Shown: positions 1 through 64,000 of the stretch, piece after piece | How positions within the stretch are numbered: the stretch's first letter is position 1 | How the letters are laid out: every line of letters starts with the position of its first letter | Source: Limnothrix sp. CACIAM 69d | GTDB taxonomy: Bacteria; Cyanobacteriota; Cyanobacteriia; CACIAM-69d | DNA length: 64,000 nucleotides | Reading direction: 5' to 3' | Assembly (NCBI GenBank): GCA_001913845.2 | Contig: MKGP02000097.1 | Location: 1-64,000 of the forward strand | The notes under the pieces: generated by a model | Databases searched by the model: none | What the model saw: the letters and a program-made list of their open reading frames with translations, nothing else | Told to the model about the DNA's origin: nothing | Made by a program: the position numbers and the translations under genes

Positions 1-91
1 GATCTGAACGGTATGAGGAGGCGATCGCTGCTTACCAACGGGCGATCGAGCTTGACCCAACTATGCTACTCCCCACGGCAATCTGGGTAAT

Positions 92-904
92 GTGTACCGT
101 GATCTAAAGCGGCATGAGGAGGCGATCGCTGCTTACCAACGGGCGATCGAGCTTGACCCAAACTATGCTCTTCCCCACCACGGATTGGGTGCTGCGTACC
201 ACGATCTGAAGCAGTATGAGGAGGCGATCGCTGCTTACCAACGGGCGATCGAGCTTGACCCAAACTTTGTCTATGCCCACAACGGATTGGGCAATGCGTA
301 TCGCGATCTGAAGCGGTATGAGGAGGCGATCGCTGCTTTCCAACGGGCGATCGACCTTGACCCAAACTATGTCTATGCCCACAGCAACCTAGCAATTCTG
401 CAATTTGAGCAAGGAGATATTGCTGGGTCGAGCGCCACCTTCCAAAAATTAGCAGAACTCGATCCCAGCGATGGAAATTTGCCCAATAATCTCGGCTTTT
501 TGTGTCTAATTAGCGATCGCCTAGACGAAGCCAGCGCCTATTTATTGAAAGCCAGAGAACTCAAACCCGATTACTATATGCCGGTCTTTAACTTGGCCGC
601 CGTCCGCGCCCTGCAATCGGATTTAGAACAGGCGCGATCGCTCCTAGCCGAAAGCCTGCAACTCTGCCCCAACTCCGGCGATCAAGAAAAACTCCATTGG
701 TCGATCCTGTCCATCCTGTTGGGCAACGTCGAAGCCGGTTTTGAGCAACTCACCCAAACCCTCGCCAGCCTCCCCAACCCCAACGAAATGTGCGTGATTC
801 GCGGCGGCGTGCTGGAAGCCTCCCAAGCGATCGCCCGATCACCCCTGCAAACCCCCGACCTACACCGGGCGATCGCCCTACTCCAATCCCACCTCACCCC
901 ATAA
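92..904 (+). CDS. Tetratricopeptide-repeat protein, 5' end frameshifted or cut by window edge
   Basis: TPR scaffold proteins bind partner proteins through stacked helix pairs; no enzymatic role is visible. Three 34-residue units with the signature YEEAIAAYQRAIELDPN lie in residues 1-105. More diverged helical repeats follow (LDEASAYLLKARELKPDY near 150) and then a leucine-rich C-terminal part. The first repeats are nearly identical at DNA level (102-bp period). Upstream, bases 3-61 encode another copy of the same unit in a different frame: 'gacccaactatg' at about 54-65 has one A fewer than the other copies ('gacccaaactatg'). The true gene therefore starts before the window, and is either frameshifted here or carries a sequencing error in the repeat. 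ATG 92 is simply the first start in the open frame, not a convincing native start. Confidence 0.75.
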   Translation: MYRDLKRHEEAIAAYQRAIELDPNYALPHHGLGAAYHDLKQYEEAIAAYQRAIELDPNFVYAHNGLGNAYRDLKRYEEAIAAFQRAIDLDPNYVYAHSNLAILQFEQGDIAGSSATFQKLAELDPSDGNLPNNLGFLCLISDRLDEASAYLLKARELKPDYYMPVFNLAAVRALQSDLEQARSLLAESLQLCPNSGDQEKLHWSILSILLGNVEAGFEQLTQTLASLPNPNEMCVIRGGVLEASQAIARSPLQTPDLHRAIALLQSHLTP

Positions 905-908
905 CCCC

Positions 909-969
909 GTAGGGTGCATGGGAGCACGCTCGGGAACAAACGACCATCACCATTCCTCTCCCATGCACC
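909..969. repeat. REP-like inverted pair 1 (REPIN)
   Basis: GTAGGGTGCATGGGAG at 909-924 faces its inverted partner CTCCCATGCACC at 958-969. The arms are about 12 bp with a 33-nt spacer. Same unit as the other three pairs around the RAYT gene. Confidence 0.7.
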
Positions 970-970
970 A

Positions 971-1021
971 CAACCCATAACGCATTCAACGACCATTTCC
1001 ACAACCCATAACGCATTCAAC
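971..1021. repeat. 20-bp direct repeat between REP pairs
   Basis: CAACCCATAACGCATTCAAC occurs at 971-990 and again at 1002-1021. The reverse-complement core (GCGTTGAATG) reappears near 1142. These look like spacer parts of duplicated REP units. Confidence 0.6.
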
Positions 1022-1052
1022 AACATTGATCGATTGGGGGCGATCGCTCTGC

Positions 1053-1122
1053 GGTGCATGAGAGCATGAGAGAACAAATGTGCCATTTTGTAATAACTGA
1101 AATTACTCCCATGCACCCTACG
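1053..1122. repeat. REP-like inverted pair 2 (REPIN)
   Basis: GGTGCATGAGAG at 1053-1064 pairs with CTCCCATGCACCCTACG at 1106-1122. The left arm has one mismatch. The sequence before it (gatcgattgggggcgatcg, about 1028) is repeated before pair 3, so units 2 and 3 are duplicates of a longer module. Confidence 0.65.
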
Positions 1123-1180
1123 ATGTGGCGAAATTCATGATGCGTTGAATGACATCGATCGGTTGGGGGCGATCACTCTG

Positions 1181-1245
1181 CGGTGCATGGGAGAACAAAT
1201 CCACCGGCTCGTGACCATTGGGGCTTGCTCCCATGCACCCTACGG
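1181..1245. repeat. REP-like inverted pair 3 (REPIN)
   Basis: CGGTGCATGGGAG at 1181-1193 faces CTCCCATGCACCCTACGG from 1228. It lies about 55 bp upstream of the transposase start. Confidence 0.7.
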
Positions 1246-1299
1246 GATTTGTGGGGTTGTGAATAATGGATGCGGTAATTCATGGGGAGGATGGATACG

Positions 1300-1785
1300 A
1301 TGCCCAATTATCGGCGCTGGCGAGAGGCAGGGGGTACGTACTTTTTTACGGTTGTCACCTACGCTCGCTATCCGTGGCTTTGTGAGCCGATCGCCCGACA
1401 AGCCCTGCGCCAGGCCATTCGCACCACCCAAGCCGCCTATCCATTTTCGATCGATGCATGGGTGCTGCTGCCTGATCATCTCCATTGCATCTGGACGTTA
1501 CCGGCAGGCGACGATGATTTTTCGACGCGGTGGCGGTTGATCAAAACCCGCACCACTCAGATTTGCACCCGTCACTTACCGATCGACTTACCCAGCAGTC
1601 GATCGCGTCGCCATCGAGGCGATCGCCCCTATTGGCAGCGTCGGTTCTGGGAGCACAAAGTTCGCGATGAAACTGACTTCCAAAACCACATCCACTACAT
1701 TCACCAAAATCCCGTCAAACACGGCCACGTCACCACCCCCACCGACTGGCCCTATTCCACCATTCACCGCTCGATCAACCCGTAG
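1300..1785 (+). CDS. REP-associated tyrosine transposase (RAYT), Y1/HUH family
   Basis: HUH single-strand transposase/endonuclease of the IS200-like Y1 family, the type that mobilises REP sequences. About 161 residues, a usual RAYT length. Visible motifs: N-terminal YRRWREAGGTYFFTVVTY strand, the HUH pair in LPDHLHCIW, a WEHKVRD helix and the catalytic Tyr in HYIHQNPVKHG. ATG 1300 is preferred because GGGGAGG at 1284-1290 sits 9 nt before it; ATG 1282 and 1291 are in frame but badly spaced. Four inverted REP-like pairs flank it, and its stop codon (TAG, 1783-1785) lies inside the left arm of pair 4. This is the classical arrangement of a RAYT with its cognate REPINs. Family call is firm; activity unknown. 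Confidence 0.9.
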   Translation: MPNYRRWREAGGTYFFTVVTYARYPWLCEPIARQALRQAIRTTQAAYPFSIDAWVLLPDHLHCIWTLPAGDDDFSTRWRLIKTRTTQICTRHLPIDLPSSRSRRHRGDRPYWQRRFWEHKVRDETDFQNHIHYIHQNPVKHGHVTTPTDWPYSTIHRSINP

Positions 1786-1841
1786 GGTGCATGGGAGAAC
1801 GCTCGGAAGACAATACCAATCGCAATTCATCTCCCATGCAC
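1781..1841. repeat. REP-like inverted pair 4, overlapping the RAYT stop codon
   Basis: CGTAGGGTGCATGGGAG at 1781-1797 faces CTCCCATGCA at 1831-1840. The left arm provides the TAG stop of the transposase gene. Confidence 0.7.
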
Positions 1842-1885
1842 TATGAACATTTACCCGATCGCCCCCCTTTGAGACCATTGGGGGC

Positions 1886-2153
1886 ATGGCGCGAGCAGGA
1901 AAAGCACTCAAACAAACGTTGCAAGACTACGGCATCAGCCCCCCTTTCAGACCATTGGCGGCTTGCCGTCACCATGGGCATTGCCCGATCGACCGTGCAT
2001 TATTGGTTCAACGAAACCCAAGATCCCCAAGCCGACGCAATTCCAGCGATCGTGGCAGCGCTGGAGGCGATCGAACCCGCCGCCGCCCGCGCCTTCTTGG
2101 AAGCCTACTTGGGGCGATCGCTCACGGATTGGATCACCCCCAACCCGCCGTAA
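1886..2153 (+). pseudogene. Frameshifted small helix-turn-helix regulator
   Basis: ATG 1886 opens MARAGKALKQTLQDYGIS, the N-terminus of a common cyanobacterial Cro/XRE-like small regulator. The continuation (RLAVTMGIARSTVHYWF, then DAIPAIVAALEAIEPAAARAFLEAYLG) lies in another frame. Between the halves, about 16 extra bases (cccctttcagaccattgg region, 1940-1957) replace the short turn expected there. The same string, cccccctttNagaccattggNggc, also occurs just upstream of the gene at about 1862-1884, so a local duplication or template switch is a plausible cause. A single 120-residue frame from 1791 exists but its first half is out of register with the family. What remains would not give a normal DNA-binding protein. 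Confidence 0.65.
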
Positions 2154-2158
2154 CCCAA

Positions 2159-2866
2159 TCAATCCGACTCGATCGCCTCGGGATCGATGCCCAACTCCCG
2201 TAGCTTGGCCGCCAGGCGATCGGCCCGTTGGTTTGCTTCCTCAGCTCGTTGGCGTTCTTGTTCGGTGCGTTGGATCTCTTCCGCCAGGGTCGAAAAGGGT
2301 TGACCGTCCGGCCGAAACAGGGTGAGGGTGTCTTCGCCCATTTGGAACCGAATGCCGAGCCGGGGACTCACCCAATCGTCTGCGCGATCGCCCCGGAGCT
2401 GCAAATCGCCTCGTTCCGATCGCCCCAAAATGCTCAGGTCATGGCGATCGGGATCGTAGATGTAATATTCCTCAACGCCGTAGGTGTCATAAAACGCCTG
2501 CTTTTTCAGCATTTCCCCAAAACGATTTCCCGGCGACAAAATCTCAAACACCACTTGGGGCGCGATGTTGTTTTCACACCATTGCTTGTAGGAACCCCGA
2601 TCGCCCTTGGAAACCCCAAACACCACCATCACATCGGGCGCTTGGCGAGTTTTGTTGTCCCCTTCCACCGGATACCAGAGCAAATCGCCCGCCACAAAAA
2701 CTTGCGGATTGTTGGTAAAGATGGCGGCAAGGTTCATGTAGATCTTTTGGATCCAATGAAACTGTTTCGTGTTGTCCGCGATCGGCTGGCCATCGCTATC
2801 GGGATAGTCGATCAGTGGGGGCTGAATCCCCGGCGTGATCGTCGTGGTGGTGGGTTGGGCAATCAT
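2159..2866 (-). CDS. Uma2-family (DUF820) restriction-endonuclease-fold protein
   Basis: Uma2 proteins are PD-(D/E)XK-fold putative nucleases, highly multiplied in cyanobacteria; their biological role is unsettled. Visible: RQAPDVMVVFG (catalytic Asp region), PQVVFEILSPGNR (E-x-hydrophobic-S-P signature), the helix with KKQAFYDTYGVEEYYIYDPD, and a C-terminal charged coiled-coil tail rich in Glu, Arg and Ala (residues about 195-228). 235 residues is normal for the long-tailed type. It stands alone, convergent with the broken HTH gene on its left. ATG at 2866 is used; no strong ribosome site is seen. Confidence 0.88.
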   Translation of the reverse strand: MIAQPTTTTITPGIQPPLIDYPDSDGQPIADNTKQFHWIQKIYMNLAAIFTNNPQVFVAGDLLWYPVEGDNKTRQAPDVMVVFGVSKGDRGSYKQWCENNIAPQVVFEILSPGNRFGEMLKKQAFYDTYGVEEYYIYDPDRHDLSILGRSERGDLQLRGDRADDWVSPRLGIRFQMGEDTLTLFRPDGQPFSTLAEEIQRTEQERQRAEEANQRADRLAAKLRELGIDPEAIESD

Positions 2867-3325
2867 CGGTTAGTCCTCACGATCGCGGTTGGTCTCATTA
2901 TGCCAACGGAGCCTGCAATCGCCCGGTGGGGGTTTGTGGGGCCCAGGAAACCTGGATTCGGGGGAATTTTGATACGATCGCAGCAGCTTTGTTGCTGGCT
3001 CAAGGCTCAAGATACTTTTGGCTCAAAGCCCTGAGCTGAAGGTTGCTTGATGCCACAGTGCGGCCTCAGGGAGCTAAACCGTTGGTGCATCTTTAATCGG
3101 CGTATTGTCACGCAGTCTGTCTTTTGGGGGGGGCGATCGCCGCTGTGGTGGTCGGTTGTCATCATTTACCGAATTTTGACCACGAAATACCGAGATTTTG
3201 GGGGCAATTTCCTCTGAATCTCTGGTTTGAGGCGGATTTGGTCTGTGCGGAGTTGTAGCCCCTACCTAGTAACTGATGGTTACGACAGGCTGCATCGTTT
3301 TCGGCCGCATGGCGCTGCGATTATT
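2867..3325. other. Intergenic region, divergent promoters expected
   Basis: Separates the divergently read Uma2 gene and cyclase gene. It holds a weak inverted pair CCCTGAG (3029-3035) / CTCAGGG (3065-3071), an oligo-G run and one HIP1 site at about 3135. I see no convincing gene or promoter hexamers. A TTG-initiated extension of the cyclase frame to 3227 exists but has no family-like sequence. Confidence 0.4.
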
Positions 3326-4678
3326 GTGAATGCTCCAACGACAAGCTCGGCTGTGGTTGCCTCCGGTAGCCCAATTCTGATTGGCATTGCCGATCGGGAG
3401 TTGGCGCAGGCCTTGGCCCAAGTGGTGGCGGAGTTAGGGTGCGAAGCCCATTGCCCCGCGAGTTTGGATGAGTTGATGGCGGCGGCCGCTCGGCTCCAGC
3501 CGCTTTTGGTGTTGGTGGGGTCTTGGCCGGAGCTGGCGGCTTTGGAACTGTGCCATCAGTTGCGATCGGCAGTCCCTTACCAAAACACCCCGATCGTGCT
3601 GGTGGGGGCGGCGGGGCAACTCGATCGGGGCGCGTTGTTTGCGGCGGGGGCGGCGGACTATTTGCTGTTGCCCTTGGAACCGGCGGAGGCTGTGGCACGC
3701 ATTCGGTTGCATTTGGATCGCAGTCGGCTCGATCGACTCCATGAGCGGGCCCGCAATCTGACGCTGTTTCGGGGGCCTGCCCTGTTGGCCGCCAGTTTGC
3801 AAAAGCGTTTGCGACGACAGGCGGAATTATTGCAAGAGCAGCTCTTTTTGCTCGATCGGGAAGTGCGGGAGCGGCGGCAAATGGAATCGGCCCTGCGCGA
3901 GGAGCAAAGCCGCACACAAAAGTTGCTGTTGAATGTGTTGCCCCAAGCCATTGTCGATCGCCTGGCAAGGGGGGATGGGCTGGCGATGGAAAACGAAATC
4001 CTCGCCGATCGGTTTGAGGAAGCCACGATCTTATTTGCCGATATTGTGGATTTCACGCCCCTTTCGGTGCAGTTGCCGCCTTTGGAGTTGGTGCAATTGT
4101 TGAATCGAATTTTTTCGACATTCGATCGATTAGCCGAAGAGTTTGGCCTCGAAAAAATTAAGACGATCGGCGATGCCTACATGGTGGCTGGCGGCATTCC
4201 TGTGCCGCGCCCTGACCATGCCCTCACGGTGATGGAAATGGCGATCGCCATGCGCCGGGAAATCAATCAACTGCGGCGAGAAACGGGGCTGCCCCTGGCC
4301 TTGCGAATTGGCATCAACACGGGGGCCGTGGTGGCCGGTGTGATTGGCATCAAAAAATTTAGCTATGACCTTTGGGGCGACACGGTAAATGTGGCCAGTC
4401 GGATGGAGTCCCAGGGGATTCCCGGCAAAATTCAGGTGACCGAGGCAACCTATGCCTACCTGAAGGATCATTACGAGTTTGAGCGGTGGTCTAATTTGCC
4501 GGTGAAGGGGCGCGGTCGCATGACGGCCTATCTCTATGTGCGGCGGCGATCGAGTCCTTGGCCCAATCCGGAAGCCAACTCGGCCTCGGAAGAAACGCCG
4601 GCCCCTGTGCCCCCTGGAACCGACTCGGGGCCGTCGGAGTTGCGATCGCGCGAGCCAACCCCTGAAATTGCCCTTTGA
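3326..4678 (+). CDS. Class III adenylate cyclase with degenerate receiver domain
   Basis: Makes cAMP from ATP. Numbering from GTG 3326: a CheY-like domain (about 15-135) in which the phospho-acceptor Asp is replaced (LVLVGSWPE instead of LxLLDxxMP), a coiled-coil linker (about 170-215), then the CHD cyclase domain (about 220-400). Metal-binding Asp239 and Asp242 (FADIVDFT), substrate Lys279 (EKIKTIGDAYM), Asp348 (SYDLWGD) and Asn355/Arg359 (NVASRM) are all present; the Lys/Asp pair specifies adenine. The C-terminal 50 residues are Pro/Ser/Glu-rich and probably disordered. GTG 3326 is chosen because upstream codons do not resemble the family. The receiver cannot be phosphorylated normally, so it may act in dimerisation or ligand sensing (inference). 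Confidence 0.9.
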   Translation: MNAPTTSSAVVASGSPILIGIADRELAQALAQVVAELGCEAHCPASLDELMAAAARLQPLLVLVGSWPELAALELCHQLRSAVPYQNTPIVLVGAAGQLDRGALFAAGAADYLLLPLEPAEAVARIRLHLDRSRLDRLHERARNLTLFRGPALLAASLQKRLRRQAELLQEQLFLLDREVRERRQMESALREEQSRTQKLLLNVLPQAIVDRLARGDGLAMENEILADRFEEATILFADIVDFTPLSVQLPPLELVQLLNRIFSTFDRLAEEFGLEKIKTIGDAYMVAGGIPVPRPDHALTVMEMAIAMRREINQLRRETGLPLALRIGINTGAVVAGVIGIKKFSYDLWGDTVNVASRMESQGIPGKIQVTEATYAYLKDHYEFERWSNLPVKGRGRMTAYLYVRRRSSPWPNPEANSASEETPAPVPPGTDSGPSELRSREPTPEIAL

Positions 4679-4884
4679 TGGGGGTTGCGATCGTGGTGAT
4701 GATCGCGATCGTTCATGATCGTGATTGTGACTGTGATTGACCCGATCGAAACTCGGCCGATCAAAACTCTTTGGCGATCGAAACCCTTTGGTTGAAGATC
4801 TTGAGCATTGACTGGTTGAGGATCTGGGGATCTTTGGCCAACCCATTATCCTGGGAATAGCTGAAGCAAGACCGGGGAACAGGC

Positions 4885-7179
4885 ATGGTTTCGGAAGCGG
4901 CAAGGAAGGCTTGGTGGCAACGGCTGCAAACTTGGCAAGATCAACCCCGGCCGCAACCGGAAGAGTCGATCGCCCTGCGAATTTTGGTGCAAATTTTGGT
5001 GGCGATCGGGATTTTGGCCACCGATGTGGCCGCTGGCACCCAAACCAGTTGGTGGGCCATTCCCCTCAGCTTTGGTGGGGCCTACTGGAGTTGGCGGCAA
5101 CGGCGGCGGCGCAACCTGGGGGCGCAACTGGCGATCGCGGCGGGAATGCTGGTGGCCTTGGCTGTTTTCTTTCGATCACTCCTGGGCAATTTGGGCGATA
5201 CGCGCCTGGTTTTGGCGGAGTTGCTGATCCATTTACAGGTGCTCCATTGCTTCGACTTGCCCCGACGCAAGGACTTGGGCTACTCGATGCTGATCGGGCT
5301 GATTCTGATGGGGGTGGCCGGAACCCTCAGCCAAACCATGTTGTTTGCGCCCGTGTTGGTGGCCTTTGTGGGGGTGGCGCTGCCGATGTTGGTGTTGGAC
5401 TATCGATCGCGCCTGGGGTTGGAACCGGGCGATCGGGATTGGCGCACCCTCACGGGGCTAATTCGGCCCGGTCAGATGGCGCGGCTGTTTGGGGTGGTGG
5501 CGGTTTTGGGGTTGGTGGTCTTTGCCCTGCTGCCGCGTTTTCCGGGCTACCAACTGCGCCAGTTCCCGGTGACGGCCCCGCCCAATTTGATGGATCAGAT
5601 GTTTGATAATCGGGATCAGTCTGCGTCGATTCGCAATCCCGGTTATGGGCAAGATGGCCAAGCCCTCGGGGGAACCAGCGGCGCAGGCCGCGGCCAAACG
5701 GACAACACGTTCTATTACGGCTTTAGCAGCACGATCGACCAAACCCTTCAGGGGCAACTGGTTCCCACCTTGGTGATGCGGGTGCGATCGCAGTCGCCGG
5801 GTTTTTGGCGGGTGTTGGGGTTCGATCGCTACACCGGCCGCGGGTGGGAAATTTCTCGCAATGACGACACCCAAAGCCTGGTGCGGCCCGATTGGTCCTA
5901 TCGCTTTGTGATTCCACCGGAGCCAACCCGCGCCCAAATTGAAGAGGTGGTGCAAAGCTACACGGTGCTTTCGGCCCTGCCCAACCTGATTCCCACCCTG
6001 GCCCAACCGACGGAGCTGTTTTTCCCAACCCGAGGAATTGCGATCGACAAGGAAGGCAGCATTCGATCGCCCCGCATTTTGGATGAGGGGTTAACCTACT
6101 CGGTCATCTCCCAAGTGGCCTACCGCGATCGCACCCGACTGCGCCAGGCTCGCCGTACCTATCCCCCCTTCATTTGGAACTATTACCTCGATGTGCCCGC
6201 GGCCCTGCGGCCCAAGTTGCAACAACGGGCCCAAGAGTTACTCGCGAAGGCTCCCAATGCCCGCAATGACGCGTATGAGCAGGCGCTGTTCTTAGCCCAA
6301 GCCCTGAAGCAAACCTACACCGTGCAACCGGACTTGCCGCCACCGGCTGCGGGTGAAGATTTGGTTGATCGCTTTTTGTTTCAGTATCAAGGGGGCTATC
6401 CCGACCATTTCCCCACCACCCTCACCCTCATGTTGCGGAGTTTGGGGATTCCGGCACGGGTGGCGGCCGGGTTTGCGCCGGGTCGGTTTAATCCCTTCAC
6501 CGGTCTATACGAGGTTTACAACACCGATGCCCATTTGATCACAGAGGTTTATTTTCCCGGGTATGGCTGGTATAGCTTTGACCCGATTCCTGGCCATCCC
6601 TTGATTCCGCCCTCGATCGAGAAAAATGAAACCTTCAGCACCCTGGAAAAACTTTGGGCTTGGGTGGCCGGTTGGTTGCCCACGCCCCTGCGCAATTGGC
6701 TGGATGGGGTGATTTCAGGGGTGTTGGGGGGATTACTGGCGCTGGTGGGTCGGTTGCTGGGTTTGTTAACGGAGGGCTGGACGGGCATTTTGGCGGCGAT
6801 CGCCCTGGCCTTGGTGGTGGGCGGGGCCCTGTGGTTGGGTTGGTTGGGTTGGCACAATTGGCAACGGCGGCGGCGCTTGGCTCGGTTAGCCCCGATCGCC
6901 GCGTTGTATCAGGAGGTGCGCGATTGGCTAGCGGAAGACTGCCCCGCCTATCCTTGGCAAACCCCGTTGGAATATGTGGCCGCCTATGAACAGTGGCTCG
7001 CCCAGCAGGGGGGCGGCCCCGGCGCGGGCGATCGCTTGGCGCTGTTGGCGGCGGTGGCCGGGGCCTACAGTGATTGGCGCTATGGCGATCGCCCGGCGGA
7101 TGTGGCGGCTTTGCGGGAACAGTGGCAACGGGTGCGACGGCGCGATCGGCCCCGGTTGTTGGGGGCGGCGGCTCGCTAG
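4885..7179 (+). CDS. TgpA-like transglutaminase-fold membrane protein (DUF3488)
   Basis: Polytopic membrane protein. A bundle of hydrophobic helices lies in residues about 30-215, a large extracytoplasmic part includes a transglutaminase-like domain (about 440-580), a final membrane helix lies at about 632-655, and a cytosolic DUF4129-like tail ends the protein. In bacterial TgpA proteins the nucleophile sits in a G-x-C-x-H/x-Y/F motif. Here the equivalent segment reads GGYPDHF with Pro506 in place of Cys, while the His (NTDAHLITEVY) and Asp (WYSFDPIPG) regions are kept. I recall the same substitution in other cyanobacterial members, so this is probably a catalytically altered subfamily rather than a local mutation. 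Single gene following the cyclase; substrate unknown. Confidence 0.85.
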   Translation: MVSEAARKAWWQRLQTWQDQPRPQPEESIALRILVQILVAIGILATDVAAGTQTSWWAIPLSFGGAYWSWRQRRRRNLGAQLAIAAGMLVALAVFFRSLLGNLGDTRLVLAELLIHLQVLHCFDLPRRKDLGYSMLIGLILMGVAGTLSQTMLFAPVLVAFVGVALPMLVLDYRSRLGLEPGDRDWRTLTGLIRPGQMARLFGVVAVLGLVVFALLPRFPGYQLRQFPVTAPPNLMDQMFDNRDQSASIRNPGYGQDGQALGGTSGAGRGQTDNTFYYGFSSTIDQTLQGQLVPTLVMRVRSQSPGFWRVLGFDRYTGRGWEISRNDDTQSLVRPDWSYRFVIPPEPTRAQIEEVVQSYTVLSALPNLIPTLAQPTELFFPTRGIAIDKEGSIRSPRILDEGLTYSVISQVAYRDRTRLRQARRTYPPFIWNYYLDVPAALRPKLQQRAQELLAKAPNARNDAYEQALFLAQALKQTYTVQPDLPPPAAGEDLVDRFLFQYQGGYPDHFPTTLTLMLRSLGIPARVAAGFAPGRFNPFTGLYEVYNTDAHLITEVYFPGYGWYSFDPIPGHPLIPPSIEKNETFSTLEKLWAWVAGWLPTPLRNWLDGVISGVLGGLLALVGRLLGLLTEGWTGILAAIALALVVGGALWLGWLGWHNWQRRRRLARLAPIAALYQEVRDWLAEDCPAYPWQTPLEYVAAYEQWLAQQGGGPGAGDRLALLAAVAGAYSDWRYGDRPADVAALREQWQRVRRRDRPRLLGAAAR

Positions 7180-7356
7180 GGGGCGGGCGATCGGGCCCTG
7201 GTCTTTGGTGCTTAACGGTTGGGTACTGGTTTGGCGCTAAACTTTTAGGACGCAATTCCCGTTTCCAGGATTCAGACCTCAAATCCGCACCGAGGATCCA
7301 GCTCCGAGGCTGGGAATCGGTAATGGCTCCGTTGGCCGTTGTTTGCCCAATTGCCC

Positions 7357-8118
7357 ATGACCCTCAAAGCAATTCTGCTGGACTTTAACGGCACGATCAT
7401 TAATGACGAACCGCTGCACGGGCAACTTCTGCAAGAGATGTTGCTGAGTGAAAATTTGCGGCCGGATCCGGAAGAATTCCGCGAGGTCTGTTTGGGCCGG
7501 AGCGATCGGGCCTGTTTGCGGGATCTGCTGGCCCGGCGGGGGCGGATGGTGGATGATGACACGCTCGATCGGTTGGTGGCCCGCAAGTCGCAACTGTATC
7601 TCGATCGCCTGGCCCACTTGCCCCAACTGCCGATCTATCCGGGCGTGGTGGACTTTTGCAGCCGAGTGCGCACCTTGGGTTTGCCCATGGGAATTGTAAC
7701 CGTGGCCCTGGCGGCGGAGGTGGAGACGGTTTTGAGTCGGGCGGGGCTGCGATCGTTCTTTAGTGTGCTGATTACGGGTGATATGGGCCTAGAGAGCAAG
7801 CCCGCTCCCGATGGTTATTTGCAAGCGGTGGCCCAGTTGCGATCGCAGCTCGATCGGCCAGATCTACAACCCCAAAATTGCTTGGCGATCGAAGACACTT
7901 ACCCCGGCATTGCGGCGGCCAAGGCTGCTGGAATGCAGGTGGTGGGCGTGGCCACTAGCCACCCATTCCAAATGGTGCATCGCCGGGCCGATTGGGTGGT
8001 GGATTTTTTGAATACCTTGGATCTCGATCGGGTGCAGCGGCTTTTTTCCGGTCGGGAACGGCCCGAACCGCCGATTGGTGCTACCATGTCCGATACGCCA
8101 ATTGCCTCGGGGAATTAG
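7357..8118 (+). CDS. HAD-superfamily hydrolase (beta-phosphoglucomutase/phosphatase-like)
   Basis: Soluble Mg-dependent phosphatase or phosphomutase of the HAD type with a helical cap. Motif I is DFNGTIINDE (nucleophile Asp9; the second Asp of DxD is Asn, as in many cyanobacterial members), the motif II region is GIVTVALAAE, the motif III Lys lies in ESKPAPDGYL, and motif IV is AIEDTYPGIAAAKAAGM. Start ATG 7357 gives MTLKAILLDFNG; an upstream in-frame ATG (7339) only adds six non-family residues. The stop codon TAG (8116-8118) lies inside the following tRNA-Ala, so the two features overlap by 10 bases. Substrate not predictable. Confidence 0.88.
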   Translation: MTLKAILLDFNGTIINDEPLHGQLLQEMLLSENLRPDPEEFREVCLGRSDRACLRDLLARRGRMVDDDTLDRLVARKSQLYLDRLAHLPQLPIYPGVVDFCSRVRTLGLPMGIVTVALAAEVETVLSRAGLRSFFSVLITGDMGLESKPAPDGYLQAVAQLRSQLDRPDLQPQNCLAIEDTYPGIAAAKAAGMQVVGVATSHPFQMVHRRADWVVDFLNTLDLDRVQRLFSGRERPEPPIGATMSDTPIASGN

Positions 8119-8181
8119 CTCAGTTGGTAGAGCGCTGCGATCGCACCGCAGAGGCCAGCGGTTCGAGTCCGCTATTCTCCA
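8109..8181 (+). tRNA. tRNA-Ala(CGC)
   Basis: Cloverleaf fits: acceptor GGGGAAT/ATTCTCC with the G3-U70 wobble pair that marks alanine tRNAs, a D arm from GCTCAGTTGGTAGAGC, anticodon stem CTGCG/CGCAG with loop ATCGCAC (anticodon CGC), a T arm AGCGG-TTCGAGT-CCGCT and discriminator A. CCA is not encoded. The first 10 nt overlap the end of the HAD gene. Confidence 0.95.
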
Positions 8182-8195
8182 TTTCAACCAGTTCC

Positions 8196-9539
8196 CTAAG
8201 CCTGAGGAGCACTGGCTAAAACGGCCGTCAGTTTGGCGGCGGCTTCGAGGCTGTCAGCTAGGGAAATCGGCAAGCTTTCAATTAACTCGCGCGTTTCATC
8301 ACTGGGTTCTCCCAACACCCGCAGCACGATCGCGGGGCCCCGTCCCTTATTCAGGGTCAAATTATTAGCCAAACTATTCACAGCCAAGTCCCCTTCACTG
8401 CGGGGGGTTGAGAGGGGTTGTGGTAATTCTTCCATCGGTTGGGTTTCCTGTCGCCACCAACCATGGCGCTTGGCATATTGGTGAATGACTGCCACCACGC
8501 CATCCAGGGTAATGGCACTGCCCAACAGATCCAGCAGCACCACCCGAACCGGGTGTGGATGGCTGAGGCTGGCTAAGGCCTGTTCGAGCCGCCCTTCGAG
8601 GGTTTCGGGGCGGCCACCGCCCACAGTCCAGCCCACATTAACGAACCCGGCCACATTCCCCCCAAAGCGGCAAACCAGATCCAAGGCCGCTAAGGTCAGC
8701 CCCATGCCATTGCAAACAATCCCGATCGGGGTGTTGGCGTTCTTTTTGCTGCGATCGCCATTGGTGGAATTACTGCCCTGACCGTTCACGGCCCCCTGAG
8801 TGCTGTGGGTAGCATTGGCCGTTGGAGTGGGCACGGTTCCGCCCTCAATCCAAACGGGCTTGAGGCTGGGCGGCATCACTACACCGTTGAGCAGGCATTT
8901 CAACTCCGTGTGGCGATCGATCGCACTGTCGTTCACGGTGACTTTGCCATCCAGGGCCATCAGTCCCCCGGCGCGATCGACCCCTAGGGGATTGATTTCC
9001 ACCAAATCCAAATCATTTTGGACAAACAGAGCATACATCCGCTCCACAATCTCGCTGACGGAAGGCACTAGCTCGCCCCGCAGCCCCATCTTCAGCACCA
9101 AACGGCGGGCATAGAAGGGCGAAAATTCCCCATCCACCAACACCTGATGCACCGTACCGGCGGAAAGCTTGCCATCCATCCCCCCTTGGGTGGATCCCAG
9201 CAGCACCGGCCGCCGGGCGTTGTCGTCCAGCGCCACCGCCAGATAAAACTCTTGCTCCACGTTGTATTTGGCCTCCGCCAACAGCAACGCAGGACATTCC
9301 CCCCCGATCGGCAAGCTGAAAATGGCTTGGGCGGCGGCCACCGCGTCGATCGTGTTGCTGGCGAACCGGATCCCACCAGCACGCCCCCGCCCCCCGGCCC
9401 GCACTTGGGATTTCAGGGCGATCGGGTAGGGAATCTTCAATTCCCGCAATTCCTGCAAGCTGGCGATCGGTTGGGAAGGCAGCACCGGAATGCCCATGGC
9501 GGCAAACAGGGCTTTTGCCTGATACTCCAGCAAGTCCAT
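8196..9539 (-). CDS. sucC: Succinate-CoA ligase, beta subunit
   Basis: ATP-grasp subunit of succinyl-CoA synthetase, which interconverts succinyl-CoA and succinate with ATP formation. Visible: N-terminal MDLLEYQAKALF, the ATP-grasp segment KSQVRAGGRGRAGGI, DLVEINPL (metal-binding Glu/Asn), ALDGKVTVNDSAI and the C-terminal CoA-ligase half from about 275 (GIVCNGMGLTLAALD). At 447 residues it is longer than the usual ~390: a low-complexity Asn/Ser/Thr/Gly insert (about 238-275) interrupts the domain boundary, and a second insert is near 385-410. The partner sucD lies about 50 kb away at 58946, so the two subunits are not in one operon; separation is also known in Synechocystis. Confidence 0.92.
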   Translation of the reverse strand: MDLLEYQAKALFAAMGIPVLPSQPIASLQELRELKIPYPIALKSQVRAGGRGRAGGIRFASNTIDAVAAAQAIFSLPIGGECPALLLAEAKYNVEQEFYLAVALDDNARRPVLLGSTQGGMDGKLSAGTVHQVLVDGEFSPFYARRLVLKMGLRGELVPSVSEIVERMYALFVQNDLDLVEINPLGVDRAGGLMALDGKVTVNDSAIDRHTELKCLLNGVVMPPSLKPVWIEGGTVPTPTANATHSTQGAVNGQGSNSTNGDRSKKNANTPIGIVCNGMGLTLAALDLVCRFGGNVAGFVNVGWTVGGGRPETLEGRLEQALASLSHPHPVRVVLLDLLGSAITLDGVVAVIHQYAKRHGWWRQETQPMEELPQPLSTPRSEGDLAVNSLANNLTLNKGRGPAIVLRVLGEPSDETRELIESLPISLADSLEAAAKLTAVLASAPQA

Positions 9540-9740
9540 CGTTAACCTAGCTAAACGCTGTGGGGAGGGGATGGCCAGCCTTGTGGGATGGCTTTGGCAT
9601 TATACGATCGCGCTGAAAACGGCGCTGTGTCGCCCAATGCCACTCAAGGCACAAAAACAACCGATTGGATACCGGGCCCAATCCGGGCCGCAGTCGTTGC
9701 CGAAGACCGAATGGGCCCCCAAGGGTGCGAGCGGCGACCC

Positions 9741-10487
9741 TCACTCAACCCAAAGATCGCCTTCCAGCTCTGGATCGGAGGTGGGCTGAGCCTCGCGGGC
9801 CGATCGCCCCGGGCCCGGATGGGGCGTTTCGCGGGTCAGATCCGTGGTGGGAGCGGGGGTATGGTCGGCTTGGAGATCGAATCGGGCGGGGGGTTCCGCC
9901 TGAGTTGGACAAACCACATAGGGTAAGGTTGCGCCCTTCAAGCCCCGTTGCAATCGTTCGGGCGATCGCTCCGACAGCAAAAACAGTGGATAGATCCGAT
10001 CGGCCCGATCGCCCACCACATGGCGGTAAGCCAGGGGCATCACCCATTCATAGTCGCGATCGAGCAGCAATTGCGTCTGTCGCCAGCGACTCATCAGCCC
10101 ATAAAAATCCTCATTGGGCCGATGGACAAACACAAACACCGCCACGCCCGTGGTCACCTGCCACTCGGGATCGCACATCAGGAGGGCAATCTCGCAGGGC
10201 AACCGCACCGCCTGCCTGCCCGGCTTGTTGGTCGATCGCTCGGATTCGATCGAATGGCGACGGCGCGATCGGCTCACATCGGCCACCTCGGCCAGTTGGG
10301 TCATTTCCAACACATCGGGATCGATCCGCGCCAACGGCAACGTAATCACCACGGTGCTGTCCAGGGGCCGCCGCATACTGGGCAACAGTTCCAAGTAGGG
10401 CCGATATTCCCGCAGCAGCTCGATCGCCGCCTGCCGCCCACTATAAGTCGCCAGAATTTCCTCATAGTCCGCAGACTTTATGGACAT
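9741..10487 (-). CDS. Conserved hypothetical protein, 248 residues
   Basis: Not recognised with confidence. The protein is soluble with no signal peptide or membrane helix. It opens with MSIKSADYEEILATYSGRQ, has a mixed alpha/beta core to about residue 195 (VVITLPLARIDP, GVAVFVFVHRP, YPLFLLSERS) and ends in a Pro/Thr/Glu-rich tail. Arg and Asp are frequent. It is upstream of and co-directional with sucC, 200 bp apart, so co-transcription is possible but unproven. It is the last ordinary gene before the IS remnants that open the cyanobactin island. Confidence 0.6.
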   Translation of the reverse strand: MSIKSADYEEILATYSGRQAAIELLREYRPYLELLPSMRRPLDSTVVITLPLARIDPDVLEMTQLAEVADVSRSRRRHSIESERSTNKPGRQAVRLPCEIALLMCDPEWQVTTGVAVFVFVHRPNEDFYGLMSRWRQTQLLLDRDYEWVMPLAYRHVVGDRADRIYPLFLLSERSPERLQRGLKGATLPYVVCPTQAEPPARFDLQADHTPAPTTDLTRETPHPGPGRSAREAQPTSDPELEGDLWVE

Positions 10488-10530
10488 AGGCTGCCTCGCT
10501 GATGCTACTGCTCACTCGATCGCTGGAAAA

Positions 10531-10780
10531 GTTTGCCTGAGGGAATATCTGAAACGCAAAAAAGCTAACGATATCAGCCGGTTGTCATTAGATTTTGTCA
10601 CTAGATCAACAGATCGACTCAATAGACCCCGTTAGCCGTGTCTCTATCCTACCCAGGTGATTTGACTGATGACCAATGGCAACTCCGGGAAGCCCTGTTG
10701 CCCATCACATCAAGGCAAGTGGATGACCCCGCATAGCGGTGTATCACTACTTCGCCGTTTGGTGACGATGGCACTTTACC
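10531..10780 (+). pseudogene. IS5-like transposase 5' remnant (left border of cyanobactin island)
   Basis: From GTG 10638 the DNA reads VSLSYPGDLTDDQWQLREALLP, the start of an IS5-family (DUF4096-type) transposase, and stops after 32 residues (TAG 10734-10736). Right after, VYHYFAVW (about 10739-10762), a motif normally about 60 residues further on, appears and is again broken by TGA. The gene is therefore internally deleted and dead. The upstream part (10531-10637, including AAAAAAGCTAAC and TTGTCAtTAG) resembles 18005-18115 on the other side of the island. Confidence 0.75.
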
Positions 10781-10891
10781 ATCCACCTCAAAACAGGTCA
10801 AAACCCTTTTTCTGAGTGCCAAGGCGCTTGGTTCGCCTCAATGAATTGACGGGCAACCCTCGTCACTTCAGGACATTCCGATACCTGGCAC
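10781..10891. repeat. 111-bp direct repeat, copy 1 (3' end of Y1 transposase)
   Basis: Identical base for base to 11306-11416. On the minus strand it encodes the last 31 residues of the Y1 transposase (RCQVSECPEVTRVARQFIE...) plus 3' flank, but nothing upstream of that. It is a solo remnant fused directly to the dead IS5-like transposase. Confidence 0.95.
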
Positions 10892-10993
10892 TAGGTTGTT
10901 AGATCGCATTAGATCGCAAGGCTCCAAAACAGGCAACTGAATTATTTTTCTACTGCATTTGCCTGACCATTTTTGCTCTCTTTCACTGAGCTT

Positions 10994-11029
10994 GATTGCA
11001 TCAAAAATAAAGAAATTGTAGATGCAATC
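10994..11029. promoter_or_regulatory. 9-bp perfect inverted repeat upstream of the cyanobactin precursor
   Basis: GATTGCATC (10994-11002) and GATGCAATC (11021-11029) are separated by 18 A/T-rich bases and followed by CTTTTATACCC. It lies about 100 bp before the precursor start. It could be an operator or, with the short T-run, a weak terminator of upstream readthrough. A TTGACG at 11045-11050 is a possible -35 box but its -10 is poor. Confidence 0.4.
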
Positions 11030-11127
11030 TTTTATACCCTAGTCTTGACGATGCTGAATAAAGAGGGCTAGCTTCTCTGCAGTTCCTGATAGGAACAATG
11101 CCCCTCACTCAACTTGAGGCAAAGACC

Positions 11128-11289
11128 ATGAAGAAAGATCTGAAAGCGCTGATGCCGCAAACCGTGGCTCCCGTGCAGCGCGAAACTTCCGCGACTGTTT
11201 CTCGTGATGGGAATGCGATCACGCCCCATAAATACAGCCTGCAAGGGTTTGGGGTAATGATTCCTTTTGCGGGAGACGATGCGGAGTAA
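11128..11289 (+). CDS. Cyanobactin precursor peptide (AcyE/PirE/LimE type)
   Basis: 53-residue ribosomal precursor. The leader MKKDLKALMPQ..APVQRET matches the conserved cyanobactin leader pattern (M-x-K-K-N-L-x-P-Q-Q-x-A-P-V-x-R). The C-terminal tail is FAGDDAE, the recognition sequence I know from anacyclamide/piricyclamide-type precursors, directly after Pro46, the residue PatG-type macrocyclases need at P1. The core therefore ends ..GFGVMIP. Its N-border is not obvious and may lie between Pro33 and Gly40 (PHKYSLQ|GFGVMIP). No Cys lies in the core region, matching the absence of a heterocyclase. His34 and Tyr36 are candidate prenyl acceptors if inside the core. ATG 11128 is chosen over in-frame ATG 11098 because GAGG (11116-11119) precedes it by 8 nt and the leader then starts canonically. 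Confidence 0.9.
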   Translation: MKKDLKALMPQTVAPVQRETSATVSRDGNAITPHKYSLQGFGVMIPFAGDDAE

Positions 11290-11305
11290 CACGCCTCATT
11301 CTATC

Positions 11306-11416
11306 ATCCACCTCAAAACAGGTCAAAACCCTTTTTCTGAGTGCCAAGGCGCTTGGTTCGCCTCAATGAATTGACGGGCAACCCTCGTCACTTCAGGACA
11401 TTCCGATACCTGGCAC
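11306..11416. repeat. 111-bp direct repeat, copy 2
   Basis: Perfect copy of 10781-10891. Here it is the native 3' end of the Y1 transposase gene. The precursor gene lies in the 414 bp between the two copies. Confidence 0.95.
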
Positions 11417-12108
11417 CGGGTGGGGTCAGCCAGACGGTTGGGGTTGAGTCTTTCTCGACCCTCAACCTGGCTTTTTTCCCCACCTCCCCGACTGGATAAA
11501 CGAGCATCAGCCAGCAGGCGGCTACCCCAAGCATATTTCCTTGGCTCTTTAGACTTCGGCTTATATCGCTGACAAAAACCCTTGTATTTCTTGGCACATT
11601 CCTCCAAACTTCTGCCAAGTCGCAGAAAAGCTGGATGCCACTGGGTTAATCCATTATCAGTCAAGCGTTCGTAGCTGCCGTAGTTACCGAATTCATAGAA
11701 GAAGGTAGAACGCATTTTTGCCGCTTTTGGATTGCCGTGAATGTAACGCAGGGTATTTAAAGTTCTGTCTCGGTCGGTCGCCGGAAACCCATCGCAGAAA
11801 TACCGCTTTTCCCAAAAATGCCCCGTTCTTCCGAGCATCCGATTAAAACACATCGCCGTGTACCAATTGAGGAAGTGCATAATTTTCGGCAAATCTTCGG
11901 GTTCAGTGGGTTCCAGCAGGTAATGAACGTGGTTCGACATAATGCACAGCCCGTACAGCTTGAACCCGAACTTATCCAATGCCTTGCGAATGGCATAAAG
12001 AAACACCTCCCGACATTCTCGCCGCGATAGTTTAAACTCCCGATTGTTGCAGCGGGTTGTGATGTGATAAGCGTATCCCTGCTTGAAAATTCTCGGTTTT
12101 CTGGGCAT
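11323..12108 (-). CDS. Y1/HUH transposase inserted in the cyanobactin operon
   Basis: Single-strand transposase of the Y1 (IS200/RAYT-related) superfamily. Motifs: YHITTRCNNREF near the N-terminus, the HUH pair in MSNHVHYLLEP, WEKRYF and the catalytic Tyr in RYIHGNPKAAKM. A long basic C-terminal region (about 170-260) ends in the segment that is also duplicated at 10781. About 261 residues, apparently intact. The start is taken at M-PRKPRIF (12108); an in-frame ATG at 12120 adds four residues. It is read against the cyanobactin genes and sits between the precursor and the prenyltransferase, so it may uncouple their transcription. It is unrelated in detail to the smaller RAYT at 1300. Confidence 0.9.
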   Translation of the reverse strand: MPRKPRIFKQGYAYHITTRCNNREFKLSRRECREVFLYAIRKALDKFGFKLYGLCIMSNHVHYLLEPTEPEDLPKIMHFLNWYTAMCFNRMLGRTGHFWEKRYFCDGFPATDRDRTLNTLRYIHGNPKAAKMRSTFFYEFGNYGSYERLTDNGLTQWHPAFLRLGRSLEECAKKYKGFCQRYKPKSKEPRKYAWGSRLLADARLSSRGGGEKSQVEGRERLNPNRLADPTRCQVSECPEVTRVARQFIEANQAPWHSEKGF

Positions 12109-12162
12109 CGCTTTGTGCAAATTGTGAATGAGTGACTCATCAAAAAACGAAAGAGCAGCAAA

Positions 12163-13047
12163 GTGTTTAAGTCAACGATCGCACCAGAAGAAAAATTAAG
12201 ATATATTGGCAACCACAAACAAGCCTTTGATATCGAACCGCTCTATCCCCTCGCATTATTTGAAGAGTTTGTTGCCACGACAGGGGACTGTATAATCGAA
12301 TGTTCGGGCAAAATCAAACAAGACCAGCTTTACCCAGCACGAATCGATCTCCAGTTCTCCGACAAACACCATTTCCACAATATTCACACCTCTATTGACT
12401 TCCTAAAACGCGCTGCATCCAGAACCGATGTCAATCTCAATCTCGACATTCTTGCCACCTTTTTGGCAGGCAACTTTGACTACAGCAAAGTTCAAAATAT
12501 CCTCGCGGGCATCGATCTGCGTCAAAATCTTGGCGAATCCAAACTCAAACTCTTTATCCGCATTGGTGACTATCCCGCAAAAATGGCTGTGGCCAAGCAT
12601 CTCTGCAACATTACTCCAGAGTCCGAAGCCATGCTGCGATCGGATACTTTACACATCGGCTTTGACTTTTATTTAGATGGTCGTAGTGCGATCGAACTCT
12701 ATCCTGAATTAAAAAAAGATGAATTTAATCATCCTTTCATCTACAACCAGTTAAAAACAATACTGTCTCCTGAAGCTCTCAAGCCCTTGCCTCTTTGCAA
12801 TTTGTTTGGAATTGGTTTGAGTCCTGCCAATGAAGCCAATGTTCTCTACTACCATCTAGAAAATATTGAAGATTTTTTATCCTACTTTCCCATCAACGAC
12901 ACGGCTCGTCGAGTTCACGATTTTTATCTCCAACAAGAGGGTTCTAGAAGAATGTGGGTTGCCCTTTCAGAATCAGAGATGAAAGCGGGGAGAATTAACA
13001 ACGTGAATCTGTATTACAGCAAAGCTTTTACGAGCCAAAATCCCTAA
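12163..13047 (+). CDS. Cyanobactin prenyltransferase, PatF/LynF/TruF family
   Basis: ABBA-barrel peptide prenyltransferase family that adds dimethylallyl or geranyl groups to cyanobactin side chains or termini (PatF itself is inactive). Family hallmarks seen: N-terminal RYIGNHKQAFDIEPLYPLALFEEFV, AGIDLRQNLGESKLKLFIRI, HIGFDFYLDGRSAIELYPE, NVLYYHLEN, NDTARRVHDFY and the C-terminal NLYYSKAF. 294 residues, the normal length (about 300). The start is GTG 12163; the ribosome site is poor. The stop lies 13 nt before the PatA-like gene, so F and A are probably co-transcribed. Members differ in acceptor: Tyr, Trp, Ser/Thr, Arg, or His as reported for LimF from Limnothrix. Acceptor and donor here cannot be read from sequence by eye; LimF or a close relative is possible. 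Confidence 0.92.
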   Translation: MFKSTIAPEEKLRYIGNHKQAFDIEPLYPLALFEEFVATTGDCIIECSGKIKQDQLYPARIDLQFSDKHHFHNIHTSIDFLKRAASRTDVNLNLDILATFLAGNFDYSKVQNILAGIDLRQNLGESKLKLFIRIGDYPAKMAVAKHLCNITPESEAMLRSDTLHIGFDFYLDGRSAIELYPELKKDEFNHPFIYNQLKTILSPEALKPLPLCNLFGIGLSPANEANVLYYHLENIEDFLSYFPINDTARRVHDFYLQQEGSRRMWVALSESEMKAGRINNVNLYYSKAFTSQNP

Positions 13048-13060
13048 TCTCACTGAAGTT

Positions 13061-15043
13061 ATGAGTCAGAGTTTGGCGAAAGAATTAATTCCTGGTCTTC
13101 TGAGCTTACAAACCCGCACCCAAGGCTCTTCCGATATTCGTGTCGCCGTCCTCGATGGCATTGTCGATACCGACCATCCCTGCTTTGCTGGTGCCACCCT
13201 CAGCCGCCTCCCCACCCTCGCCCTGGGCAAAGCCACCACCGGGGCCATGTCCACCCACGGCACCCACATTGCCAGCCTGATTTTCGGGCAGCCCAACACC
13301 GAAGTTCCCGGACTCGCCCCCCACTGTCGCGGCATCCTCGCCCCCGTCTTCTCCGACGACAACCGCAAACTCTCCCAACTGGATCTCGCCCGCGCCATAG
13401 AACAAGCCGCCGAAGCCGGAGCGCACATCATCAACATCAGCGGTGGTGCACTCACCGATATTGGCGAAGCAGAAGACTGGCTCGATCGCGCCGTGCAAAC
13501 CTGCAAAGAACGCAACATCCTCATCGTTGCCGCCGCCGGAAACGATGGTTGCGACTGCCTGAATGTCCCCGCCGCCCTACCCGCCGTCCTCGCGGTTGGT
13601 GCAATGGATGCCAGAGGTCATCCCCTAGATTTCAGCAACTGGGGAGAAACCTACCAAAGCCAAGGCATTCTCGCCCCCGGTGAGAACATCCCCGGCGCTA
13701 GTCCCGGTGGTGGCATCATTCGGCTCAGTGGCACTAGCTTTGCCGCTCCCATTATCTCGGGTGTGGCTGCCCTGCTGCTGAGCCTTCAGGTGCAACGGGG
13801 CGACGACCCTAACCCCCAAGCGGTGCGGGATGCCATCCTCGCAACCGCTCTGCCTTGTCCCCTTGCCGACACCGAACACGATCGCAAATGTTTGGTCGGT
13901 GTTCTGAATATTCCTGGGGCTGTTCAAAAGTTAACCGGAGAAAAATTAATAGGAGTCAGTATGTCAGACAACCAAGATCAAAGCTTAGAAACCGCACTGA
14001 TAGAAGCCTCCGGTTGCAGTTGCGGCGGTTCCTCCCCACCCGTGGAAGAAGCAGAAGAAATTGTTTCTCCCCCACAGGAGCGCCAACCCGCCCTGGTAAC
14101 GGTCAGTGCGATCGAAACCCCTGTTAACGCCATTACTTCATCAGGAACCCCTATGCCCGAAACCACCAGCGCCCCCATCACCCCCAGCCAAGCTGCTGAA
14201 CCCGCTAATGGCATGGTTTACGCGATCGGTACTCTCGGTTACGACTTCGGCAGCGAAGCCCGCCGCGACACCTTCAAACAACTCATGCCACCCTACGCCA
14301 TTGAAGGAACGCAGATTCCCGCCAACCCCTACGATGCGCGGCAAATGGTCGATTACTTAGGGGAAAACCTATCAGAAACCAAATCGCTGATTTGGACGCT
14401 GAACCTGGAATTGACCCCGATTTATGCAATTGAGCCTACGGGTTCCTTCTCCCGTGAAGTCTATGCTGTCCTCCAAGGCCTCTTGGCAGGTCAGGTCGAA
14501 GCTGAAGACAGCCCAGACTACATTGAGCGGGTCAGCATTCCCGGCCTGATTACGGGTCGCACCGTGCGTCTGTTCTCTGGTCAAGTCGTCCCCGTCATCG
14601 AACCCCAAAGCCCACGTGGGATGTACGGCTGGCACGTCAACACCCTGGTAGATACCGCCCTAGAAGCCGTGGGTACCGAACAGGGCGGCGATGAAAGCCA
14701 AATGCGCCGCACGCTCAGCAGCTTCCTGAATCGGATTTATTACGATCTCCGCAACTTGGGCCAAACCTCCCAAGACCGCGCTCTCAACTTCGCTGCCACC
14801 AATGCGTTCCAAGCCGCCCAAACCTTCTCGGAAGCCGTTGGCGCGGGGATGGAACTGGACAGCATCAATGTGTCCAAGAGTCCCTTCTGTCGGATGGACA
14901 GCGATTGTTGGGACGTGCAACTGAAGTTCTTTGATCCGGAAAACAGCCGCCGCGCCAAGAAGGTCTTCCGTTTTACGATTGATGTGAGCGACCTCATTCC
15001 TGTCACCCTGGGCGAGGTGCGTTCCTGGTCGTCGCCTTACTAA
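13061..15043 (+). CDS. PatA-like cyanobactin leader protease (S8 subtilisin + cyanobactin DUF)
   Basis: Expected to cut the precursor at the N-side of the core. Subtilisin domain in residues about 1-285 with catalytic Asp32 (AVLDGIVD), His66 (STHGTHIASLIFGQ) and Ser226 (GTSFAAPIISG); the oxyanion Asn is in AAGNDGCDC. The Asp-to-His distance is short (34 residues), as in PatA, without the macrocyclase insertion. A Thr/Pro/Glu-rich linker with CSCGG (about 310-390) leads to the conserved C-terminal domain (about 395-660: YAIGTLGYDFGSEARRDTF, SLIWTLNLELTPIYAI, SPRGMYGW, FLNRIYYDLRNLGQ) shared by PatA and PatG and still without known function. 13 nt after the prenyltransferase gene, so translationally close. 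Call is firm for the family; PatA versus PatG role rests on the missing insertion. Confidence 0.93.
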   Translation: MSQSLAKELIPGLLSLQTRTQGSSDIRVAVLDGIVDTDHPCFAGATLSRLPTLALGKATTGAMSTHGTHIASLIFGQPNTEVPGLAPHCRGILAPVFSDDNRKLSQLDLARAIEQAAEAGAHIINISGGALTDIGEAEDWLDRAVQTCKERNILIVAAAGNDGCDCLNVPAALPAVLAVGAMDARGHPLDFSNWGETYQSQGILAPGENIPGASPGGGIIRLSGTSFAAPIISGVAALLLSLQVQRGDDPNPQAVRDAILATALPCPLADTEHDRKCLVGVLNIPGAVQKLTGEKLIGVSMSDNQDQSLETALIEASGCSCGGSSPPVEEAEEIVSPPQERQPALVTVSAIETPVNAITSSGTPMPETTSAPITPSQAAEPANGMVYAIGTLGYDFGSEARRDTFKQLMPPYAIEGTQIPANPYDARQMVDYLGENLSETKSLIWTLNLELTPIYAIEPTGSFSREVYAVLQGLLAGQVEAEDSPDYIERVSIPGLITGRTVRLFSGQVVPVIEPQSPRGMYGWHVNTLVDTALEAVGTEQGGDESQMRRTLSSFLNRIYYDLRNLGQTSQDRALNFAATNAFQAAQTFSEAVGAGMELDSINVSKSPFCRMDSDCWDVQLKFFDPENSRRAKKVFRFTIDVSDLIPVTLGEVRSWSSPY

Positions 15044-15154
15044 GGGCAACCGCGCAGCCACAAAAAACATCAAGAACTAGAGGCGAGGAGTGAAGAGAGT
15101 GCCTGCCCATCTCATTTCTCGCCACGTCCCATCACAATCATTCTGGCAACTCCG

Positions 15155-15361
15155 ATGGCACTTCCTAAACAATCTCCCCCAGTCAAACGCCCTCATTTCG
15201 TCCACATCCATGACTGTGTGGATGTCCTTCATGGTGGTGGTGAAGACCTGTTGAGCATTCGCATGGACATCATGCACGGCGCTAATTACAACGATCCGGC
15301 TCAGTTTCAATATCCGGCCTATGGCTACTTGAAAATGTCAGGACAAGGGCGTTCTTACTAG
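15155..15361 (+). CDS. PatB/AcyB-like cyanobactin small protein
   Basis: 68 residues. The motif RPHFVHIHDCVDVLHGG followed by DLLSIRMDI, GANYNDPAQFQYP and YGYLKM matches what I recall of the PatB/AcyB/McaB family, small proteins always found in cyanobactin clusters but dispensable or of unknown role in heterologous production. No signal peptide or membrane helix. It lies 111 bp after the PatA-like gene and 64 bp before the PatC-like gene. ATG 15155 has no clear ribosome site; no better in-frame ATG is visible upstream. Confidence 0.8.
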   Translation: MALPKQSPPVKRPHFVHIHDCVDVLHGGGEDLLSIRMDIMHGANYNDPAQFQYPAYGYLKMSGQGRSY

Positions 15362-15425
15362 ATCAAGTCGTCTAGATATGCGACAAACTCGCCACAGCAA
15401 TCGGTGATCTTCGGGAGACAACACC

Positions 15426-15641
15426 ATGGCAAACGATAAAAAATCAAAAAAATCAGCCGAGCAAGTGGCCGAAACAGAGTCGGCTGAAACCAACGATCAA
15501 TCCTCAGAACCCAAAACCAAGAAGGAACCACAACCCTTGACAACCGGCTTGGAGGATTACGGTCGTTGGCGCACGTTTTACCAAGGCTACCAGCGCCCAA
15601 AGAACGAAAAACCGTTTCGGCGCGGCCGAATCTGGTGCTAA
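15426..15641 (+). CDS. PatC/TruC-like cyanobactin small protein
   Basis: 71 residues. A Lys/Ser/Glu-rich, probably disordered N-terminal half is followed by PLTTGLEDYGRWRTFYQGY and the terminal FRRGRIWC. This pattern and its position between B and G suggest the PatC/TenC/TruC family of unknown function. GGGAGA lies about 10 nt before ATG 15426. The identification depends on context and remembered family features, so it is less sure than the proteases. Confidence 0.7.
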   Translation: MANDKKSKKSAEQVAETESAETNDQSSEPKTKKEPQPLTTGLEDYGRWRTFYQGYQRPKNEKPFRRGRIWC

Positions 15642-15825
15642 CCATTTGCGACTAAGCATGGGTTGCTAAGTCGAATCAAAGCCACTGCCGCCAGGTAGCC
15701 CACAAGCTTCAGGATCAACTCCCAATAGTTGCAGTTGGACAGCAAGCAATGCGATTGACTTCCCACGGGTTAATCGCAATTGATGCGTGCGTAATTGATG
15801 CATTGTTCATAAAGTTCTTAAAATT

Positions 15826-17958
15826 ATGCCGAATCTAGCCGATATTTCTGGAATGTCTGCCTTGCGATCGCACACCCTTGGCGATCCGCGCATCAAAATT
15901 GCTGTGCTTGATGGGAAGGTTGATCTTGATCGGGCTTGCTTTCAAGGGGGAAATCTAACTCGAATTGATCCCTACTGGATCGAATCATTTGAAATCGACC
16001 CAGCTGATATTCAAGCCTTTGTTGAAATTGACCTCCATGCCAAAGCAGCAGGTCTCAGTGAGGAGGAATCGGGGAAGCTAATGGAAGCGGCTATCCCCGA
16101 TGAAAACATTCGCCGAAGTATTCACCTACAGAGTCATGCTGCCCACATCATCAGCACCATTTGCGGTCAACCCGGCTCTCCTGTCGAAGGTATTGCTCCT
16201 AGGGCAACAGTAATTAATATTCCTATTGCGGTTAATGGGGAAGATTTCATCAATCCTTTGAATCTATCTCGAGCTATTAGCACCGCGATCGAGCAGGACG
16301 TTAACATTATTCACTGTGCCGCTTGCCATCCTACCCAAAGTGGTATCGCCCACGAATTTATTGAAAAAGCTATTAAACAAGCGCAGGAAAATAATATTTT
16401 AGTCATTGCCCCAGGCGGTAACGATAAGGGTGAATGTTGGTGTATTCCGGCCGTCCTCGATCATGTGCTGACGGTCGGTGCGATGAAAGATACGGGCGAA
16501 CCATTTAAGTTCAGTAACTTTGGCGGTAAATACGCCAGCCAAGGCATTTTAGCCCCTGGTGAAAATGTTCTTGGTGCGCTACCGGGTACCGATATCCCCA
16601 TCCGCCAAAAAGGTACGAGCTGTGCTGCCCCGATCATTACAGGAACAGCCGCCCTCCTGATGAGTTTGCAATTGGAACAGGGTTTGGCTCCCGATGCAGA
16701 AGCGGTACGGGCAGCCTTGCTCAATAGTGCTATTCCCTGCGACCCGGAAACGACGGAAGAGCCAGAACGGTGCTTACTGGGCAGAATTAACATTGCCGGA
16801 GCCTATGAGTTAATTATGGGCACACCGTTGCAATACCAGCAGACGAAGGCTGAGGTGAGCAATCGCCCTGTGGATGATGACTCAGGGGTGGAAATTATTG
16901 CTCCGGAAACTGGTATTGACCAAGGCTATTTAGGCGTTAATAACCAATCTCATCTAACCGTAGTTTCTGAACCTAGTCCTAAAACTGCGATCGCTTCGCC
17001 GGAGGAGCAATTAGTGGTCGCTGCGGCTGTTCAATCCGCAGCGACCACAGCCAATGCAACAACGAATGTGATTTCGGCCACCCCGATCACGCCTTCTGCT
17101 GCCACCACTAGCCCTCGCTCCAACTTGGCTTACACCCTTGGGACGATTGGATATGATTTTGGCACTGAGGCCCGGCGTGACACCTTTAAACAATTTATGC
17201 CGGCCGCTACGGTAGGGAATGTCCAGATTCCTGCCAATCCCTATGATGCCCGTCAAATGGTGGACTATCTGGACGAAAATCTCTTTGAAGCAAAATCACT
17301 GATTTGGACACTTAATCTAGAGCTAACTCCGGTGTATGCCATTCAACCCGTAGGAGCTTTTGGGGCAGAGATCTATGAGATTTTGACCTACTTGCTGGGT
17401 GGGCAAGTATTAGCGGAGGATGATGATAACTATATCGAGCGAGTCAGTATACCGGGAATTGTGATCAACGAAACGGTGCGCCTCTTTTCTGGTCAGGAAG
17501 TACCAATTTTGAAGGTTAATAGTCCGCGTGGAATGTATGGCTGGAAAGTCAATTCATTGGTGGAATCGGCCTTGCAGACGGTTAGTGCCAATCAAGCAGT
17601 TGCTGATGAGAGTCGAATGCGACGATCACTGACTAGTTTTCTTAATCGGGTTTACTATGACCTGCGAAACTTGGGACAATTGGCGCGCGATCGGGCACTG
17701 AACTTTGCAGCAACAAATGCCTTCCAAGCTGTCCAGACTTTTTCAGAGGCTGTAGCCCAGGGAATGGAGTTAGCAGATATTGAAGTTGAGAAAAGTCCAT
17801 TCTGTCGCTATGGCAGCGAGTGCTGGGACGTAAAATTGAAGTTTTTTGACCCTGACAATGGACGGCGAGCCAAGCGGATTTTTCGATTCACGATTGATGT
17901 GAGTGATCGAATGCCAGTCACTCTTGGTAAGGTGCGATCGTGGGCTGTGTCTAAGTAG
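15826..17958 (+). CDS. PatG-like cyanobactin macrocyclase (S8 + cyanobactin DUF), no oxidase domain
   Basis: Expected to remove FAGDDAE and join the peptide ends. Subtilisin-type domain: catalytic Asp29 (AVLDGKVD), His104 and Ser265 (GTSCAAPIITG). Between Asp and His there are 75 residues instead of 34 in the PatA-like paralogue; this extra helical segment (about 48-97) corresponds to the capping helices that let PatG exclude water and macrocyclise. The usual HGTH box is HAAH here. A linker (about 330-430) leads to the conserved C-terminal domain (YTLGTIGYDFGTEARRDTF onward), closely similar to that of the PatA-like protein. The N-terminal FMN oxidase of PatG is absent, consistent with no azolines. 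The 184-bp gap upstream contains TTGACT (near 15750) and may hold a separate promoter. Start ATG 15826. Confidence 0.92.
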   Translation: MPNLADISGMSALRSHTLGDPRIKIAVLDGKVDLDRACFQGGNLTRIDPYWIESFEIDPADIQAFVEIDLHAKAAGLSEEESGKLMEAAIPDENIRRSIHLQSHAAHIISTICGQPGSPVEGIAPRATVINIPIAVNGEDFINPLNLSRAISTAIEQDVNIIHCAACHPTQSGIAHEFIEKAIKQAQENNILVIAPGGNDKGECWCIPAVLDHVLTVGAMKDTGEPFKFSNFGGKYASQGILAPGENVLGALPGTDIPIRQKGTSCAAPIITGTAALLMSLQLEQGLAPDAEAVRAALLNSAIPCDPETTEEPERCLLGRINIAGAYELIMGTPLQYQQTKAEVSNRPVDDDSGVEIIAPETGIDQGYLGVNNQSHLTVVSEPSPKTAIASPEEQLVVAAAVQSAATTANATTNVISATPITPSAATTSPRSNLAYTLGTIGYDFGTEARRDTFKQFMPAATVGNVQIPANPYDARQMVDYLDENLFEAKSLIWTLNLELTPVYAIQPVGAFGAEIYEILTYLLGGQVLAEDDDNYIERVSIPGIVINETVRLFSGQEVPILKVNSPRGMYGWKVNSLVESALQTVSANQAVADESRMRRSLTSFLNRVYYDLRNLGQLARDRALNFAATNAFQAVQTFSEAVAQGMELADIEVEKSPFCRYGSECWDVKLKFFDPDNGRRAKRIFRFTIDVSDRMPVTLGKVRSWAVSK

Positions 17959-18004
17959 TGGTCGCATCCAATGTAGCTAACCGGTGTTAGATCGCTGGGT
18001 TGAA

Positions 18005-18115
18005 GGTTAGAGAATGTTTGAAATGTTTGAGAAGTAAAAAAAGCTAACTTCGTTAGCTTGTCATTGATCAACTCAACAGACTCCATTAGTCATGTCTCTA
18101 ACCTACCCAGTCGCA
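18005..18115 (+). mobile_element. IS5-like left-end remnant, right border of cyanobactin island
   Basis: Carries the same elements in the same order and orientation as 10531-10660: an AATGTTTGAAA-like terminus, AAAAAAGCTAAC, TTGTCATT, GATCAAC, TCAACAGACTCC, then ATG TCT CTA ACC TAC CCA (MSLTYP), the transposase N-terminus. After six matching codons the similarity ends and a stop follows within 12 codons (18094-18132). Confidence 0.65.
18036..18059 (-). terminator. Rho-independent terminator downstream of pilC
   Basis: Read on the minus strand: an 8-bp perfect stem AAGCTAAC/GTTAGCTT, loop GAA, then a run of T (seven A on the plus strand, 18036-18042). It lies 160 bp beyond the pilC stop. The hairpin is built from the IS remnant, so the pil operon may use a terminator supplied by a mobile element. 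Confidence 0.7.
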
Positions 18116-18221
18116 AGAACCATCTGCTAGAAGAATTTGCCCGAAAGAAATCCGCCTGAAGTTTTGATGATCGATCGCTTTGCCTTGGAGTTTTGATGGT
18201 TAATAGCGTTGCCTTGCAGCA

Positions 18222-19481
18222 CTACTTAATCGCATCCATTACCGCAAAGATGGGCAAATACATCGCCAACAAAATCGAACCAACCATCCCCCCAATCACC
18301 ACAATCATCAACGGCTCCAACATACTGGTTAGACCCTTGATTGCTTGCTCCACTTCATCTTCATAGAAGTCCGCCACCTTCATCAACATTTTGTCGAGTT
18401 CCCCGGTTTCCTCACCAATCATCATCATCTGAATGGCCATGGCCGGAAAGACCTTATAGCGCTCGATCGCCGCACTGATCGTCCCCCCACCTTGAATTTC
18501 GGCAATGGAGGAAGCCACCGCATCCGAAACCACCTGGTTATCGGCGGTGTCTTTACAAATTTCGAGGGCTTGAATAATGGGCACACCCGATCGCGTCAAG
18601 GTCCCAAAGGTGCGGCAAAAACTAGCCACCGAGCTTTTCTGAATGATGTCTCCAAAAATCGGCAACTTCAGAAATACGGCATCCATTTGGCGCTTGCCAG
18701 CCGGTGTTTTGTACCACAGGTCATAGACAACTTTCCCGATGACCAAGGCAATGACCAAAAACACCACATAGAAATTCTTGCGCCCCTTGGGATCATCGTC
18801 GGGGAAGGTGGGGCCACGCAAAAACTCACTGATATTAATCATGATTTGCGTGAACGCCGGCAATTCAGCCCCCAACTTGTCGAAAATTCCCGTAAAGGTT
18901 GGCAGCAGGAAAATGGTCATTCCCAAAAAGATAATGACCGCCAAGGATCCGACCGTGGAGGGATAGGACATGGCGGACTTAATTTGGTTTTGCAGCCGGG
19001 CGGCATTTTCCAGCAGGGTTGCCAGTCGGGTGAGCACTTCATCGAGCACCCCCCCAATTTCACCCGCTTCCACCATGGCGCAATAGAGCTTACTGAAGAT
19101 GTCGCCGTGTCGTTTCAGCGAAGAAGATAGGGTTTCCCCTTCTTGCACATCAGCATTGATTTTAAATAGGGCTTTTTTCAGTTTGGGATTTTCACATTGA
19201 TTGCTCAAAATATCCAAACATTTCACCATGGCAATGCCCGCATTAAACATGGCGGAAAATTGCCGAGAAAACACAGCCAAATCCTTTACGGTCACGCTGG
19301 CCGTGAGGCTAGCGAGGTCAATGTCTAGGCCGCTTTTCTGTTCCTTGAGATCGCGAATTTGGGCTTGGCTAAACCCAGCGGCAATCAGTTTATTACGCGC
19401 CCCGTTGATGCTTTCTGCTTCAACAACTTCGCGCTTGCCTTTGCCGTCGGGGCCAGCGATGGTGGCGATGAATTTAGCCAT
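18222..19481 (-). CDS. pilC: Type IV pilus inner-membrane platform protein PilC
   Basis: Platform on which PilB and PilT drive pilus assembly and retraction. 419 residues with two T2SSF domains (about 75-195 and 280-400): LAVFSRQFSAMFNAGIAMVKCLDIL with EAGEIGGVLDEVLTRLA, repeated as SFCRTFGTLTRSGVPIIQALEI with GEETGELDKMLMKVADFYEDEV. Membrane helices are at about 170-195, 225-245 and near the C-terminus (MIVVIGGMVGSILLAMYLPIF). Last gene of the minus-strand set pilB-pilT-pilC, 210 bp after pilT. Typical length and order for cyanobacteria. Confidence 0.95.
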   Translation of the reverse strand: MAKFIATIAGPDGKGKREVVEAESINGARNKLIAAGFSQAQIRDLKEQKSGLDIDLASLTASVTVKDLAVFSRQFSAMFNAGIAMVKCLDILSNQCENPKLKKALFKINADVQEGETLSSSLKRHGDIFSKLYCAMVEAGEIGGVLDEVLTRLATLLENAARLQNQIKSAMSYPSTVGSLAVIIFLGMTIFLLPTFTGIFDKLGAELPAFTQIMINISEFLRGPTFPDDDPKGRKNFYVVFLVIALVIGKVVYDLWYKTPAGKRQMDAVFLKLPIFGDIIQKSSVASFCRTFGTLTRSGVPIIQALEICKDTADNQVVSDAVASSIAEIQGGGTISAAIERYKVFPAMAIQMMMIGEETGELDKMLMKVADFYEDEVEQAIKGLTSMLEPLMIVVIGGMVGSILLAMYLPIFAVMDAIK

Positions 19482-19691
19482 AGGGCGCTGCTCAAACTAC
19501 GTGAGTCCTCAGAATTCTGTCGAGAGTCCGTTGCCAGAGGTGGCGGCAGGGTTGGGAAGCGATCGGGCTGGGGATGGGGGCGATCGCCCGAGGGGTTTAC
19601 CGAGCGATCGCCCCGTCCGTTGCCATGGGTTGATCGGTTATCCACCCGATCGGTTGTGTCGCATTAGTGATGTCGCAGTGATGCGGCGTTC

Positions 19692-20780
19692 CTAGCGACC
19701 AGCACCCACCTTGCCCCCCAGCAACCGCTGTAGCTCGTCGGGTTTGGAGCTTTTGCCCAGGGCATCTTCGTAGGTGATCTTGTTTTCTTGGTATAGCTTC
19801 GCCAGGCAAGATTCCATGGTTTGCATCCCCTGCTTACCGCCCATTTGAATGGTGGAATAGATTTGCGAGGTTTTGCCCTCCCGAATCAGGTTCGCCACAG
19901 CGGGGGTATTCAGCATAATTTCGTGTGCTGCACAGCGACCGCCCCCAACTTTCTTGACCAAGTTTTGTGAGCAAACCCCCACGAGGGAGTTGGCCATCTG
20001 GGCCCGGACTTGGGGCTGTTGGATGGGGGGAAACACGTCCAAAATCCGGTCGATCGTCCCGGCGGCGGAGTTGGTGTGCAGGGTTCCGAAAACCAAGTGA
20101 CCGGTTTCAGCGGCGGAGATGGCCAAGGAAATGGTTTCCAAGTCCCGCATTTCCCCCACCAGAATGATATCCGGGTCTTCCCGCAGCGCTGCCTTCAGGG
20201 CGTTGGCAAAACTCTTGGTGTCTTCGCCCTTTTGCCGCTGGTGGAACAGGCTTTTCATGTTCGGGAACACATACTCGATCGGGTCTTCCACGGTTAGGAC
20301 ATGCTCCGCGCGGGTGCGGTTGATGTAGTCCAGGCAGGCGGCCAGGGTGGTGGTTTTGCCGGATCCCGTTTGCCCCGTGATCAGCACCATGCCCCGGGGC
20401 CGCTCCGCCATCTCCAGCAGCACCTGGGGCAAACCGAGTTTTTCAAAGTTGGGAATTTGGGAAGCCAGGGCCCGCAAACAGGCGGCCCAGCAGCCCCGCT
20501 CGCGATAGACATTCACCCGGAACCGCGACAGGCCCTTCACCCCATAGGCGCAGTCCAATTCCCAGTTTTGCTCCAGGTCTTTCCGCTGGTTGTTGTTGAG
20601 CATACTGAAAATCAGCTTTTGGCAGTCCTGGGAGTCGAGCACTTCGCCAAATTGCGGTTGGGGGGTCAGTTTGCCGCTAATCCGAAAATAGATGGGCGCA
20701 CCGGCTTGGATATGCATGTCGGAGCCGCCTTGTTCGATCAGCGATTCCATCACGTCTTCGATCATGTAATCCAGTGGCAT
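19692..20780 (-). CDS. pilT: Type IV pilus retraction ATPase PilT
   Basis: Hexameric ATPase that depolymerises pili for twitching and phototactic movement and DNA uptake. 362 residues. Walker A GQTGSGKTT (about 135), Asp box (VEDPIEYVF), Walker B (DIILVGEMRD), His box (TGHLVFGTLHTN) and the PilT C-terminal region around AHEIMLNTPAVANLIREGK (the AIRNLIRE-like motif needed for retraction). N-terminal PAS-like part starts MPLDYMIEDVMESLIEQGGSDMHI. Start ATG 20780. It lies between pilB (269 bp upstream) and pilC. Confidence 0.96.
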   Translation of the reverse strand: MPLDYMIEDVMESLIEQGGSDMHIQAGAPIYFRISGKLTPQPQFGEVLDSQDCQKLIFSMLNNNQRKDLEQNWELDCAYGVKGLSRFRVNVYRERGCWAACLRALASQIPNFEKLGLPQVLLEMAERPRGMVLITGQTGSGKTTTLAACLDYINRTRAEHVLTVEDPIEYVFPNMKSLFHQRQKGEDTKSFANALKAALREDPDIILVGEMRDLETISLAISAAETGHLVFGTLHTNSAAGTIDRILDVFPPIQQPQVRAQMANSLVGVCSQNLVKKVGGGRCAAHEIMLNTPAVANLIREGKTSQIYSTIQMGGKQGMQTMESCLAKLYQENKITYEDALGKSSKPDELQRLLGGKVGAGR

Positions 20781-21049
20781 GGTCGCTACTCCTGTCGAGT
20801 GAGGTTAGGTCGAATGGGGATCGAATGAGGGGTCGATCGAATGGGGGTCGATCGGGATCAAAACGCTGGCAGGGCCCGAAAAGTTGGCAGGGTTTGAACA
20901 ATTCGAGCGGGGCCAACCATGGGGAAACGTCGAAACCGGGGATGAATTCAGCCTTGAACTTGGCCTGAAGATGCCCAATTGGGCGGGCGATCGTATCAAG
21001 ATCGCATTCCCTGCCAACCGGCGAGCCAGTCATGGGCGATCGCCAAAAG

Positions 21050-23080
21050 CTAGCGACCAGTCACCAACGGCTCTTCAAACCGAGGCGTGAGGCAATAGGG
21101 ACAGTCCATCCAGTCTGGCTGGAGTTCTGCCGCGCAGGTGCGACAGGTGAGAGCGCTCTTGCGCTTGGCCTTCAGTTCCGCTTCTAGCCCGGTGTCGGTG
21201 AAGGTGACCCGTTCCACTTCTTCAAAGGTGGTCAGCCCTTCTCGCACCAGATCTAGACTGTAGGCCAACAGGGTGACCATCCCTTCTTCAACGGCGGCCT
21301 CTTTAATGCGATCGGTTGGGGCCCCTTGGGTAATCAGGTTTTGCAAGGTTTCCGTTACTTGCAAAACCTCATAAACCCCGCAACGGCCCTTATAGCCCAC
21401 ACCGCCACACTTGGGACAAAGTTTGCCCATTTCGCCCAGGGTCTTGCGCTCATCGGGCGACACCACATTGGCCTTGTAGAAGGTCAGATGGGATTCTTGG
21501 TTGGCGCTCATGCCGTAGCGGGCCAACTCTTCGGAGGCGGGGGTGTAGGGCACGCGGCATTCGCTGCAAACGCGCCGCATCAGCCGCTGGGCCACCACGC
21601 CCAATAGGGCCCCTGCCACCATGAAAGGTTCCACGCCCATTTCATCCAAACGGGCGATCGCCCCGGATGCGTCGTTGGTGTGCAGGGTGGTTAACACCAA
21701 GTGACCCGTGAGGGCCGCCTCGATCGCCGTTTTTGCCGTTTCCTTGTCCCGCGTCTCACCCACCAGAATCACATCCGGGTCTTGGCGCAGGAATGCCCGC
21801 AGGATCCGCGAAAAGTCCAGCCCCTTTTCCCGAATCACCTGCACCTGGGTAATCCCGGGCAAGGCATATTCGATCGGGTCTTCGGCGGTACTGATGTTGA
21901 TGCCCGGGTCGTTCCGTTCCGCCAAAATGGAGTAGAGCGTGGTGGACTTCCCGGAACCCGTCGGCCCCGTCACCAAAATCAAGCCAAAGGGGCGGCTGGC
22001 CATCTCTCGCACCAACTGCAACGATTCCGGCCGGCCAATCAGCTTATCCAGACCCAGTTGTGTTGAGGAGTTATCCAAAATCCGCAACACAATCTTCTCG
22101 CCGTAGCGACTGGGTAGCACATTGACCCGAAAGTCCACTTTCCGCCCTTCAAAGACCCGGCGAATCCGCCCATCCTGGGTGTCCCGTCGTTCGGCAATGT
22201 CCAGGTTGGAAATGATTTTGAACCGGGAGGTTACGGCCGGAACCACCTTTTTCGGGAGCCGGAACACCTCTTGCAGCACCCCATCCTTGCGGAACCGAAT
22301 CCGCATTTCTTCCTCTTGGGGTTCCACATGAATATCCGAAACGCCGTCTTGCAGGGCCTTAATCAAGACCTTGTTCACCAGGTTGACGATCGGCCCCGAC
22401 TCCGCATCGTTCATGGAGCTGGCCAGGTCGTCCGTCTCCAATTCGTCGGAAGCCTCTTCCATTTGCATGGCTTCGAGGTTCTGCAAATCCGACTCATCGA
22501 AACTGACGGCGGCGGAAGTTTGGCGGGAAGCCTGTTGGGACTTGCGAGCCGCTTCGTCTAGGTATTGGCTAATGATGGCCTGGTAGTCTTCGGGAGCAAT
22601 CACCCGCCGAATCAGGGCCAAGTTTTGGGGCCGCAGGATGCGATTCAAATCATCCAGCGCATCTAGGTTATCCGGGTCGGCCATAGCCACCATCATGGCC
22701 GGCGAGTCGCCCCGCTGGGCCCGCCCCAGGGGCAGCAACCGATAGCGACGGCAAACATCCACCGGAATCAGGGTTTCAATGCATTGCTCCACCTGGGCTG
22801 CGGACACCTCTTCAATTTCCGGGTCGATCGCCTCAACCCCGTGGAGAATTTTGAGTTCAAACAGCAGTTGCTTTTTGTACTGGCGCACCAATTCCGGCGG
22901 CACTTCTTTGCCGGCGATCGCTGCCAGCACTTCCATCAGCGGTCGGCCCGACTGGCGGTGTTCAGCCAAAGCGCGGCTCATTTGGTCGGGATCCACATAG
23001 CCCGACTGCACAAGTTTGTTACCGAAGGGCGAAAAATTGCTTTGGACAACCAGGGCGCGCCGGTTTATGGAGTTTGTCAT
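21050..23080 (-). CDS. pilB: Type IV pilus assembly ATPase PilB with C-terminal zinc ribbon
   Basis: Hexameric ATPase powering pilus extension. N-terminal MshEN-type domains (about 20-180), an acidic linker (about 185-225), then the GspE/PilB motor: Walker A GPTGSGKST, Walker B DVILVGETRD, His box TGHLVLTTLHTNDA. A tetracysteine insert lies near 565 (CSECRVPY...CPKCGGVGYKGRCG). The C-terminus carries an extra zinc-ribbon-like motif CRTC..CPYC (last 30 residues), which the standard proteobacterial enzyme lacks. ATG 23080 is preferred (MTNSINRRALV); a GTG at 23092 would add four residues and overlaps its own AGG. First gene of the pil operon. Confidence 0.95.
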   Translation of the reverse strand: MTNSINRRALVVQSNFSPFGNKLVQSGYVDPDQMSRALAEHRQSGRPLMEVLAAIAGKEVPPELVRQYKKQLLFELKILHGVEAIDPEIEEVSAAQVEQCIETLIPVDVCRRYRLLPLGRAQRGDSPAMMVAMADPDNLDALDDLNRILRPQNLALIRRVIAPEDYQAIISQYLDEAARKSQQASRQTSAAVSFDESDLQNLEAMQMEEASDELETDDLASSMNDAESGPIVNLVNKVLIKALQDGVSDIHVEPQEEEMRIRFRKDGVLQEVFRLPKKVVPAVTSRFKIISNLDIAERRDTQDGRIRRVFEGRKVDFRVNVLPSRYGEKIVLRILDNSSTQLGLDKLIGRPESLQLVREMASRPFGLILVTGPTGSGKSTTLYSILAERNDPGINISTAEDPIEYALPGITQVQVIREKGLDFSRILRAFLRQDPDVILVGETRDKETAKTAIEAALTGHLVLTTLHTNDASGAIARLDEMGVEPFMVAGALLGVVAQRLMRRVCSECRVPYTPASEELARYGMSANQESHLTFYKANVVSPDERKTLGEMGKLCPKCGGVGYKGRCGVYEVLQVTETLQNLITQGAPTDRIKEAAVEEGMVTLLAYSLDLVREGLTTFEEVERVTFTDTGLEAELKAKRKSALTCRTCAAELQPDWMDCPYCLTPRFEEPLVTGR

Positions 23081-23751
23081 AGCAGGTGACACCTAGCGGG
23101 ATCGAAGGCGCATCGATCGGGCGATCGGGCGCGAGGAGCGAAACGGACGGGCAATCAATTCAGCTACAGGGTCCAACTCAGCTACAGCATGACCAAGGTA
23201 TACCCCGGTCTACCTCCCGAAAACAACAGCCCGCAGCCACGCACCTCCAAGGATCGAAGCTGGATCCTGAAGCTGGATGCCTAGGAATTACAGGCATTGA
23301 CACTGATTGGTTTTTGGGCCATGGTTTTGAGTTTTGGGCCATGGTTTCGAGCCTGTTCTTGGGCCGGTTTCAGGGTTGGTTGGCGGGTCATGCAAAGCCA
23401 ATGGATCAAAACCAAATCAATCCTAAGCTAAAGGTCTCGGGAAAGCTCGCATCTAGAGCTTGCATCTGAGGGAGGGGCCCGGGCGGGAAATGTTCGATTC
23501 GGCCGGGTGGCGTTCTAACATAGGTTGAGCCTGTGCGGGTCACTGTCCGGGCAGCCCTGCGGGACAGGTGGGTGATGGGCAATCTGCACTTCAGCGAGCA
23601 CTGGAGTGGTGAGAGCCACCCACGGGCGATCGCCCCGATTAGGCCAATTTGCACAGGTCAGGAAATTTGACTGTTGTTGGACGGTTGATTGTCAACACTC
23701 AACAAGAACTCAACAAAAACTCCATTGTGATCACTAGCTAGCGAGGAACCA
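23081..23751. other. 671-bp divergent spacer between pilB and grpE
   Basis: Promoters for both operons should lie here. I see TTGACTGTTG...GATTGTCAA (about 23669-23697), which has inverted TTGAC/GTCAA ends, about 55 bp before grpE. No CIRCE element (TTAGCACTC) is visible. No convincing gene; the longest frames are not family-like. Confidence 0.4.
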
Positions 23752-24486
23752 ATGACCTACAGCCCTGAAGAGAACCTGACGGAAGACAATGCCTCGGTGA
23801 ATGACCCGGCCCCCGAAGCGGCAGTAGAAACCCCGGCCGCCGAAGCGCCGACCCCCGAAGCCGCCACCCCCGAAACCAGCGCCACCGAGGAAGCACCGGC
23901 CACCCTGGATGACCTGGACTTGTCTGAGTTGGAAGAACCGGCAGCCGAAGGAACCTATGGGCCAAAGGTGGCGGACTTGCTGCGGGAAATTGAGGGCTTG
24001 AAGGGGCAACTGGACGATCGCACCGGCCAGCACATGCGTTTAACGGCTGACTTTGAGAACTTCCGCCGCCGCACCGCTAAAGAGCGCGAGGAATTGGAGT
24101 TGCGGATTCGCTGCGATACGATCCGCGAGCTGTTGTCCGTTATTGATAACTTTGAGCGGGCCCGATCGTTCATCAAGCCCCAAACCGATGGGGAATTGAA
24201 TCTGCACAAGAGCTATCAGGGTATTTATCGCCAGTTGGTGGACAGCCTGAAGCGGTTAGGGGTGGTGAAAATGCGCCCCGAGGGCCAGGAATTTGACCCG
24301 AACTTGCATGAGGCGGTGATGCGGGAGCCGTCCAATGAGCATCCGGAAGGCACGGTGCTGGAGCAGTTGCAGGATGGTTATCTGTTGGGCGATCGGGTGT
24401 TGCGCCATGCCATGGTGAAAGTTGCCGCTCCCGGTGAGCCTGTGGTAGCGTCTGAGGACAACGACCAGGCCGCTTCTGAGTCCTAA
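23752..24486 (+). CDS. grpE: GrpE, nucleotide-exchange factor of DnaK
   Basis: Releases ADP from DnaK. 244 residues: a long acidic Ala/Pro/Glu-rich N-terminal tail (1-70), a coiled-coil helix (about 80-130: LTADFENFRRRTAKEREELE), then the four-helix and beta-wing head (DSLKRLGVVKMRPEGQEFDPNLHEAVMREPSNEHPEGTV segment, which includes the GrpE signature). The tail is longer than in E. coli but usual in cyanobacteria. First of the co-directional chaperone set grpE-dnaK-dnaJ. Confidence 0.95.
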   Translation: MTYSPEENLTEDNASVNDPAPEAAVETPAAEAPTPEAATPETSATEEAPATLDDLDLSELEEPAAEGTYGPKVADLLREIEGLKGQLDDRTGQHMRLTADFENFRRRTAKEREELELRIRCDTIRELLSVIDNFERARSFIKPQTDGELNLHKSYQGIYRQLVDSLKRLGVVKMRPEGQEFDPNLHEAVMREPSNEHPEGTVLEQLQDGYLLGDRVLRHAMVKVAAPGEPVVASEDNDQAASES

Positions 24487-24974
24487 GGGCCGCCGGATGA
24501 GCAATGGCGCACCCGTTGGGCCCGGGGTCAATGATGATTCAGCGATGGCCCTGGGGCAATCGCCTCGGTTATCGATTCGTGATCGGCTAATCGATCGTCC
24601 CATCATCGATCGTCCCAGGCTCTGGCCCAACGGCTCCGGGTATGGTTCCGGGTTTAGTGCTGATGTGGTGGCCTCCTCTTCAGCCCAGTTTCGTCATTGG
24701 CTCTACCTGGCAATTTGTTCTAGCAGCTTGTTCTAGAAGTTTGGGTTCTGACCGTTGGGGTTCCAAAAAAAATTCGAGTTCCGGCACTCTCAGCTCTCGA
24801 TCTTAAAGTTTTAGAAATTGAGCTTGAAACTATTCATCGCCGGGTTGCGGTGTGTTTGTTCCGAAAACCGGTCAATATGAAGGCCAATGGAAACCGCCTG
24901 GGTATTGATGAGGTATCGATCAATCTTGCCGTTATGGGGATGATTGAACCGCTGCTGCCATTGAGTTGAAAACT
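24487..24974. other. Spacer and likely dnaK promoter region
   Basis: 488 bp between grpE and dnaK. It contains a short duplication (atcgatcgtccc, twice, about 24592-24616) and a repeated TTGTTCTAG (about 24715-24735). The last 150 bp are less GC-rich. No CIRCE and no gene seen. Confidence 0.35.
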
Positions 24975-27176
24975 ATGGGAAAAGTTATCGGGATCGATCT
25001 TGGCACGACCAATAGCTGCGTCGCCGTTCTGGAAGGCGGCCAAGCGATCGTCATTCCCAACTCGGAGGGGGCCCGCACCACTCCCAGCATTGTCGGGTTT
25101 GGCAAGGGGGGCGAACGGTTGGTGGGGGAGCTGGCCAAACGGCAGGCGGTCACCAACGCCGAAAACACGGTCTTTAGCATCAAGCGTTTTATCGGTCGTC
25201 GTTGGAATGAAACCGACTCCGAGCGGCGTGTCATGCCCTACACCTGTGTGGCCGGGCGCGATGAGACCGTGGATGTGAAAATTCGCGACCAGTCCTACAC
25301 GCCCCAGCAGATTTCTGCCATGGTGCTGAACAAGCTGAAGCAGGACGCGGAGACTTACCTGGGGGAGGCGGTCACCCAAGCGGTGATCACGGTTCCTGCC
25401 TATTTCACCGATGCCCAGCGCCAGGCCACGAAGGATGCGGGCCAGATTGCGGGTCTGGAAGTGCTGCGGATCGTGAATGAACCGACGGCGGCGGCTTTGG
25501 CCTACGGTGTTGACAAGCAGGATGTCGATCGGGCGGTGCTGGTGTTTGACCTGGGCGGCGGCACGTTTGATGTGTCGGTGTTGCAACTGGGGGATGGGGT
25601 TTTTGAAGTGAAGGCCACGGCCGGGAATAACCACCTGGGGGGCGATGACTTTGATAACTGCATCATTAGCTGGGCGATCGAAGAGTTCAAGGCGATCGAG
25701 GGCATTGACCTGCTCGAAGACAAGATGGCCCTCCAGCGCCTGCGGGAAGCGGCAGAGCGGGCCAAAATTGAACTGTCCGGTTCCCCAACCACCTCCTTGA
25801 ACCTGCCGTTTATCACCGCCGACGAAACGGGGCCCAAGAATTTGGAAATGGAGCTGACCCGCACCAAGTTTGAAGAACTGGTGGCACACTTGGTGCAGGC
25901 CACGCTCGACCCGGTGGATCAAGCCATTCGGGATTCGGGCCTTTCGCCCGATCAGATTGATCGCATCATTTTGGTGGGGGGTTCCACTCGCATTCCCGCC
26001 GTCCAACAGGCCGTCAGCGCTCGGTTTGCGGGTCGTCAGCCCGATCGCTCCGTGAATCCCGATGAGGCCGTGGCCCTGGGGGCCGCCATCCAAGCAGGGG
26101 TCTTGGGCGGCGAAGTGCAAAACCTGCTGTTGCTGGACGTGACTCCCCTGTCCTTGGGGTTGGAAACGCTGGGGGGCATGTTTACGCGGATTGTCGATCG
26201 CAACACCCCGATTCCCACCTGCCGATCGCAAGTCTTTTCCACCGCGATCGATGGTCAAACCTCCGTGGAAATCCATGTGGCCCAAGGGGAGCGGGCCATG
26301 GTTGCCGACAACAAGAGCCTTGGCCGATTCCTGCTAACCGGCATTCCCCCCGCTCCCCGCGGCCTGCCACAGATTGAAGTCTCCTTTGAAATCGACGCTG
26401 ACGGAATCCTCAAGGTCTCCGCCGTGGACAAAGGCACGGGCCAAAAACAAAGTATCCGGATCACCAATACCGGTGGTCTGTCCACGGAAGAAGTGGAGCG
26501 GATGCGGCAGGATGCGGAAAAATTTGCAGATCTCGATCGCAACCGACGGCAGCGCGTGGATCTGAAAAACCAGATCGATAGCCTGATGTATAGCTATGAA
26601 TCGGCACTCCAAAGCAATGCCGATTTGATCGATGATTCGTTGCGCCAAGTGCTGAAAACCCAGGCTGACACCCTTGGGCGATTGGATAGCGACCCAGAAG
26701 CACGCTTTGAGGATTTACAATCGGCGTTCAATGCACTTCAGGAATCCCTGCTCTCGGTGGGTAAACGGGCTTATCAGAATTCGGACGCTGCCAACAAGCC
26801 CCCATCTTCCCCGCAATTCCCATCCCCCGCTCCCGCTCCTTCCGTGACGGGGCCAACCAGTTCAGCATTCAGTTCCCCCCCGATCGCCTCCACCCCGGTC
26901 ACAGCGCCGCCCGGGACTCCCGTGGCCACCAGTCCCGCGCCTGTCAGCGTCCCCAGCCCCAGCCCGGTTCCGGCGGTCACCCCTGCTGCGCCTGCGGTGA
27001 ACCTGTTGGCCAATGGGGATGGGAATAGCCTTTCGATGCCGGAATTGAGTGTGGATCCGCCGTCCCCGATCGCCTCGATCGCCCTCACGGATTTGGGCAT
27101 TGAGTTACCGGACGATGACGATTCGGAATACGATGACTCCACGATCGCGGCCGACTACGAGGCGATCGAGGACTAA
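24975..27176 (+). CDS. dnaK: Hsp70 chaperone DnaK
   Basis: ATP-driven chaperone. Nucleotide-binding domain in residues 1-385 ([44 protein letters not shown]), hydrophobic linker in [18 protein letters not shown], substrate-binding domain to about 505 and a helical lid to about 610. The last 120 residues are Pro/Ala/Ser/Thr-rich and end acidic ([18 protein letters not shown]). At 733 residues it is about 95 longer than E. coli DnaK; extended tails are known in cyanobacterial DnaK2/DnaK3-type proteins. ATG 24975 ([10 protein letters not shown]) is chosen over TTG 24966. The neighbouring grpE and dnaJ support a stress role. Confidence 0.95.
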
Positions 27177-27204
27177 GCGCCCGATCGATCCAGTTCCGAG
27201 CAAT

Positions 27205-27240
27205 TTCCAATCCAATTCCCAATCCAATTTCCAATCCAAT
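27205..27240. repeat. 12-bp tandem repeat in the dnaK-dnaJ spacer
   Basis: Three copies of TTCCAATCCAAT (the middle one TCCCAATCCAAT) in a row. The remainder of the 244-bp spacer shows no gene. Confidence 0.8.
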
Positions 27241-27420
27241 TCCGACCCATTCCAACAGTCGCCAGCCAAGGTCAGCTCTCCAAAGATTGGCCTTGGTAAC
27301 CCCCCTGATCCATAGACGGCAATTACGCCCCCTCGCCAGTTGCAGCGTCACACCCCCTTTTGTTAAGTTTCGTCTGTTGGAGTTGCCCCTAACCACCCAC
27401 ACACCGATTGAAATCGCGCT

Positions 27421-28560
27421 ATGGCTGATTACTACGAGACTCTCGGCGTATCTCGCGACGCAGATAAGGACGAAATTAAGCGAGCCTACCGTCGGTTAGC
27501 TCGGAAGTATCACCCCGACGTGAACAAAGAGGCGGGGGCAGAAGAGCGGTTTAAGGAAATTAACCGAGCCTACGAAGTGCTCTCGGAGCCAGAAATGCGG
27601 GCCCGGTACGATCGCTTCGGTGAAGCCGGTGTGTCGGGAGCCGCCGGGGGGCCAGGCTTCAGCGATTTTGGTGTGGGCGACATGGGGGGCTTCGCCGACA
27701 TTTTTGAAACCTTCTTTGGCGGGTTTGCCGGAGCTGGCGGGGTTGGGGGGCCCGGTGGTGGCCGACGACGCAGCGGGCCGGTGCGTGGGGATGATCTCCG
27801 CCTCGATTTGCGTTTGGATTTCAAGGAAGCCATTTTCGGTGGGGAAAAGGAAATCCGGATTAGCCATCTGGAAACCTGCAACACCTGCAACGGTTCCGGA
27901 GCCAAGCCGGGAACCAGCCCCAAAACCTGTGGCACCTGTGGCGGCTCGGGCCAGGTGCGCCGAGCCACCCGCACGCCCTTCGGCAGTTTTGCGCAAGTAT
28001 CCGTTTGCCCGACCTGTAACGGTACGGGTCAGGTGATTGAGGACAAATGCACCGACTGCGGCGGCCGCGGCACGAAACAGGTCACCAAAAAGCTCAAGAT
28101 CTCCATCCCAGCCGGGGTAGACAACGGCACGCGACTGCGGGTTTCCAACGAAGGCGACGCGGGCAAGGCCGGCGGCCCGCCTGGGGATCTTTACGTTTAC
28201 CTGTTTGTGAATGAGGAGGAGCAGTTCCAGCGGGATGGCATCAATATTCTGTCGGAACTGTCCGTGAGCTATTTGCAGGCTATTTTGGGGGCCACGATCG
28301 AGGTGGAAACGATCGATGGCACGGAAGCGCTGGAAATTCCGGCCGGAACCCAACCCAGCACGGTGTTAACCCTGGAAGGCAAGGGCGTGCCTCGCCTGGG
28401 GAACCCCAGCCAGCGCGGCGATCACCTGATTACGGTGCAGATTGAGATTCCCGCGCGGATCAGCAATGAGGAGCGGGAAATTCTTGAGAAATTAGCGGCC
28501 CTGCGTGGCGACTCAACCCACAAGGGGGGACGCGGTTTTTTAGGTAATTTGTTTCACTAG
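27421..28560 (+). CDS. dnaJ: Hsp40 co-chaperone DnaJ (type I)
   Basis: Stimulates DnaK ATPase and delivers substrates. Complete type I layout in 379 residues: J domain with HPD (KYHPDVNKE, about 30-36), Gly/Phe region (about 75-120), zinc domain with four CxxCxGxG units ([32 protein letters not shown], about 155-220) and C-terminal beta domains with the [13 protein letters not shown] segment. Starts at ATG 27421, 244 bp after dnaK; the small sulfurtransferase gene follows 24 bp downstream. Confidence 0.96.
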
Positions 28561-28584
28561 AGGACTGGAAAGGGAGTTGATAGG

Positions 28585-28860
28585 ATGGCGGCGATCGCCC
28601 TGGAACCGGATGAACAGCTTGATCTGCGGGGAACGCCCTGCCCCATCAACTTTGTGCGCACCAAGTTGAAACTGCAACAGATGGCAGCCGGGGCGTTGCT
28701 GGAAGTGTGGCTGGATGCGGGGGAGCCGATCGAGCAAGTGCCCGATAGCTTAACCATGGCGGGCTATGCGATCGAGTTTTTGGGGCCCCAACCCGAGGCG
28801 ACAGATGGTCACTTTGTGCTGCAAGTGCGCAAGCCGGCCGCTGCTGCTGCGGAGTCATGA
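28585..28860 (+). CDS. TusA/SirA-like sulfurtransferase domain protein
   Basis: 91-residue protein of the TusA fold. Key feature is LDLRGTPCPINFVRTKLKL: the Cys-Pro of the CPxP-like motif carries the persulfide in TusA. The family passes sulfur to tRNA thiolation or molybdenum-cofactor routes; which one here is unknown. An Ala-rich tail ends the protein. It begins 24 bp after dnaJ and its stop overlaps the rsgA start (ATGA, 28857-28860), so it is translationally coupled to rsgA. Confidence 0.88.
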   Translation: MAAIALEPDEQLDLRGTPCPINFVRTKLKLQQMAAGALLEVWLDAGEPIEQVPDSLTMAGYAIEFLGPQPEATDGHFVLQVRKPAAAAAES

Positions 28861-29942
28861 CTGGGCAAGCGACAACTCCCCCCTCTGAACCGACCGCGAT
28901 CGAGCGGTTAACGGGCACGGTGTTGGCCGTGCAAGCCAACTATTACTGGGTGCAGCTTGACCCTGGTTCTCCCATTCCCGACACCTGCGCCACTCAACGG
29001 TTGCTGTGTTTGCGGCGGGCCCGCCTGAAAAAGGTGGGTCAGCAAGTGGCCGTGGGCGATCGGGTGGTGGTGGTGGAACCGGACTGGCAAGGCCAACGGG
29101 GAGCGATCGAAGAAGTCTTACCCCGCCGCAGTTGGCTCGATCGACCGCCCGTGGCCAATGTGGATCGGGTGTTGTTGGTGTTTGCCCTGGCGGAACCCAC
29201 CTTGGATCCCCATCAACTGAGTCGATTCTTGGTGAAAGCGGAGTCTACGGGGCTGGCGGTCACCCTTTGTTTGAACAAACAGGATTTGCTGTCGGCGGCG
29301 GACTGCCAACAATGGCGCGATCGGCTGCGAAATTGGGGCTATGACCCATTATTGATTAGTGTTTATCAACAACAGGGACTCCAAACTCTGCATGGGGCCC
29401 TTTCGGGGCAAACAACCGTTGTGGCGGGCCCGTCCGGCGTTGGCAAATCCAGCACGATCGGGGCCTTAATTGGCACAGATCTGCGAACGGCGGCCGTTTC
29501 TGGCAAATTAGCCCGCGGCCGCCACACCACCCGCCACGTGGAGCTATTTGAGCTGCCGGGTGGTGGTCTGCTGGCGGATACGCCAGGATTCAACCAGCCT
29601 CAACTGACCTGTGGCCCCGCCGCCATTCCGGCCCTATTTCCCGAAATTCAGCAACGGTTGGCGATCGCCCCCTGTCGCTATGGGGATTGTCGCCACCGCA
29701 ATGAGCCAGATTGCGCCGTGCGTGGCGACTGGGAACGATATCCTTTCTACTTGGAGTTGCTTGAGGAGGCGATCGACTACGAAGCCGCCCAAGAGCGCCA
29801 ACGCCAAGCCGAAAGCTCCTTCAAGCGCAAAATCCAACGAGACGGGCGCGAAGTCCTGGAACCCCGGTTGAATAGCAAACGATTTCGCCGCACCTCCCGC
29901 CGATTGCAGCACCAGGCGATCGAGGAAACGGATGATCTCTAA
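28857..29942 (+). CDS. rsgA: Ribosome small-subunit biogenesis GTPase RsgA
   Basis: Circularly permuted GTPase that checks late 30S assembly. Order of motifs shows the permutation: OB-fold N-terminal domain (about 15-90), G4 LNKQDLL (about 140), G1 GPSGVGKSS (about 190), G3 DTPGFNQP (about 240), then the zinc knuckle CRYGDCRHRNEPDCAV (about 277-292) and a basic C-terminal helix. 361 residues. Overlaps the preceding sulfurtransferase gene by 4 bp. Confidence 0.95.
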   Translation: MTGQATTPPSEPTAIERLTGTVLAVQANYYWVQLDPGSPIPDTCATQRLLCLRRARLKKVGQQVAVGDRVVVVEPDWQGQRGAIEEVLPRRSWLDRPPVANVDRVLLVFALAEPTLDPHQLSRFLVKAESTGLAVTLCLNKQDLLSAADCQQWRDRLRNWGYDPLLISVYQQQGLQTLHGALSGQTTVVAGPSGVGKSSTIGALIGTDLRTAAVSGKLARGRHTTRHVELFELPGGGLLADTPGFNQPQLTCGPAAIPALFPEIQQRLAIAPCRYGDCRHRNEPDCAVRGDWERYPFYLELLEEAIDYEAAQERQRQAESSFKRKIQRDGREVLEPRLNSKRFRRTSRRLQHQAIEETDDL

Positions 29943-30072
29943 TTTGCCCGAAGCAATAGCTGAAAGATGAGCGCTGGCAGCGGGTGGCAATCTTGAGCAG
30001 CTTCAACAGCCTGAGTGATCGCCAGAACGATATGGAGCTGATCGAGCCATCGACCCGATCGGGCGATCGCCC

Positions 30073-30792
30073 CTAGGACACCGGCAACGCAAATCCATCT
30101 GGCAGGGCTGCTCCCTGCAAATCCGCTTGCCCCAGCAGGGTTCCGGTCAGATCCGCCCCGCGCAAATCCGCATCCCGTAAAATCGCCCCCGTCAGATCCG
30201 CATAGCTGAGGTCAGCACGCTTCAGATTGGCCCCCGTGAGATCCGTAATCAGAGGCGTTGCGCCGGAAATACGGCGTAAATTGGCGCGGCAGAGCTTGGC
30301 CCCCTCCAAAGATGCATGGCGCAAAATTGCCCCATTCAGTTGGCCATAGCTCAAATCTGCCTCTGCAAAGTGGGCGTGCTGCAAATTCGTGTGGTGATTG
30401 GGGGTCGATCGAAAATCCACCTCATACAAAACAGCCCCTTGCAAATCTGCCCGCGCCAAATCCGCGCCGCTTAAAATTGCCTTGCAAAAGTTGGCGAACT
30501 TCAAGCAAGTTTGCGTCAAAATTGCCCCCGTTAAGTCTGCCTCTCGCAGCGTTGCCTCGCTCAAATTTGCTCCATGTAAATTCGTTCCCCAAAGCAAGGA
30601 TTCACTGAGATCCGCCTGTTGCAGATTGCAATGGCTCAGATTGCTTTTGCCTAATCTTGCTTGCCGAAAATCCGCTTGCTTAAAATCAAACCCCTGAAAA
30701 TTCATGGCGGTTAATTCCACATCCCGCATTTGGATGAGATGGAATTTTTGTTCACCCGCTGCACCGCGCTGAATCAGTTCTTGCACGTCCAT
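30073..30792 (-). CDS. Pentapeptide-repeat protein, cytosolic
   Basis: 239 residues made almost wholly of A(D/N)Lxx pentapeptide repeats forming a right-handed four-sided beta helix (about 40-235: ADLSESLLW, ANLSEATLREADLTGAIL, ADLRGADLTGTLLGQADL). No signal peptide; the N-terminal MDVQELIQRGAAGEQKFHLIQMRDVELTAMNF is a family-like cap. Function of such proteins is mostly unknown. Alone on the minus strand between rsgA and the ArsR gene. Confidence 0.9.
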   Translation of the reverse strand: MDVQELIQRGAAGEQKFHLIQMRDVELTAMNFQGFDFKQADFRQARLGKSNLSHCNLQQADLSESLLWGTNLHGANLSEATLREADLTGAILTQTCLKFANFCKAILSGADLARADLQGAVLYEVDFRSTPNHHTNLQHAHFAEADLSYGQLNGAILRHASLEGAKLCRANLRRISGATPLITDLTGANLKRADLSYADLTGAILRDADLRGADLTGTLLGQADLQGAALPDGFALPVS

Positions 30793-30887
30793 AAAGTCCG
30801 TGATTTCCTATCGATGAATTCGGTTAACAGCCTGTTTAATCGCTAATCATGGCCGCTTGAATGGTTGCTCTGGCGCAATTGCCGCGA

Positions 30888-31283
30888 TCATCCGGGGTGG
30901 CTTTGGGCGGCCGATCGCCCTGCTCGATCGCCGATTCCCGTCGGGCCCAATTGGAACTGTTGAGCCTGTTGTCGTAGTCGATCGCCAATGCCATCGCAAA
31001 CACTCTGACAAAGCACAAACACTTTGGGATCCGCCACTTCGTAATAGGCGCTAACGCCCTTGGGCTGCCGGGACAAGATGCCCGCCTGGGTCATAATCTT
31101 TAGGTGTTTGGACAAGTTGGCTTGACTGAAACCCGTCGCTTCCGTCAGTTCCATCACGTTCATGGGCCCCGATCGCAAACAACACAAAATTTGCAAGCGG
31201 CTCACTTCCGAAAGCACCTTGAAATAGTCGGCGATCGAGGTCAAAACTTCAGGGGTCAGCGGGTTGCAATCTTGATCAGTCAT
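30888..31283 (-). CDS. ArsR/SmtB-family winged-helix repressor
   Basis: About 131 residues from MTDQDCNPLTPEVL (ATG 31283). The frame extends 33 residues further upstream but that part has no family likeness. Winged helix: DYFKVLSEVSRLQILCCLRSG, MELTEATGFSQANLSKHLKIM (recognition helix), AGILSRQPKGVSAYYEVAD (wing). Cys residues lie in ILCCL and VLCQSVC, possible metal or redox ligands, but the classic ELCVCDL motif is not present. The tail is Gln/Arg/Gly-rich. Likely autoregulated from the AT-rich spacer to its right (inference). The regulated target is not obvious: the next gene is pyrH in the opposite direction. Confidence 0.88.
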   Translation of the reverse strand: MTDQDCNPLTPEVLTSIADYFKVLSEVSRLQILCCLRSGPMNVMELTEATGFSQANLSKHLKIMTQAGILSRQPKGVSAYYEVADPKVFVLCQSVCDGIGDRLRQQAQQFQLGPTGIGDRAGRSAAQSHPG

Positions 31284-32875
<1,592 letters not shown>

Positions 32876-33066
32876 AGGTTGGATGAACGAATTGGCAACC
32901 CGATCTCGTTCAGGTGCTGCCCTGCTGTGGGATTGGCCTGACTCGATCGGGTTTTGCTGTTTTTCGATGGAGTTGGCTATTTGAATTTCGGTTGAGTTCA
33001 GGTTGAATTCAGGTTGAGTTCAGCTCCGTTGCTTCCAGATCCATCTTGCAGTGAGTTTTTTGGCCT

Positions 33067-33546
33067 ATGACCCTTTCAGTTGGCGATCTCGCTCCCGATT
33101 TCACCTTGCCCGATGGCGAGGGCAACCTTGTGCAACTGTCGGCGCTGCGGGGCCAGCGGGTGGTTCTCTATTTCTATCCCCGGGACAACACGCCCGGTTG
33201 CACCAAAGAGGCCTGCGGTTTCCGCGATCATCACGCTGAATTTCAAGCAGCAAACACCGTGATCTTGGGTATCAGTGCAGACGACGCAAAAGCTCACCAG
33301 AAATTCACTCAAAAATTTTCACTTCCCTTTCCGTTACTCTGCGATCTCGATGGTTCCGTCGCCACAGCCTATGAGAGCTATGGCCCGAAAAAATTCATGG
33401 GCAAAGAATATATCGGAGTTTTCCGACAGACTTTCGTTATTGGGGTAGATGGTAGGATTGAGCAAATCTATCGGAAAGTGAAGCCTGAAATTCATCCAGC
33501 TCAGGTTCTCGCTGACCTCTCACCCTCGTTGGCATCCCCTGAATGA
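33067..33546 (+). CDS. bcp: Thiol peroxidase of the Bcp/PrxQ type
   Basis: Thioredoxin-dependent peroxiredoxin reducing H2O2 and alkyl hydroperoxides. 159 residues. Peroxidatic Cys and resolving Cys five residues apart in DNTPGCTKEACGFRD (atypical 2-Cys PrxQ); thioredoxin fold from DLAPDFTLPDGEGN to FVIGVDGRIEQIY. No transit or signal peptide. Start ATG 33067. Confidence 0.95.
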   Translation: MTLSVGDLAPDFTLPDGEGNLVQLSALRGQRVVLYFYPRDNTPGCTKEACGFRDHHAEFQAANTVILGISADDAKAHQKFTQKFSLPFPLLCDLDGSVATAYESYGPKKFMGKEYIGVFRQTFVIGVDGRIEQIYRKVKPEIHPAQVLADLSPSLASPE

Positions 33547-33562
33547 ACTGGGAAGTTTGGCC

Positions 33563-34036
33563 GTGACCGGTTTTCGTCCTTGGGCCCAAGTTTGGCGCTA
33601 TGTCAAAACGGTTTTGGGCGTGGTGTTTCGCCATCCCCTGGTGGGTGTGACGATGATTCCGGTGATGCCGGATGGCCGGTTCGTGCTGGTGAAACGGCGG
33701 GACAATGGCCTTTGGTCGCTGCCCGGTGGTTTGGTGGATTGGGGCGACACGATCGCTTCGACCATTCACCGTGAGTTGGCGGAGGAAACGGGTCTCACCG
33801 TTGTGGCGGTGGGGCGGTTAGTGGGGGTTTATTCGGCATTTGACCGCGACCCTCGGATCCATGCCGTGAACATTTCCGTGGAAGTGCAGGTGACTGGGGC
33901 GATCGCCCCGGTGGATCAACTGGAAATCGCAGAAGTGGGCTTGTTTGCGCCAAGTTCGATCGGAGGGATGTTGTTGGCGCACGATCATGCGAGACAAGTC
34001 CAGGATTATTTCAGAGGCCAAGCCGTTGTGGATTAA
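33563..34036 (+). CDS. NUDIX hydrolase
   Basis: Pyrophosphohydrolase on nucleoside diphosphate-linked substrates; substrate unknown. Nudix box: GGLVDWGDTIASTIHRELAEETGL with the required Gly, Arg-Glu and Glu-Glu residues. About 157 residues. GTG 33563 follows GGGAAG by about 7 nt; a TTG at 33557 is also in frame. Overlaps the start of the next hydrolase gene. Confidence 0.88.
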   Translation: MTGFRPWAQVWRYVKTVLGVVFRHPLVGVTMIPVMPDGRFVLVKRRDNGLWSLPGGLVDWGDTIASTIHRELAEETGLTVVAVGRLVGVYSAFDRDPRIHAVNISVEVQVTGAIAPVDQLEIAEVGLFAPSSIGGMLLAHDHARQVQDYFRGQAVVD

Positions 34037-34826
34037 ACCCCAGGAAGCGGCCCAACTGGTGCGTAATGCCCGAATGCGGTTGCCGCGAGGGGATTGGTTT
34101 TGGCGAGAGGCGGGAAAGCCGAACTCGCTGGCGGTGGTTTGTTTGCACGGGGCGGCCCATGACGGCGGCCAGTGGCAGGGACTTTTGGAAGCCTTGGGGC
34201 GATCGACCCATTGCCTTGCGCCGGACTTGCCCGGAGTGGGGGAGTCGGGGCGGCAGCGCTGGGAGTCGTTGTCGGGGTTGCTGGCGGCGATCGATGAGTG
34301 GTTGGACGCGCTGCGGGTCGATCGGCTGTGGCTGTTGGGAGCCGACTTGGGCGCTTGGATCGCCATCAGCTATGCCCTGTATCGTCCCCAGCGTGTGTTG
34401 GGGGTGTTGCTGGTGGATCCGGAGCAAACCCTGAAAGGCGCTCAATTACGATTCCGGTGGCCGCAGTTGGGTTCCCCCCGTCGCAGGCGACAAACAGCGG
34501 CCCCATCCTTGCTGAAGCGAGCGGTTCGATCGCCTGAATCACCGATCAATCTGGAATGGGGCAAAGTTCGGGCCGAAATTCTGGAAACGAAGAATTGGGA
34601 TAGCCTGGTTTGTCCGGTTTGGACGTTGCGGGCTGTGCGCGAAACCGGGCGCGATCGGGGACGTTCGGCCAAGGGGCCCCACGCGGCTTGGCTGGCCCGC
34701 ACGCGACAGGCTTTTTTGCCCCTGGAAGGGGAACAACGCATTCAGGAAGCGCCGGAATTGGTGGCGGAAATGATCGCTAGAACGATTGCCAATCCCCGAT
34801 CGCCCATTTTGCAACTGGATCTCTAG
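33990..34826 (+). CDS. Alpha/beta-hydrolase fold protein with Asp in the nucleophile elbow
   Basis: Alpha/beta hydrolase recognised by VVCLHGAAHDGGQW (oxyanion HG loop), CLAPDLPGVGESG and the elbow LLGADLGAWIAISYALYRPQRVLGVLLVDPE. The elbow has Asp (G-A-D-L-G) in place of the usual Ser, as in haloalkane dehalogenases and epoxide hydrolases. The expected C-terminal His is not evident (GEQRIQEAPELV). Activity is thus uncertain: either an Asp-nucleophile enzyme or an inactive member. Start uncertain: ATG 33990 overlaps the NUDIX gene by 47 bp; later starts at a GTG near 34061 or the ATG at 34075 would avoid the overlap. Confidence 0.75.
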   Translation, partial: RDKSRIISEAKPLWIKPQEAAQLVRNARMRLPRGDWFWREAGKPNSLAVVCLHGAAHDGGQWQGLLEALGRSTHCLAPDLPGVGESGRQRWESLSGLLAAIDEWLDALRVDRLWLLGADLGAWIAISYALYRPQRVLGVLLVDPEQTLKGAQLRFRWPQLGSPRRRRQTAAPSLLKRAVRSPESPINLEWGKVRAEILETKNWDSLVCPVWTLRAVRETGRDRGRSAKGPHAAWLARTRQAFLPLEGEQRIQEAPELVAEMIARTIANPRSPILQLDL

Positions 34827-34877
34827 GAGCCAAGATGGCCGTACAACCTGGGCAGTTTGGGAAACGTTAAGGCAAGG

Positions 34878-35690
34878 ATGGAACAGGGCGCACCCATGGA
34901 GGACTTGAAACGGTTGCTGGAGGCGGTCGCCGCAGGACGGGTGGCCCCTGACCAGGCCATGGCCAACCTGCAAGATCAGGGTTTTTTTGCGGTGGAAGGG
35001 TTTGCCAAGGTGGATTGGCAACGGGAACAGCGCACGGGGTTCCCGGAGGCGATTTGGGGCCAAAACAAAACCCCGGAACAGATTGCAGCAATTATGTTGG
35101 CGATGCGCGATCGGGGTGCGCCCGTGATTTTGGCAACGCGGGTTGATCGCGCGGCCTATGACCAAATTGCCGCGATCGTGCCGGATTTGTACTACCACGC
35201 CTTGGCGCGGATTTGTGCTTGGCAGTCGCCGGCCGCCCTGCGTCGCCCACTTCGACCCGGCACAATCGCCCTGGTGTCGGCGGGGACGGCTGATTTACCC
35301 GTGGCGGAGGAGGCGGCGGTGACCGCTGAGTTAATGGGATTTCGGGTCGATCGGCTCTGGGATGTGGGCATTGCGGGCATTCATCGGCTGTTTGCCCACC
35401 GCGATCGCCTGGCTCAGGCGGATGTGTTGATTGTGGTGGCGGGGATGGAAGGGGCCTTGCCCAGTGTGGTGGCGGGGCTGGTGGATGTGCCGGTGGTGGC
35501 CGTGCCCACCAGCGTGGGCTATGGGGCCAACTTCAACGGATTGGCCCCGCTGCTGACGATGCTCAACTCCTGCGCGGCGGGCGTGGGAGTGGTGAACATT
35601 GACAATGGCTTCGGGGCGGCGATCCTGGCGGGCCAAATCCTGCGCACGGCGGCCCGCATTCCCGATCGCACCTCTGAAGATCAGCCATAA
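34878..35690 (+). CDS. larB: LarB, pyridinium-3,5-biscarboxylate synthase (nickel-pincer cofactor)
   Basis: Carboxylates nicotinic acid adenine dinucleotide in the first step of nickel-pincer nucleotide synthesis; PurE-like C-terminal half. Seen: helical N-terminal MEDLKRLLEAVAAGRVAPDQAM, GFPEAIWGQNKTPEQIAAIM, GTADLPVAEEAAVTAELMG, DVLIVVAGMEGALPSVVAGLVDVPVVAVPTSVGYG, then INIDNG-like NIDNGFGAA. No larC, larE or larA lie in the window, so the remaining pathway must be elsewhere. ATG 34878 is used; ATG 34896 (MEDLKR) is equally possible. Confidence 0.92.
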   Translation: MEQGAPMEDLKRLLEAVAAGRVAPDQAMANLQDQGFFAVEGFAKVDWQREQRTGFPEAIWGQNKTPEQIAAIMLAMRDRGAPVILATRVDRAAYDQIAAIVPDLYYHALARICAWQSPAALRRPLRPGTIALVSAGTADLPVAEEAAVTAELMGFRVDRLWDVGIAGIHRLFAHRDRLAQADVLIVVAGMEGALPSVVAGLVDVPVVAVPTSVGYGANFNGLAPLLTMLNSCAAGVGVVNIDNGFGAAILAGQILRTAARIPDRTSEDQP

Positions 35691-35741
35691 GCAGCTCAGA
35701 AATAAGCGCTGATTTGGGTCATTTGCAGTGCTTTTGCAGAT

Positions 35742-37025
35742 TTATTGGAGAATCTGCTGGGTGATCTGCTGACGAAACTGTTCAGCCTTGGCCGCCAAGT
35801 CCGCTTGGGCGATCGCCTCCTGATGCCCAGAAGCCAGCCACTTGAGTTGCACCGTGCCGTTTTCGGCCTCCGCATCGCCCAAAATGACGCAAGCGGCAGC
35901 TCCGACACGATCGGCCCGTTTGAATTGCTTCCCAAAGGCACTGGCGCTCAAGTCCATTTCCACCGCAAAGCCCCCCTGACGCAGCACTTTGGCCACTTTC
36001 AAGGCCTGTTGTTCCGCCTGTTCGCCCCGGGAAACCACGTAAAAATCCACCCGATCGCCCGTCAAGGGTTGCAACTGCTGCAACAGCAAAATCAACCGTT
36101 CCATCCCGATCGCCCAGCCCACGGCCGGCGTTTCCGGGCCCCCCAGCTCGCTCACCAAGCCATCGTAGCGACCACCGCCGCAAACGGTGGCCTGTGCGCC
36201 CAAATCATCGGACTGAATTTCAAAGGCCGTGTGGCTGTAGTAGTCCAACCCCCGCACCAGTCGCGAATCCACCTGATAAGCAATGCCCAAATCCGTCAGG
36301 GCCTGTTGCACCTTGGCAAACCGCGCGGCCGACTCAGGCGAGAGGGCATCTAAAATGCTGGGGGCTTCTTGGCAAATTTCCTGGGTTTTGGCCACTTTGC
36401 TATCCAAAATCCGCAGGGGATTGCGATTGAGGCGATCTTGGGAATCCGGATCCAAATCCGCAAAATAGGGCGTGAGGTAGTCCACCAGTTGGGCCCGGTA
36501 GGTGGCGCGATCGACCCGATCGCCCACGGAATTCAGCAACATTCGCAAGGATTTCAACCCCAAGCAATTCAGCAGCTCCACGGCCACCGCGATCGCTTCC
36601 ACATCCGCCCGCGCATCCCCACTGCCCAACAGTTCCGCGCCAATTTGGTGAAACTGCCGTTGCCGGCCGGCCTGGGGCCGTTCGTACCGGAACATGGGGC
36701 CGCAATACCACAATCGCTGAGGGCCGCCAGCCGCAAAGAGCTTGTGCTCCACAAAGGCCCGCACTGCGCCCGCCGTGCCTTCCGGCCGCAGGGTCAAGGA
36801 GCGATCGCCCCGATCGGTGAAGGTATACATTTCCTTGCCCACCACATCCGTTGCTTCCCCAATGCCCCGGGCAAACAGCTCCGTTTGCTCAAAGATGGGG
36901 GTACGAATTTCCCGAAATGCGGCGCGGCCCAGCACTTGGCGGGCGGTGGCTTCCACATGCTGCCAATAGCCGATTTCGGTCGGCAAAATGTCTTTGGTTC
37001 CGCGTAGGGCTTGAATGGCAGTCAT
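35742..37025 (-). CDS. hisS: Histidyl-tRNA synthetase
   Basis: Class II synthetase charging tRNA-His. Motif 1 ATARQVLGRAAFREIRTPIFE, motif 2 MFRYERPQAGRQRQFHQ, HisRS-specific LVRGLDYYSHTAFEI, motif 3 GWAIGMERLILLL, and the C-terminal anticodon-binding domain (VDFYVVSRGEQAEQQALKVAKVL onward). 427 residues from MTAIQALRGTKD (ATG 37025); the upstream 19-residue extension lacks family likeness. Convergent with larB. Confidence 0.96.
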   Translation of the reverse strand: MTAIQALRGTKDILPTEIGYWQHVEATARQVLGRAAFREIRTPIFEQTELFARGIGEATDVVGKEMYTFTDRGDRSLTLRPEGTAGAVRAFVEHKLFAAGGPQRLWYCGPMFRYERPQAGRQRQFHQIGAELLGSGDARADVEAIAVAVELLNCLGLKSLRMLLNSVGDRVDRATYRAQLVDYLTPYFADLDPDSQDRLNRNPLRILDSKVAKTQEICQEAPSILDALSPESAARFAKVQQALTDLGIAYQVDSRLVRGLDYYSHTAFEIQSDDLGAQATVCGGGRYDGLVSELGGPETPAVGWAIGMERLILLLQQLQPLTGDRVDFYVVSRGEQAEQQALKVAKVLRQGGFAVEMDLSASAFGKQFKRADRVGAAACVILGDAEAENGTVQLKWLASGHQEAIAQADLAAKAEQFRQQITQQILQ

Positions 37026-37334
37026 GGCAGGCGATCGAGTCGAGGTAAAAAAATCGAATTGAAATGGTGGTGAAGCGTTCAATATCCTAGAGCGGTTGGG
37101 GCCCCGAGATCCTGCAAATTCTGTTGATTAATCCCCGCAACTTGTTAGGGAATGTCTGAGAAGCAAATTGGGGTACTTACAAAGCACTGGTCATCGTTGG
37201 GGCAAGGGGCTTAAGCCCCTTGTCTTGGTTGCTTGTCCTTGCTGGTTGCTTGTCCTTGCTGGTTGATGAGAGCGCTGGTTGATGAGAGCCAAAAGGTTGC
37301 TGTTTCGACTTTGCAGACATCCTCTTAGGTCGTG
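37026..37334. other. Spacer with short repeats upstream of hisS
   Basis: Contains GGGAATGTCTGAGAAG (about 37151), similar to the IS5-like terminus near 18010. It also holds the 20-bp palindrome at 37203-37222 and short tandem repeats (GGTTGCTTGTCCTTGCT twice; GCTGGTTGATGAGAGC twice, about 37228-37290). No gene seen. Confidence 0.55.
37203..37222. repeat. 20-bp palindromic dispersed repeat, copy 1
   Basis: CAAGGGGCTTAAGCCCCTTG, a perfect palindrome found again at 39249 and 62770, always intergenic and followed by TCT or CC. Confidence 0.9.
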
Positions 37335-37619
37335 TTAGGTCGTGGGGAGCGATCGCCAGGGGCCAAACCGATCGGCGTAGTGATCCAAAATGGCTTCCAC
37401 CTGTTGCCGGGCCCGATCGCCCAGCACCGGATCCAGCTCGATCGCCACGCCTCCCACCTGGCTTTGCAAATAATCAAACTCCTGGGAGGTTTGGGGCAGC
37501 AAGACCGCCTGCACCCCAGCGACCAAGTTCAGGTGGGCCGCCAGTTCACGGTAAACCGCCAGCGGTAGGCGATCGCAGGTTAACGCTTGCCGCATGGAAT
37601 CAGAATTTAACAGCGCCAT
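37335..37619 (-). CDS. Conserved hypothetical protein, 94 residues
   Basis: Not recognised beyond a general cyanobacterial look. From ATG 37619: MALLNSDSMRQALTCDRLPLAVYRELAAHLNLVAG, a hydrophobic/Gln-rich middle (VQAVLLPQTSQEFDYLQSQVGG) and an amphipathic C-terminal helix ending FGPWRSLPTT. No membrane segment. The frame extends upstream to 37763 but those 48 residues are Arg/Asp-rich translation of GATCG repeats and unlikely to be coding. Stands upstream of hisS on the same strand, on the far side of the repeat-rich spacer. Confidence 0.65.
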   Translation of the reverse strand: MALLNSDSMRQALTCDRLPLAVYRELAAHLNLVAGVQAVLLPQTSQEFDYLQSQVGGVAIELDPVLGDRARQQVEAILDHYADRFGPWRSLPTT

Positions 37620-37803
37620 AATCGCTACGGTCGATGATAACGACGGTCGAGATAACAAGGGTCGATCGGCTGTGGCTGATCGCCGCGATCGATAGCGATC
37701 AATATCGATATGGAATGGATCAGTACAGATCGGGACAGATCGGCACAGGTCAATGCAGATCAATGCAGATCAATACAGAGTCAATCGCAATGGATTAAAA
37801 ATC

Positions 37804-38538
37804 CTAGGCTTCCGGGGTTGGCTCCGTTTCTCCATGGGGAACGGGGCGATCGCGCCGCTGGGCCCACAGTTGTCGATAGAGCAACTCCAAATCGTTGCCC
37901 GCCCGCCGAAACAGCTTGGCTTGGGTAAACACTAACCCTTGAAAGAGGCGATAAAACGCCAACGACCCGATCGCCACCACCAGCCCCGTCGCCGTGCTGA
38001 TCAGCGCTTCCCCAATGCCCAGGGTGACCCCCGCCGTGGCATCGGTTCCCAACTGCCCAATTCGGATGGATCCCAAGGAGCCAATCAGCCCCAACACCGT
38101 GCCCAACAGGCCCAACAGAGGCGAGAGGGCAATCACCGCCTCTAGCAGCTTGTCGCCCTTGCGCATGGCGCTGAGTTCTTCTTCGGCGGCCGACTCCAGG
38201 GCCAGGCGAAAGAGTTCCGGGTCTGGGTCTTCTAGCTTCAGGGGAGCTGCCAAAAACCGCCCGATCGGTTGGTCGCGGGCCTTGCTGGCGATCGGGCCGG
38301 CGCTGCTCCAGTCATTGCGGGCCGACTCCAAAATTCGATCGGCCACCTCCCGTTCCCGCAGCAAAATGCGCCCCCAAAACCAACAGCGCTCAAAGACCGT
38401 CCCCACTGACAGCACCGACAGTGTTAACAACGGCCACATGGCCGGGCCGCCCTTGGTAAACAGATCACTTACACTCACGGTTTCGTCCTTGCTCGTTGCG
38501 CGATCGCTCGTTCCCTGGCCAGAGCGCAGGAGAGCCAA
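37804..38538 (-). CDS. MotA/TolQ/ExbB-family proton-channel protein
   Basis: Inner-membrane proton-conducting subunit of the ExbB/TolQ type. Three membrane helices: [21 protein letters not shown] (about 33-53), [19 protein letters not shown] (about 135-155) and [22 protein letters not shown] (about 180-200), with a cytosolic loop between the first two. The conserved TVxGxIxxF-like segment and the [13 protein letters not shown] motif are present. No ExbD/TolR partner is adjacent. A GTG at 38478 ([11 protein letters not shown]) is a good alternative start. Confidence 0.9.
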
Positions 38539-38801
38539 AGCATCGGTCAGCCCCGCGCCAAGGGCACAACATTGCGCTCGGCTTTACACTTAACTTCGCA
38601 AATTTAGCAAATTTAACGGATCCATACCTAACGCCCCAGAGCGGCCGCCCCACCCTTCGATCAGAATTCAGCGCAAAATCACCGGGTAAACTGCAACCAA
38701 ATTTGCACCATCTCAACAGAGGATTGGGTTAATCTAAAGACATGCGACTCTGAGCGATCCCTCAACAGTCGATCGAACCGCCGTCAAGGAGCCTTCGATT
38801 A

Positions 38802-38942
38802 ATGGACTATATCGAACAGGTGATAGAAAAGCTGAAACAGTGGGCACAGAAGGTGATCGAAGCGCTGCTTGGCCCACAGGCCCAGCCGGAGGCGGAACCG
38901 ATCCCCGTGCCTGTGGATGATCGCGCCTATCGCCGCCGCTAA
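38802..38942 (+). CDS. Small amphipathic protein, 46 residues
   Basis: ATG 38802 with AAGGAG (38786-38791) 10 nt upstream. Sequence begins MDYIEQVIEKLKQWAQK, an amphipathic helix running to ALLGPQ, followed by a Pro/Glu tail (AEPIPVPVDD) and a basic end (AYRRR). I recall similar short proteins in other cyanobacteria, but no function. Good ribosome site and composition argue that it is real. It lies divergent from the ExbB-like gene. Confidence 0.6.
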   Translation: MDYIEQVIEKLKQWAQKVIEALLGPQAQPEAEPIPVPVDDRAYRRR

Positions 38943-39110
38943 TTGGATATTTGTCCTGAGAAGTTAGCGTCAAGCGTTCGTATCTTTCAACAACCGATTT
39001 AAACCGACGATTCGCCAAGCAAGGGGACTATCCTCTTGCTTGTGCTTTAAGAAGGGGTTGGGCACGGTCAATTAACCCCATGGGAATGCTAATTTTCTGA
39101 TCCAAACCAT

Positions 39111-39245
39111 AGTCCCAAGTACGGCAGTCCCAACCACGGCAGTCCCAAGTACGGCAGTCCCAACCACGGCAGTCCCAACCACGGCAGTCCCAACCACGGC
39201 AGTCCCAACCATGGCAGTCCCAACCACGGCAGTCCCAACCACGGC
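39111..39245. repeat. 15-bp minisatellite, nine units
   Basis: Nine head-to-tail copies of AGTCCCAACCACGGC. Units 1 and 3 have GT for CC at positions 9-10 and unit 7 has T for C. It ends four bases before the palindrome at 39249. On the minus strand it would read as repeated CRGWD; I take that as coincidental. The flanks (38943-39110 and 39269-39422) show no gene. Confidence 0.95.
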
Positions 39246-39248
39246 AGA

Positions 39249-39268
39249 CAAGGGGCTTAAGCCCCTTG
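39249..39268. repeat. 20-bp palindromic dispersed repeat, copy 2
   Basis: CAAGGGGCTTAAGCCCCTTG directly after the minisatellite. Identical to copies at 37203 and 62770. Confidence 0.9.
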
Positions 39269-39422
39269 CCCCCCACGATCTCGCCACGGTGGAGTTAGGG
39301 GATTGGGGGAGCGAATTCCGATCCGAGGTTGGCGCGACCCCCAGAAAAACTGGGGCTGAAATTTTGCGAGAATGGGCTACTCAGTCCCTTGAATTAGACC
39401 GCGAAAGAGCGCCGAAATCCGC

Positions 39423-39863
39423 GTGAAAATCTTGATTTTGCATGGCCCTAATCTGAATTTGCTGGGGCAACGGGAACCGGGAGTCTATGGAACCCTGACC
39501 CTGGCGGCCATTAACGAACGTTTGGAACAGGATGCGGCGGAGCTGCAAGTGGCGATCGACTGTCGCCAGTCCAACCACGAAGGAACCTTAATTGACTGGA
39601 TCCATGAGGCGCTGGGGCAATTTGACGGTTTGGTGATTAATCCCGGTGGCTACACCCACACCAGCGTGGCCATCCGCGACGCGATCGCCGGGGTGGCCAT
39701 TCCCACCGTGGAAGTACACCTCAGCAATATCCACAAACGGGAGAGCTTCCGCCACCATTCCTACCTTGCTCCCGTGGCGATCGGGCAAATTTCTGGTTTC
39801 GGCCCCGAAAGCTACCGGCTGGGGCTGCGGGCGTTGGTCACCCAGTTGCGATCGAGCGAATGA
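39423..39863 (+). CDS. aroQ: Type II 3-dehydroquinate dehydratase
   Basis: Third step of the shikimate pathway. 146 residues. Motifs: [19 protein letters not shown] (catalytic Tyr in the flexible lid), [33 protein letters not shown] (Asn-Pro-Gly), [20 protein letters not shown] (catalytic His). GTG start at 39423. Ends 61 bp before the oppositely oriented tRNA-Val. Confidence 0.95.
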
Positions 39864-39924
39864 TCCGGCTAGTTTTTGCCAGATTCTTTTACTAGGTTTT
39901 GTAGAAAAATTTGCGGAGCCTTAA

Positions 39925-39998
39925 TGGACGTAACTGGACTCGAACCAGTGACCCCCACGATGTCAACGTGGTGCTCTAACCAACTGAGCTATACGTCC
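39925..39998 (-). tRNA. tRNA-Val(GAC)
   Basis: On the minus strand: acceptor GGACGTA/TACGTCC, D arm TAGCTCAGTTGGTTAGAGCA, anticodon stem CCACG/CGTGG with loop TTGACAT (anticodon GAC), a GGTTCGAGTCC T loop region and discriminator A. CCA not encoded. Confidence 0.95.
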
Positions 39999-40192
39999 GC
40001 AACGGGTTATCACCATACCATGATCTCCTGAAAAAACGCAAAGCTTTGACCAAGGTTTTTCAAGGTTTTTTCGCGAGCAGTGCGTTGGGGGCGATCGGGC
40101 GGTCTTCAGTGGCTGCCACTTGCCCCCGGGTCTGGCTAGGATAGAGGCGCTTTCCCAAGCGTTGCCTCCCGCTCCCCTGAGGATTTGGATTC

Positions 40193-40801
40193 GTGGCCAA
40201 AATTACCGCTCACCAGTCTTGGCGCAATCTTGATCGACTGGCCCGTTTAGGGCCGATCGGGGGCATGGCTTTGGGGGTCGGCCTGGCGATCGGGTTGCCG
40301 TTGGCCCCTGTGGCCCAAGTTTCTGCCGCCCGTCCCAATTTGGATCCGCTGGCACAACTGCGGGCTTTCAACCGTTGCCAAGGCTGCGATCTGCGCTATC
40401 GAGACCTCACCAGTTTGAACCTGCAAGATGCGGATCTGCGATCGGCGAATCTCTACGGAGCCAACCTGCGAAACGTCAATCTCCAGCGGGCAAACTTGGC
40501 AGAGGCCAATTTAGGCGCAGCCGACTGCACCAGGGCCGATTTTCGGGGAGCGAATTTAGAACGGGCCAATTTGCGGGCCACCAATTTCAGTGCAGCTCAG
40601 CTCGATCGAGTGAACTTTGCTCGTTCTAATTTGATGTTCGCGGACTTGCGGGGAGCTAGCTTGGCCAATGCCAACCTCAGGGATGCTCACCTGGTAAATA
40701 TTCGGAGCGACGGAGCCGAGTTATGTGGGGCAACCCTGCCCAATGGCACGTTGGTGCGGCAACCCTGCGAAGCCCCCAAACCCGAACCCAATAAGTTTTA
40801 A
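40193..40801 (+). CDS. Exported pentapeptide-repeat protein
   Basis: 202 residues from GTG 40193. An N-terminal hydrophobic segment (about 22-44, GGMALGVGLAIGLPLAPVAQVSA) looks like a signal peptide with cleavage after VSA. A CQGCDLRYRDL motif opens the pentapeptide repeats (about 62-180, ANLYGANLRNVNLQRANLAEANL and so on). It ends with a Cys-containing tail (LCGATLPNGTLVRQPC). Probably periplasmic or lumenal; such CxxC-DL headed proteins are common in cyanobacteria. Function unknown. Confidence 0.88.
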   Translation: MAKITAHQSWRNLDRLARLGPIGGMALGVGLAIGLPLAPVAQVSAARPNLDPLAQLRAFNRCQGCDLRYRDLTSLNLQDADLRSANLYGANLRNVNLQRANLAEANLGAADCTRADFRGANLERANLRATNFSAAQLDRVNFARSNLMFADLRGASLANANLRDAHLVNIRSDGAELCGATLPNGTLVRQPCEAPKPEPNKF

Positions 40802-40880
40802 GGGGCCGTGGGTCAATCGGTTAATTCGCGCTGACTCGCAAAGCCCACGCAAACGCCACGTAAAACCCACAAAACAGCCC

Positions 40881-41825
40881 TCAAAGCCGTTTATCAATCA
40901 TGTCGGCCAGCAAGGCCAAAATGGCCGTTTGGGTGGCAGCCAACAGCAAAATTAGGGTGGTTTCCGTCAGGTCATTGCGCACAAAAATATCTTGCGCCAA
41001 CGAAACACAAAACCCGATCGCAAAGGCCGCTGAAACGGGCATCAAAATTCGCATCGGCGCAAAATAAAGCCCCGTGCGCAAAATAATTTGCACAAATCGC
41101 AAGGTATCCCGAATCGGTTTAATTTTGCTGCGGCCCTGGCGTGGGTGATAGTCGATCGGCTCGTAATGCACCGTATAGCCATTGGTGAGCATGGCCACCG
41201 TAATGGTGGTGGTGAAGCTAAAGGTATTGGGCAGAATATTCAAAAATTGATCGACAATTTCCTTCCGGAAAATCCGCAACCCACTGTTCAAATCAGGAAT
41301 CTTGGTTTTGGTAATCCACTCCGCAAAGCGAACGAGAAACCACTTGGGAATTTTCCGCAAATTGGAATATTGCACATTCTCCCCAGTTCGCGACCCCACA
41401 ACCATGTCCGCTTCCGCCAGTTGAATTAAATTCACCAAGGCCGGAATCCGTTCATTGGGATAGGTTCCATCCGCATCGGTAATCACAATCAAAGAATATT
41501 TGGCGTGACGAATTCCGGTTTTTAAGGCCGCACCATAGCCCCGATTGATGTTGTGATCAATGACCCGAAGACCGGGCAGTTGATGCAAAATTTCACCGGT
41601 TCGATCGCTGGAACCATCGTTCACCGCAATGATTTCATAGACACCCGGATAAGCCCTGAGAGTGTCTTGCAAATGTTCAATGGTGGGAGCAACACCCAAT
41701 TCTTCATTAAAAACCGGCAATACCAAAGAAAAAGCAGGATAGGCTGTTTCCCCAGAGCGATCGCCTGGCTCATTTTGATCCACCAGAGCGGGATGGTTAG
41801 CGATGCTTGGGGGATTGCTACTCAT
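40881..41825 (-). CDS. Family 2 glycosyltransferase (polyprenyl-phosphate hexose transferase-like)
   Basis: Transfers a sugar from a nucleotide donor, probably to polyprenyl phosphate. GT-A domain: SLVLPVFNEELGVAPTIEHL, IIAVNDGSSDRTGE, INRGYGAALKTGIRHA, the DxD motif in VITDADGTYPNERI, and DLNSGLRIFRKE. Two C-terminal membrane helices (about 255-278, 288-310). 314 residues from MSSNPPSIAN (41825); six residues more from 41843 are possible. Convergent with the pentapeptide gene. Confidence 0.9.
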   Translation of the reverse strand: MSSNPPSIANHPALVDQNEPGDRSGETAYPAFSLVLPVFNEELGVAPTIEHLQDTLRAYPGVYEIIAVNDGSSDRTGEILHQLPGLRVIDHNINRGYGAALKTGIRHAKYSLIVITDADGTYPNERIPALVNLIQLAEADMVVGSRTGENVQYSNLRKIPKWFLVRFAEWITKTKIPDLNSGLRIFRKEIVDQFLNILPNTFSFTTTITVAMLTNGYTVHYEPIDYHPRQGRSKIKPIRDTLRFVQIILRTGLYFAPMRILMPVSAAFAIGFCVSLAQDIFVRNDLTETTLILLLAATQTAILALLADMIDKRL

Positions 41826-42136
41826 GCGAAATAATCGCCTCAAAAAACAGGAAAGTGACGGGAAATTCAGGGAGCGGGGCCCAAGAATGCCGTTAGCACC
41901 CGCACACCAAACGCCGTCTACTTTACCATTGGCTTGATCTACCCCAGGGAATTCTAAATGGGGTAGTCATTATCTCCGCAGAGGATCGATCGCCTTATGC
42001 CGTTTGGAGCGGTGATGAGGGGGTGATGGGACGGTGATTCGATCGCAAAACTTCGAGAAAACTCGACTGTCGAGCCTTCGTCAAGCCTGCGTAGAACCTT
42101 GGTTGCAGAAATTCAGAGATTAAGAGGTTGATCAGT
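41826..42136. other. Divergent spacer, no gene seen
   Basis: 311 bp between the glycosyltransferase and the metallo-hydrolase genes. No repeats or clear promoter hexamers that I would defend. Confidence 0.35.
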
Positions 42137-43036
42137 ATGCGTAATTTGGCGGCGCGATCGCCCCGTTGGCGACCCCACTGGCCCCCCTTGGGCAGGCTGA
42201 AATGGGGACTCTTAACCATGTTGGTCATTGGCCTGGCCGCGATCGGGGGCATCGTCAGTTGGGGAGCCACCCAGCCCAGCCAGGCCGCAACCCCCGGCGG
42301 CACGGAACTGGTTTGGTATGGCCAATCGGCCTTCAAGCTCACCACCCCTTCGGGCAAGGTGCTTTGGCTCGATCCCTGGCTGCAAAATCCGGCCAACCCC
42401 GAAGGCAAAGCAGTCCTGAACCAGCTCGATCGCGCTGACTTGGTGCTCATCACCCATGGACACAACGACCATGTGGGAGATGCCGTGGCGATCGGCAAAA
42501 AAACCGGAGCCCAACTGGTGGCCACCTTTGACCTAGCCAAGGCCCTGGTTTCCGTGTTGGGCTACCCCCAAGAACAAATGCAGTTTCCGGCTCTCGGCAA
42601 CTTTGGCGGTCAAATTTCCTTGCTGGACGGGGATGTGGAAGTGGCCTTCGTGCCAGCGGTTCATAGTTCCACCGTCAGCACCGATGGCAACCCCCAACCC
42701 TTTTATGCAGGTAACCCGGGTGGCTTTTGGATCAAGGTGAAAAACGGCCCCACCCTCTACCACACAGGCGATACAGACCTGTTTGGAGACATGGCCCTCA
42801 TTCCCAAATTTGGCCCCGTGGATTTGATGTTGACCTGTATTGGCGGCAAGTTCACCATGGGCCCCGATCGCGCCGCTGAAGCGGTGGAACTGGTGCGCCC
42901 CAAATTAGTGGTGCCCATGCACTACGGCTTGTTCTCATTGCCGGGTACACCGGAACAGTTTGCCGCAGCCTTGCAATCCAGACGGATCACCACTCCCATG
43001 AAGGTGATGAAAATTGGGGTTCCCGAGCAAATCTAG
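42137..43036 (+). CDS. Membrane-anchored metallo-beta-lactamase-fold hydrolase (UPF0173-like)
   Basis: Zn hydrolase fold with the HxHxDH motif as THGHNDHVGD, further ligands in FVPAVHSS, YHTGDTDLFGD and VVPMHYGLF. An N-terminal hydrophobic helix (about 27-47) is followed by SQAATPGG, so the catalytic domain is probably outside the cytosol, unlike most UPF0173 proteins, which are soluble (inference). 299 residues from ATG 42137; a TTG at 42128 is in frame. Substrate unknown. Confidence 0.88.
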   Translation: MRNLAARSPRWRPHWPPLGRLKWGLLTMLVIGLAAIGGIVSWGATQPSQAATPGGTELVWYGQSAFKLTTPSGKVLWLDPWLQNPANPEGKAVLNQLDRADLVLITHGHNDHVGDAVAIGKKTGAQLVATFDLAKALVSVLGYPQEQMQFPALGNFGGQISLLDGDVEVAFVPAVHSSTVSTDGNPQPFYAGNPGGFWIKVKNGPTLYHTGDTDLFGDMALIPKFGPVDLMLTCIGGKFTMGPDRAAEAVELVRPKLVVPMHYGLFSLPGTPEQFAAALQSRRITTPMKVMKIGVPEQI

Positions 43037-43113
43037 GAACCGCTCTTTAACAACCCAAAAATCAAACTTTACTGGCTTTTTGGGAAATACATGGGCAATC
43101 AGTCCCAAAAAAT

Positions 43114-43159
43114 ACTGGCAAGTTGATCGAAAATAATCGATCGCCCTGCCAGTGTTTTT
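43114..43159 (+). terminator. Rho-independent terminator after the metallo-hydrolase gene
   Basis: Outer stem ACTGGCA (43114-43120) / TGCCAGT (43147-43153), inner stem GATCGA/TCGATC, loop AAATAA, then GTTTTT. A second inverted pair CCCAAAAA/TTTTTGGG lies just before it (43054-43084). Confidence 0.6.
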
Positions 43160-43246
43160 CATGATTCACAGTCACGATTGCAACGCCCCGATCGAGTTGG
43201 AAACCCAAAATCATGGAACACTTCAACTCAGCAAATTGATTTGGAA

Positions 43247-43678
43247 CTATGCGGGTTCCCCTTCCGAGGAGTCAGGGGCGATCGCGGCAAACTTAGCGAA
43301 CACTTCCGCCTCCGTCAGGTTCACCGTCTGATTCGCAAAGTCATAGTAATGGGGTTTGCGATCGACAAAAATTTGCTCCGTGAATTCAAAAGGCTGGTCA
43401 TCAGCAAATAATCCCGCTGGCACAAAATAGTCCTGAGTTGGAACCAGCCGATAAAACAAATGAGTGCCGCATTCACCGCAAAATGCTCGCTCGGCCCAGT
43501 CTGACGATCGGTAAACCTTCAGTTTCTCGCTTCCTTCGATTTGCACATCGGAACCGCAAGCAATCCCCAGCGCTGGGCCACCACTCCATCGACGACACAT
43601 CCCACAGTGACAAGCATCCACGGTGGTTCTGTCGGGAACTTCAATGGTGATCGCCCCACACAGACAGTGACCTTTCAT
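43247..43678 (-). CDS. GFA-family zinc protein
   Basis: Glutathione-dependent formaldehyde-activating (GFA/CENP-V) fold; most members are not proven enzymes. Zn ligands: CLCGAI, ACHCGMCRRWSGG, FCGECGTHLFYR. 143 residues from MKGHCLCG (ATG 43678), preceded by GGAGGAGG about 9 nt upstream, which decides this start over ATG 43720. No operon partner. Confidence 0.9.
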   Translation of the reverse strand: MKGHCLCGAITIEVPDRTTVDACHCGMCRRWSGGPALGIACGSDVQIEGSEKLKVYRSSDWAERAFCGECGTHLFYRLVPTQDYFVPAGLFADDQPFEFTEQIFVDRKPHYYDFANQTVNLTEAEVFAKFAAIAPDSSEGEPA

Positions 43679-43951
43679 TGATCGCGCCTCCTCCATCAGA
43701 GACCATTTGAACGGCCGCAACAGCGGCGGTTACGGCAACCATTGCTTGATTTTAGTACGATAATTCTCAAGGGTCACTATCAAAATGTTGCTGGGGGCGA
43801 TCGCTTGCCTCGTCCCTTAGTACTGGCCCTGCAATAATCTAGGTTAAAGGTGCTGTCCGATCGCGCCCAAGAACTCTATCGATCGTTCGATGCCCCACTC
43901 CAGATCGATCGCACCAACAAAGCCTTCTACCAACCCTAGCGAGCCAACATT

Positions 43952-44245
43952 ATGATGACTGTCAAAGAACGACTCCTCTTGGCGATCGACCAAGCCCCCG
44001 AAACCGTCCTAGAGATTGTTTTGATGTTTCTGATGTTTGTTCAGCAACAATTTCAGTCATCACTACAATCCCAAGCGGAGACACCAGAATTTGCTACGGA
44101 TGAAGCTGCACCATTACCCAGCTTTTTTGCCACCGCCCAGCGCCTAAGTGCAGATCTTCCCGAAGAAGCCTGGAAAGATTGGCCAGCCGATTTTTCCATC
44201 AACCTTGATCACTACCTCTATGGCAGCCCGAAGGTCGAGGAATGA
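43952..44245 (+). CDS. Putative VapB-like antitoxin
   Basis: 97 residues starting MMTVKERLLLAIDQAPETVLEIVLMFLMFVQQQ, a helical N-terminus resembling small cyanobacterial antitoxins (DUF2281-like). It ends in an acidic/aromatic C-terminal part (EEAWKDWPADFSINLDHYLYGSPK), as expected for the toxin-binding tail. Its stop overlaps the PIN gene start (ATGA, 44242-44245), so the pair is translationally coupled. A short frame at 43850-43939 just upstream may be debris of an older gene. Confidence 0.7.
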   Translation: MMTVKERLLLAIDQAPETVLEIVLMFLMFVQQQFQSSLQSQAETPEFATDEAAPLPSFFATAQRLSADLPEEAWKDWPADFSINLDHYLYGSPKVEE

Positions 44246-44661
44246 AAACCTTCTTTGCTGATACTGGCTATTGGATTGCAACCCTTTATCCACAAGATCC
44301 ACTACACGACATCGCCAAAGTCGTGAGCCAGCGACTTTTCCCTTTTCGAGTTATCACCACTGATTGGGTACTCAACGAATTACTGAACGCATTTTCCAAA
44401 AAAGATCGCCGGGTTCGTCAACTAGCAGCAGCGTTTGTTGAGTCGCTCCAAAGCGATCCCAACGTTGAAATCATTCCAGCAACATCTCAACTCTTTGACC
44501 GTGCCCTGAAGCTCTATCGCGATCGCCCCGATTCCGCTTGGAGCCACACCGATTGCATTTCCTTTTGTGTGATGGGCGATCGGCAAATTCGCGAAGCCCT
44601 CGCCCACGATCGCCACTTTGAACAAGCCGGTTTTGTTGCCCTGTTGCGCCAAACGAATTGA
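44242..44661 (+). CDS. PIN-domain ribonuclease (VapC-like toxin)
   Basis: 139 residues. PIN acidic residues: Asp in FADTGYWIA, Glu in WVLNELLNAF, Asp in SHTDCISFCVM and Asp in AHDRHFEQAGF. These bind Mg/Mn in an RNase H-like fold; VapC toxins cut tRNA or rRNA. Expressed with the preceding antitoxin-like gene. Length and motif spacing are normal, so it seems intact. Confidence 0.88.
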   Translation: MKTFFADTGYWIATLYPQDPLHDIAKVVSQRLFPFRVITTDWVLNELLNAFSKKDRRVRQLAAAFVESLQSDPNVEIIPATSQLFDRALKLYRDRPDSAWSHTDCISFCVMGDRQIREALAHDRHFEQAGFVALLRQTN

Positions 44662-44699
44662 GGGCGCAGGGTTGCTAGTTCCCACGCCCTCGATCGCTC

Positions 44700-44867
44700 C
44701 TACTTCTTGTCACACTTCTTGTCACGCGATCGCTTCAAGCCAGGAAACACCAACCAGGCGATCGCCGCCGAACCAGCCAACATCGCCGCCACCGGAAAGG
44801 TTTGCGACAACGCCGCCAAAGCCGCCGTCACCTCCAACAACAACTTGATGTCTTCGAGGGTTTCCAT
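44700..44867 (-). CDS. Small single-helix membrane protein, 55 residues
   Basis: ATG 44867 with GGAGG about 7 nt upstream. Reads METLEDIKLLLEVTAALAAL, then a hydrophobic stretch (FPVAAMLAGSAAIAWLVF) and a strongly basic tail (PGLKRSRDKKCDKK). Charge pattern suggests one membrane helix with the C-terminus in the cytosol. Not recognised; convergent with the PIN toxin gene. Supported by the ribosome site and the membrane-protein pattern only. Confidence 0.55.
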   Translation of the reverse strand: METLEDIKLLLEVTAALAALSQTFPVAAMLAGSAAIAWLVFPGLKRSRDKKCDKK

Positions 44868-45028
44868 GGGCTGTCCTCCGAACTCGATATCTCTATCAAA
44901 CTCGGCCCTTGTCGGAGTTACAGTTGCTGGCTTGTCGGACTTGGGTTGCTGTTTGATGAAACTCAGCGCGGGAACAGATCCAAAACCTGTCCCCGTTCAT
45001 AAACTGAGTCATTCAGCGCAGTTGGCGA

Positions 45029-46327
45029 TTACAAGCTCGACAGTACCTCGCGGGCCGCGGCTAAAGTCGCTTCAATGTCCTCGTCGGTGTGGGCCAACGA
45101 CGTGAAGCCCGCCTCAAACTGCGAGGGAGCCAGGTACACACCCCGCTCCAACATGCCCCGGTGGAAACGGCTGAACTTGGTCAGGTCAGCGGCCTTGGCT
45201 TCTTCGTAGTTGCGCACGGGGCCCGCCGTGAAGAACATGCCAAACATGCCGCTGATGTGGCCGCCGCAGACTTCGTGACCCGCTTCTCGGGCAATTTCCA
45301 GCAAACCGTTAATCAGCTTGCCGGTGATTTGATCGAGATATTCGTAGCTGCCGGGACGACGCAACAGTTCCAGGGTTTTGATGCCAGCGGTCATGGCCAG
45401 GGGGTTACCCGACAGGGTTCCCGCTTGGTACATGGGGCCAGCGGGGGCCACCATTTGCATGATGTCGCGACGGCCGCCGTAAGCGCCCACGGGCAACCCA
45501 CCGCCGATCACCTTGCCGAGGGTGGTCAGGTCGGGAGTGATGCCGAATTTTTCTTGCACGCCACCGTAGGCAATCCGGAAGCCGGTCATCACTTCGTCAA
45601 ACACCAACAGCGCCCCGTCTTCTTTGGTGATTTCGCGCAGGCCGGCCAGGAAGCCGGGTTCGGGGACGATGAAGCCCGCGTTACCCACGATCGGCTCCAG
45701 GATCACACCCGCGATTTCACCGGGATATTCCGCGAACAGGGCCTTGACGGCTTCCAGGTCGTTGTAGGGGGCGGTCAGGGTGTCGGCGGTGACGGTTTTT
45801 GGCACGCCGGGGGAGTCGGGCAAGCCGAGGGTAGCCACGCCAGAGCCGGCCTTGACCAAGAACATGTCGCCGTGGCCGTGGTAGCAGCCTTCAAACTTCA
45901 GCAGTTTGGTGCGGCCGGTGTAGGCACGCATCAGGCGCTGGACGGCGATGCAGGCTTCGGTGCCGGAGTTGACGAAGCGCACCATTTCGATGCTGGGGAC
46001 GGCATCGATCACCATCTGGGCCAGCACGTTTTCTAGGTAGCAGGGCGCTCCGAAGCTGGTTCCTTTGTCGATCGCGGCTTTCAGGGCTTCCAACACTTCG
46101 GGATGGGCATGGCCACAGATGGCGGGGCCCCAAGTGCCCACGTAGTCGATGTAGCGGTTGTTGTCCACATCCCAGGCATAGGCTCCTTGGACGCGATCGA
46201 ACACGATCGGCTGACCACCCACGGACTTAAACGCACGCACGGGCGAGTTCACGCCACCGGGCATCAGCGTTTGGGCAGCGGCAAAAATTTCTTCTGAACG
46301 GGTGGTGTTAAGGGCAGTGGCAACCAC
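45029..46327 (-). CDS. hemL: Glutamate-1-semialdehyde 2,1-aminomutase
   Basis: PLP enzyme making 5-aminolevulinate for heme, chlorophyll and bilins by the C5 pathway. 432 residues. N-terminal [57 protein letters not shown] (PLP pocket), PLP Lys in [18 protein letters not shown], and [13 protein letters not shown]. Monocistronic; start at 46327 follows a plausible promoter spacer. Confidence 0.97.
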
Positions 46328-46500
46328 AGCGAGCGTCTCCTTAGTTGGGTGTAATGGTTGGTTGTGATGGGGTTGGCGAATATCAAACCATTTTTACAAC
46401 CCTAAAATTTTAAAATGAGAGGGGCGATCGCTGTCAGAAGTGGTAATATAGCCAAGCAATGTTGAGTGGCACTTGTGCGGCCGCTGGCGTAGCCGACCCT

Positions 46501-46574
46501 GGATGCGTAGCTCAGTTGGATAGAGCATCAGATTCCGGTTCTGAGGGTCGGGGGTTCGAGTCCCTCCGCATCCG
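46501..46574 (+). tRNA. tRNA-Arg(CCG)
   Basis: Acceptor GGATGCG/CGCATCC, D arm TAGCTCAGTTGGATAGAGCA, anticodon stem TCAGA/TCTGA with loop TTCCGGT (anticodon CCG), T loop GGTTCGAGTCC, discriminator G. CCA not encoded. Confidence 0.95.
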
Positions 46575-46606
46575 TTCCCATTGATTCTGTTGATCCTGGA
46601 CAAATG

Positions 46607-46630
46607 GTGATCGCATAAAATGGCGATCAC
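46607..46630 (+). terminator. Hairpin after tRNA-Arg, possible terminator
   Basis: GTGATCGC (46607-46614) / GCGATCAC (46623-46630) with loop ATAAAATG. The following GGGCTGGTTTTGG has only four T in a row, so termination is uncertain. Confidence 0.4.
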
Positions 46631-46671
46631 GGGCTGGTTTTGGTGTTGTTCAACCGGCCCTAGAGTTTACT

Positions 46672-47331
46672 GTGGCCACTGACGCATCGCCTTCTCATCC
46701 GTCTAATTTGCCGTCCCCATCGGAAGCTGGGGCTAATGCTGGTTCTGGGTCTGAGTCTTCACCCCAAACAGAAGCTGCGGCCACCCCGCCGGCCCCGGCC
46801 AATGCGGTGGCCATTCGCGACATGACGATCGATGACCTCGCTCCGGTCTTTCACCTGGGCGAACAGCTTTTTCAAAATGAGTTGTATCCCACGCTGTACC
46901 GCACTTGGGATGAGTGGGAGGTCTCGGGCCTCTACAACACGGATCCGGAATATTGCCTGATTGCGGAAGTGGAAGGCGAGTTTGCGGGGTTTGTGTTGGG
47001 GACGGTGATTGAAAAGCAGATGACCTACGGCTACATCAATTGGCTCGGGGTTGATCACCGATTCCAGCGCCGGGGCGTGGCCGACTCCTTGGTCGATCGA
47101 TTTGTGGAGCGCACGATCCACCAAGGGGCCCGCAGCCTATTCATTGACACGGATCCTGCCAATGAACCGGCGGTGAAGTTTTTTACCCGCAAGGGCTTTG
47201 ACAATGTGCGCCGCCACGTTTATATGTCGCTCGATTTGGGACAACATCCCTACTTTGGCCGGCTAATTGACTATGAACAAGACCAGGTGGAGCGGGCTGC
47301 CCGCAAGCATCGCCGCCGCGCCAAGGGATAG
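46672..47331 (+). CDS. GNAT N-acetyltransferase
   Basis: 219 residues from GTG 46672. The first 45 residues are Ser/Pro/Ala-rich and probably disordered, then the GNAT fold starts at VAIRDMTIDDLAPVFHLGEQLF. Acetyl-CoA loop: LGVDHRFQRRGVADSLVDRF (R/Q-x-x-G-x-A). Then IDTDPANEPAVKFFTRKGF and the C-terminal VYMSLDL. A basic tail (ERAARKHRRRAKG) follows. Resembles RimI-type N-terminal or lysine acetyltransferases; substrate unknown. Confidence 0.88.
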   Translation: MATDASPSHPSNLPSPSEAGANAGSGSESSPQTEAAATPPAPANAVAIRDMTIDDLAPVFHLGEQLFQNELYPTLYRTWDEWEVSGLYNTDPEYCLIAEVEGEFAGFVLGTVIEKQMTYGYINWLGVDHRFQRRGVADSLVDRFVERTIHQGARSLFIDTDPANEPAVKFFTRKGFDNVRRHVYMSLDLGQHPYFGRLIDYEQDQVERAARKHRRRAKG

Positions 47332-47451
47332 GTTGTGCAGTTGATCCCTTGATCCCCAAGCCTGCCCTCTGGCGATCGTGGCGTGCGATCGTGGACTTTG
47401 ATCGCGGACTGAACTGGTGAGAAACAAGGGTCTTCAGCCCCTAATTTGCCC

Positions 47452-49893
47452 ATGAAGTTTTTGCCCCTGCGCACCAAAATTGTCCTTGCTGTGATGGCTA
47501 GTGGTTGGGTGGGGGCGGCGCTGGTCGGTCACTTAACCCTGGAAATGATGCGGGCTTCCTTTTCGCCAGCCACCGTGCAGGGACACCAGGAAAAATATCG
47601 ATCGCATGTGTTGGCCTATTACCAATCGGCTGGATCTTGGGATGCGGCCAAGCAGCGGGAAGATTTAGGCCACTTCATCCAGCGCCGGCGGGCAGAACTA
47701 GCCCGTAGTCACAGCGCTGACCTGCCTAGGGATCCCCGCCCGATCGATTGCCCTGTTGAAAGCTGGCTTCAGCGGCTCAAAGCCTGGTTAGGCCCCCTGG
47801 TGATGTTTGGGCGGCCCTCCCCACCTCCCATGGCTCAGGGGCCTTTGGGCACATTGTCCTGTCATGCGGAAGTTGCTTGGCCGTCCGATCGCCCAGCACT
47901 TCAGGAAGATCCGGCGATGGCTCCTGGTTGGTTTTTGCCCCCCAACCCAGGACAACCCAGGGCAGGCCGACCGCTTTTTTCCGTGGTGGACTCAGAAGGC
48001 AACTATATCTTGCCCTCTGAGCGGGCGGCGCGGGGCGATCGCGTCCCATTTTTCGACTTGCAACGTTGGTGGTCTCAAGCATGGTCGCAGCGAATTTCTG
48101 AGCTGCAATTGAAGGAGCAAACCATTGGCTTCATTGTGTTTGAAAATGACTCGGAAGTAGATGATAGCTTCCTGGCCTATGAACAAAGTGTGCGAGTTAG
48201 TTTTCTGTTGGCTTTTTTGGTCACAACGCTTCCCATTGGCATGATGGGTTATTTTTTGGGAAACACGATCGCCAAGCCCTTGGAGCAATTAACAGAAGCT
48301 ATCCGTCTAATGAAGCGAGGTGATTTAGACCGCGCGATCGAGGTTAAGGCCAATGGTGAAATTGGCCAATTGGCGACTGAGTTTGTGGCCATGCGATCCC
48401 AACGGCAATTGGCAGAGCAAAAATTAGCCCGCCAAAAACAGCAAGCCGAAGCAGCCAAGCACCAGGCAGAATTAGCCAATCAGGCTAAGAGTGAATTCTT
48501 GTCGAATATGAGCCATGAGTTGCGAACGCCGCTGAATGCTGTCATTGGATTTTCACAACTGATGAAGCGCGATATTGGCCTAACCGAGGATCAAAAAACT
48601 AACCTGGCCGTGATTCAGATGAGCGGCGAGCATTTATTGAGACTTATTGATAATTTCCTGTCGATGGCCAAGATTGAAGCGGGCAAGGCGGAACTCGTTA
48701 CACAGTCGATCGAGGTGCGATCGCTCTTTAAAGAAGTCGTGGCTATGTTCGAGTTGGCTGCCCATCAGAAGGGATTGCGCCTCGATTTTGAACTGGATTC
48801 AGCCTTGCCTGCCTATGTGGTGATGGATGATGGAAAATTGCGCCAAGTGTTGGTCAATCTATTAGGCAATGCTATTAAGTTCACGCCGGAAGGGGGCATT
48901 TCGGTGCAAGTGCGATATGCACCACCCGATCGCCTGATGGTGGAGGTGATTGATTCCGGGGTGGGCATTGAACCGACTGAGTTACCCAAGTTATTTCAGT
49001 CTTTTGAGCAAACCGCATCGGGGCGATCGAGCCGTGTGGGAACCGGATTGGGCTTAGCCCTCAGTCGCTCTTTTATACAACTCATGGGGGGCGAAATTAC
49101 GGTCAGAAGCCAGCCCAATCAGGGAACTGCTTTTCATTTTTGGATCAGTGCGCCCATTGGAGAGCCGAACAGCGCCAACCCCGATCCCCGGCAAATTATT
49201 GGGTTAGCGCCCGATTCCCCAATTCCCCGCATTTTGATTGCTGACGATCGCCCGGAAAATTGCACCCTTTTGAGTCAACTGCTCAAGCACGTGGGGTTTG
49301 CTGTCCGGGAAGTGCATGACGGCTATCAGGCGATCGAGGAGTGGTCTAAATGGCAGCCCCACCTGATTTGGATGGATTTACGAATGCCACAACTTGATGG
49401 CATTTCGGCCATGAGACAAATTAAGAAACTAGCCCATTCAAAACAGCAGTTTGTGGCTATTTTAGCCCTGACGGCCAGTGCTTTTCAGGAAGATGAAGAG
49501 CAGGTTTTAGCAACCGGTTTTGATGGATTTGTGCGCAAACCCTTCCGAGAGCAAACGATTCTGGATGCGATCGCCTATCATCTCCAAGTTCGCTATCTGT
49601 ATGCCAACTTATCCACCGGTTTGGAAAGCGAGATCAGCAGCAGCTTCAGCGGACGATCGCCCGTCACCAGCCCTGAACTAACGGATCGCGTGAGTCAAAA
49701 ACTACGAAATTTGCCAGAACTTTGGCGCAGGCAAATGCTGAAAGCAGCCCAGGAAGCGGACTTTTTTGAACTGGAATATTTGATTCATCAACTACCCCCA
49801 GAAGAGACATTAATCATTGCTCAACTGAATCGTATTTTACATGATTATGACTATGATCAACTACAGTCATTATTGAGTATAAATCTGACATGA
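47452..49893 (+). CDS. Hybrid sensor histidine kinase with receiver
   Basis: 813 residues from ATG 47452. TM1 (about 8-30), a 215-residue extracytoplasmic sensor of unknown type, TM2 (about 248-270), HAMP (about 270-322), coiled coil, HisKA with His355 ([12 protein letters not shown]), HATPase ([24 protein letters not shown]), then a receiver (about 590-715) with phospho-acceptor Asp642 ([11 protein letters not shown]) and Lys in VRKPF. The last 100 residues are a helical tail without an HPt His motif that I can see. Phosphotransfer to the DGC response regulator encoded next (210 bp downstream) is likely from context, not proven. Confidence 0.92.
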
Positions 49894-50030
49894 AACTGTC
49901 ATAGAATTTGATGGATATTTGATTGGTATTTACAATTAGCGCTCAGCGAATTTTTTAAGTATTGTGCTTGTATTTTGCTCCTTCGCTGCATTGGCAATTA
50001 GTATAAATTCACGAATTTCATGATGCGAGT

Positions 50031-50045
50031 TTCACAATTTGTGAA
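50031..50045. promoter_or_regulatory. 15-bp palindrome upstream of the diguanylate cyclase gene
   Basis: TTCACAATTTGTGAA, a perfect 7+1+7 palindrome, 56 bp before ATG 50101. Nearby AAATTCACGAATTT is a second short dyad. A candidate operator. Confidence 0.45.
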
Positions 50046-50100
50046 TTAAATTTGCAAATTTTCAGAAACTCAAGACCACAATCTTCAGGATGCAGAGCCG

Positions 50101-51120
50101 ATGAACTATTCAATGATCGATCGTGTCCCCCCACAAGATGGCCAGCATGAAGCCATCCATGAGCTGGCGCAACCGCCCTGCACAATCCCGACAGTGCAAG
50201 GCAATATCTTGTTGGTGGATGATAATTTGGTGAACCTGCGAGTCTTGAGCCAGTTGCTGGTGCGGGAGGGTCACAAGGTGCGGCCGGTCAACAGCGGAGA
50301 ACAGGCACTGAAGGCGATCGCGGCCCATCGCCCAGATCTGATCTTGTTGGATATTCGGATGCCGAATCTAGATGGTTATGAAGTTTGTCAACGCTTGAAG
50401 GCTGATCGTCGATCGCAGTCTATTCCGATCATTTTTATCAGCGCGGCCAACGCCGTTCATGACAAGGTTAAGGGGTTTGAGGTGGGCGGTGTGGACTATA
50501 TCGCCAAGCCCTTTCAAGAGTTGGAAGTGTTGGCAAGGGTCAACACCCATTTACAGATTTATCGACTGCAACAGGCCCTGAATCAAAAGATCTCGGATCT
50601 GGAAAAGGCAAACGCCAAGATCACGGAATTGAGCATTCGAGATGAGCTGACGGGACTGTTTAATCGCCGTCACTTTAATGGGCAAATGAGCCAATTATTT
50701 GAGCAGGCTCAGCGCTATCGTTCTCCCTTGAGCGTGGCGATCGGGGATGTGGATTTCTTTAAGCGAATCAATGATCGGTTTTCACACGCGGTGGGCGATC
50801 GGGTCTTGAAAGGTGTGGCGCAAATTCTGCAAAAAAATCTGCGATCGAGTGATCTTTGTGCTCGCTATGGGGGCGAAGAATTTGTGATTGCACTGCCGGG
50901 CATAGGCTCAGGGGATGCGGTGGCGGCTTGCAACAAAGTTCGTCAGGCGATCGAGCAAGCGCCTTGGCCCAAAATTCACCCAGAACTCAGCGTCACCCTC
51001 AGCATTGGTGTTTCTGACCATTTAGCCTTGGGAGATTATGAGGCAATGATTGCAGAGGCCGATCGCTATCTCTATGCCGCCAAACATGGGGGACGGAACC
51101 GGGTTTGCGCCGCTTCTTAA
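50101..51120 (+). CDS. Response regulator with GGDEF diguanylate cyclase
   Basis: Makes c-di-GMP. 339 residues: receiver (about 35-155) with Asp84 (LILLDIRMPNLDG), short coiled coil (about 160-180), GGDEF domain (about 185-339). Active site GGEEF at 257-261 and the product-inhibition site RSSD at 248-251, so it should be an active, feedback-inhibited cyclase. It directly follows the hybrid kinase and is the likely output of that sensor. Confidence 0.95.
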   Translation: MNYSMIDRVPPQDGQHEAIHELAQPPCTIPTVQGNILLVDDNLVNLRVLSQLLVREGHKVRPVNSGEQALKAIAAHRPDLILLDIRMPNLDGYEVCQRLKADRRSQSIPIIFISAANAVHDKVKGFEVGGVDYIAKPFQELEVLARVNTHLQIYRLQQALNQKISDLEKANAKITELSIRDELTGLFNRRHFNGQMSQLFEQAQRYRSPLSVAIGDVDFFKRINDRFSHAVGDRVLKGVAQILQKNLRSSDLCARYGGEEFVIALPGIGSGDAVAACNKVRQAIEQAPWPKIHPELSVTLSIGVSDHLALGDYEAMIAEADRYLYAAKHGGRNRVCAAS

Positions 51121-51322
51121 TGTTTCGTTGAGGCCAAGGCGGTAGGATGATCGTTTTGGATTGCAGCCCCGTTTTTTCGATCGCGCGCGATCGCCCCCTG
51201 GGCCGAAGGATGCTGGGCTTGAATCATCCTCAGTCAACGCTGGGGCAGCGCGATCGACCCTTGGACGCAAATTCCGGGGCTGCTGGTTGTGTCGCACTCT
51301 TTTGTTGAAAGGCAAGTAACCT

Positions 51323-52297
51323 ATGGGCCCCGTCAGTCAGTTCATCAAACACCACTACCGCCACTTCAACGCAGCGGCCTTGGTGGATGCCGCTGAAGCA
51401 TTTAAGGTGCATGTGGAAGCCGGAAATCCGATGTTGCTGGCCATGGCCGGAGCCATGAGCACGGCAGAATTGGGCCTGTCGCTGGCGGAAATGATTCGCC
51501 AAGGCAAAATCAACGCGATTTCTTGCACGGGGGCCAACCTGGAAGAAGACATCTTTAACCTGGTGGCCCATGATTACTATGTGCGGATTCCGAACTATCG
51601 GGACTTGACCCCAGAAGATGAACAAAAACTGCTGGACAAGCATCTGAACCGGGTCACCGATACCTGTATTCCGGAAGAGGAAGCCATTCGCCGCATGGAA
51701 AAGGCCGTGCTGGATGTGTGGAAAGCGGCCGATGCGGCTGGGCAACGGAAGTTCCCCCACGAATTCTTCTACGAAGTGCTGCTGAATGGCTCCTTGAAGG
51801 AGTATTACCAAATCGATCCGAAGAATTCCTGGATGTTGGCGGCGGCTGAACGGAATTTGCCGATCTTTGTGCCCGGCTGGGAAGATTCGACCCTGGGGAA
51901 CATTTTTGCGGCTCGCTGCATTGAGGGCGACATCAAAAATGTCCACACGGTACGCACGGGCATTGAATACATGATGGCCCTGGCGGACTATTACACGAAG
52001 GTTTCGATCGAAAGCGGCCAGTCGATCGGGTTCTTCCAAATTGCGGGCGGCATTGCGGGCGACTTCCCCATTTGCGTTGTGCCCATGTTGCAGCAAGACC
52101 TGCTGCGGGAAACGCCGCTGTGGGGCTATTTCTGCCAAATCAGCGATTCCACCACCAGCTATGGTTCCTATTCGGGAGCCGTGCCCAACGAGAAAATTAC
52201 TTGGGGCAAACTGTCGATCGACACGCCCCGGTTTGTGATTGAAAGTGACGCAACGATCGTGGCTCCGTTGGTGTTTGCCTACGTGTTGGGCTGGTAA
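51323..52297 (+). CDS. Deoxyhypusine-synthase-like enzyme
   Basis: 324 residues of the DHS family. Signature regions: GNPMLLAMAGAMSTAELG, ISCTGANLEEDIFNLVAHD, FVPGWEDSTLGNIFAARC, SYSGAVPNEKITWGKL with the catalytic Lys296. Bacteria lack eIF5A, so bacterial members act on small molecules (homospermidine/aminobutyl transfer) or have unknown roles; cyanobacterial members are widely conserved. Start ATG 51323 after GAAAGG. The 200-bp spacer before it shows no other gene. Confidence 0.92.
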   Translation: MGPVSQFIKHHYRHFNAAALVDAAEAFKVHVEAGNPMLLAMAGAMSTAELGLSLAEMIRQGKINAISCTGANLEEDIFNLVAHDYYVRIPNYRDLTPEDEQKLLDKHLNRVTDTCIPEEEAIRRMEKAVLDVWKAADAAGQRKFPHEFFYEVLLNGSLKEYYQIDPKNSWMLAAAERNLPIFVPGWEDSTLGNIFAARCIEGDIKNVHTVRTGIEYMMALADYYTKVSIESGQSIGFFQIAGGIAGDFPICVVPMLQQDLLRETPLWGYFCQISDSTTSYGSYSGAVPNEKITWGKLSIDTPRFVIESDATIVAPLVFAYVLGW

Positions 52298-52592
52298 CGA
52301 GGCGGCGATCCGTTGCCGAATCGATCGCGCTCAAGGTCGATCAATCAAGATCGATCGATGTAGCTCCCAGTCGCTAGGTTGAGTCCTGCTCCGCTGTTTT
52401 GGGTTGGCAATCATTACACCCAGGACAGCGAGGCGGGCCAACCATGCCCAATCGAAGGTATTAAAACTCCAAAATTGCCCATCTCCAATCGATCGGGCGA
52501 TCGGCGGTAGGATGATTGGGATTTAGCGGCAACCTTGGGCCCCAGCGGCTCCGCATTGCCCTGTACCTGGACTTCACCCCCATCCTTAGACC

Positions 52593-52994
52593 ATGCCCGA
52601 CATTGTTGACATTGCCATTAATGCCGGTTCCTTTGAAACCCTCGTAACCGCCGTCAAGGTGGCTGGATTGGTCGAAGCCCTGAAAAGTCCAGGCCCCTTC
52701 ACCGTGTTTGCGCCCAACGACCAGGCCTTTGCTCAGCTCCCACCCGGCACGGTGCAAACCCTGGTGCAAAACCCCCCACAACTGGCTCGCATCCTGAAAT
52801 ATCACGTGGTGGCTGGTAGATACACCCAAGCGGATTTGGCCCAGGTGACCCAACTGGAATCGCTCGAAGGTGCTCCAATTCCAGTACGGGTTGGTAAAAA
52901 CTTTGAGGTGAAAAATGCCACGGTGGTGGCGGCCGACATCGAGGCAGCCAATGGCGTGATCCACGTGCTCGATCGGGTAATTCTGATGGGTTAA
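52593..52994 (+). CDS. Fasciclin (FAS1) domain protein
   Basis: 133 residues, a single FAS1 domain: [41 protein letters not shown] (H1 motif), [12 protein letters not shown] (YH motif) and [14 protein letters not shown] (H2 motif). No signal peptide, so apparently cytosolic, as for many cyanobacterial FAS1 proteins. Role not known, adhesion-type in eukaryotes. Confidence 0.93.
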
Positions 52995-53718
52995 TGGGTT
53001 AGGGAGCCAATGGGTTGATCAACGGCAAAAGCACGGTTTTCAGATTTCAGAACCGGCCGGCAAGGGGCTGCCCCGCTCCCCAAAATTCAGTTGAGTTCAA
53101 GTTGGGTCCATCAAATTGAGTCAAATTCGATCCAACTTTTCAATCCAGCTTGAGGAAGCCCAACTCAAGCTTGCGATTGTTTGCAACTCTTTACATTTCT
53201 TCAAAATTCCGAATAGGGGACTGCTTTCGCCAAGCTTTCCCCAAACCTGCTTTTTGAATCGTGCTTCGCAAGGGGCGTTCCGCGCTCAGCGTAGGATTTA
53301 GCGCGATCGCTCTGGTTCCTGTTCCGCGTCAGCCCACCGGTAAGATCAGTCAGCTCACCGTGAACTGAGTGTTGATCAGTACATAGCTGGTTTGGGGGAA
53401 TGCCATACACTGAGAGACAGTTTGTTAACTGTCTAGACGGACTCGGCTTCCAGGGGCATCTATTGACTGAAGGGGAATTCGCTTCCGTCCTCGCCTGGTG
53501 TTGAGTTTGCGGTTCGCAGGGCACAGCTATGGTCACGATCAATCCAGACCATGGCCCAACCGAAGCCGCGATCGGAACATGGTTCACTACTTTTTCCCGA
53601 GTATCGTTTTCAATAGAGTCTCAGGGGTAGGGAACAGCAGCCGCGAGGACAGATAACATCCAGCCCTTGTAGGTCGCTACTGCTTTTGCTTGTATCAGTC
53701 TCATAAGGGGTAGTTCTT
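52995..53718. other. 724-bp region without a convincing gene
   Basis: Holds an 8-bp hairpin AGACAGTT-TGTT-AACTGTCT (53415-53434). The last 140 bp before the DUF928 gene look like a leader (AGGGGTAG ribosome site 6 nt before ATG 53719). Open frames here (for example minus strand 53201-53587) have no recognisable features. Confidence 0.5.
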
Positions 53719-54489
53719 ATGGTGCCCAATCGCATGCTCTCCCGATTCTTTGTTTCCTCGGTTTTGACGGCCGGGGCGATCGCCCTTTCAAGTTTCGCCG
53801 CTTCGGCAGGAATGCCTTTGGTTAACGGTCAAGCTGGCTCAGAAGGGCCCGCCGTTAGCTTTAATTCGCTCCCGAGCCAAGAAGCTGGGTTCGCTCCCCG
53901 GGGTAACCGCACCCTTCGCCACACGGTCAGTGGAGGCCGGCGCGGTGCTTGTGGTTCCTCGGCCTTGGCCCTCATGCCCTTAGTTCCAGGCCAACAGGGT
54001 GCGCTGACGGCCAGTGCTCATCCTTCGCTGTGGGTCTATGTGCCCGCTGGGATGGGCAGCACAGCTCGTTTCCGGTTGACGGACGCAACGGAAGCCGACT
54101 TGGACGAGCAAACCATCGCCCTTCCCCAGGAAGGCGGCCTGGTGCAGGTGAAGCTGCGGGATAAGGGCCAAGGCCTGACCGCTGGCAAAGCCTATCAGTG
54201 GTACGTTTCGGTAGCTTGCGAAACGGCCAACGGCGAAGAACCGCGCAACACCTTCGCTAGCGGCTGGATTCAACGGGTGGAAGCCAGCTCTGCGGTGGCG
54301 GAAGCAACGGCAGCTCCCGATCGACTGGCGGCGGCGGCGGCCTATGCTCGTGCGGGCATTTGGTACGACGCGGTGAGCAGCGTGATTGAAGCCGATCGAT
54401 CGGGCGATCGAGCGGCCGCTTGGCAAGCGCTGGCCACTTCGGCGGGTTTGGATCGATCGCTGATGGCCATTAACCTGCCCAGCAACTAG
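53719..54489 (+). CDS. DUF928 family exported protein
   Basis: 256 residues. Signal peptide in 1-30 (FFVSSVLTAGAIALSSFAASA), then the cyanobacterial DUF928 pattern: GRRGACG..ALALMPLVPG, HPSLWVYVPAG, ATEADLDEQTIALPQEGGLVQVKL, YQWYVSVAC and a helical tail with AAAAAYARAGIWYDAVSSV. Function unknown; often next to CHASE2-domain or adhesion genes, not seen here. Strong terminator downstream. Confidence 0.85.
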   Translation: MVPNRMLSRFFVSSVLTAGAIALSSFAASAGMPLVNGQAGSEGPAVSFNSLPSQEAGFAPRGNRTLRHTVSGGRRGACGSSALALMPLVPGQQGALTASAHPSLWVYVPAGMGSTARFRLTDATEADLDEQTIALPQEGGLVQVKLRDKGQGLTAGKAYQWYVSVACETANGEEPRNTFASGWIQRVEASSAVAEATAAPDRLAAAAAYARAGIWYDAVSSVIEADRSGDRAAAWQALATSAGLDRSLMAINLPSN

Positions 54490-54573
54490 ACCAGCAACCG
54501 GCCCCGCAACTCGTCAGATTGCCCGGTGGCAATCCTCAAGACAGTGCGTAGGCTATGATGCCTGTCGAGTCAG

Positions 54574-54613
54574 AATCAGGATTGAGTGTAAGCTCAATCC
54601 TGATTTTGGTTTT
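54574..54613 (+). terminator. Strong Rho-independent terminator
   Basis: Perfect 13-bp stem AATCAGGATTGAG/CTCAATCCTGATT, loop TGTAAG, tail TTGGTTTTT. It ends the DUF928 transcript 85 bp after its stop and 27 bp before the next gene. Confidence 0.9.
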
Positions 54614-54639
54614 TAGGGCTTGTTTCTTGGAGTTGGTTG

Positions 54640-55161
54640 ATGAACTACCTAATTGCTGTCTTTGCCGATCGCATGGGCGTGGAAGCGGCTTACACGGCCC
54701 TGGAAGCGGCAGGCTTTGACCTCAAGCAAATGGCCATTTTGGGCAAGGGCTACAAAACCGCCGATGAATTTGGATTCATTGACCCCAGCCAGCAAGCTCG
54801 TCGCCAAATTAAGATGATGGCTTTTTGGACGATTCCCTTTGGCTTTGTGGCCGGCGTGGGATTCAGCCTGGCGACGGGGTTGCAAACCTTCACGGAATGG
54901 GCCGGCCCGGTAGGCAACCACTTGGTGGGTGGCCTGTTGGGGGCGATCGGGGGAGCCATGGGCAGCGTGACCGTTGGGGGCGGCCTGGGCCTGACGGGAG
55001 GTAACGGCGATGTGCTGGCCTATCGCAATCGACTTGACCAAGATCAATACCTATTGGTGATCAAAAATCTTGATCCGATGCAAACCCGCCAAGCAAATGA
55101 TTTAATTCGGCTGCAAAACCCGGAAACCGTACAGGGCTATACCGATTCTGGGGCCGTTTAA
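54640..55161 (+). CDS. Conserved membrane-associated protein with glycine-rich helices
   Basis: 173 residues from ATG 54640 (TTG 54637 is adjacent). N-terminal alpha/beta part (NYLIAVFADRMGVEAAYTALEAAGFDLKQMAILGKGY) similar to the flavin-free DUF1269/general-stress 17M fold. Then two hydrophobic helices (MMAFWTIPFGFVAGVGFSLA; LVGGLLGAIGGAMGSVTVGGGLGL) and a final strand (DQYLLVIKNLD). Likely inner-membrane; function unknown. Isolated between terminators and ppc. Confidence 0.65.
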   Translation: MNYLIAVFADRMGVEAAYTALEAAGFDLKQMAILGKGYKTADEFGFIDPSQQARRQIKMMAFWTIPFGFVAGVGFSLATGLQTFTEWAGPVGNHLVGGLLGAIGGAMGSVTVGGGLGLTGGNGDVLAYRNRLDQDQYLLVIKNLDPMQTRQANDLIRLQNPETVQGYTDSGAV

Positions 55162-55336
55162 ACGCACAATCCATCCGGGATTTCATGCACCATGTTGGCT
55201 CCTTGGGGGGAAACTGCCCACCCCCAGACCCAAACAGGATTCAGGTTTCCCTTCCCTCATCAACAACCCACCCGCTGGCGAGCTGGCGGGATGAGGATGG
55301 GTTTCTACAGCCCCGCCTTCCTATAATCTAGGGAGC

Positions 55337-58300
55337 ATGACCAACCTTACCGAGCCAGCCGATCGCTCTATGAGTTCGACCATCCATTCGCTCGATCGAG
55401 AAGTTGCCGCAGCCTCGGCATCAGACTTGTTTTTGCGGCATCGTCTCAAGGTGATGGAAGACCTGTGGCGGCAGGTGTTGCAACAGGAGTGCGGTCAGGA
55501 ATTGGTATCCCTGCTAGATCGACTGTTGGATCTCTGCGCGCCGGACGGCCAAGCCGCTGATTTTTGCGAAGCTGATGTTTTGAAGCTGGTTGAAAACCTA
55601 GACCTTAATTCGGCAATTCGGGCTGCGCGTGCCTTTGCCCTTTATTTTCAACTGATTAATATCGTTGAGCAACATTACGAACAACGCGATCAACAACGGC
55701 AATACGAAACCGCCAGCAGTCAACCCATTTCGACGAAGCTTTTTAGCAACCATAGCCCCTTTGACAATCCTGAATCGAAGGGCGGAATTGAAGCAAAGGT
55801 GCTGGAGCGAAGCATTCCTAAACCGGATCAGATTCCGGATAATTGCGGGACGTTCTATTGGCTATTTCCCTATTTGCAGCAACTGAATGTGCCACCTCGG
55901 CAAATTCAAAAGTTAATTGATCAATTGGATATTCAGTTGGTCTTTACGGCTCACCCAACGGAAATTGTGCGCCACACGATTCGCGACAAACAGCGGCGGT
56001 TGGTGAAAATTTTGCGGGAGCTGGATTTGGTGGAGGAAGATTTGCGCGATCGGGGATTAAGCACCTCGATCGAGGCCCAAACTTTGCGCCAAAAACTCAC
56101 AGAAGAAATTCGCCTTTGGTGGCGCACCGATGAATTACACCAATTCAAGCCAACGGTGCTCGATGAGGTGGACTACGCCTTGCACTATTTTGAAGAAGTG
56201 CTGTTTGAGGTGATTCCCCAGCTCTATCACCGGTTCGATCGGGCCTTGAAGTCGTCATTTCCGGGCCTGACTCCGCCCCGTTTCGATTTTTGTCGGTTTG
56301 GATCTTGGGTGGGTTCCGATCGCGATGGCAACCCTTCCGTCACGCCAGAAGTGACCTGGAAAACCGCTTGCTATCAGCGCAACTTGGTGCTGAAAAAATA
56401 TCTGCAATCGGTGAAAAGTCTCAGCAGTTTGTTGAGCCTTTCTTTGCACTGGAGCGATGTGCTGCCGGAGCTGCTGGAATCCTTGGAACAGGAGCAGGCT
56501 CGACTGCCGGATATTTACGAAAAATATGCGGTGCGTTTCCGCCAAGAACCCTATCGCCTGAAGCTGGCTTACATTGAACAGCGGTTGATGAACACCCTGG
56601 CGCGATCGAACCGGCTCTATGAAGGAGATGAATTGCACTCGGATATGTTGGAAAACAATCCGGTCAGCATCTATCGATCGGGGACGGAATTTTTGGCGGA
56701 ATTGAATCTCATTCGGCGCAGTTTGCAACAAACGGGCTTAGTTTGCTCGGATTTGGAAGATCTGATCTGTCGGGTGGAAATTTTTGGGTTTAGTTTGGCC
56801 CATTTGGATATTCGCCAAGAGAGCAGCCGTCACTCGGCTGCGATCGATGAAATCACGGAATATTTGCAACTGTTGCCCAAGCCCTATCGGGAAATGGACG
56901 AGGCAGAACGAACGGCCTGGCTGGTGCAAGAATTAAGCACCCGTCGTCCTTTGATTCCGGCGGAGTTGCCCTTTTCCGACAAAACCCGCGAGGCGATCGA
57001 AACCCTGCGGGTGGTGCGACAGCTACAGCACGAGTTTGGCCCCGGAGTCTGCCAAACCTACATCATCAGCATGAGCCACAACGCCAGCGATCTGCTGGAG
57101 GTGTTGTTGCTGGCCAAGGAAGCGGGCCTCTATGACCCCGCCACCGGATCAGGAACCCTGCGCGTTGTGCCGCTGTTTGAGACGGTGGAAGATTTGAAAT
57201 GTGCGCCGTCGGTGATGGAGGGGCTGTTCTCCATGCGGCTCTACCGCGCATTGTTGGCAGGGGGCTACGATCGCCTCGATGCTGTTTTGGAAGCGGCCAC
57301 CGAAGGGCAAACGGGCGCAGAATTCGCCAAAATGCGCCCCCACACCCCCACCAGCAATCAGCAAGAGGTGATGCTCGGTTATTCGGACAGTAACAAGGAT
57401 TCGGGCTTCCTCAGCAGTAATTGGGAAATTCACAAGGCCCAAAAGGCGCTGCAAGGGGTGGCCGATCGCTTTGGGGTGGCCCTCAAGATTTTCCATGGGC
57501 GGGGTGGATCCGTGGGGCGTGGCGGTGGCCCAGCTTACGAAGCTATCTTGGCCCAACCGGGCCGCAGTATCCAAGGCCGGATCAAAATCACGGAGCAAGG
57601 GGAAGTACTGGCTTCCAAATATTCCTTGCCCGAGTTGGCGCTCTATAACCTGGAGAAGGTGGCCGCCGCCACGATTCAATCAAGCCTGCTGGGCACGGGG
57701 TTTGATGACATCGAGGCTTGGAATGAGATTGTGGAGTCCCTGTCGGCGCGATCGCGGGAACATTACCGATCGCTGATTTACGAACAACCGGATTTCATTG
57801 ACTTTTTCCATGAGGTCACCCCGATCGAGGAAATTAGTCAATTGCAAATCTCTTCGCGGCCGGCCCGCCGGGGCGGCAAGAAAGATCTCAGCAGCCTGCG
57901 GGCCATTCCCTGGGTGTTTAGCTGGACCCAAAGCCGCTTCCTGTTGCCCGCTTGGTATGGGGTGGGCACGGCCCTGCAAGACTTTGTGGATCAGGAGCCG
58001 GAAGAACACCTGAAGCTGCTGCAATATTTCTACTTCAAGTGGCCGTTCTTCAAGATGGCAATCTCGAAGGTGGAAATGACCCTGGCGAAGGTGGATCTGC
58101 AAATTGCCCGCCACTACACCAATGAGTTGACTCAGCCGGCCAACCGAGACCGGTTTGAGGCGCTGTTTGAGCAAATTGCCCATGAGTACATGACGACTCG
58201 GGATCTGGTGCTGAAAATTACGGGCCACGATCGCCTGTTGGATGGAGACCCGGCATTGCAGCGATCGGTGCAGTTGCGCAACGGCACAATCGTGCCCCTC

Positions 58301-58456
58301 GGTTTCCTGCAAGCGTCGTTGCTCAAGCGGTTACGCCAACACAAACAACAGTCAGCGACTGGCATGGCGCGATCGCGCTATAGCCGCAGCGAGCTGTTGC
58401 GCGGGGCCCTGCTGACCATTAACGGAATTGCGGCCGGAATGCGGAACACCGGCTGA
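55337..58456 (+). CDS. ppc: Phosphoenolpyruvate carboxylase
   Basis: Anaplerotic fixation of bicarbonate onto PEP to oxaloacetate. 1039 residues, usual for cyanobacteria. Catalytic His in [13 protein letters not shown], second catalytic region [25 protein letters not shown], and the C-terminal GMRNTG (equivalent of QNTG). ATG 55337 is the first start, but TATAAT (55322-55327) lies only 9 nt before it. If that is the -10 box, translation may start at ATG 55370 ([11 protein letters not shown]). No N-terminal plant-type Ser phosphorylation motif seen. Confidence 0.96.
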
Positions 58457-58518
58457 TCGCGGTGGCTCACTGGGGTGCTGGTCCCGATGTGTCTTGGTGT
58501 AATGGGGGCTGAATGGAG

Positions 58519-58550
58519 GGGCGATCGACCGACGGGGCGATCGCCCTTTT
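58519..58550 (+). terminator. Likely Rho-independent terminator after ppc
   Basis: GGGCGATCG (58519-58527) / CGATCGCCC (58538-58546) with a 10-nt loop, then TTTT. The stem is formed from HIP1-like sequences. 63 bp after the ppc stop. Confidence 0.5.
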
Positions 58551-58649
58551 GGTGTCTGAAGGCGGGCTGGAACCTGGACTAGGCCACAAGCGATCGAGAA
58601 ACTAGATACAATCCTTCATAAATCTTGAACACCACCGCGATCGCATCCT

Positions 58650-58913
58650 ATGGCTGCCAACGTTGAAATTTATCTCTGGACAACTTGCCCCTTTTGCATT
58701 CGGGCCAAGCGATTGCTCGACCGCAAAGGTGTGAAATATACGGAATATGTCCTAGATGGCGATGAGCCAGGGCGGGCCAAGATGGCGGAACGGGCCAATG
58801 GTCGGCGATCGGTTCCCCAAATTTTTATCAATAACCAGCATGTGGGCGGCTGTGATGATATCCACGCCCTGGAGCAGGAAGGCAAGCTAGATGAGTTGCT
58901 GGCTGCTTCTTAA
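58650..58913 (+). CDS. grxC: Glutaredoxin 3-type
   Basis: 87-residue thiol-disulfide oxidoreductase using glutathione. Active site TTCPFCIRAKRLL (CPFC), cis-Pro in RRSVPQIFINNQHVGGCDDI, GSH-binding Gly-Gly-Cys-Asp-Asp. Full length for GrxC. Convergent with sucD, 32 bp apart. Confidence 0.95.
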   Translation: MAANVEIYLWTTCPFCIRAKRLLDRKGVKYTEYVLDGDEPGRAKMAERANGRRSVPQIFINNQHVGGCDDIHALEQEGKLDELLAAS

Positions 58914-58945
58914 GGTTGGCCGCAGAGCAGATCTAACTCAACTGG

Positions 58946-59863
58946 TTATCCCTTAGCGCTAGGGGCCTTGGCTTTGGTGTTCAGGGCCCTTTGCAATAGC
59001 TCGGGAATTTTGGAGGGACGATCGGCCACTCTCACCTTGGCAGCCTTGAGGGCGGCGACCTTGGTAGCCACATCGGTTTTGCCCCGTTTGCCCAACTCCG
59101 TGCGCGAGGCCACGATCTGGTTGGCATGGCCGATCGAGCGGTTCACGGGGGCAAAGTGTCCGGCAATGTAGGCAATGACGGGTTTATCGATCGTTTCGGC
59201 AATGTAACGCGCGGCCCGCAGTTCCCCATCGCCGCTGACTTCGCCCAGCAGCACGATGGCCTCGGTGCGATCGTCCTCATCCAGCATTTGCAGCCACTGT
59301 AGCAACGACGATCCCACCACGCGATCGGCCCCAATGCAAGCGGCGATCGATTGGCCAAACCCAGCCCGCGTCAGTTGCAGCGCCACCTCATAGGCCAGGG
59401 TGCTGCATCGGCTGACAATCCCGATCGACCCCGGTTGATAGCATTCGGCCGGGTGCATTCCCAACAACACCTGTCCCGGCACAATAATTCCCGGGCAATT
59501 GGGGCCGAGCACCAACGTATCGGTGGCCTCTGCCCGTCGCACCAGGCGCACCATATCCAACGGCGGCACACCGGCCGACACCATCACCACCTGGCGAATG
59601 CCGGCCGCGATCGCCTCCAAGGCCGCATCCACCGCCGCATAGGCTGGCGAAAAAACAATCACCACATCGATCGGCCCCACCGTGGCGATCGCCTCTTCTA
59701 CCAAATCAAAAACGGGAATTTCATTGATCGATCGGCCCCCTTCGCCGGGGCTGACACCCGCCAGCACCTGTGTGCCATAGTCCCGCATCAGTGGCACATG
59801 GGCGATCGCCAGCGGTTCGGCAATCCCGCAAATCAAAACCTTGGTGTTGGGTGTCAGTCTCAT
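58946..59863 (-). CDS. sucD: Succinate-CoA ligase, alpha subunit
   Basis: CoA-binding and phospho-histidine subunit partnering SucC (8196-9539). 305 residues from MRLTPNTKVLICG (ATG 59863, GGGAGC about 9 nt upstream); the longer frame to 59923 adds an unlikely N-terminus. Rossmann CoA-binding half (YGTQVLAGVSPGEGG), NCPGIIVPGQ, ligase half with VRNIVLLGEVSGDGE-like IVLLGEVSGDGEL, and the active-site His in RSIGHANQIVASR. Sequence around it departs from the usual GHAGA (IGHAN), worth noting. Located 86 bp downstream of the hpsL-like gene on the same strand. Confidence 0.92.
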   Translation of the reverse strand: MRLTPNTKVLICGIAEPLAIAHVPLMRDYGTQVLAGVSPGEGGRSINEIPVFDLVEEAIATVGPIDVVIVFSPAYAAVDAALEAIAAGIRQVVMVSAGVPPLDMVRLVRRAEATDTLVLGPNCPGIIVPGQVLLGMHPAECYQPGSIGIVSRCSTLAYEVALQLTRAGFGQSIAACIGADRVVGSSLLQWLQMLDEDDRTEAIVLLGEVSGDGELRAARYIAETIDKPVIAYIAGHFAPVNRSIGHANQIVASRTELGKRGKTDVATKVAALKAAKVRVADRPSKIPELLQRALNTKAKAPSAKG

Positions 59864-59949
59864 CCACAAAGCTCCCTGACGCTCCTGATGATTCGTTGAT
59901 TCAATCCCACAAGACTGGCACAAAAATAGCGAGATGCTAAAACCAGATG

Positions 59950-61695
59950 CTAACCGGGAGCGGCCTTGGCGGTTCCCCGGCGGCTGGTTCCATTATTGGC
60001 TGATTCCTCCAAATCATCGGTTAAATCTGCCTCTAAGTCTTCTGAATCGTCCTCGGCTTCCAAGAGTCGTTGCTTGCGATCGGCGCGATCGATCTCGGGC
60101 AATCGCAACAGCACCCCGACTGCATACCAGTAATAAACCGCCACTGGATCCACATCCAACGGGTAGTAATAGGTTTGATAACTGATGAACAGCACAAACA
60201 CCCAATAGCTGGCTCCGATGCCGCGCAGATTTTTTTCCTTGACCGATCGATAGGCCTTAAACGTGGTGATGGTAATCACCGTGACGAAGGCCAAAAACGC
60301 CGCGATGCCCGGAAAACCCACCTCCCACATCACCTTGGGAAACCAGGTTTCAATCAAGGTTGTGCGACCAAAAACCCGCGCTGAATTAGTGGCTCGGCCT
60401 AAGCCCGCTCCAAAGGGATTGTTTTGGGCTTTTTTAAGCACAAATCCAAACTGTTCCCCAATGAATTCATCGGCCGGAGAAGCGGCCCAACGACTGGTGA
60501 AACTATCAATCCGCTCTTGCAACACATCAGGGAATAAAACCGCAGCTCCACCCAACAGCAACACCAAACCGAGGGCGATCGGCAAAAAGCGTTTTAAGTT
60601 GGTGACTTGCCCCGTTAAAACCAACAGAATCACCGTCACCACTGGCACGAGCGCCAAGGCAATTCGCTGGCCTGAAATCACCGCATTCATGAAGATGCCA
60701 CCCATGGCTCCCAAGCCAATCAACCGCCACAGGGGAGATGGGTCATTAAAAGCCGTCGTATAGGTAAAAAAGGCATTGGAAATTAGGAACCAAGCCCACT
60801 GCCAAGGAGCCACAAAGGTTCCCGGTAGTCGCACCATGTTTTGCGACGGACTCCACACCAAGGAGCCACCCACAAAACAACGAGCATCGATCGAAGCCTT
60901 AAACAATCCCGATCCTTCCAAGTGGTCAGTGCCCGCACAGCGCCCCGTCAGCAGAAAGTAATATTGCACATAGGCTAATGCACAACAAACAATGGCCAGA
61001 ACTGATGTAATTCGCGTGGCAAAGAGCAATTCTTTTTTGCTACGAATCAGGTGATAGGTGCAGAAAATAATGGGAATATAACCCATGAAAACCTTGAAGC
61101 CCAAAATTCCCAAGGCCAGGGGAGATTTGTCATCGGGGAAGGGCTTTTTAAGCTGCTGCATTCCATTCACAGACAGCAGCGTCATCACGGAGCAAGTTAA
61201 CAGAATCAGGAGCGTGGGTTGCAGGGCTTTGGAGGCCCAAAACGGGATTCGCATTTGCCGACACGATCGCCAAATGCCAATCAAAGCAGGTAAATAAATG
61301 CCGTCTTTGGCCAATTGCAACACCACACTGCCACCCAAGGCGTAGGTAACCGTGCCGCTGAGGGGCAAATACATTAAAAAGCCCCAAAAAGCCTGGCGCG
61401 GATATTTCAAAGATAGGGACAAAACCGGAATGGCCGCACCGGCCACTACGCCCATTTTGGGATCAACGGCAACGGCGGCGATCGCCCCTAAAATCACCCC
61501 CACAATGAGGGACGGCGTGAGGGATTGAATAAAGGCTTGGCGAGCTTTGGCTTGTTCCCGCTGGCGCTTTTTCAGCTCCTTGGGATCAACCTTAACCTTG
61601 GTGTTTTTTCGCTTCTGATTGCGTTTTTTCTTGGTTTTGGTGTTGCGTTTTTTGGCTTTTGTGGGGCGGGCTTTGGCTTTGCGAGCGACGGCCAT
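59950..61695 (-). CDS. hpsL: HpsL-like O-antigen-ligase-fold membrane protein
   Basis: 581 residues. A very basic N-terminal tail (Lys/Arg in about 35 of the first 55 positions) precedes 10-12 membrane helices (about 60-530) and an acidic C-terminal tail (LLEAEDDSEDLEADLTDDLEE region). Conserved parts YPRQAFWGFLMYLPLSGTVTYALGG, LAKDGIYLPALIG and the Wzy/WaaL-like loop FGAGLGRATNSAR match what I recall of hormogonium polysaccharide protein HpsL, a putative polymerase/ligase of exopolysaccharide needed for gliding in filamentous cyanobacteria. The type IV pilus genes in the same window fit a motile lifestyle, though distance is large. Symbol tentative. Confidence 0.7.
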   Translation of the reverse strand: MAVARKAKARPTKAKKRNTKTKKKRNQKRKNTKVKVDPKELKKRQREQAKARQAFIQSLTPSLIVGVILGAIAAVAVDPKMGVVAGAAIPVLSLSLKYPRQAFWGFLMYLPLSGTVTYALGGSVVLQLAKDGIYLPALIGIWRSCRQMRIPFWASKALQPTLLILLTCSVMTLLSVNGMQQLKKPFPDDKSPLALGILGFKVFMGYIPIIFCTYHLIRSKKELLFATRITSVLAIVCCALAYVQYYFLLTGRCAGTDHLEGSGLFKASIDARCFVGGSLVWSPSQNMVRLPGTFVAPWQWAWFLISNAFFTYTTAFNDPSPLWRLIGLGAMGGIFMNAVISGQRIALALVPVVTVILLVLTGQVTNLKRFLPIALGLVLLLGGAAVLFPDVLQERIDSFTSRWAASPADEFIGEQFGFVLKKAQNNPFGAGLGRATNSARVFGRTTLIETWFPKVMWEVGFPGIAAFLAFVTVITITTFKAYRSVKEKNLRGIGASYWVFVLFISYQTYYYPLDVDPVAVYYWYAVGVLLRLPEIDRADRKQRLLEAEDDSEDLEADLTDDLEESANNGTSRRGTAKAAPG

Positions 61696-62024
61696 AGACG
61701 GGGGTGGGGAGAGTGAGGGGCGGCGGCGTAGGTTGCGGACGGGGCGGCGAACTGGCCCGATCGACTAGGAATCGACTAGGAATCGTTTGCCATTGTATTT
61801 CGCGAATTCCGGGATGGTTTCGGGGCAGTCCCGATCGCCCGCGGCCGGTTTGAGGTGTTTGGGTCTCTTGGGTTGCCCAGTTGTTCAATGGCCTGGTTCA
61901 CTGGATTTGTTCGCATTGAGTCGATCGCCCAATCGATCGCCCAATCGATCGCCAGGTTGGTGAACTTGCCCGATCGATTACTTCATCGACAATTCAAGTT
62001 CTTTGCAATTTCCTCCCGCTCGCC
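61696..62024. other. Divergent spacer with 12-bp tandem repeat
   Basis: About 61921-61952 carries three near copies of GATCGCCCAATC. Promoters for the hpsL-like gene and miaE should lie here; no gene seen. Confidence 0.45.
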
Positions 62025-62648
62025 ATGTCTTCCCCTTCCCTGCCGCCGCCGGCCGTTTCTGAGTTGCCCTCGGTGCGTTTTTTGCAGCAGCCCACCTCCC
62101 AAGCTTGGGTGAACCAGGCGATCGCCCATTTGGATGAAGTGTTAATTGACCATGCCCACTGCGAGCGGAAGGCGGCCGGGGTGGCCTTGCAACTGATGGG
62201 CCAATACCCCACAAAAACGCTGCTGGTGCGCAAGCTCACCGCGATTGCCCAGGAAGAGCTGGAGCATTTTGAGCAGGTGAACCAATGGCTCGATCGCCTG
62301 GGAATTGCCCCTCGGGCCTTGGCAGCTCCGCCCTATGGGGCCACCCTGCGATCGCAAATTCGCCGCCAGGAACCCGGTCGCCTGCTGGATTCCCTGCTGG
62401 TGGCGGGGCTAATCGAAGCCCGCAGCCATGAACGACTGGGCCTGTTGGCGCAACATTGCCCTAACCCGAAGTTGGCGGCCTTCTATCGCAGCCTAATGGC
62501 TTCCGAGGCTCGACATTACGGGATTTATTGGGTTTTGGCGGATACCTACTACGATCGCCCGGTGGTGATGGAACGGCTGGCGGAGTTGGCGGCGATCGAA
62601 AGCAATGTTTTGGCGACGCTGCATCCCCAAGCACGGGTTCACAGCTAA
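62025..62648 (+). CDS. miaE: tRNA-(ms2io6A37) hydroxylase MiaE
   Basis: Non-heme diiron monooxygenase hydroxylating the isopentenyl group of A37 in tRNA. 207 residues of ferritin-like helices. Iron ligands in DHAHCERKAAG, AQEELEHFEQV, GLIEARSHERL and ASEARHYGIYW (ExxH pairs). Start ATG 62025. Monocistronic. Confidence 0.94.
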   Translation: MSSPSLPPPAVSELPSVRFLQQPTSQAWVNQAIAHLDEVLIDHAHCERKAAGVALQLMGQYPTKTLLVRKLTAIAQEELEHFEQVNQWLDRLGIAPRALAAPPYGATLRSQIRRQEPGRLLDSLLVAGLIEARSHERLGLLAQHCPNPKLAAFYRSLMASEARHYGIYWVLADTYYDRPVVMERLAELAAIESNVLATLHPQARVHS

Positions 62649-62769
62649 GGCGAGTTTTTAGATCCCTGCGATCGACCTGCGATCGGCCAAAAATCCTTGA
62701 AACCCTTATTTTGGAAGGATATCTGAAGCATGTCTTTTGGTAGAGGGCAATCATGAGCAGTCGTGGGGG

Positions 62770-62789
62770 CAAGGGGCTTAAGCCCCTTG
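62770..62789. repeat. 20-bp palindromic dispersed repeat, copy 3
   Basis: CAAGGGGCTTAAGCCCCTTG, identical to copies at 37203 and 39249. Context GGGGG before and TCTGTGTCAGTTGATGAGA after; the GTTGATGAGA also follows copy 1. Confidence 0.9.
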
Positions 62790-62891
62790 TCTGTGTCAGT
62801 TGATGAGACCCGCAAGGTCACCTTACCTACGATGGCTTGAACGGGAAAATCAGCTATGTTAAGGGGCCAGAGAAGAGCCGGAATCATCACC

Positions 62892-63143
62892 ATGAGCCAA
62901 ATCACGAATTCCCTGGATCCCCAGTCGATCGACTGTAAAACCGCCTGTGTCAATGGTTGTGTTTTGGGTGACCAATGCCCAAATCAGGAATTTGCCAAGG
63001 CTGCAACCCAATTTATTTGGGATACGCCGCTGGACAAGCTAAACGAAATTGCGGCCGCCCGATTCACTAAGCCCTTTGAATCGCAACTGCAACCGATCGA
63101 CCTGAATCAAATCGACCTAGAGCAAATGGATTCAGAATCCTAG
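62892..63143 (+). CDS. Conserved small Cys-rich hypothetical protein, 83 residues
   Basis: From ATG 62892: MSQITNSLDPQSIDCKTACVNGCVLGDQCPNQEF with four Cys (C-x3-C-x3-C-x5-C), then a helix (ATQFIWDTPLDKLNEIAAARF) and an acidic tail. The Cys pattern could bind a metal or be redox-active. It looks like a family I have seen in cyanobacteria, but I cannot name it. An ATG at 62856 would add 12 basic residues and is less likely. Confidence 0.65.
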   Translation: MSQITNSLDPQSIDCKTACVNGCVLGDQCPNQEFAKAATQFIWDTPLDKLNEIAAARFTKPFESQLQPIDLNQIDLEQMDSES

Positions 63144-63459
63144 GGACGATCACCCAGCCGTTGTCTAGCGATCGCCCAGCCGTTGTCTGGTGACTGCCTG
63201 GCGATCGTTTGGTGATGGGTGAACCCGGGGAACCGGCCCGTTTGAGCGGGCCGCCCAATGTCAGAATATCCATGGTCAGGAATTTGACGATTGGGACTTT
63301 GATCGATCGCGAAACTCCGAAAACTGGTTTGGGTGGTTTGCTAAGCAGGCTCGTTGAGCAAGCGCTCCCAATTGCGATCGGGTGTTTCCTCCGTCAGTGG
63401 CTTCCGTGGGTGGCCACCCTGGCCCAGGACGAATTGTTTAGAGAAAGTTGGGAAAAGTC
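63144..63459. other. Spacer with a short direct repeat, no gene
   Basis: CCAGCCGTTGTCT occurs twice (about 63151 and 63177), separated by AGCGATCGC. An open frame crosses this region into the next gene in the wrong register and is rejected. Confidence 0.45.
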
Positions 63460-64000
63460 GTGGGTTTCAAAGTCGGTCTGTTGGGTCTCGGAACCGTTGG
63501 AGCGGGTGTGGCGCAGATTTTGCTGGACGCGACCGGCCGCAGCCCGCTCCTGCAATCGTTGGAACTCTATCGGGTGGGGGCCCGATCGCTTGATAAGCCC
63601 CGGCCGGTGGAAATTCCCCGCGAACAGCTCACAACCGATTTGCAATCGATCGTCACCGATCCCAATGTGGATATTGTGGTGGAGGTGATTGGCGGACTGG
63701 AACCGGCGCGATCGCTGATGTTGGAAGCCATCCGCCACGGAAAACATGTGGTGACCGCCAACAAAGCCGCGATCGCCCGCTTTGGCCCAGAGCTATTTGA
63801 TGCGGCCAAGGAAGCGGGGGTTTATTTGATGCTGGAAGCGGCCGTGGGCGGTGGCATCCCAATCATTCAACCCCTGAAACAATCCTTGGGGGGCGATCGC
63901 CTTAATGGCATCACCGGCATCATCAACGGCACCACCAACTACATCCTGTCGCGGATGACCGCCGAAGGAGCCGACTTTGGCGATGTGCTCGCCGATGCCC
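63460..64000 (+). CDS. hom: Homoserine dehydrogenase, 3' end outside window
   Basis: NAD(P)H-dependent step of Thr/Met synthesis from aspartate semialdehyde. GTG 63460 opens VGFKVGLLGLGTVGAGVAQ, the dinucleotide-binding GxGxxG loop. The family follows: DIVVEVIGGLEPA, GKHVVTANKAAIA, EAAVGGGIPII and ITGIINGTTNYILSRM (catalytic region). 180 codons are present and the frame runs off the window, so the substrate-binding end and the ACT domain are not visible. GGGAAAAG precedes the start. Confidence 0.95.
   Translation, partial: MGFKVGLLGLGTVGAGVAQILLDATGRSPLLQSLELYRVGARSLDKPRPVEIPREQLTTDLQSIVTDPNVDIVVEVIGGLEPARSLMLEAIRHGKHVVTANKAAIARFGPELFDAAKEAGVYLMLEAAVGGGIPIIQPLKQSLGGDRLNGITGIINGTTNYILSRMTAEGADFGDVLADA

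Follow-up and report, generated by a model that had tools for sequence, protein, structure and literature searches.

Cyanobactin clusters which lack heterocyclase and oxidase form a recognised class, exemplified by the anacyclamide, prenylagaramide and piricyclamide clusters, and the pir cluster of Microcystis aeruginosa PCC 7005 runs in the order E2-E3-F-...-A-B-C-E4-...-G (PMC3428304). The presence of a transposase has been noted singly in lim (PMC6256058, PMC12341861), sph and pag clusters. In the sphaerocyclamide (sph) cluster it lies between sphE and sphF, while ISpagF is reported from the prenylagaramide (pag) clusters of seven Planktothrix strains; the relevant passages of the sph and pag papers do not describe a fixed spacing or motif-ended cassettes. 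The cluster of Limnothrix sp. CACIAM 69d was published in 2018 and assigned to the piricyclamides; it was described as having a single precursor, with an IS200-like gene separating pirE3 from pirF, in a draft genome of 4.5 Mb in 100 contigs with 55.23% GC (PMC6256058), and the limnothamide cluster is listed as MIBiG BGC0002629 (PMC10145562). LimF of CACIAM 69d catalyzes His-C2 and Tyr-O geranylation in vitro and is also active in vitro on the predicted macrocycle. In 2025, a second lim cluster, containing four limE genes and a transposase, was described from strain BL-A-16 in a paper which also cites limE1 and limE3 (PMC12341861).

The DNA analysed here (the window) is a stretch of 64,000 nucleotides from Limnothrix sp. 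CACIAM 69d, and contains a 7.6 kb cyanobactin island at 10542-18128. This island is almost certainly the lim cluster of this strain, an anacyclamide/piricyclamide-type pathway, as its F protein is identical to LimF of PDB 7vmw over 294/294 residues except for the start codon residue (GTG), while PDB 8je4, likewise named LimF, differs at two positions. Both the island and the published cluster (PMC6256058) have the LimF sequence, a single pirE and, separating it from pirF, an IS200-like gene; limE1 of the later paper (PMC12341861) was not found in the present assembly, which has a single precursor. The lim cluster is thus real but not new and, being known, serves here as a solved example. Its biosynthetic genes, identified by HMM profile searches judged against curated cut-offs, are as follows:

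11128..11289, + strand: E (limE/pirE), precursor of 53 aa (TIGR04446, 68.7 bits, cut-off 35; alternative start at 11098)
12163..13047, + strand: F, prenyltransferase LimF of the LynF/TruF/PatF family (TIGR04445, 307.6 bits, cut-off 140)
13061..15043, + strand: A, PatA-type N-terminal protease with S8, PatG_D and PatG_C (TIGR03895, 911 bits, cut-off 421)
15155..15361, + strand: B, PatB/AcyB/McaB family protein (TIGR04220, 115.3 bits, cut-off 55)
15426..15641, + strand: C, PatC/TenC/TruC family protein (TIGR04447, 44.4 bits, cut-off 30)
15826..17958, + strand: G, PatG-type macrocyclase without oxidase domain (TIGR03895, 843.5 bits, cut-off 421)

The island combines PatA- and PatG-type subtilisin proteases with a precursor made up of leader, core and C-terminal recognition sequence, as expected of a cyanobactin cluster, and has neither heterocyclase nor oxidase domain, as expected of the anacyclamide/piricyclamide type. 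All six genes score above their cut-offs, in agreement with the order E-F-A-B-C-G and the coordinates proposed in a sequence-only reading of the window, whose inventory was right for these six genes but omitted a Y1 transposase (11323-12108, - strand) and a 125-bp repeat. That reading had also found no PatG oxidase domain and no YcaO/PatD gene, and both observations hold. The only Pfam domains of G above threshold are Peptidase_S8, PatG_D and PatG_C, so an oxidase domain is absent; G has an insert between the catalytic Asp and His, as typical of PatG, and its best PDB match is the PatG protease/macrocyclase entry 4h6x. YcaO is missing from the island, and a search for an unlinked copy found none in the whole genome (99.99% complete, 4,572,073 bp, 100 contigs), while control genomes responded. 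Genome-wide, only one precursor scores above the PirE model; a possible second one on contig C10 was rejected, as its translation did not resemble a precursor. A contig scan with F as query gave no match, and Rfam matches in the window were tRNAs only. A, B and G are closest to those of locus L207 (79, 77 and 73% identity, respectively), and F to those of L038 and L207 (62 and 64%).

The same reading regarded the position of E in front as unusual, but the published pir cluster of PCC 7005 (PMC3428304) runs the same way, so that E first is a known pir order. Both clusters have the arrangement E-F-A-B-C-(E)-G without D gene and oxidase domain, and several detected cores of the pir cluster end in Pro, as in lim; the pir cluster differs in having several precursors and extra ORFs. 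Microcystis F proteins are about 43% identical to LimF and differ from it in residue specificity. The sph and pag clusters have the transposase in common with lim, but other core peptides.

The leader, the core and FAGDDAE of E align with those of other PirE precursors, and FAGDDAE, the C-terminal recognition sequence, is invariant in an alignment of seven PirE-type precursors. Protease A would cleave the leader off the precursor, and macrocyclase G would remove FAGDDAE and join the ends to give cyclo(KYSLQGFGVMIP) or cyclo(HKYSLQGFGVMIP), with calculated [M+H]+ of 1321.70 and 1458.76, respectively, to which LimF would add a geranyl group (+136.13) at Tyr-O or His-C2. No azole rings are expected, because the pathway has no YcaO and no oxidase. 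We infer these processing steps and the core boundaries from the precursor and its enzymes; the unheterocyclised, head-to-tail cyclic peptide forecast earlier fits a pathway without heterocyclase or oxidase, and the prenylation then raised as a possibility is now predicted as isoprenylation, as F is identical to the characterised geranyltransferase LimF. The start of the core is ambiguous. The precursor of the detected piricyclamide ILGEGEGWNYNP reads GLTPL/ILGEGEGWNYNP, a precedent for a cut one residue past 'TP' which by analogy suggests the core KYSLQGFGVMIP, without His, while the activity of LimF on His suggests HKYSLQGFGVMIP.

The gene omitted from the earlier inventory is encoded on the strand opposite to E and F, between the two, and is part of the following arrangement:

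11323..12108, - strand: RAYT-like Y1 (HUH) transposase of 261 aa (PF01797, E=2.6e-17)
11290..11322, no strand: spacer of 33 nt, from the stop of E to that of the convergent transposase gene (seven loci have 32-33 nt)
11400..11415, - strand: motif TGCCAGGTATCGGAAT, junction of transposase body and precursor cassette
10772..10896, - strand: orphan copy of the transposase-tail repeat, with motif TGCCAGGTATC at 10875-10890

The transposase reaches 56.4 bits against the NCBIfam RAYT model NF047646, below the cut-off of 80, and is therefore named RAYT-like only. It resembles RAYT/REP and IS200/IS605 enzymes in its Y1_Tnp HUH domain and in the few intact copies per genome, and differs from RAYT/REP in staying under the NF047646 cut-off and in its linkage to a RiPP precursor. 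The genome holds one full copy in the cluster, a second one of 63% identity at another place and, 0.5 kb away from the first, a fragment of the tail, while no copy was found in the five nearest genomes. The tail fragment is part of a 125-bp direct repeat which flanks the precursor (10772-10896 and 11297-11421). The two tail copies of the window are 99% identical right of the motif and unrelated left of it, which suggests that a cassette was lost upstream of E; the orphan copy at 10772-10896 is thus, judging from this comparison, probably the scar of a lost precursor cassette. RNA folding past E was not convincing (z = -1.59).

The same pairing recurs in other cyanobacteria. From the transposase side, 17/80 relatives found by sequence lie in cyanobactin loci, and in a tree of 77 transposases all 16 linked rows (window included) fall into one clade of 20 rows (SH-aLRT 98), the linkage label requiring 3 changes as compared with a shuffled mean of 14.7 (0/500 shuffles). 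From the F side, among 51 loci collected blind to the transposase, a full copy adjoins F and is divergent from it in 14 (window included), fragments lie nearby in 13 and none is present in 24. Many of these 24 loci are heterocyclase clusters with two F genes, and the transposase is also present in some heterocyclase clusters. The usual arrangement in linked clusters is E> <transposase F>, precursor cassettes are found on either side of F, and the stops of E and transposase are 33 nt apart in six loci (window included) and 32 nt apart in an Oscillatoria MAG. In this MAG (L078, 6469-7418), an orphan PirE-type precursor and transposase pair sits amid unrelated genes, with no other cyanobactin genes in the 17 kb examined and a PatA-type gene on another stretch. 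The distances of transposase and F are weakly congruent (rho 0.19, 76/2000 permutations as high), so strict co-inheritance of the two is not supported. Two apparent cases were set aside: what looked like a stray cassette in genome G244 belongs to a cluster in decay, of which remnants of B and C are left, and a transporter-like gene 1.4 kb from a Trichodesmium copy (L145) was not accepted as linkage.

The linked loci also share an end motif. The sequence TGCCAGGTATCGGAAA (up to 3 mismatches) occurs within 200 nt past the stop of 33/60 precursors, at 121-129 nt in 32 of these 33 and at exactly 126 nt in 20, as compared with 40/1200 random windows of the same loci. When the transposase-side or F-proximal copy was compared with an array copy, the junction of copied cassette and transposase gene was found no more than 12 bp from the motif TGCCAGGTATC in 8 of 9 testable cases: homology starts 1, 1, 1, 1, 3, 4, 5 and 12 bp ahead of the motif in these, and 38 bp ahead of it in Planktothrix. 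Close to the 3' end of the transposase genes of other, non-cyanobactin loci, the most frequent 10-mer is GTGCCAGGTA (43/63). The 30-codon tail is open in most unfused cassettes, and dN/dS of the transposases is 0.07-0.29, intact genes only being compared. In one cluster (L181), eight or more precursor cassettes follow each other at intervals of about 460-520 bp, and the motif comes after almost every one of them. 3' of transposase genes outside cyanobactin clusters (L089-L147), the motif is often followed, in many genera, by about 130 nt of conserved DNA which ends TTTACAAGTCTC..CGCGAGAGAAGAG and for which Rfam gave no family at the gathering threshold. In Moorena bouillonii (L080, 10661-12270), two copies of the transposase tail are each followed by a small ORF on the other strand; the two ORFs start almost alike, with a leader-like part of about 89% DNA identity, but have diverged towards the end, and family searches with them gave no convincing match. 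This layout is possibly the same cassette with a different type of RiPP precursor in it.

Recurrent linkage, a shared clade, fixed spacing, a common end motif and sharp junctions are therefore properties of these loci, while a transposase which cuts at the motif and moves or multiplies cassettes is a step beyond them. The leading view is a passive history of insertion, tandem duplication and gene conversion, which fits the data as well as mobilisation or better, and to which a probability of roughly 0.6 is given. The transposase would have inserted once by an ancestral precursor and been inherited since, while tandem duplication copied the unit including the 3' end of the transposase gene. Units inside arrays share 300 bp or more of homology left of the motif, which is the pattern of tandem duplication, the copied homology of Planktothrix extends 38 bp into the transposase, gene conversion of one ancestral junction could yield the same boundary everywhere, and neither an excision product nor an insertion footprint was found. 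A mere passenger fits less easily with a boundary between transposase body and cassette which coincides with one and the same motif, to 12 bp or better, in 8/9 testable loci, with this motif being the commonest 10-mer by the 3' end of related non-cyanobactin transposase genes, with the Oscillatoria MAG pair, which keeps the 32-nt spacing outside any cluster, and with cassettes flanking F on both sides.

A transposase which mobilises or multiplies the precursor cassettes by single-strand cleavage at the motif is a possible but doubtful alternative. It would account for the fixed spacing, with the motif in 33/60 precursors and at exactly 126 nt in 20, and for the sharp junctions at the motif, and is consistent with a clade almost confined to cyanobactin clusters, with the low dN/dS among intact copies (0.07-0.29) and with the open 30-codon tail of most unfused cassettes. 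However, neither an excised form nor a target-site footprint nor any activity was observed, the motif is missing from 27/60 precursors, and in many clusters the transposase is fragmentary or absent altogether. The layout would be integron-like with unrelated chemistry, as integrons use a tyrosine-recombinase integrase, whereas the lim-linked enzyme is a Y1 transposase; it is thus not an integron, and the resemblance is one of layout only. In the fullest form of this alternative, which is rather unlikely, precursors would be mobile as cassettes, for which a resident RAYT-like Y1 transposase would cut and join single strands at TGCCAGGTATC and so add, lose or relocate precursors and diversify the product. 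Each cassette would start at TGCCAGGTATC and comprise the last 30 residues of the transposase, 33 nt and a precursor on the opposite strand. The Moorena locus, with the same tail and an unrelated precursor-like gene, hints that other RiPP classes use the cassette layout too.

The passive history, like its alternative, concerns the interior of the island; its outer limits and a repeat close to them are as follows:

10542..18128, no strand: lim island, delimited by empty-site comparison with sister genome G002
10612..10656, + strand: left copy of a 45-bp direct repeat, IS-like sequence, 84% identical to 18066-18110
18066..18110, + strand: right copy of the 45-bp direct repeat, near the other island end

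The island edges are real, as the sister genome (identity about 95%) runs through the site without a break: homology ends at 10541 and resumes at 18129, with 58 bp of short repeats between the left and right homology. GC content is 50.2% in the island, 56.2% in the remainder of the window and 42.3% in the F gene. The F gene was absent from both other genomes of the genus and from all three genomes of the same family which were examined, and the island appears to have been gained rather than lost at this site, where it sits between two ordinary chromosomal regions, the site being empty in the sister species. The 45-bp repeat and a short reading frame beside its left copy (10612-10736, 18066-18110) are perhaps remnants of the element which delivered the island. 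A composite transposon, with an IS-like remnant at either end, is an improbable reading of the island and kept only as a weak rival, as the 45-bp direct repeat (84%) does lie close to both ends, but the adjoining short, transposase-like ORF (10638-10736) has no Pfam match, and neither an intact IS nor a target-site duplication was found.

The genes pilC, pilT, pilB, grpE and dnaK adjoining the island (18222-27176 in the window) are called limH-L in a paper which proposes a role in cyanobactin export for them (PMC12341861), a suggestion on which the empty site bears. Five relatives, for which searches gave no cyanobactin F gene, likewise have homologues of pilC and pilT adjoining the left-flank sequence, and limH-L are thus probably normal genes of the chromosome which border the insertion site, not members of the pathway. 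As to the transposase, no account of the spacing, the motif or the clade was found in the open literature, though subscription papers may discuss them, and the fixed-spacing pairing of precursor and transposase, recurrent in related clusters, looks new. The linkage bears on how anacyclamide/piricyclamide-type clusters acquire many precursors with hypervariable cores, which would become directly testable if they had, as in the cassette proposal, a single-strand transposase of their own that acts at a defined end motif.

Follow-up and report, generated by a model that had tools for sequence, protein, structure and literature searches.

The DNA analysed here, referred to as the window, is a 64,000-nucleotide stretch of a contig of Limnothrix sp. 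CACIAM 69d (MKGP02000097.1), in which two direct copies of one short sequence, R1 and R2, flank the precursor gene of a piricyclamide/anacyclamide-type cyanobactin cluster. The features of the region are as follows.

10542 to 18128 (no strand): inserted cyanobactin cluster, its two flanks adjacent in relatives
10612 to 10779 (+): decayed IS4/IS5-like remnant with a DUF4096-like start (weak match), at the left island edge and adjoining R1
10780 to 10891 (-): R1, detached transposase 3' end (codons ~236-265 plus 18 nt), its left edge adjoining the IS5-like remnant
11128 to 11289 (+): cyanobactin precursor E, TIGR04446 (PirE), ORF open from 11098, follower FAGDDAE
11305 to 11416 (-): R2, the 112-bp 3' end of the intact transposase gene, beginning 16 nt past the E stop codon
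11323 to 12120 (-): Y1 (IS200-like, HUH) transposase ORF, 265 aa, PF01797, antisense to and convergent with E
12163 to 13047 (+): PatF/LynF-family prenyltransferase, TIGR04445
13061 to 15043 (+): PatA/PatG-family protease 1, TIGR03895
15155 to 15361 (+): PatB-family protein, TIGR04220
15426 to 15641 (+): PatC-family protein, TIGR04447
15826 to 17958 (+): PatA/PatG-family protease 2, TIGR03895
18066 to 18110 (+): 45 bp at the right island edge that match the left IS-like remnant (82%) in direct orientation

A TIGR04446 precursor, PatA/PatG-family proteases and a PatF-like enzyme occur together here, as in anacyclamide/piricyclamide-type cyanobactin clusters. The ORF enclosed by the repeats had been proposed to be the precursor and is a genuine one, scoring 68.7 bits against the TIGR04446 PirE model (cut-off 35); comparison with relatives makes a start at 11128 more likely than one at 11098. 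In gene content the region agrees with the published piricyclamide cluster of Limnothrix sp. CACIAM 69d (PMC6256058). That publication shows a single precursor, places an IS200-like transposase between pirF and pirE, and draws a "repeat region" that the figure legend names R. The pir, acy and sph clusters share with the window a TIGR04446 precursor, a PatF-like prenyltransferase, two PatA/G proteases and the B and C proteins, and the Limnothrix and sph clusters also have the transposase between E and F. However, nowhere in the sections of these publications that were covered is R described as a transposase 3' end or as a common tail of precursor genes.

An exact-match scan of the window returned a 112-bp direct repeat of 100% identity (10780-10891 and 11305-11416, 525 bp from start to start), which is the sole direct repeat of at least 60 bp within the whole window, and R1 and R2 are its only two copies in the 4.57-Mb assembly of 100 contigs. 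Chance is ruled out as the source of this identity. The original prediction had placed identical flanking repeats at 10781-10891 and 11306-11416, a span one base short at the left but otherwise confirmed, and was also right to derive them from the 3' end of the Y1 transposase: R2 comprises the last ~30 codons of the 265-aa ORF, its stop codon and 18 nt beyond, and R1 is the same stretch without the remainder of the gene. Since the C-terminus encoded by R2 aligns with the C-terminus of transposases found outside cyanobactin clusters, it is the genuine transposase end rather than a foreign element entered by the ORF.

The transposase carries a Y1_Tnp domain with its HUH motif (PF01797, E 2.6e-17), the NHVH and YIHxNP region being kept in the alignment, and scores below the NCBIfam IS200/IS605 equivalog cut-off (NF033573, 21.9 bits against 55). 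REP-associated tyrosine transposases (RAYTs) are described as lying between REPs, high-copy palindromes in inverted orientation whose head is of the GTAG type (PMC2817692). The window resembles RAYTs and REP/BIME repeats in combining a Y1/HUH transposase with short repeats nearby, but it has two direct copies of coding sequence without such palindromes; RAYT membership was rejected because the score lies under the RAYT cut-off (NF047646, 56.3 bits against 80) and no inverted palindromic REP pair flanks the transposase in 11280-12240. The transposases linked to cyanobactin genes group in a single clade apart from the unlinked ones (support 1.0). In plasmid searches, only relatives of the transposase were matched, and the IS remnant had no match.

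To place R1 and R2 in a wider context, we collected 76 loci around relatives of protease 1 and further precursor loci from whole genomes, searched them with an iterated DNA profile of R, and counted precursor ORFs by their leader/follower pattern (80 distinct ORFs in the collected cyanobactin loci). The profile gave 82 matches, 65 of them different, nearly all directly 3' of a cyanobactin precursor ORF. R, as a transposase 3' end of ~95-110 bp, follows 56 of the 80 precursor ORFs, mostly 26-42 nt past the stop codon, and the final R of an array is part of a full or decayed transposase gene ahead of F; 24 of the 80 in these loci have no detected R. Four precursors of locus L078 are without a detected R, though R occurs elsewhere in that locus. 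R-bearing precursors span several classes (FAGDDAE, FSGDDAE and SYDGDDE types), and the lineages that carry them include Arthrospira, Laspinema, Oscillatoria, Phormidium, Argonema, Okeania, Trichodesmium, Microcystis, Lyngbya and Nostocales. Among 388 cyanobacterial genomes scanned, R was present in 20, where strong matches adjoin precursors, degenerate or truncated precursors, or transposase 3' ends; some weak partial matches in the same scan are the ends of other transposases. Judged by these sequence comparisons, R commonly forms the tail of cyanobactin precursor genes rather than being a peculiarity confined to the window, which is a stronger and less expected point than the cassette idea drawn from the window itself. 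We found no description of a transposase-derived tail of precursors in the open-access papers covered, and its novelty is provisional.

In the arrays of L059, L067, L068 and G177, the repeat unit is the whole ~510-550-bp segment (5' region, leader, core, follower and R), and the core is the main variable part. L059 (Arthrospira) has six precursor+R units, and two adjacent precursor units at 16561-17583 are 98.8% identical with the same core, a pair that its sequence marks as a recent whole-unit duplication. Precursor number differs within one genus (four in G177, two in G288 and two in G362), and the copy number of pagE in Planktothrix is given as 1 to 12 among published strains (PMC9366434). 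Taken together, the array units, the Arthrospira pair and the counts in that genus and for pagE leave gain and loss of precursor units, with R belonging to the unit, well supported in general. For 25 of 37 R copies, the nearest sequence is a copy from their own array, most exceptions involving close relatives. Perfect identity of R1 and R2 had also been taken as the sign of a recent event; the identity stands, but recency is one reading among others, given that R copies tend to resemble those of their own array. Short internal blocks of the R copies in L068 and L067 (e.g. TTTCCGATACC / GGACGATACC / TTGTCCTAACC) vary as units and are common to two genera. The window itself holds one complete precursor unit and the bare R1. 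The arthrospiramide (art) cluster resembles the window in the transposase that separates artE from artF, but it holds six precursors in six units where the window has one complete unit plus bare R, and the R tail goes unmentioned in the part of its description covered here (PMC4663559).

Beyond R, some loci have an intact transposase gene, others a gene that has lost internal parts but preserves its two ends, and others R alone. Transposase genes with the middle deleted and both ends retained occur in L056, L068, L050 and L100, a pattern that would be as in nonautonomous elements or in genes whose ends overlap useful neighbouring sequence. This range of states, together with the single linked clade, is consistent with an old association: E and the convergent transposase 3' end would have been duplicated together while spare transposase sequence eroded. 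Homogenisation within arrays, or a role as the precursor's 3' untranslated region, may have spared R from this erosion. Many R copies end at CCTGGCAC; transposase homology extends further in L059, L067, L068, L056 and L100, so that this boundary is not universal, and a fixed cleavage point there was rejected.

No conserved or covarying fold was found in R (RNAalifold on 47 copies gave 3 pairs and -0.67 kcal/mol), and Rfam returned a chance match only, on which grounds a conserved hairpin of attC-, REP- or RNA-like kind was rejected; single R copies fold somewhat better than shuffles. An array of small genes with a similar element after each gene recalls integron gene cassettes, but R lacks the conserved single-strand fold of an attC-like site, and the enzyme encoded nearby belongs to the Y1 HUH transposases and not to the tyrosine recombinases.

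The 7.6-kb cluster is absent from all five sequenced family relatives, and in the same-genus genome G002, whose flanks are 95-97% identical, the matches to window positions 10541 and 18129 are 58 bp apart, leaving an empty site. As the cluster flanks are adjacent in the relatives, the segment is an insertion; its G+C is lower than that of its left surroundings. The match between its edges (10612-10656 against 18066-18110) scored 55, the best of 1000 shuffles reaching 29, and both IS-like edge sequences are decayed and present nowhere else in the genome. The direct orientation of these remnants at both edges suggests that the island was acquired by an IS-mediated route. A composite IS transposon would have two IS copies bounding the island and a target duplication; what was seen of such a layout is this pair of decayed, directly oriented matches. 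No precursor remnant was detectable left of R1, where GGTGACGATG reads as IS5-like code. A candidate follower (GDD) remnant in this stretch of IS5-like transposase code was rejected as not significant, since 193 of 4933 random 40-mers matched equally well.

We consider it probable, taking the whole account together, that the R tail is copied with a precursor unit of ~0.5 kb, that arrays change by unequal recombination, and that R1 is the tail of a lost upstream unit. The 3' end of a Y1 transposase gene lying antisense and convergent to the precursor would serve as the precursor's 3' tail in many cyanobacteria and would be duplicated together with the ~0.5-kb unit. Arrays, we infer, expand and contract mainly via ordinary homologous recombination, in which R copies and the remaining near-identical stretches of the unit pair unequally, and the core peptide would diversify while the arrays grow and shrink. 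The window would retain one complete unit, E with R2, joined to the intact transposase, and R1 would have been the tail of a second unit further upstream, which lost its gene beside the IS5-like remnant on the left margin of the acquired 7.6-kb cluster. Remains of a second precursor unit are the simplest and most likely account of R1, a step that we infer because no trace of the upstream gene persists to its left. Degenerate precursors that still have the gene end and R occur in L122, L123 and L130, and R1 would be one step further. The recombination geometry that the original prediction described is correct, in that exchange between R1 and R2 would remove or duplicate the 525-bp unit containing the precursor and leave the transposase ORF whole; gain and loss by this route fits the comparative evidence, its basis being relatives and not this species. 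The view of the precursor as a gain/loss cassette is likewise borne out among relatives, by their tandem precursor+R units, differing copy numbers, the Arthrospira pair and the pagE range, whereas for this species no polymorphism was seen and the five family relatives are without the cluster.

A possible though doubtful addition, compatible with the unit-copying account, is that R is kept as the 3' untranslated region of the precursor, where it would help to form the RNA 3' end, to stabilise the RNA or to insulate it from the convergent transposase, such that every viable duplicate must bear R. The near-constant distance of R from the stop codon speaks for such a role, as does its persistence both beside transposases with internal deletions and both ends kept and in L088, where no transposase was detected. 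Detached R also diverges between arrays about as attached R does (34/34/40% against 33/32/44% for the three codon positions), although its excess at third positions is weaker, in what is a weakly informative test of coding constraint in the detached copies. The missing covarying fold, the failure to find a terminator-like site in 10600-12300 and the 24 of 80 precursors without detected R weigh against it. For R1 in particular, we think it unlikely that the transposase end was copied there recently and on its own, by partial transposition or by rearrangement at the IS5-like remnant, and that R1 never formed part of a precursor unit. Such an origin would agree with the empty left side, the 100% identity with R2 and the directly adjoining IS-like sequence, but elsewhere strong R matches accompany precursors, precursor remnants or transposases.

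It is improbable, on the sequences compared, that R is an end on which the Y1 transposase acts and that this enzyme is what copies or excises precursor+R units. The single linked clade, the HUH and Tyr region conserved in intact copies, the homology that often stops at the boundary noted above, and derivatives that keep both gene ends around a deleted middle, like nonautonomous elements, would all suit this reading; nevertheless, R has no conserved fold, fragment lengths vary among lineages, R is not dispersed beyond the clusters, and the unit arrays resemble plain tandem duplications. Equally improbable is a reading of precursor genes as mobile cassettes, in which a Y1 transposase clade dedicated to cyanobactins would recognise R as its end and copy precursor+R units to build the arrays at the cluster; if true, it would constitute a peptide-diversifying system, somewhat integron-like but with an HUH enzyme. 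An assembly artefact as the source of the second R copy is very improbable. The assembly is a draft of 100 contigs, in which the repeat copy number might be collapsed, but R1 and R2 lie in a single 85.6-kb contig with flanks that differ on either side, the same arrangement recurs in independent genomes, some of them complete, and the published Limnothrix cluster draws a repeat region, possibly from the same assembly (PMC6256058).

How cyanobactin precursors are gained, lost and diversified is an open practical question in RiPP discovery. The transposase-derived tail on most precursors of the examined loci is a concrete block of homology through which arrays could expand and contract. It is also a sequence marker with which overlooked, degenerate or dead precursors may be found, and it makes it possible to test directly whether the Y1 transposase found with it belongs to the diversifying machinery or is a passenger.

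Follow-up and report, generated by a model that had tools for sequence, protein, structure and literature searches.

A histidine-free predicted core in LimE, the cyanobactin precursor encoded beside the geranyltransferase LimF in Limnothrix sp. CACIAM 69d

Introduction

The window analyzed here is a 64-kb stretch of the Limnothrix sp. CACIAM 69d genome in which a short cyanobactin precursor gene lies close to the gene of a geranyltransferase known to act on histidine. The question raised by this locus is where the core peptide of the precursor begins, and whether the histidine near that border belongs to the core or to the leader. We compared the precursor with its relatives, examined the surrounding cluster, and weighed the possible substrates of the enzyme.

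Results

The precursor gene

The open reading frame encodes a peptide of 53 aa, MKKDLKALMPQTVAPVQRETSATVSRDGNAITPHKYSLQGFGVMIPFAGDDAE, followed by a stop codon. The NCBIfam profile TIGR04446 (anacyclamide/piricyclamide family prenylated cyclic peptide) recognizes this peptide with 69.4 bits (2.3e-19; cut-off, 35 bits), as does Pfam PF19158 (DUF5840) with 53.8 bits (cut-off, 25 bits). Three traits of TIGR04446-type precursors are found in it: a KKNxxPxxxxPVxR-like leader motif, a Pro-ended core, and the FAGD tail. The DNA pattern encoding FAGDD occurs once in the window versus 0.02 occurrences expected. The start of the leader, MKKDLKALMPQTVAPVQR, differs slightly from the Microcystis leaders and is two residues longer. 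An earlier note, made from the DNA letters alone, had described a cyanobactin precursor with FAGDDAE after Pro46, which the translation and the family profile matches confirm. Its placement of the C-terminal border between Pro46 and Phe47 is also supported, as the P/FAGDDA junction is invariant in the family. A GLEAS-type site is indeed absent, as the note stated, but precursors of the TIGR04446 type use none; their leaders carry another conserved pattern, commonly (I/L)(T/A)P-X, ahead of the core. Judged by its sequence, the reading frame is a real gene for an anacyclamide/piricyclamide-type precursor. It is limE, which went by the name pirE3 in the 2018 publication and encodes the substrate in the published lim/piricyclamide cluster. 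The features of the locus are listed in Table 1.

Table 1. Positions of limE, its predicted parts, and surrounding features in the 64-kb window
Feature	Position	Strand	Evidence
limE (pirE3), cyanobactin precursor	11128..11289	+	TIGR04446 69.4 bits, PF19158, translation
Predicted leader, residues 1-34, ending GNAITPH	11128..11229	+	PVxR + 17 spacing as in six relatives
Predicted core, residues 35-46, KYSLQGFGVMIP	11230..11265	+	Spacing and family-invariant P/FAGDDA
Follower / C-terminal recognition sequence FAGDDAE	11266..11286	+	Invariant in aligned family save last residue
115-bp copy of transposase 3' end, upstream of limE	10777..10891	.	99% identical to 11302-11416
Partner copy of the 115-bp repeat, downstream of limE and overlapping transposase 3' end	11302..11416	.	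Repeat comparison
REP-associated (IS200-like) tyrosine transposase between E and F	11323..12120	-	PF01797 63.5 bits; PMC6256058
limF, His-C / Tyr-O geranyltransferase	12163..13047	+	7vmw/7vmy identity, TIGR04445 308 bits, activity PMC11002830
limA, N-terminal protease (PatA-like subtilase)	13061..15043	+	TIGR03895 911 bits; PDB 4h6w 5.5e-121
limB (PatB/AcyB/McaB family, unknown function)	15155..15361	+	TIGR04220 115 bits
limC (PatC/TenC/TruC family, unknown function)	15426..15641	+	TIGR04447 44 bits, cut-off 30
limG, macrocyclase (PatG-like)	15826..17958	+	TIGR03895 844 bits; PDB 4h6x 1.9e-99
Whole lim/pir island, absent in same-genus genome	10542..18128	.	Alignment with genome G001

Cluster content and LimF

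The genes are arranged in the order E, RAYT transposase, F, A, B, C, and G, with E, F, A, B, C, and G all on the plus strand. F, A, B, C, and G each score above the cut-off of their own family, and their reading frames are intact. The best PDB match of LimA is 4h6w, an N-terminal cyanobactin protease. That of LimG is 4h6x (PatG macrocyclase domain), and the match spans the catalytic Asp-His stretch absent from LimA. No oxidase domain was found in LimG with Pfam and NCBIfam profiles, and the island contains neither a heterocyclase (D) nor any further long coding-strand reading frame. The cluster is a complete one of the heterocyclase-less cyanobactin type, with A, B, C, E, F, and G present. The transposase also matches NF047646 with 56 bits, under the cut-off of 80. 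An Rfam search over the island gave no match, and a promoter and terminator scan of 10750-12250 gave nothing clearly above shuffled sequences.

The F protein is LimF of PDB 7vmw/7vmy; 294 of 294 residues align and are identical, save for the GTG start codon, which appears as V in the PDB entries. PDB 8je4 is a two-residue variant of LimF. The source of LimF is Limnothrix sp. CACIAM 69d (RFP52075.1; PMC11002830), and the enzyme geranylates C2 of His and also the oxygen of Tyr (PMC11002830, PMC10373908). The earlier note had mentioned LimF as an F-family enzyme of Limnothrix that modifies His, which is correct but understated, since the neighboring enzyme is LimF itself. A LimF search of a collection of genome contigs found no relative. 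The G+C content of limF is 42%, compared with 55.5% in the window and 58% in the adjoining limA, and limF may have a separate origin.

The 2018 publication of the CACIAM 69d cluster describes a single pirE3, separated from pirF by an IS200-like transposase (PMC6256058). Because LimF is identical and the single precursor and the transposase position are the same, the locus is already published, and limE is a known gene. Against the cluster as described in PMC6256058 and, for LimF, as Zhang et al. 2022 is relayed in PMC11002830, no difference in gene content was found; for the N-terminal border of the core, we argue from relatives.

Comparison with related clusters

The lim cluster of Limnothrix sp. 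BL-A-16 is of the same type, and the leaders and recognition sequences of its limE1, limE2, and limE4 are reported to equal those of the CACIAM 69d precursors, but it has four limE copies with different cores (PMC12341861). The Microcystis piricyclamide (pir) cluster likewise consists of E, F, A, B, C, and G with no D or oxidase, and Microcystis-type leaders such as ENTATVSRDGNAIAP-X resemble the LimE leader, whereas it has one to four precursors and other cores (PMC3428304). Compared with Microcystis pir, the CACIAM 69d cluster is without the extra hypothetical genes and has the transposase (PMC6256058). The sphaerocyclamide (sph) and anacyclamide (acy) clusters contain a TIGR04446 precursor like LimE, and sph also has a transposase between E and F; differences are the sph core AQGVSYFP, which bears a single prenyl group on Tyr, and a bidirectional gene order (PMC6162287).

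Island and neighboring genes

A same-genus genome (G001, locus L051) aligns with the window at 95% identity on both sides of the island: the alignment stops at 10541 and resumes at 18129, and in G001 only 58 bp (L051 10198-10255) separate the two parts. In that genome, there was no LimF match, no precursor match, and no A/G protease above the family cut-off. This empty site shows the cluster to be a discrete insertion of about 7.6 kb, bordered by a conserved gene (9741-10487) on one side and by pilC on the other. Direct repeats of 45 bp (84% identical) lie near both island ends at 10612-10656 and 18066-18110. The left repeat leads into the start of a putative IS4/5 transposase; the match is weak, at only 13 bits, and we regard it as a lead and not a finding.

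The genes pilC, pilT, pilB, grpE, and dnaK (18222-27176) adjoin the cluster. The pilus and chaperone genes beside the cluster have been proposed to form an export system, limH-L (PMC12341861). However, dnaK, grpE, pilB, pilT, and pilC lie in the same order at the empty position in three genomes (G001, G002, and G005), and pilB, pilT, and pilC are likewise beside it in a fourth (G003). Finding these genes where the cluster is missing speaks for ancestral neighbors and weakens the limH-L proposal. Cyanobacterial pilus and DnaK genes have a role in motility and polysaccharide secretion (PMC9239167). Peptide export borrowing the pilus machinery may still be compatible with ancestral pil and dnaK genes.

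N-terminal border of the core

Precursors were gathered from 386 genomes of the phylum and from named genomes, and were aligned in register on PVxR. The scan of the named genomes gave 27 loci; a second L008 row in the leader table is a regex artefact that reads through a stop. In all six relatives with published cores, the core starts at the Arg of PVxR + 17. The cores ILGEGEGWNYNP and TFCDLATKQCYP were detected by LC-MS, and the latter was also produced in E. coli, whereas GWGTFCVGEDGDGNCEEWYELP, WVNRRIP, TVFDYTVP, and SWNIDWEYYGLSFPLSP were predicted from genes (PMC3428304). The nearest leaders, of the form ENTATVSRDGNAIAP-X, align with LimE without a gap after PVQR, and the two extra residues of LimE precede the motif. 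Applied to LimE, the spacing places the cut between His34 and Lys35 and leaves a core of 12 aa that contains Tyr36 and no histidine. Because PVxR + 17 is kept in the six relatives, we infer that the N-terminal border is His34/Lys35. The earlier note had left this border open and had allowed His34 in the core; the relatives bear out neither point, as their spacing leaves His34 in the leader.

The published precursor lengths (PirE1, 48; PirE2, 53; PirE3, 51; SphE, 47 aa, with a SphE core of 8; PMC3428304, PMC6162287) fit a 32-residue leader, the core, and a 7-residue tail, with cores of 9, 14, and 12 residues for PirE1-3, if these genes are correctly paired with their cores by length. The spacing is not universal, because some farther relatives (e.g., L015, L055, L079, and L080) have leaders of other lengths. 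A literature search, which did not reach the original LimF paper, found no LimE core sequences.

Predicted product and prenylation

By homology, LimA would cleave the precursor after His34, and LimG would cut off FAGDDAE after Pro46 and join Lys35 to Pro46, giving cyclo(KYSLQGFGVMIP). LimF would then geranylate this ring, most likely at the Tyr36 oxygen, because the predicted core has no His. The earlier suggestion of a His or Tyr prenyl group thus holds for Tyr36, which stays in the core, and not for His34, which lies outside it. The computed [M+H]+ values are 1321.697 for cyclo(KYSLQGFGVMIP) and 1457.823 with one geranyl group. We consider this reading as a whole (limE, the predicted His34/Lys35 cut, the 12-residue ring, and geranylation likeliest on Tyr36) to be highly probable, given the observed identities of the gene and the enzyme, the cluster content, and the leader spacing in relatives. 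Against it stand the other leader lengths of some farther relatives and the reported activity of LimF, which, as Zhang et al. 2022 is cited in PMC11002830, C-geranylates His on the cyclic substrate predicted for it; a core that contains no His leaves this activity unexplained.

Alternative explanations

This reported activity would be accounted for if the core started at His34 (HKYSLQGFGVMIP, 13 aa) or at Pro33 and LimF C-geranylated His34; the ring from His34 would have a computed [M+H]+ of 1458.756, or 1594.881 when geranylated. LimF is a His-C-geranyltransferase (PMC11002830), and a His sits right at the border. Such a start, however, would break the spacing of all six relatives with no leader indel as an excuse. 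Moreover, a His just ahead of the core is unremarkable, because the residue at this position varies among the known relatives (L, Q, A, and M) and the Pseudanabaena precursor L055 has LTPH at the same point. We therefore regard a core that includes His34 as improbable. It is far more doubtful still that the reading frame is spurious or a dead remnant; transposase and repeat debris surrounds limE, but the leader, core, and tail are intact, the family score is twice the cut-off, and the full enzyme set has intact frames. As to sequence, the intact parts and the family score led us to reject this candidate.

Several limE units with near-identical leaders and the 115-bp repeat may instead have been collapsed in the assembly, with the His-bearing substrate of LimF coming from another limE, which is compatible with a Tyr36-geranylated product of the copy described here. 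Both limE1 and limE3 are spoken of in CACIAM 69d, and the four limE of BL-A-16 were missed by short-read assembly (PMC12341861); unassembled copies are also allowed for in PMC6256058. In addition, the 115-bp repeat on either side of limE could be the cause of such a collapse. On the other hand, limE is the only TIGR04446 gene found in the assembly (4,572,073 bases, 100 contigs), where profile, protein, and FAGDDA-pattern searches revealed no second precursor or fragment, and the sequence preceding the upstream repeat does not derive from limE. Collapsed copies are a serious possibility, although we lean slightly against them. RNA folding of the downstream repeat gave z = -1.9.

Discussion

Our preferred reading remains that the assembled limE encodes a precursor cut at His34/Lys35. 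It can be suggested, tentatively, that the only limE of the assembled genome has a His-free core whose natural product is a Tyr-O-geranylated ring of 12 residues, and that the His chemistry of LimF either serves an unassembled limE or is for the most part a side activity that happened to be found first. A locus of Pseudanabaena sp. UBA1465 (L055) contains five precursors, and some of their predicted cores have His, e.g., HYGIDNRGIMIP; this locus may be worth searching for more F enzymes that modify His. For limH-L, proposed for lim export, the evidence points to ancestral neighbors. In searches of MS data, the masses expected for the native lim peptide would shift to the two values computed for the His-free ring, replacing the His-containing values, and the native substrate of LimF, a His-geranylating biocatalyst, deserves a check.
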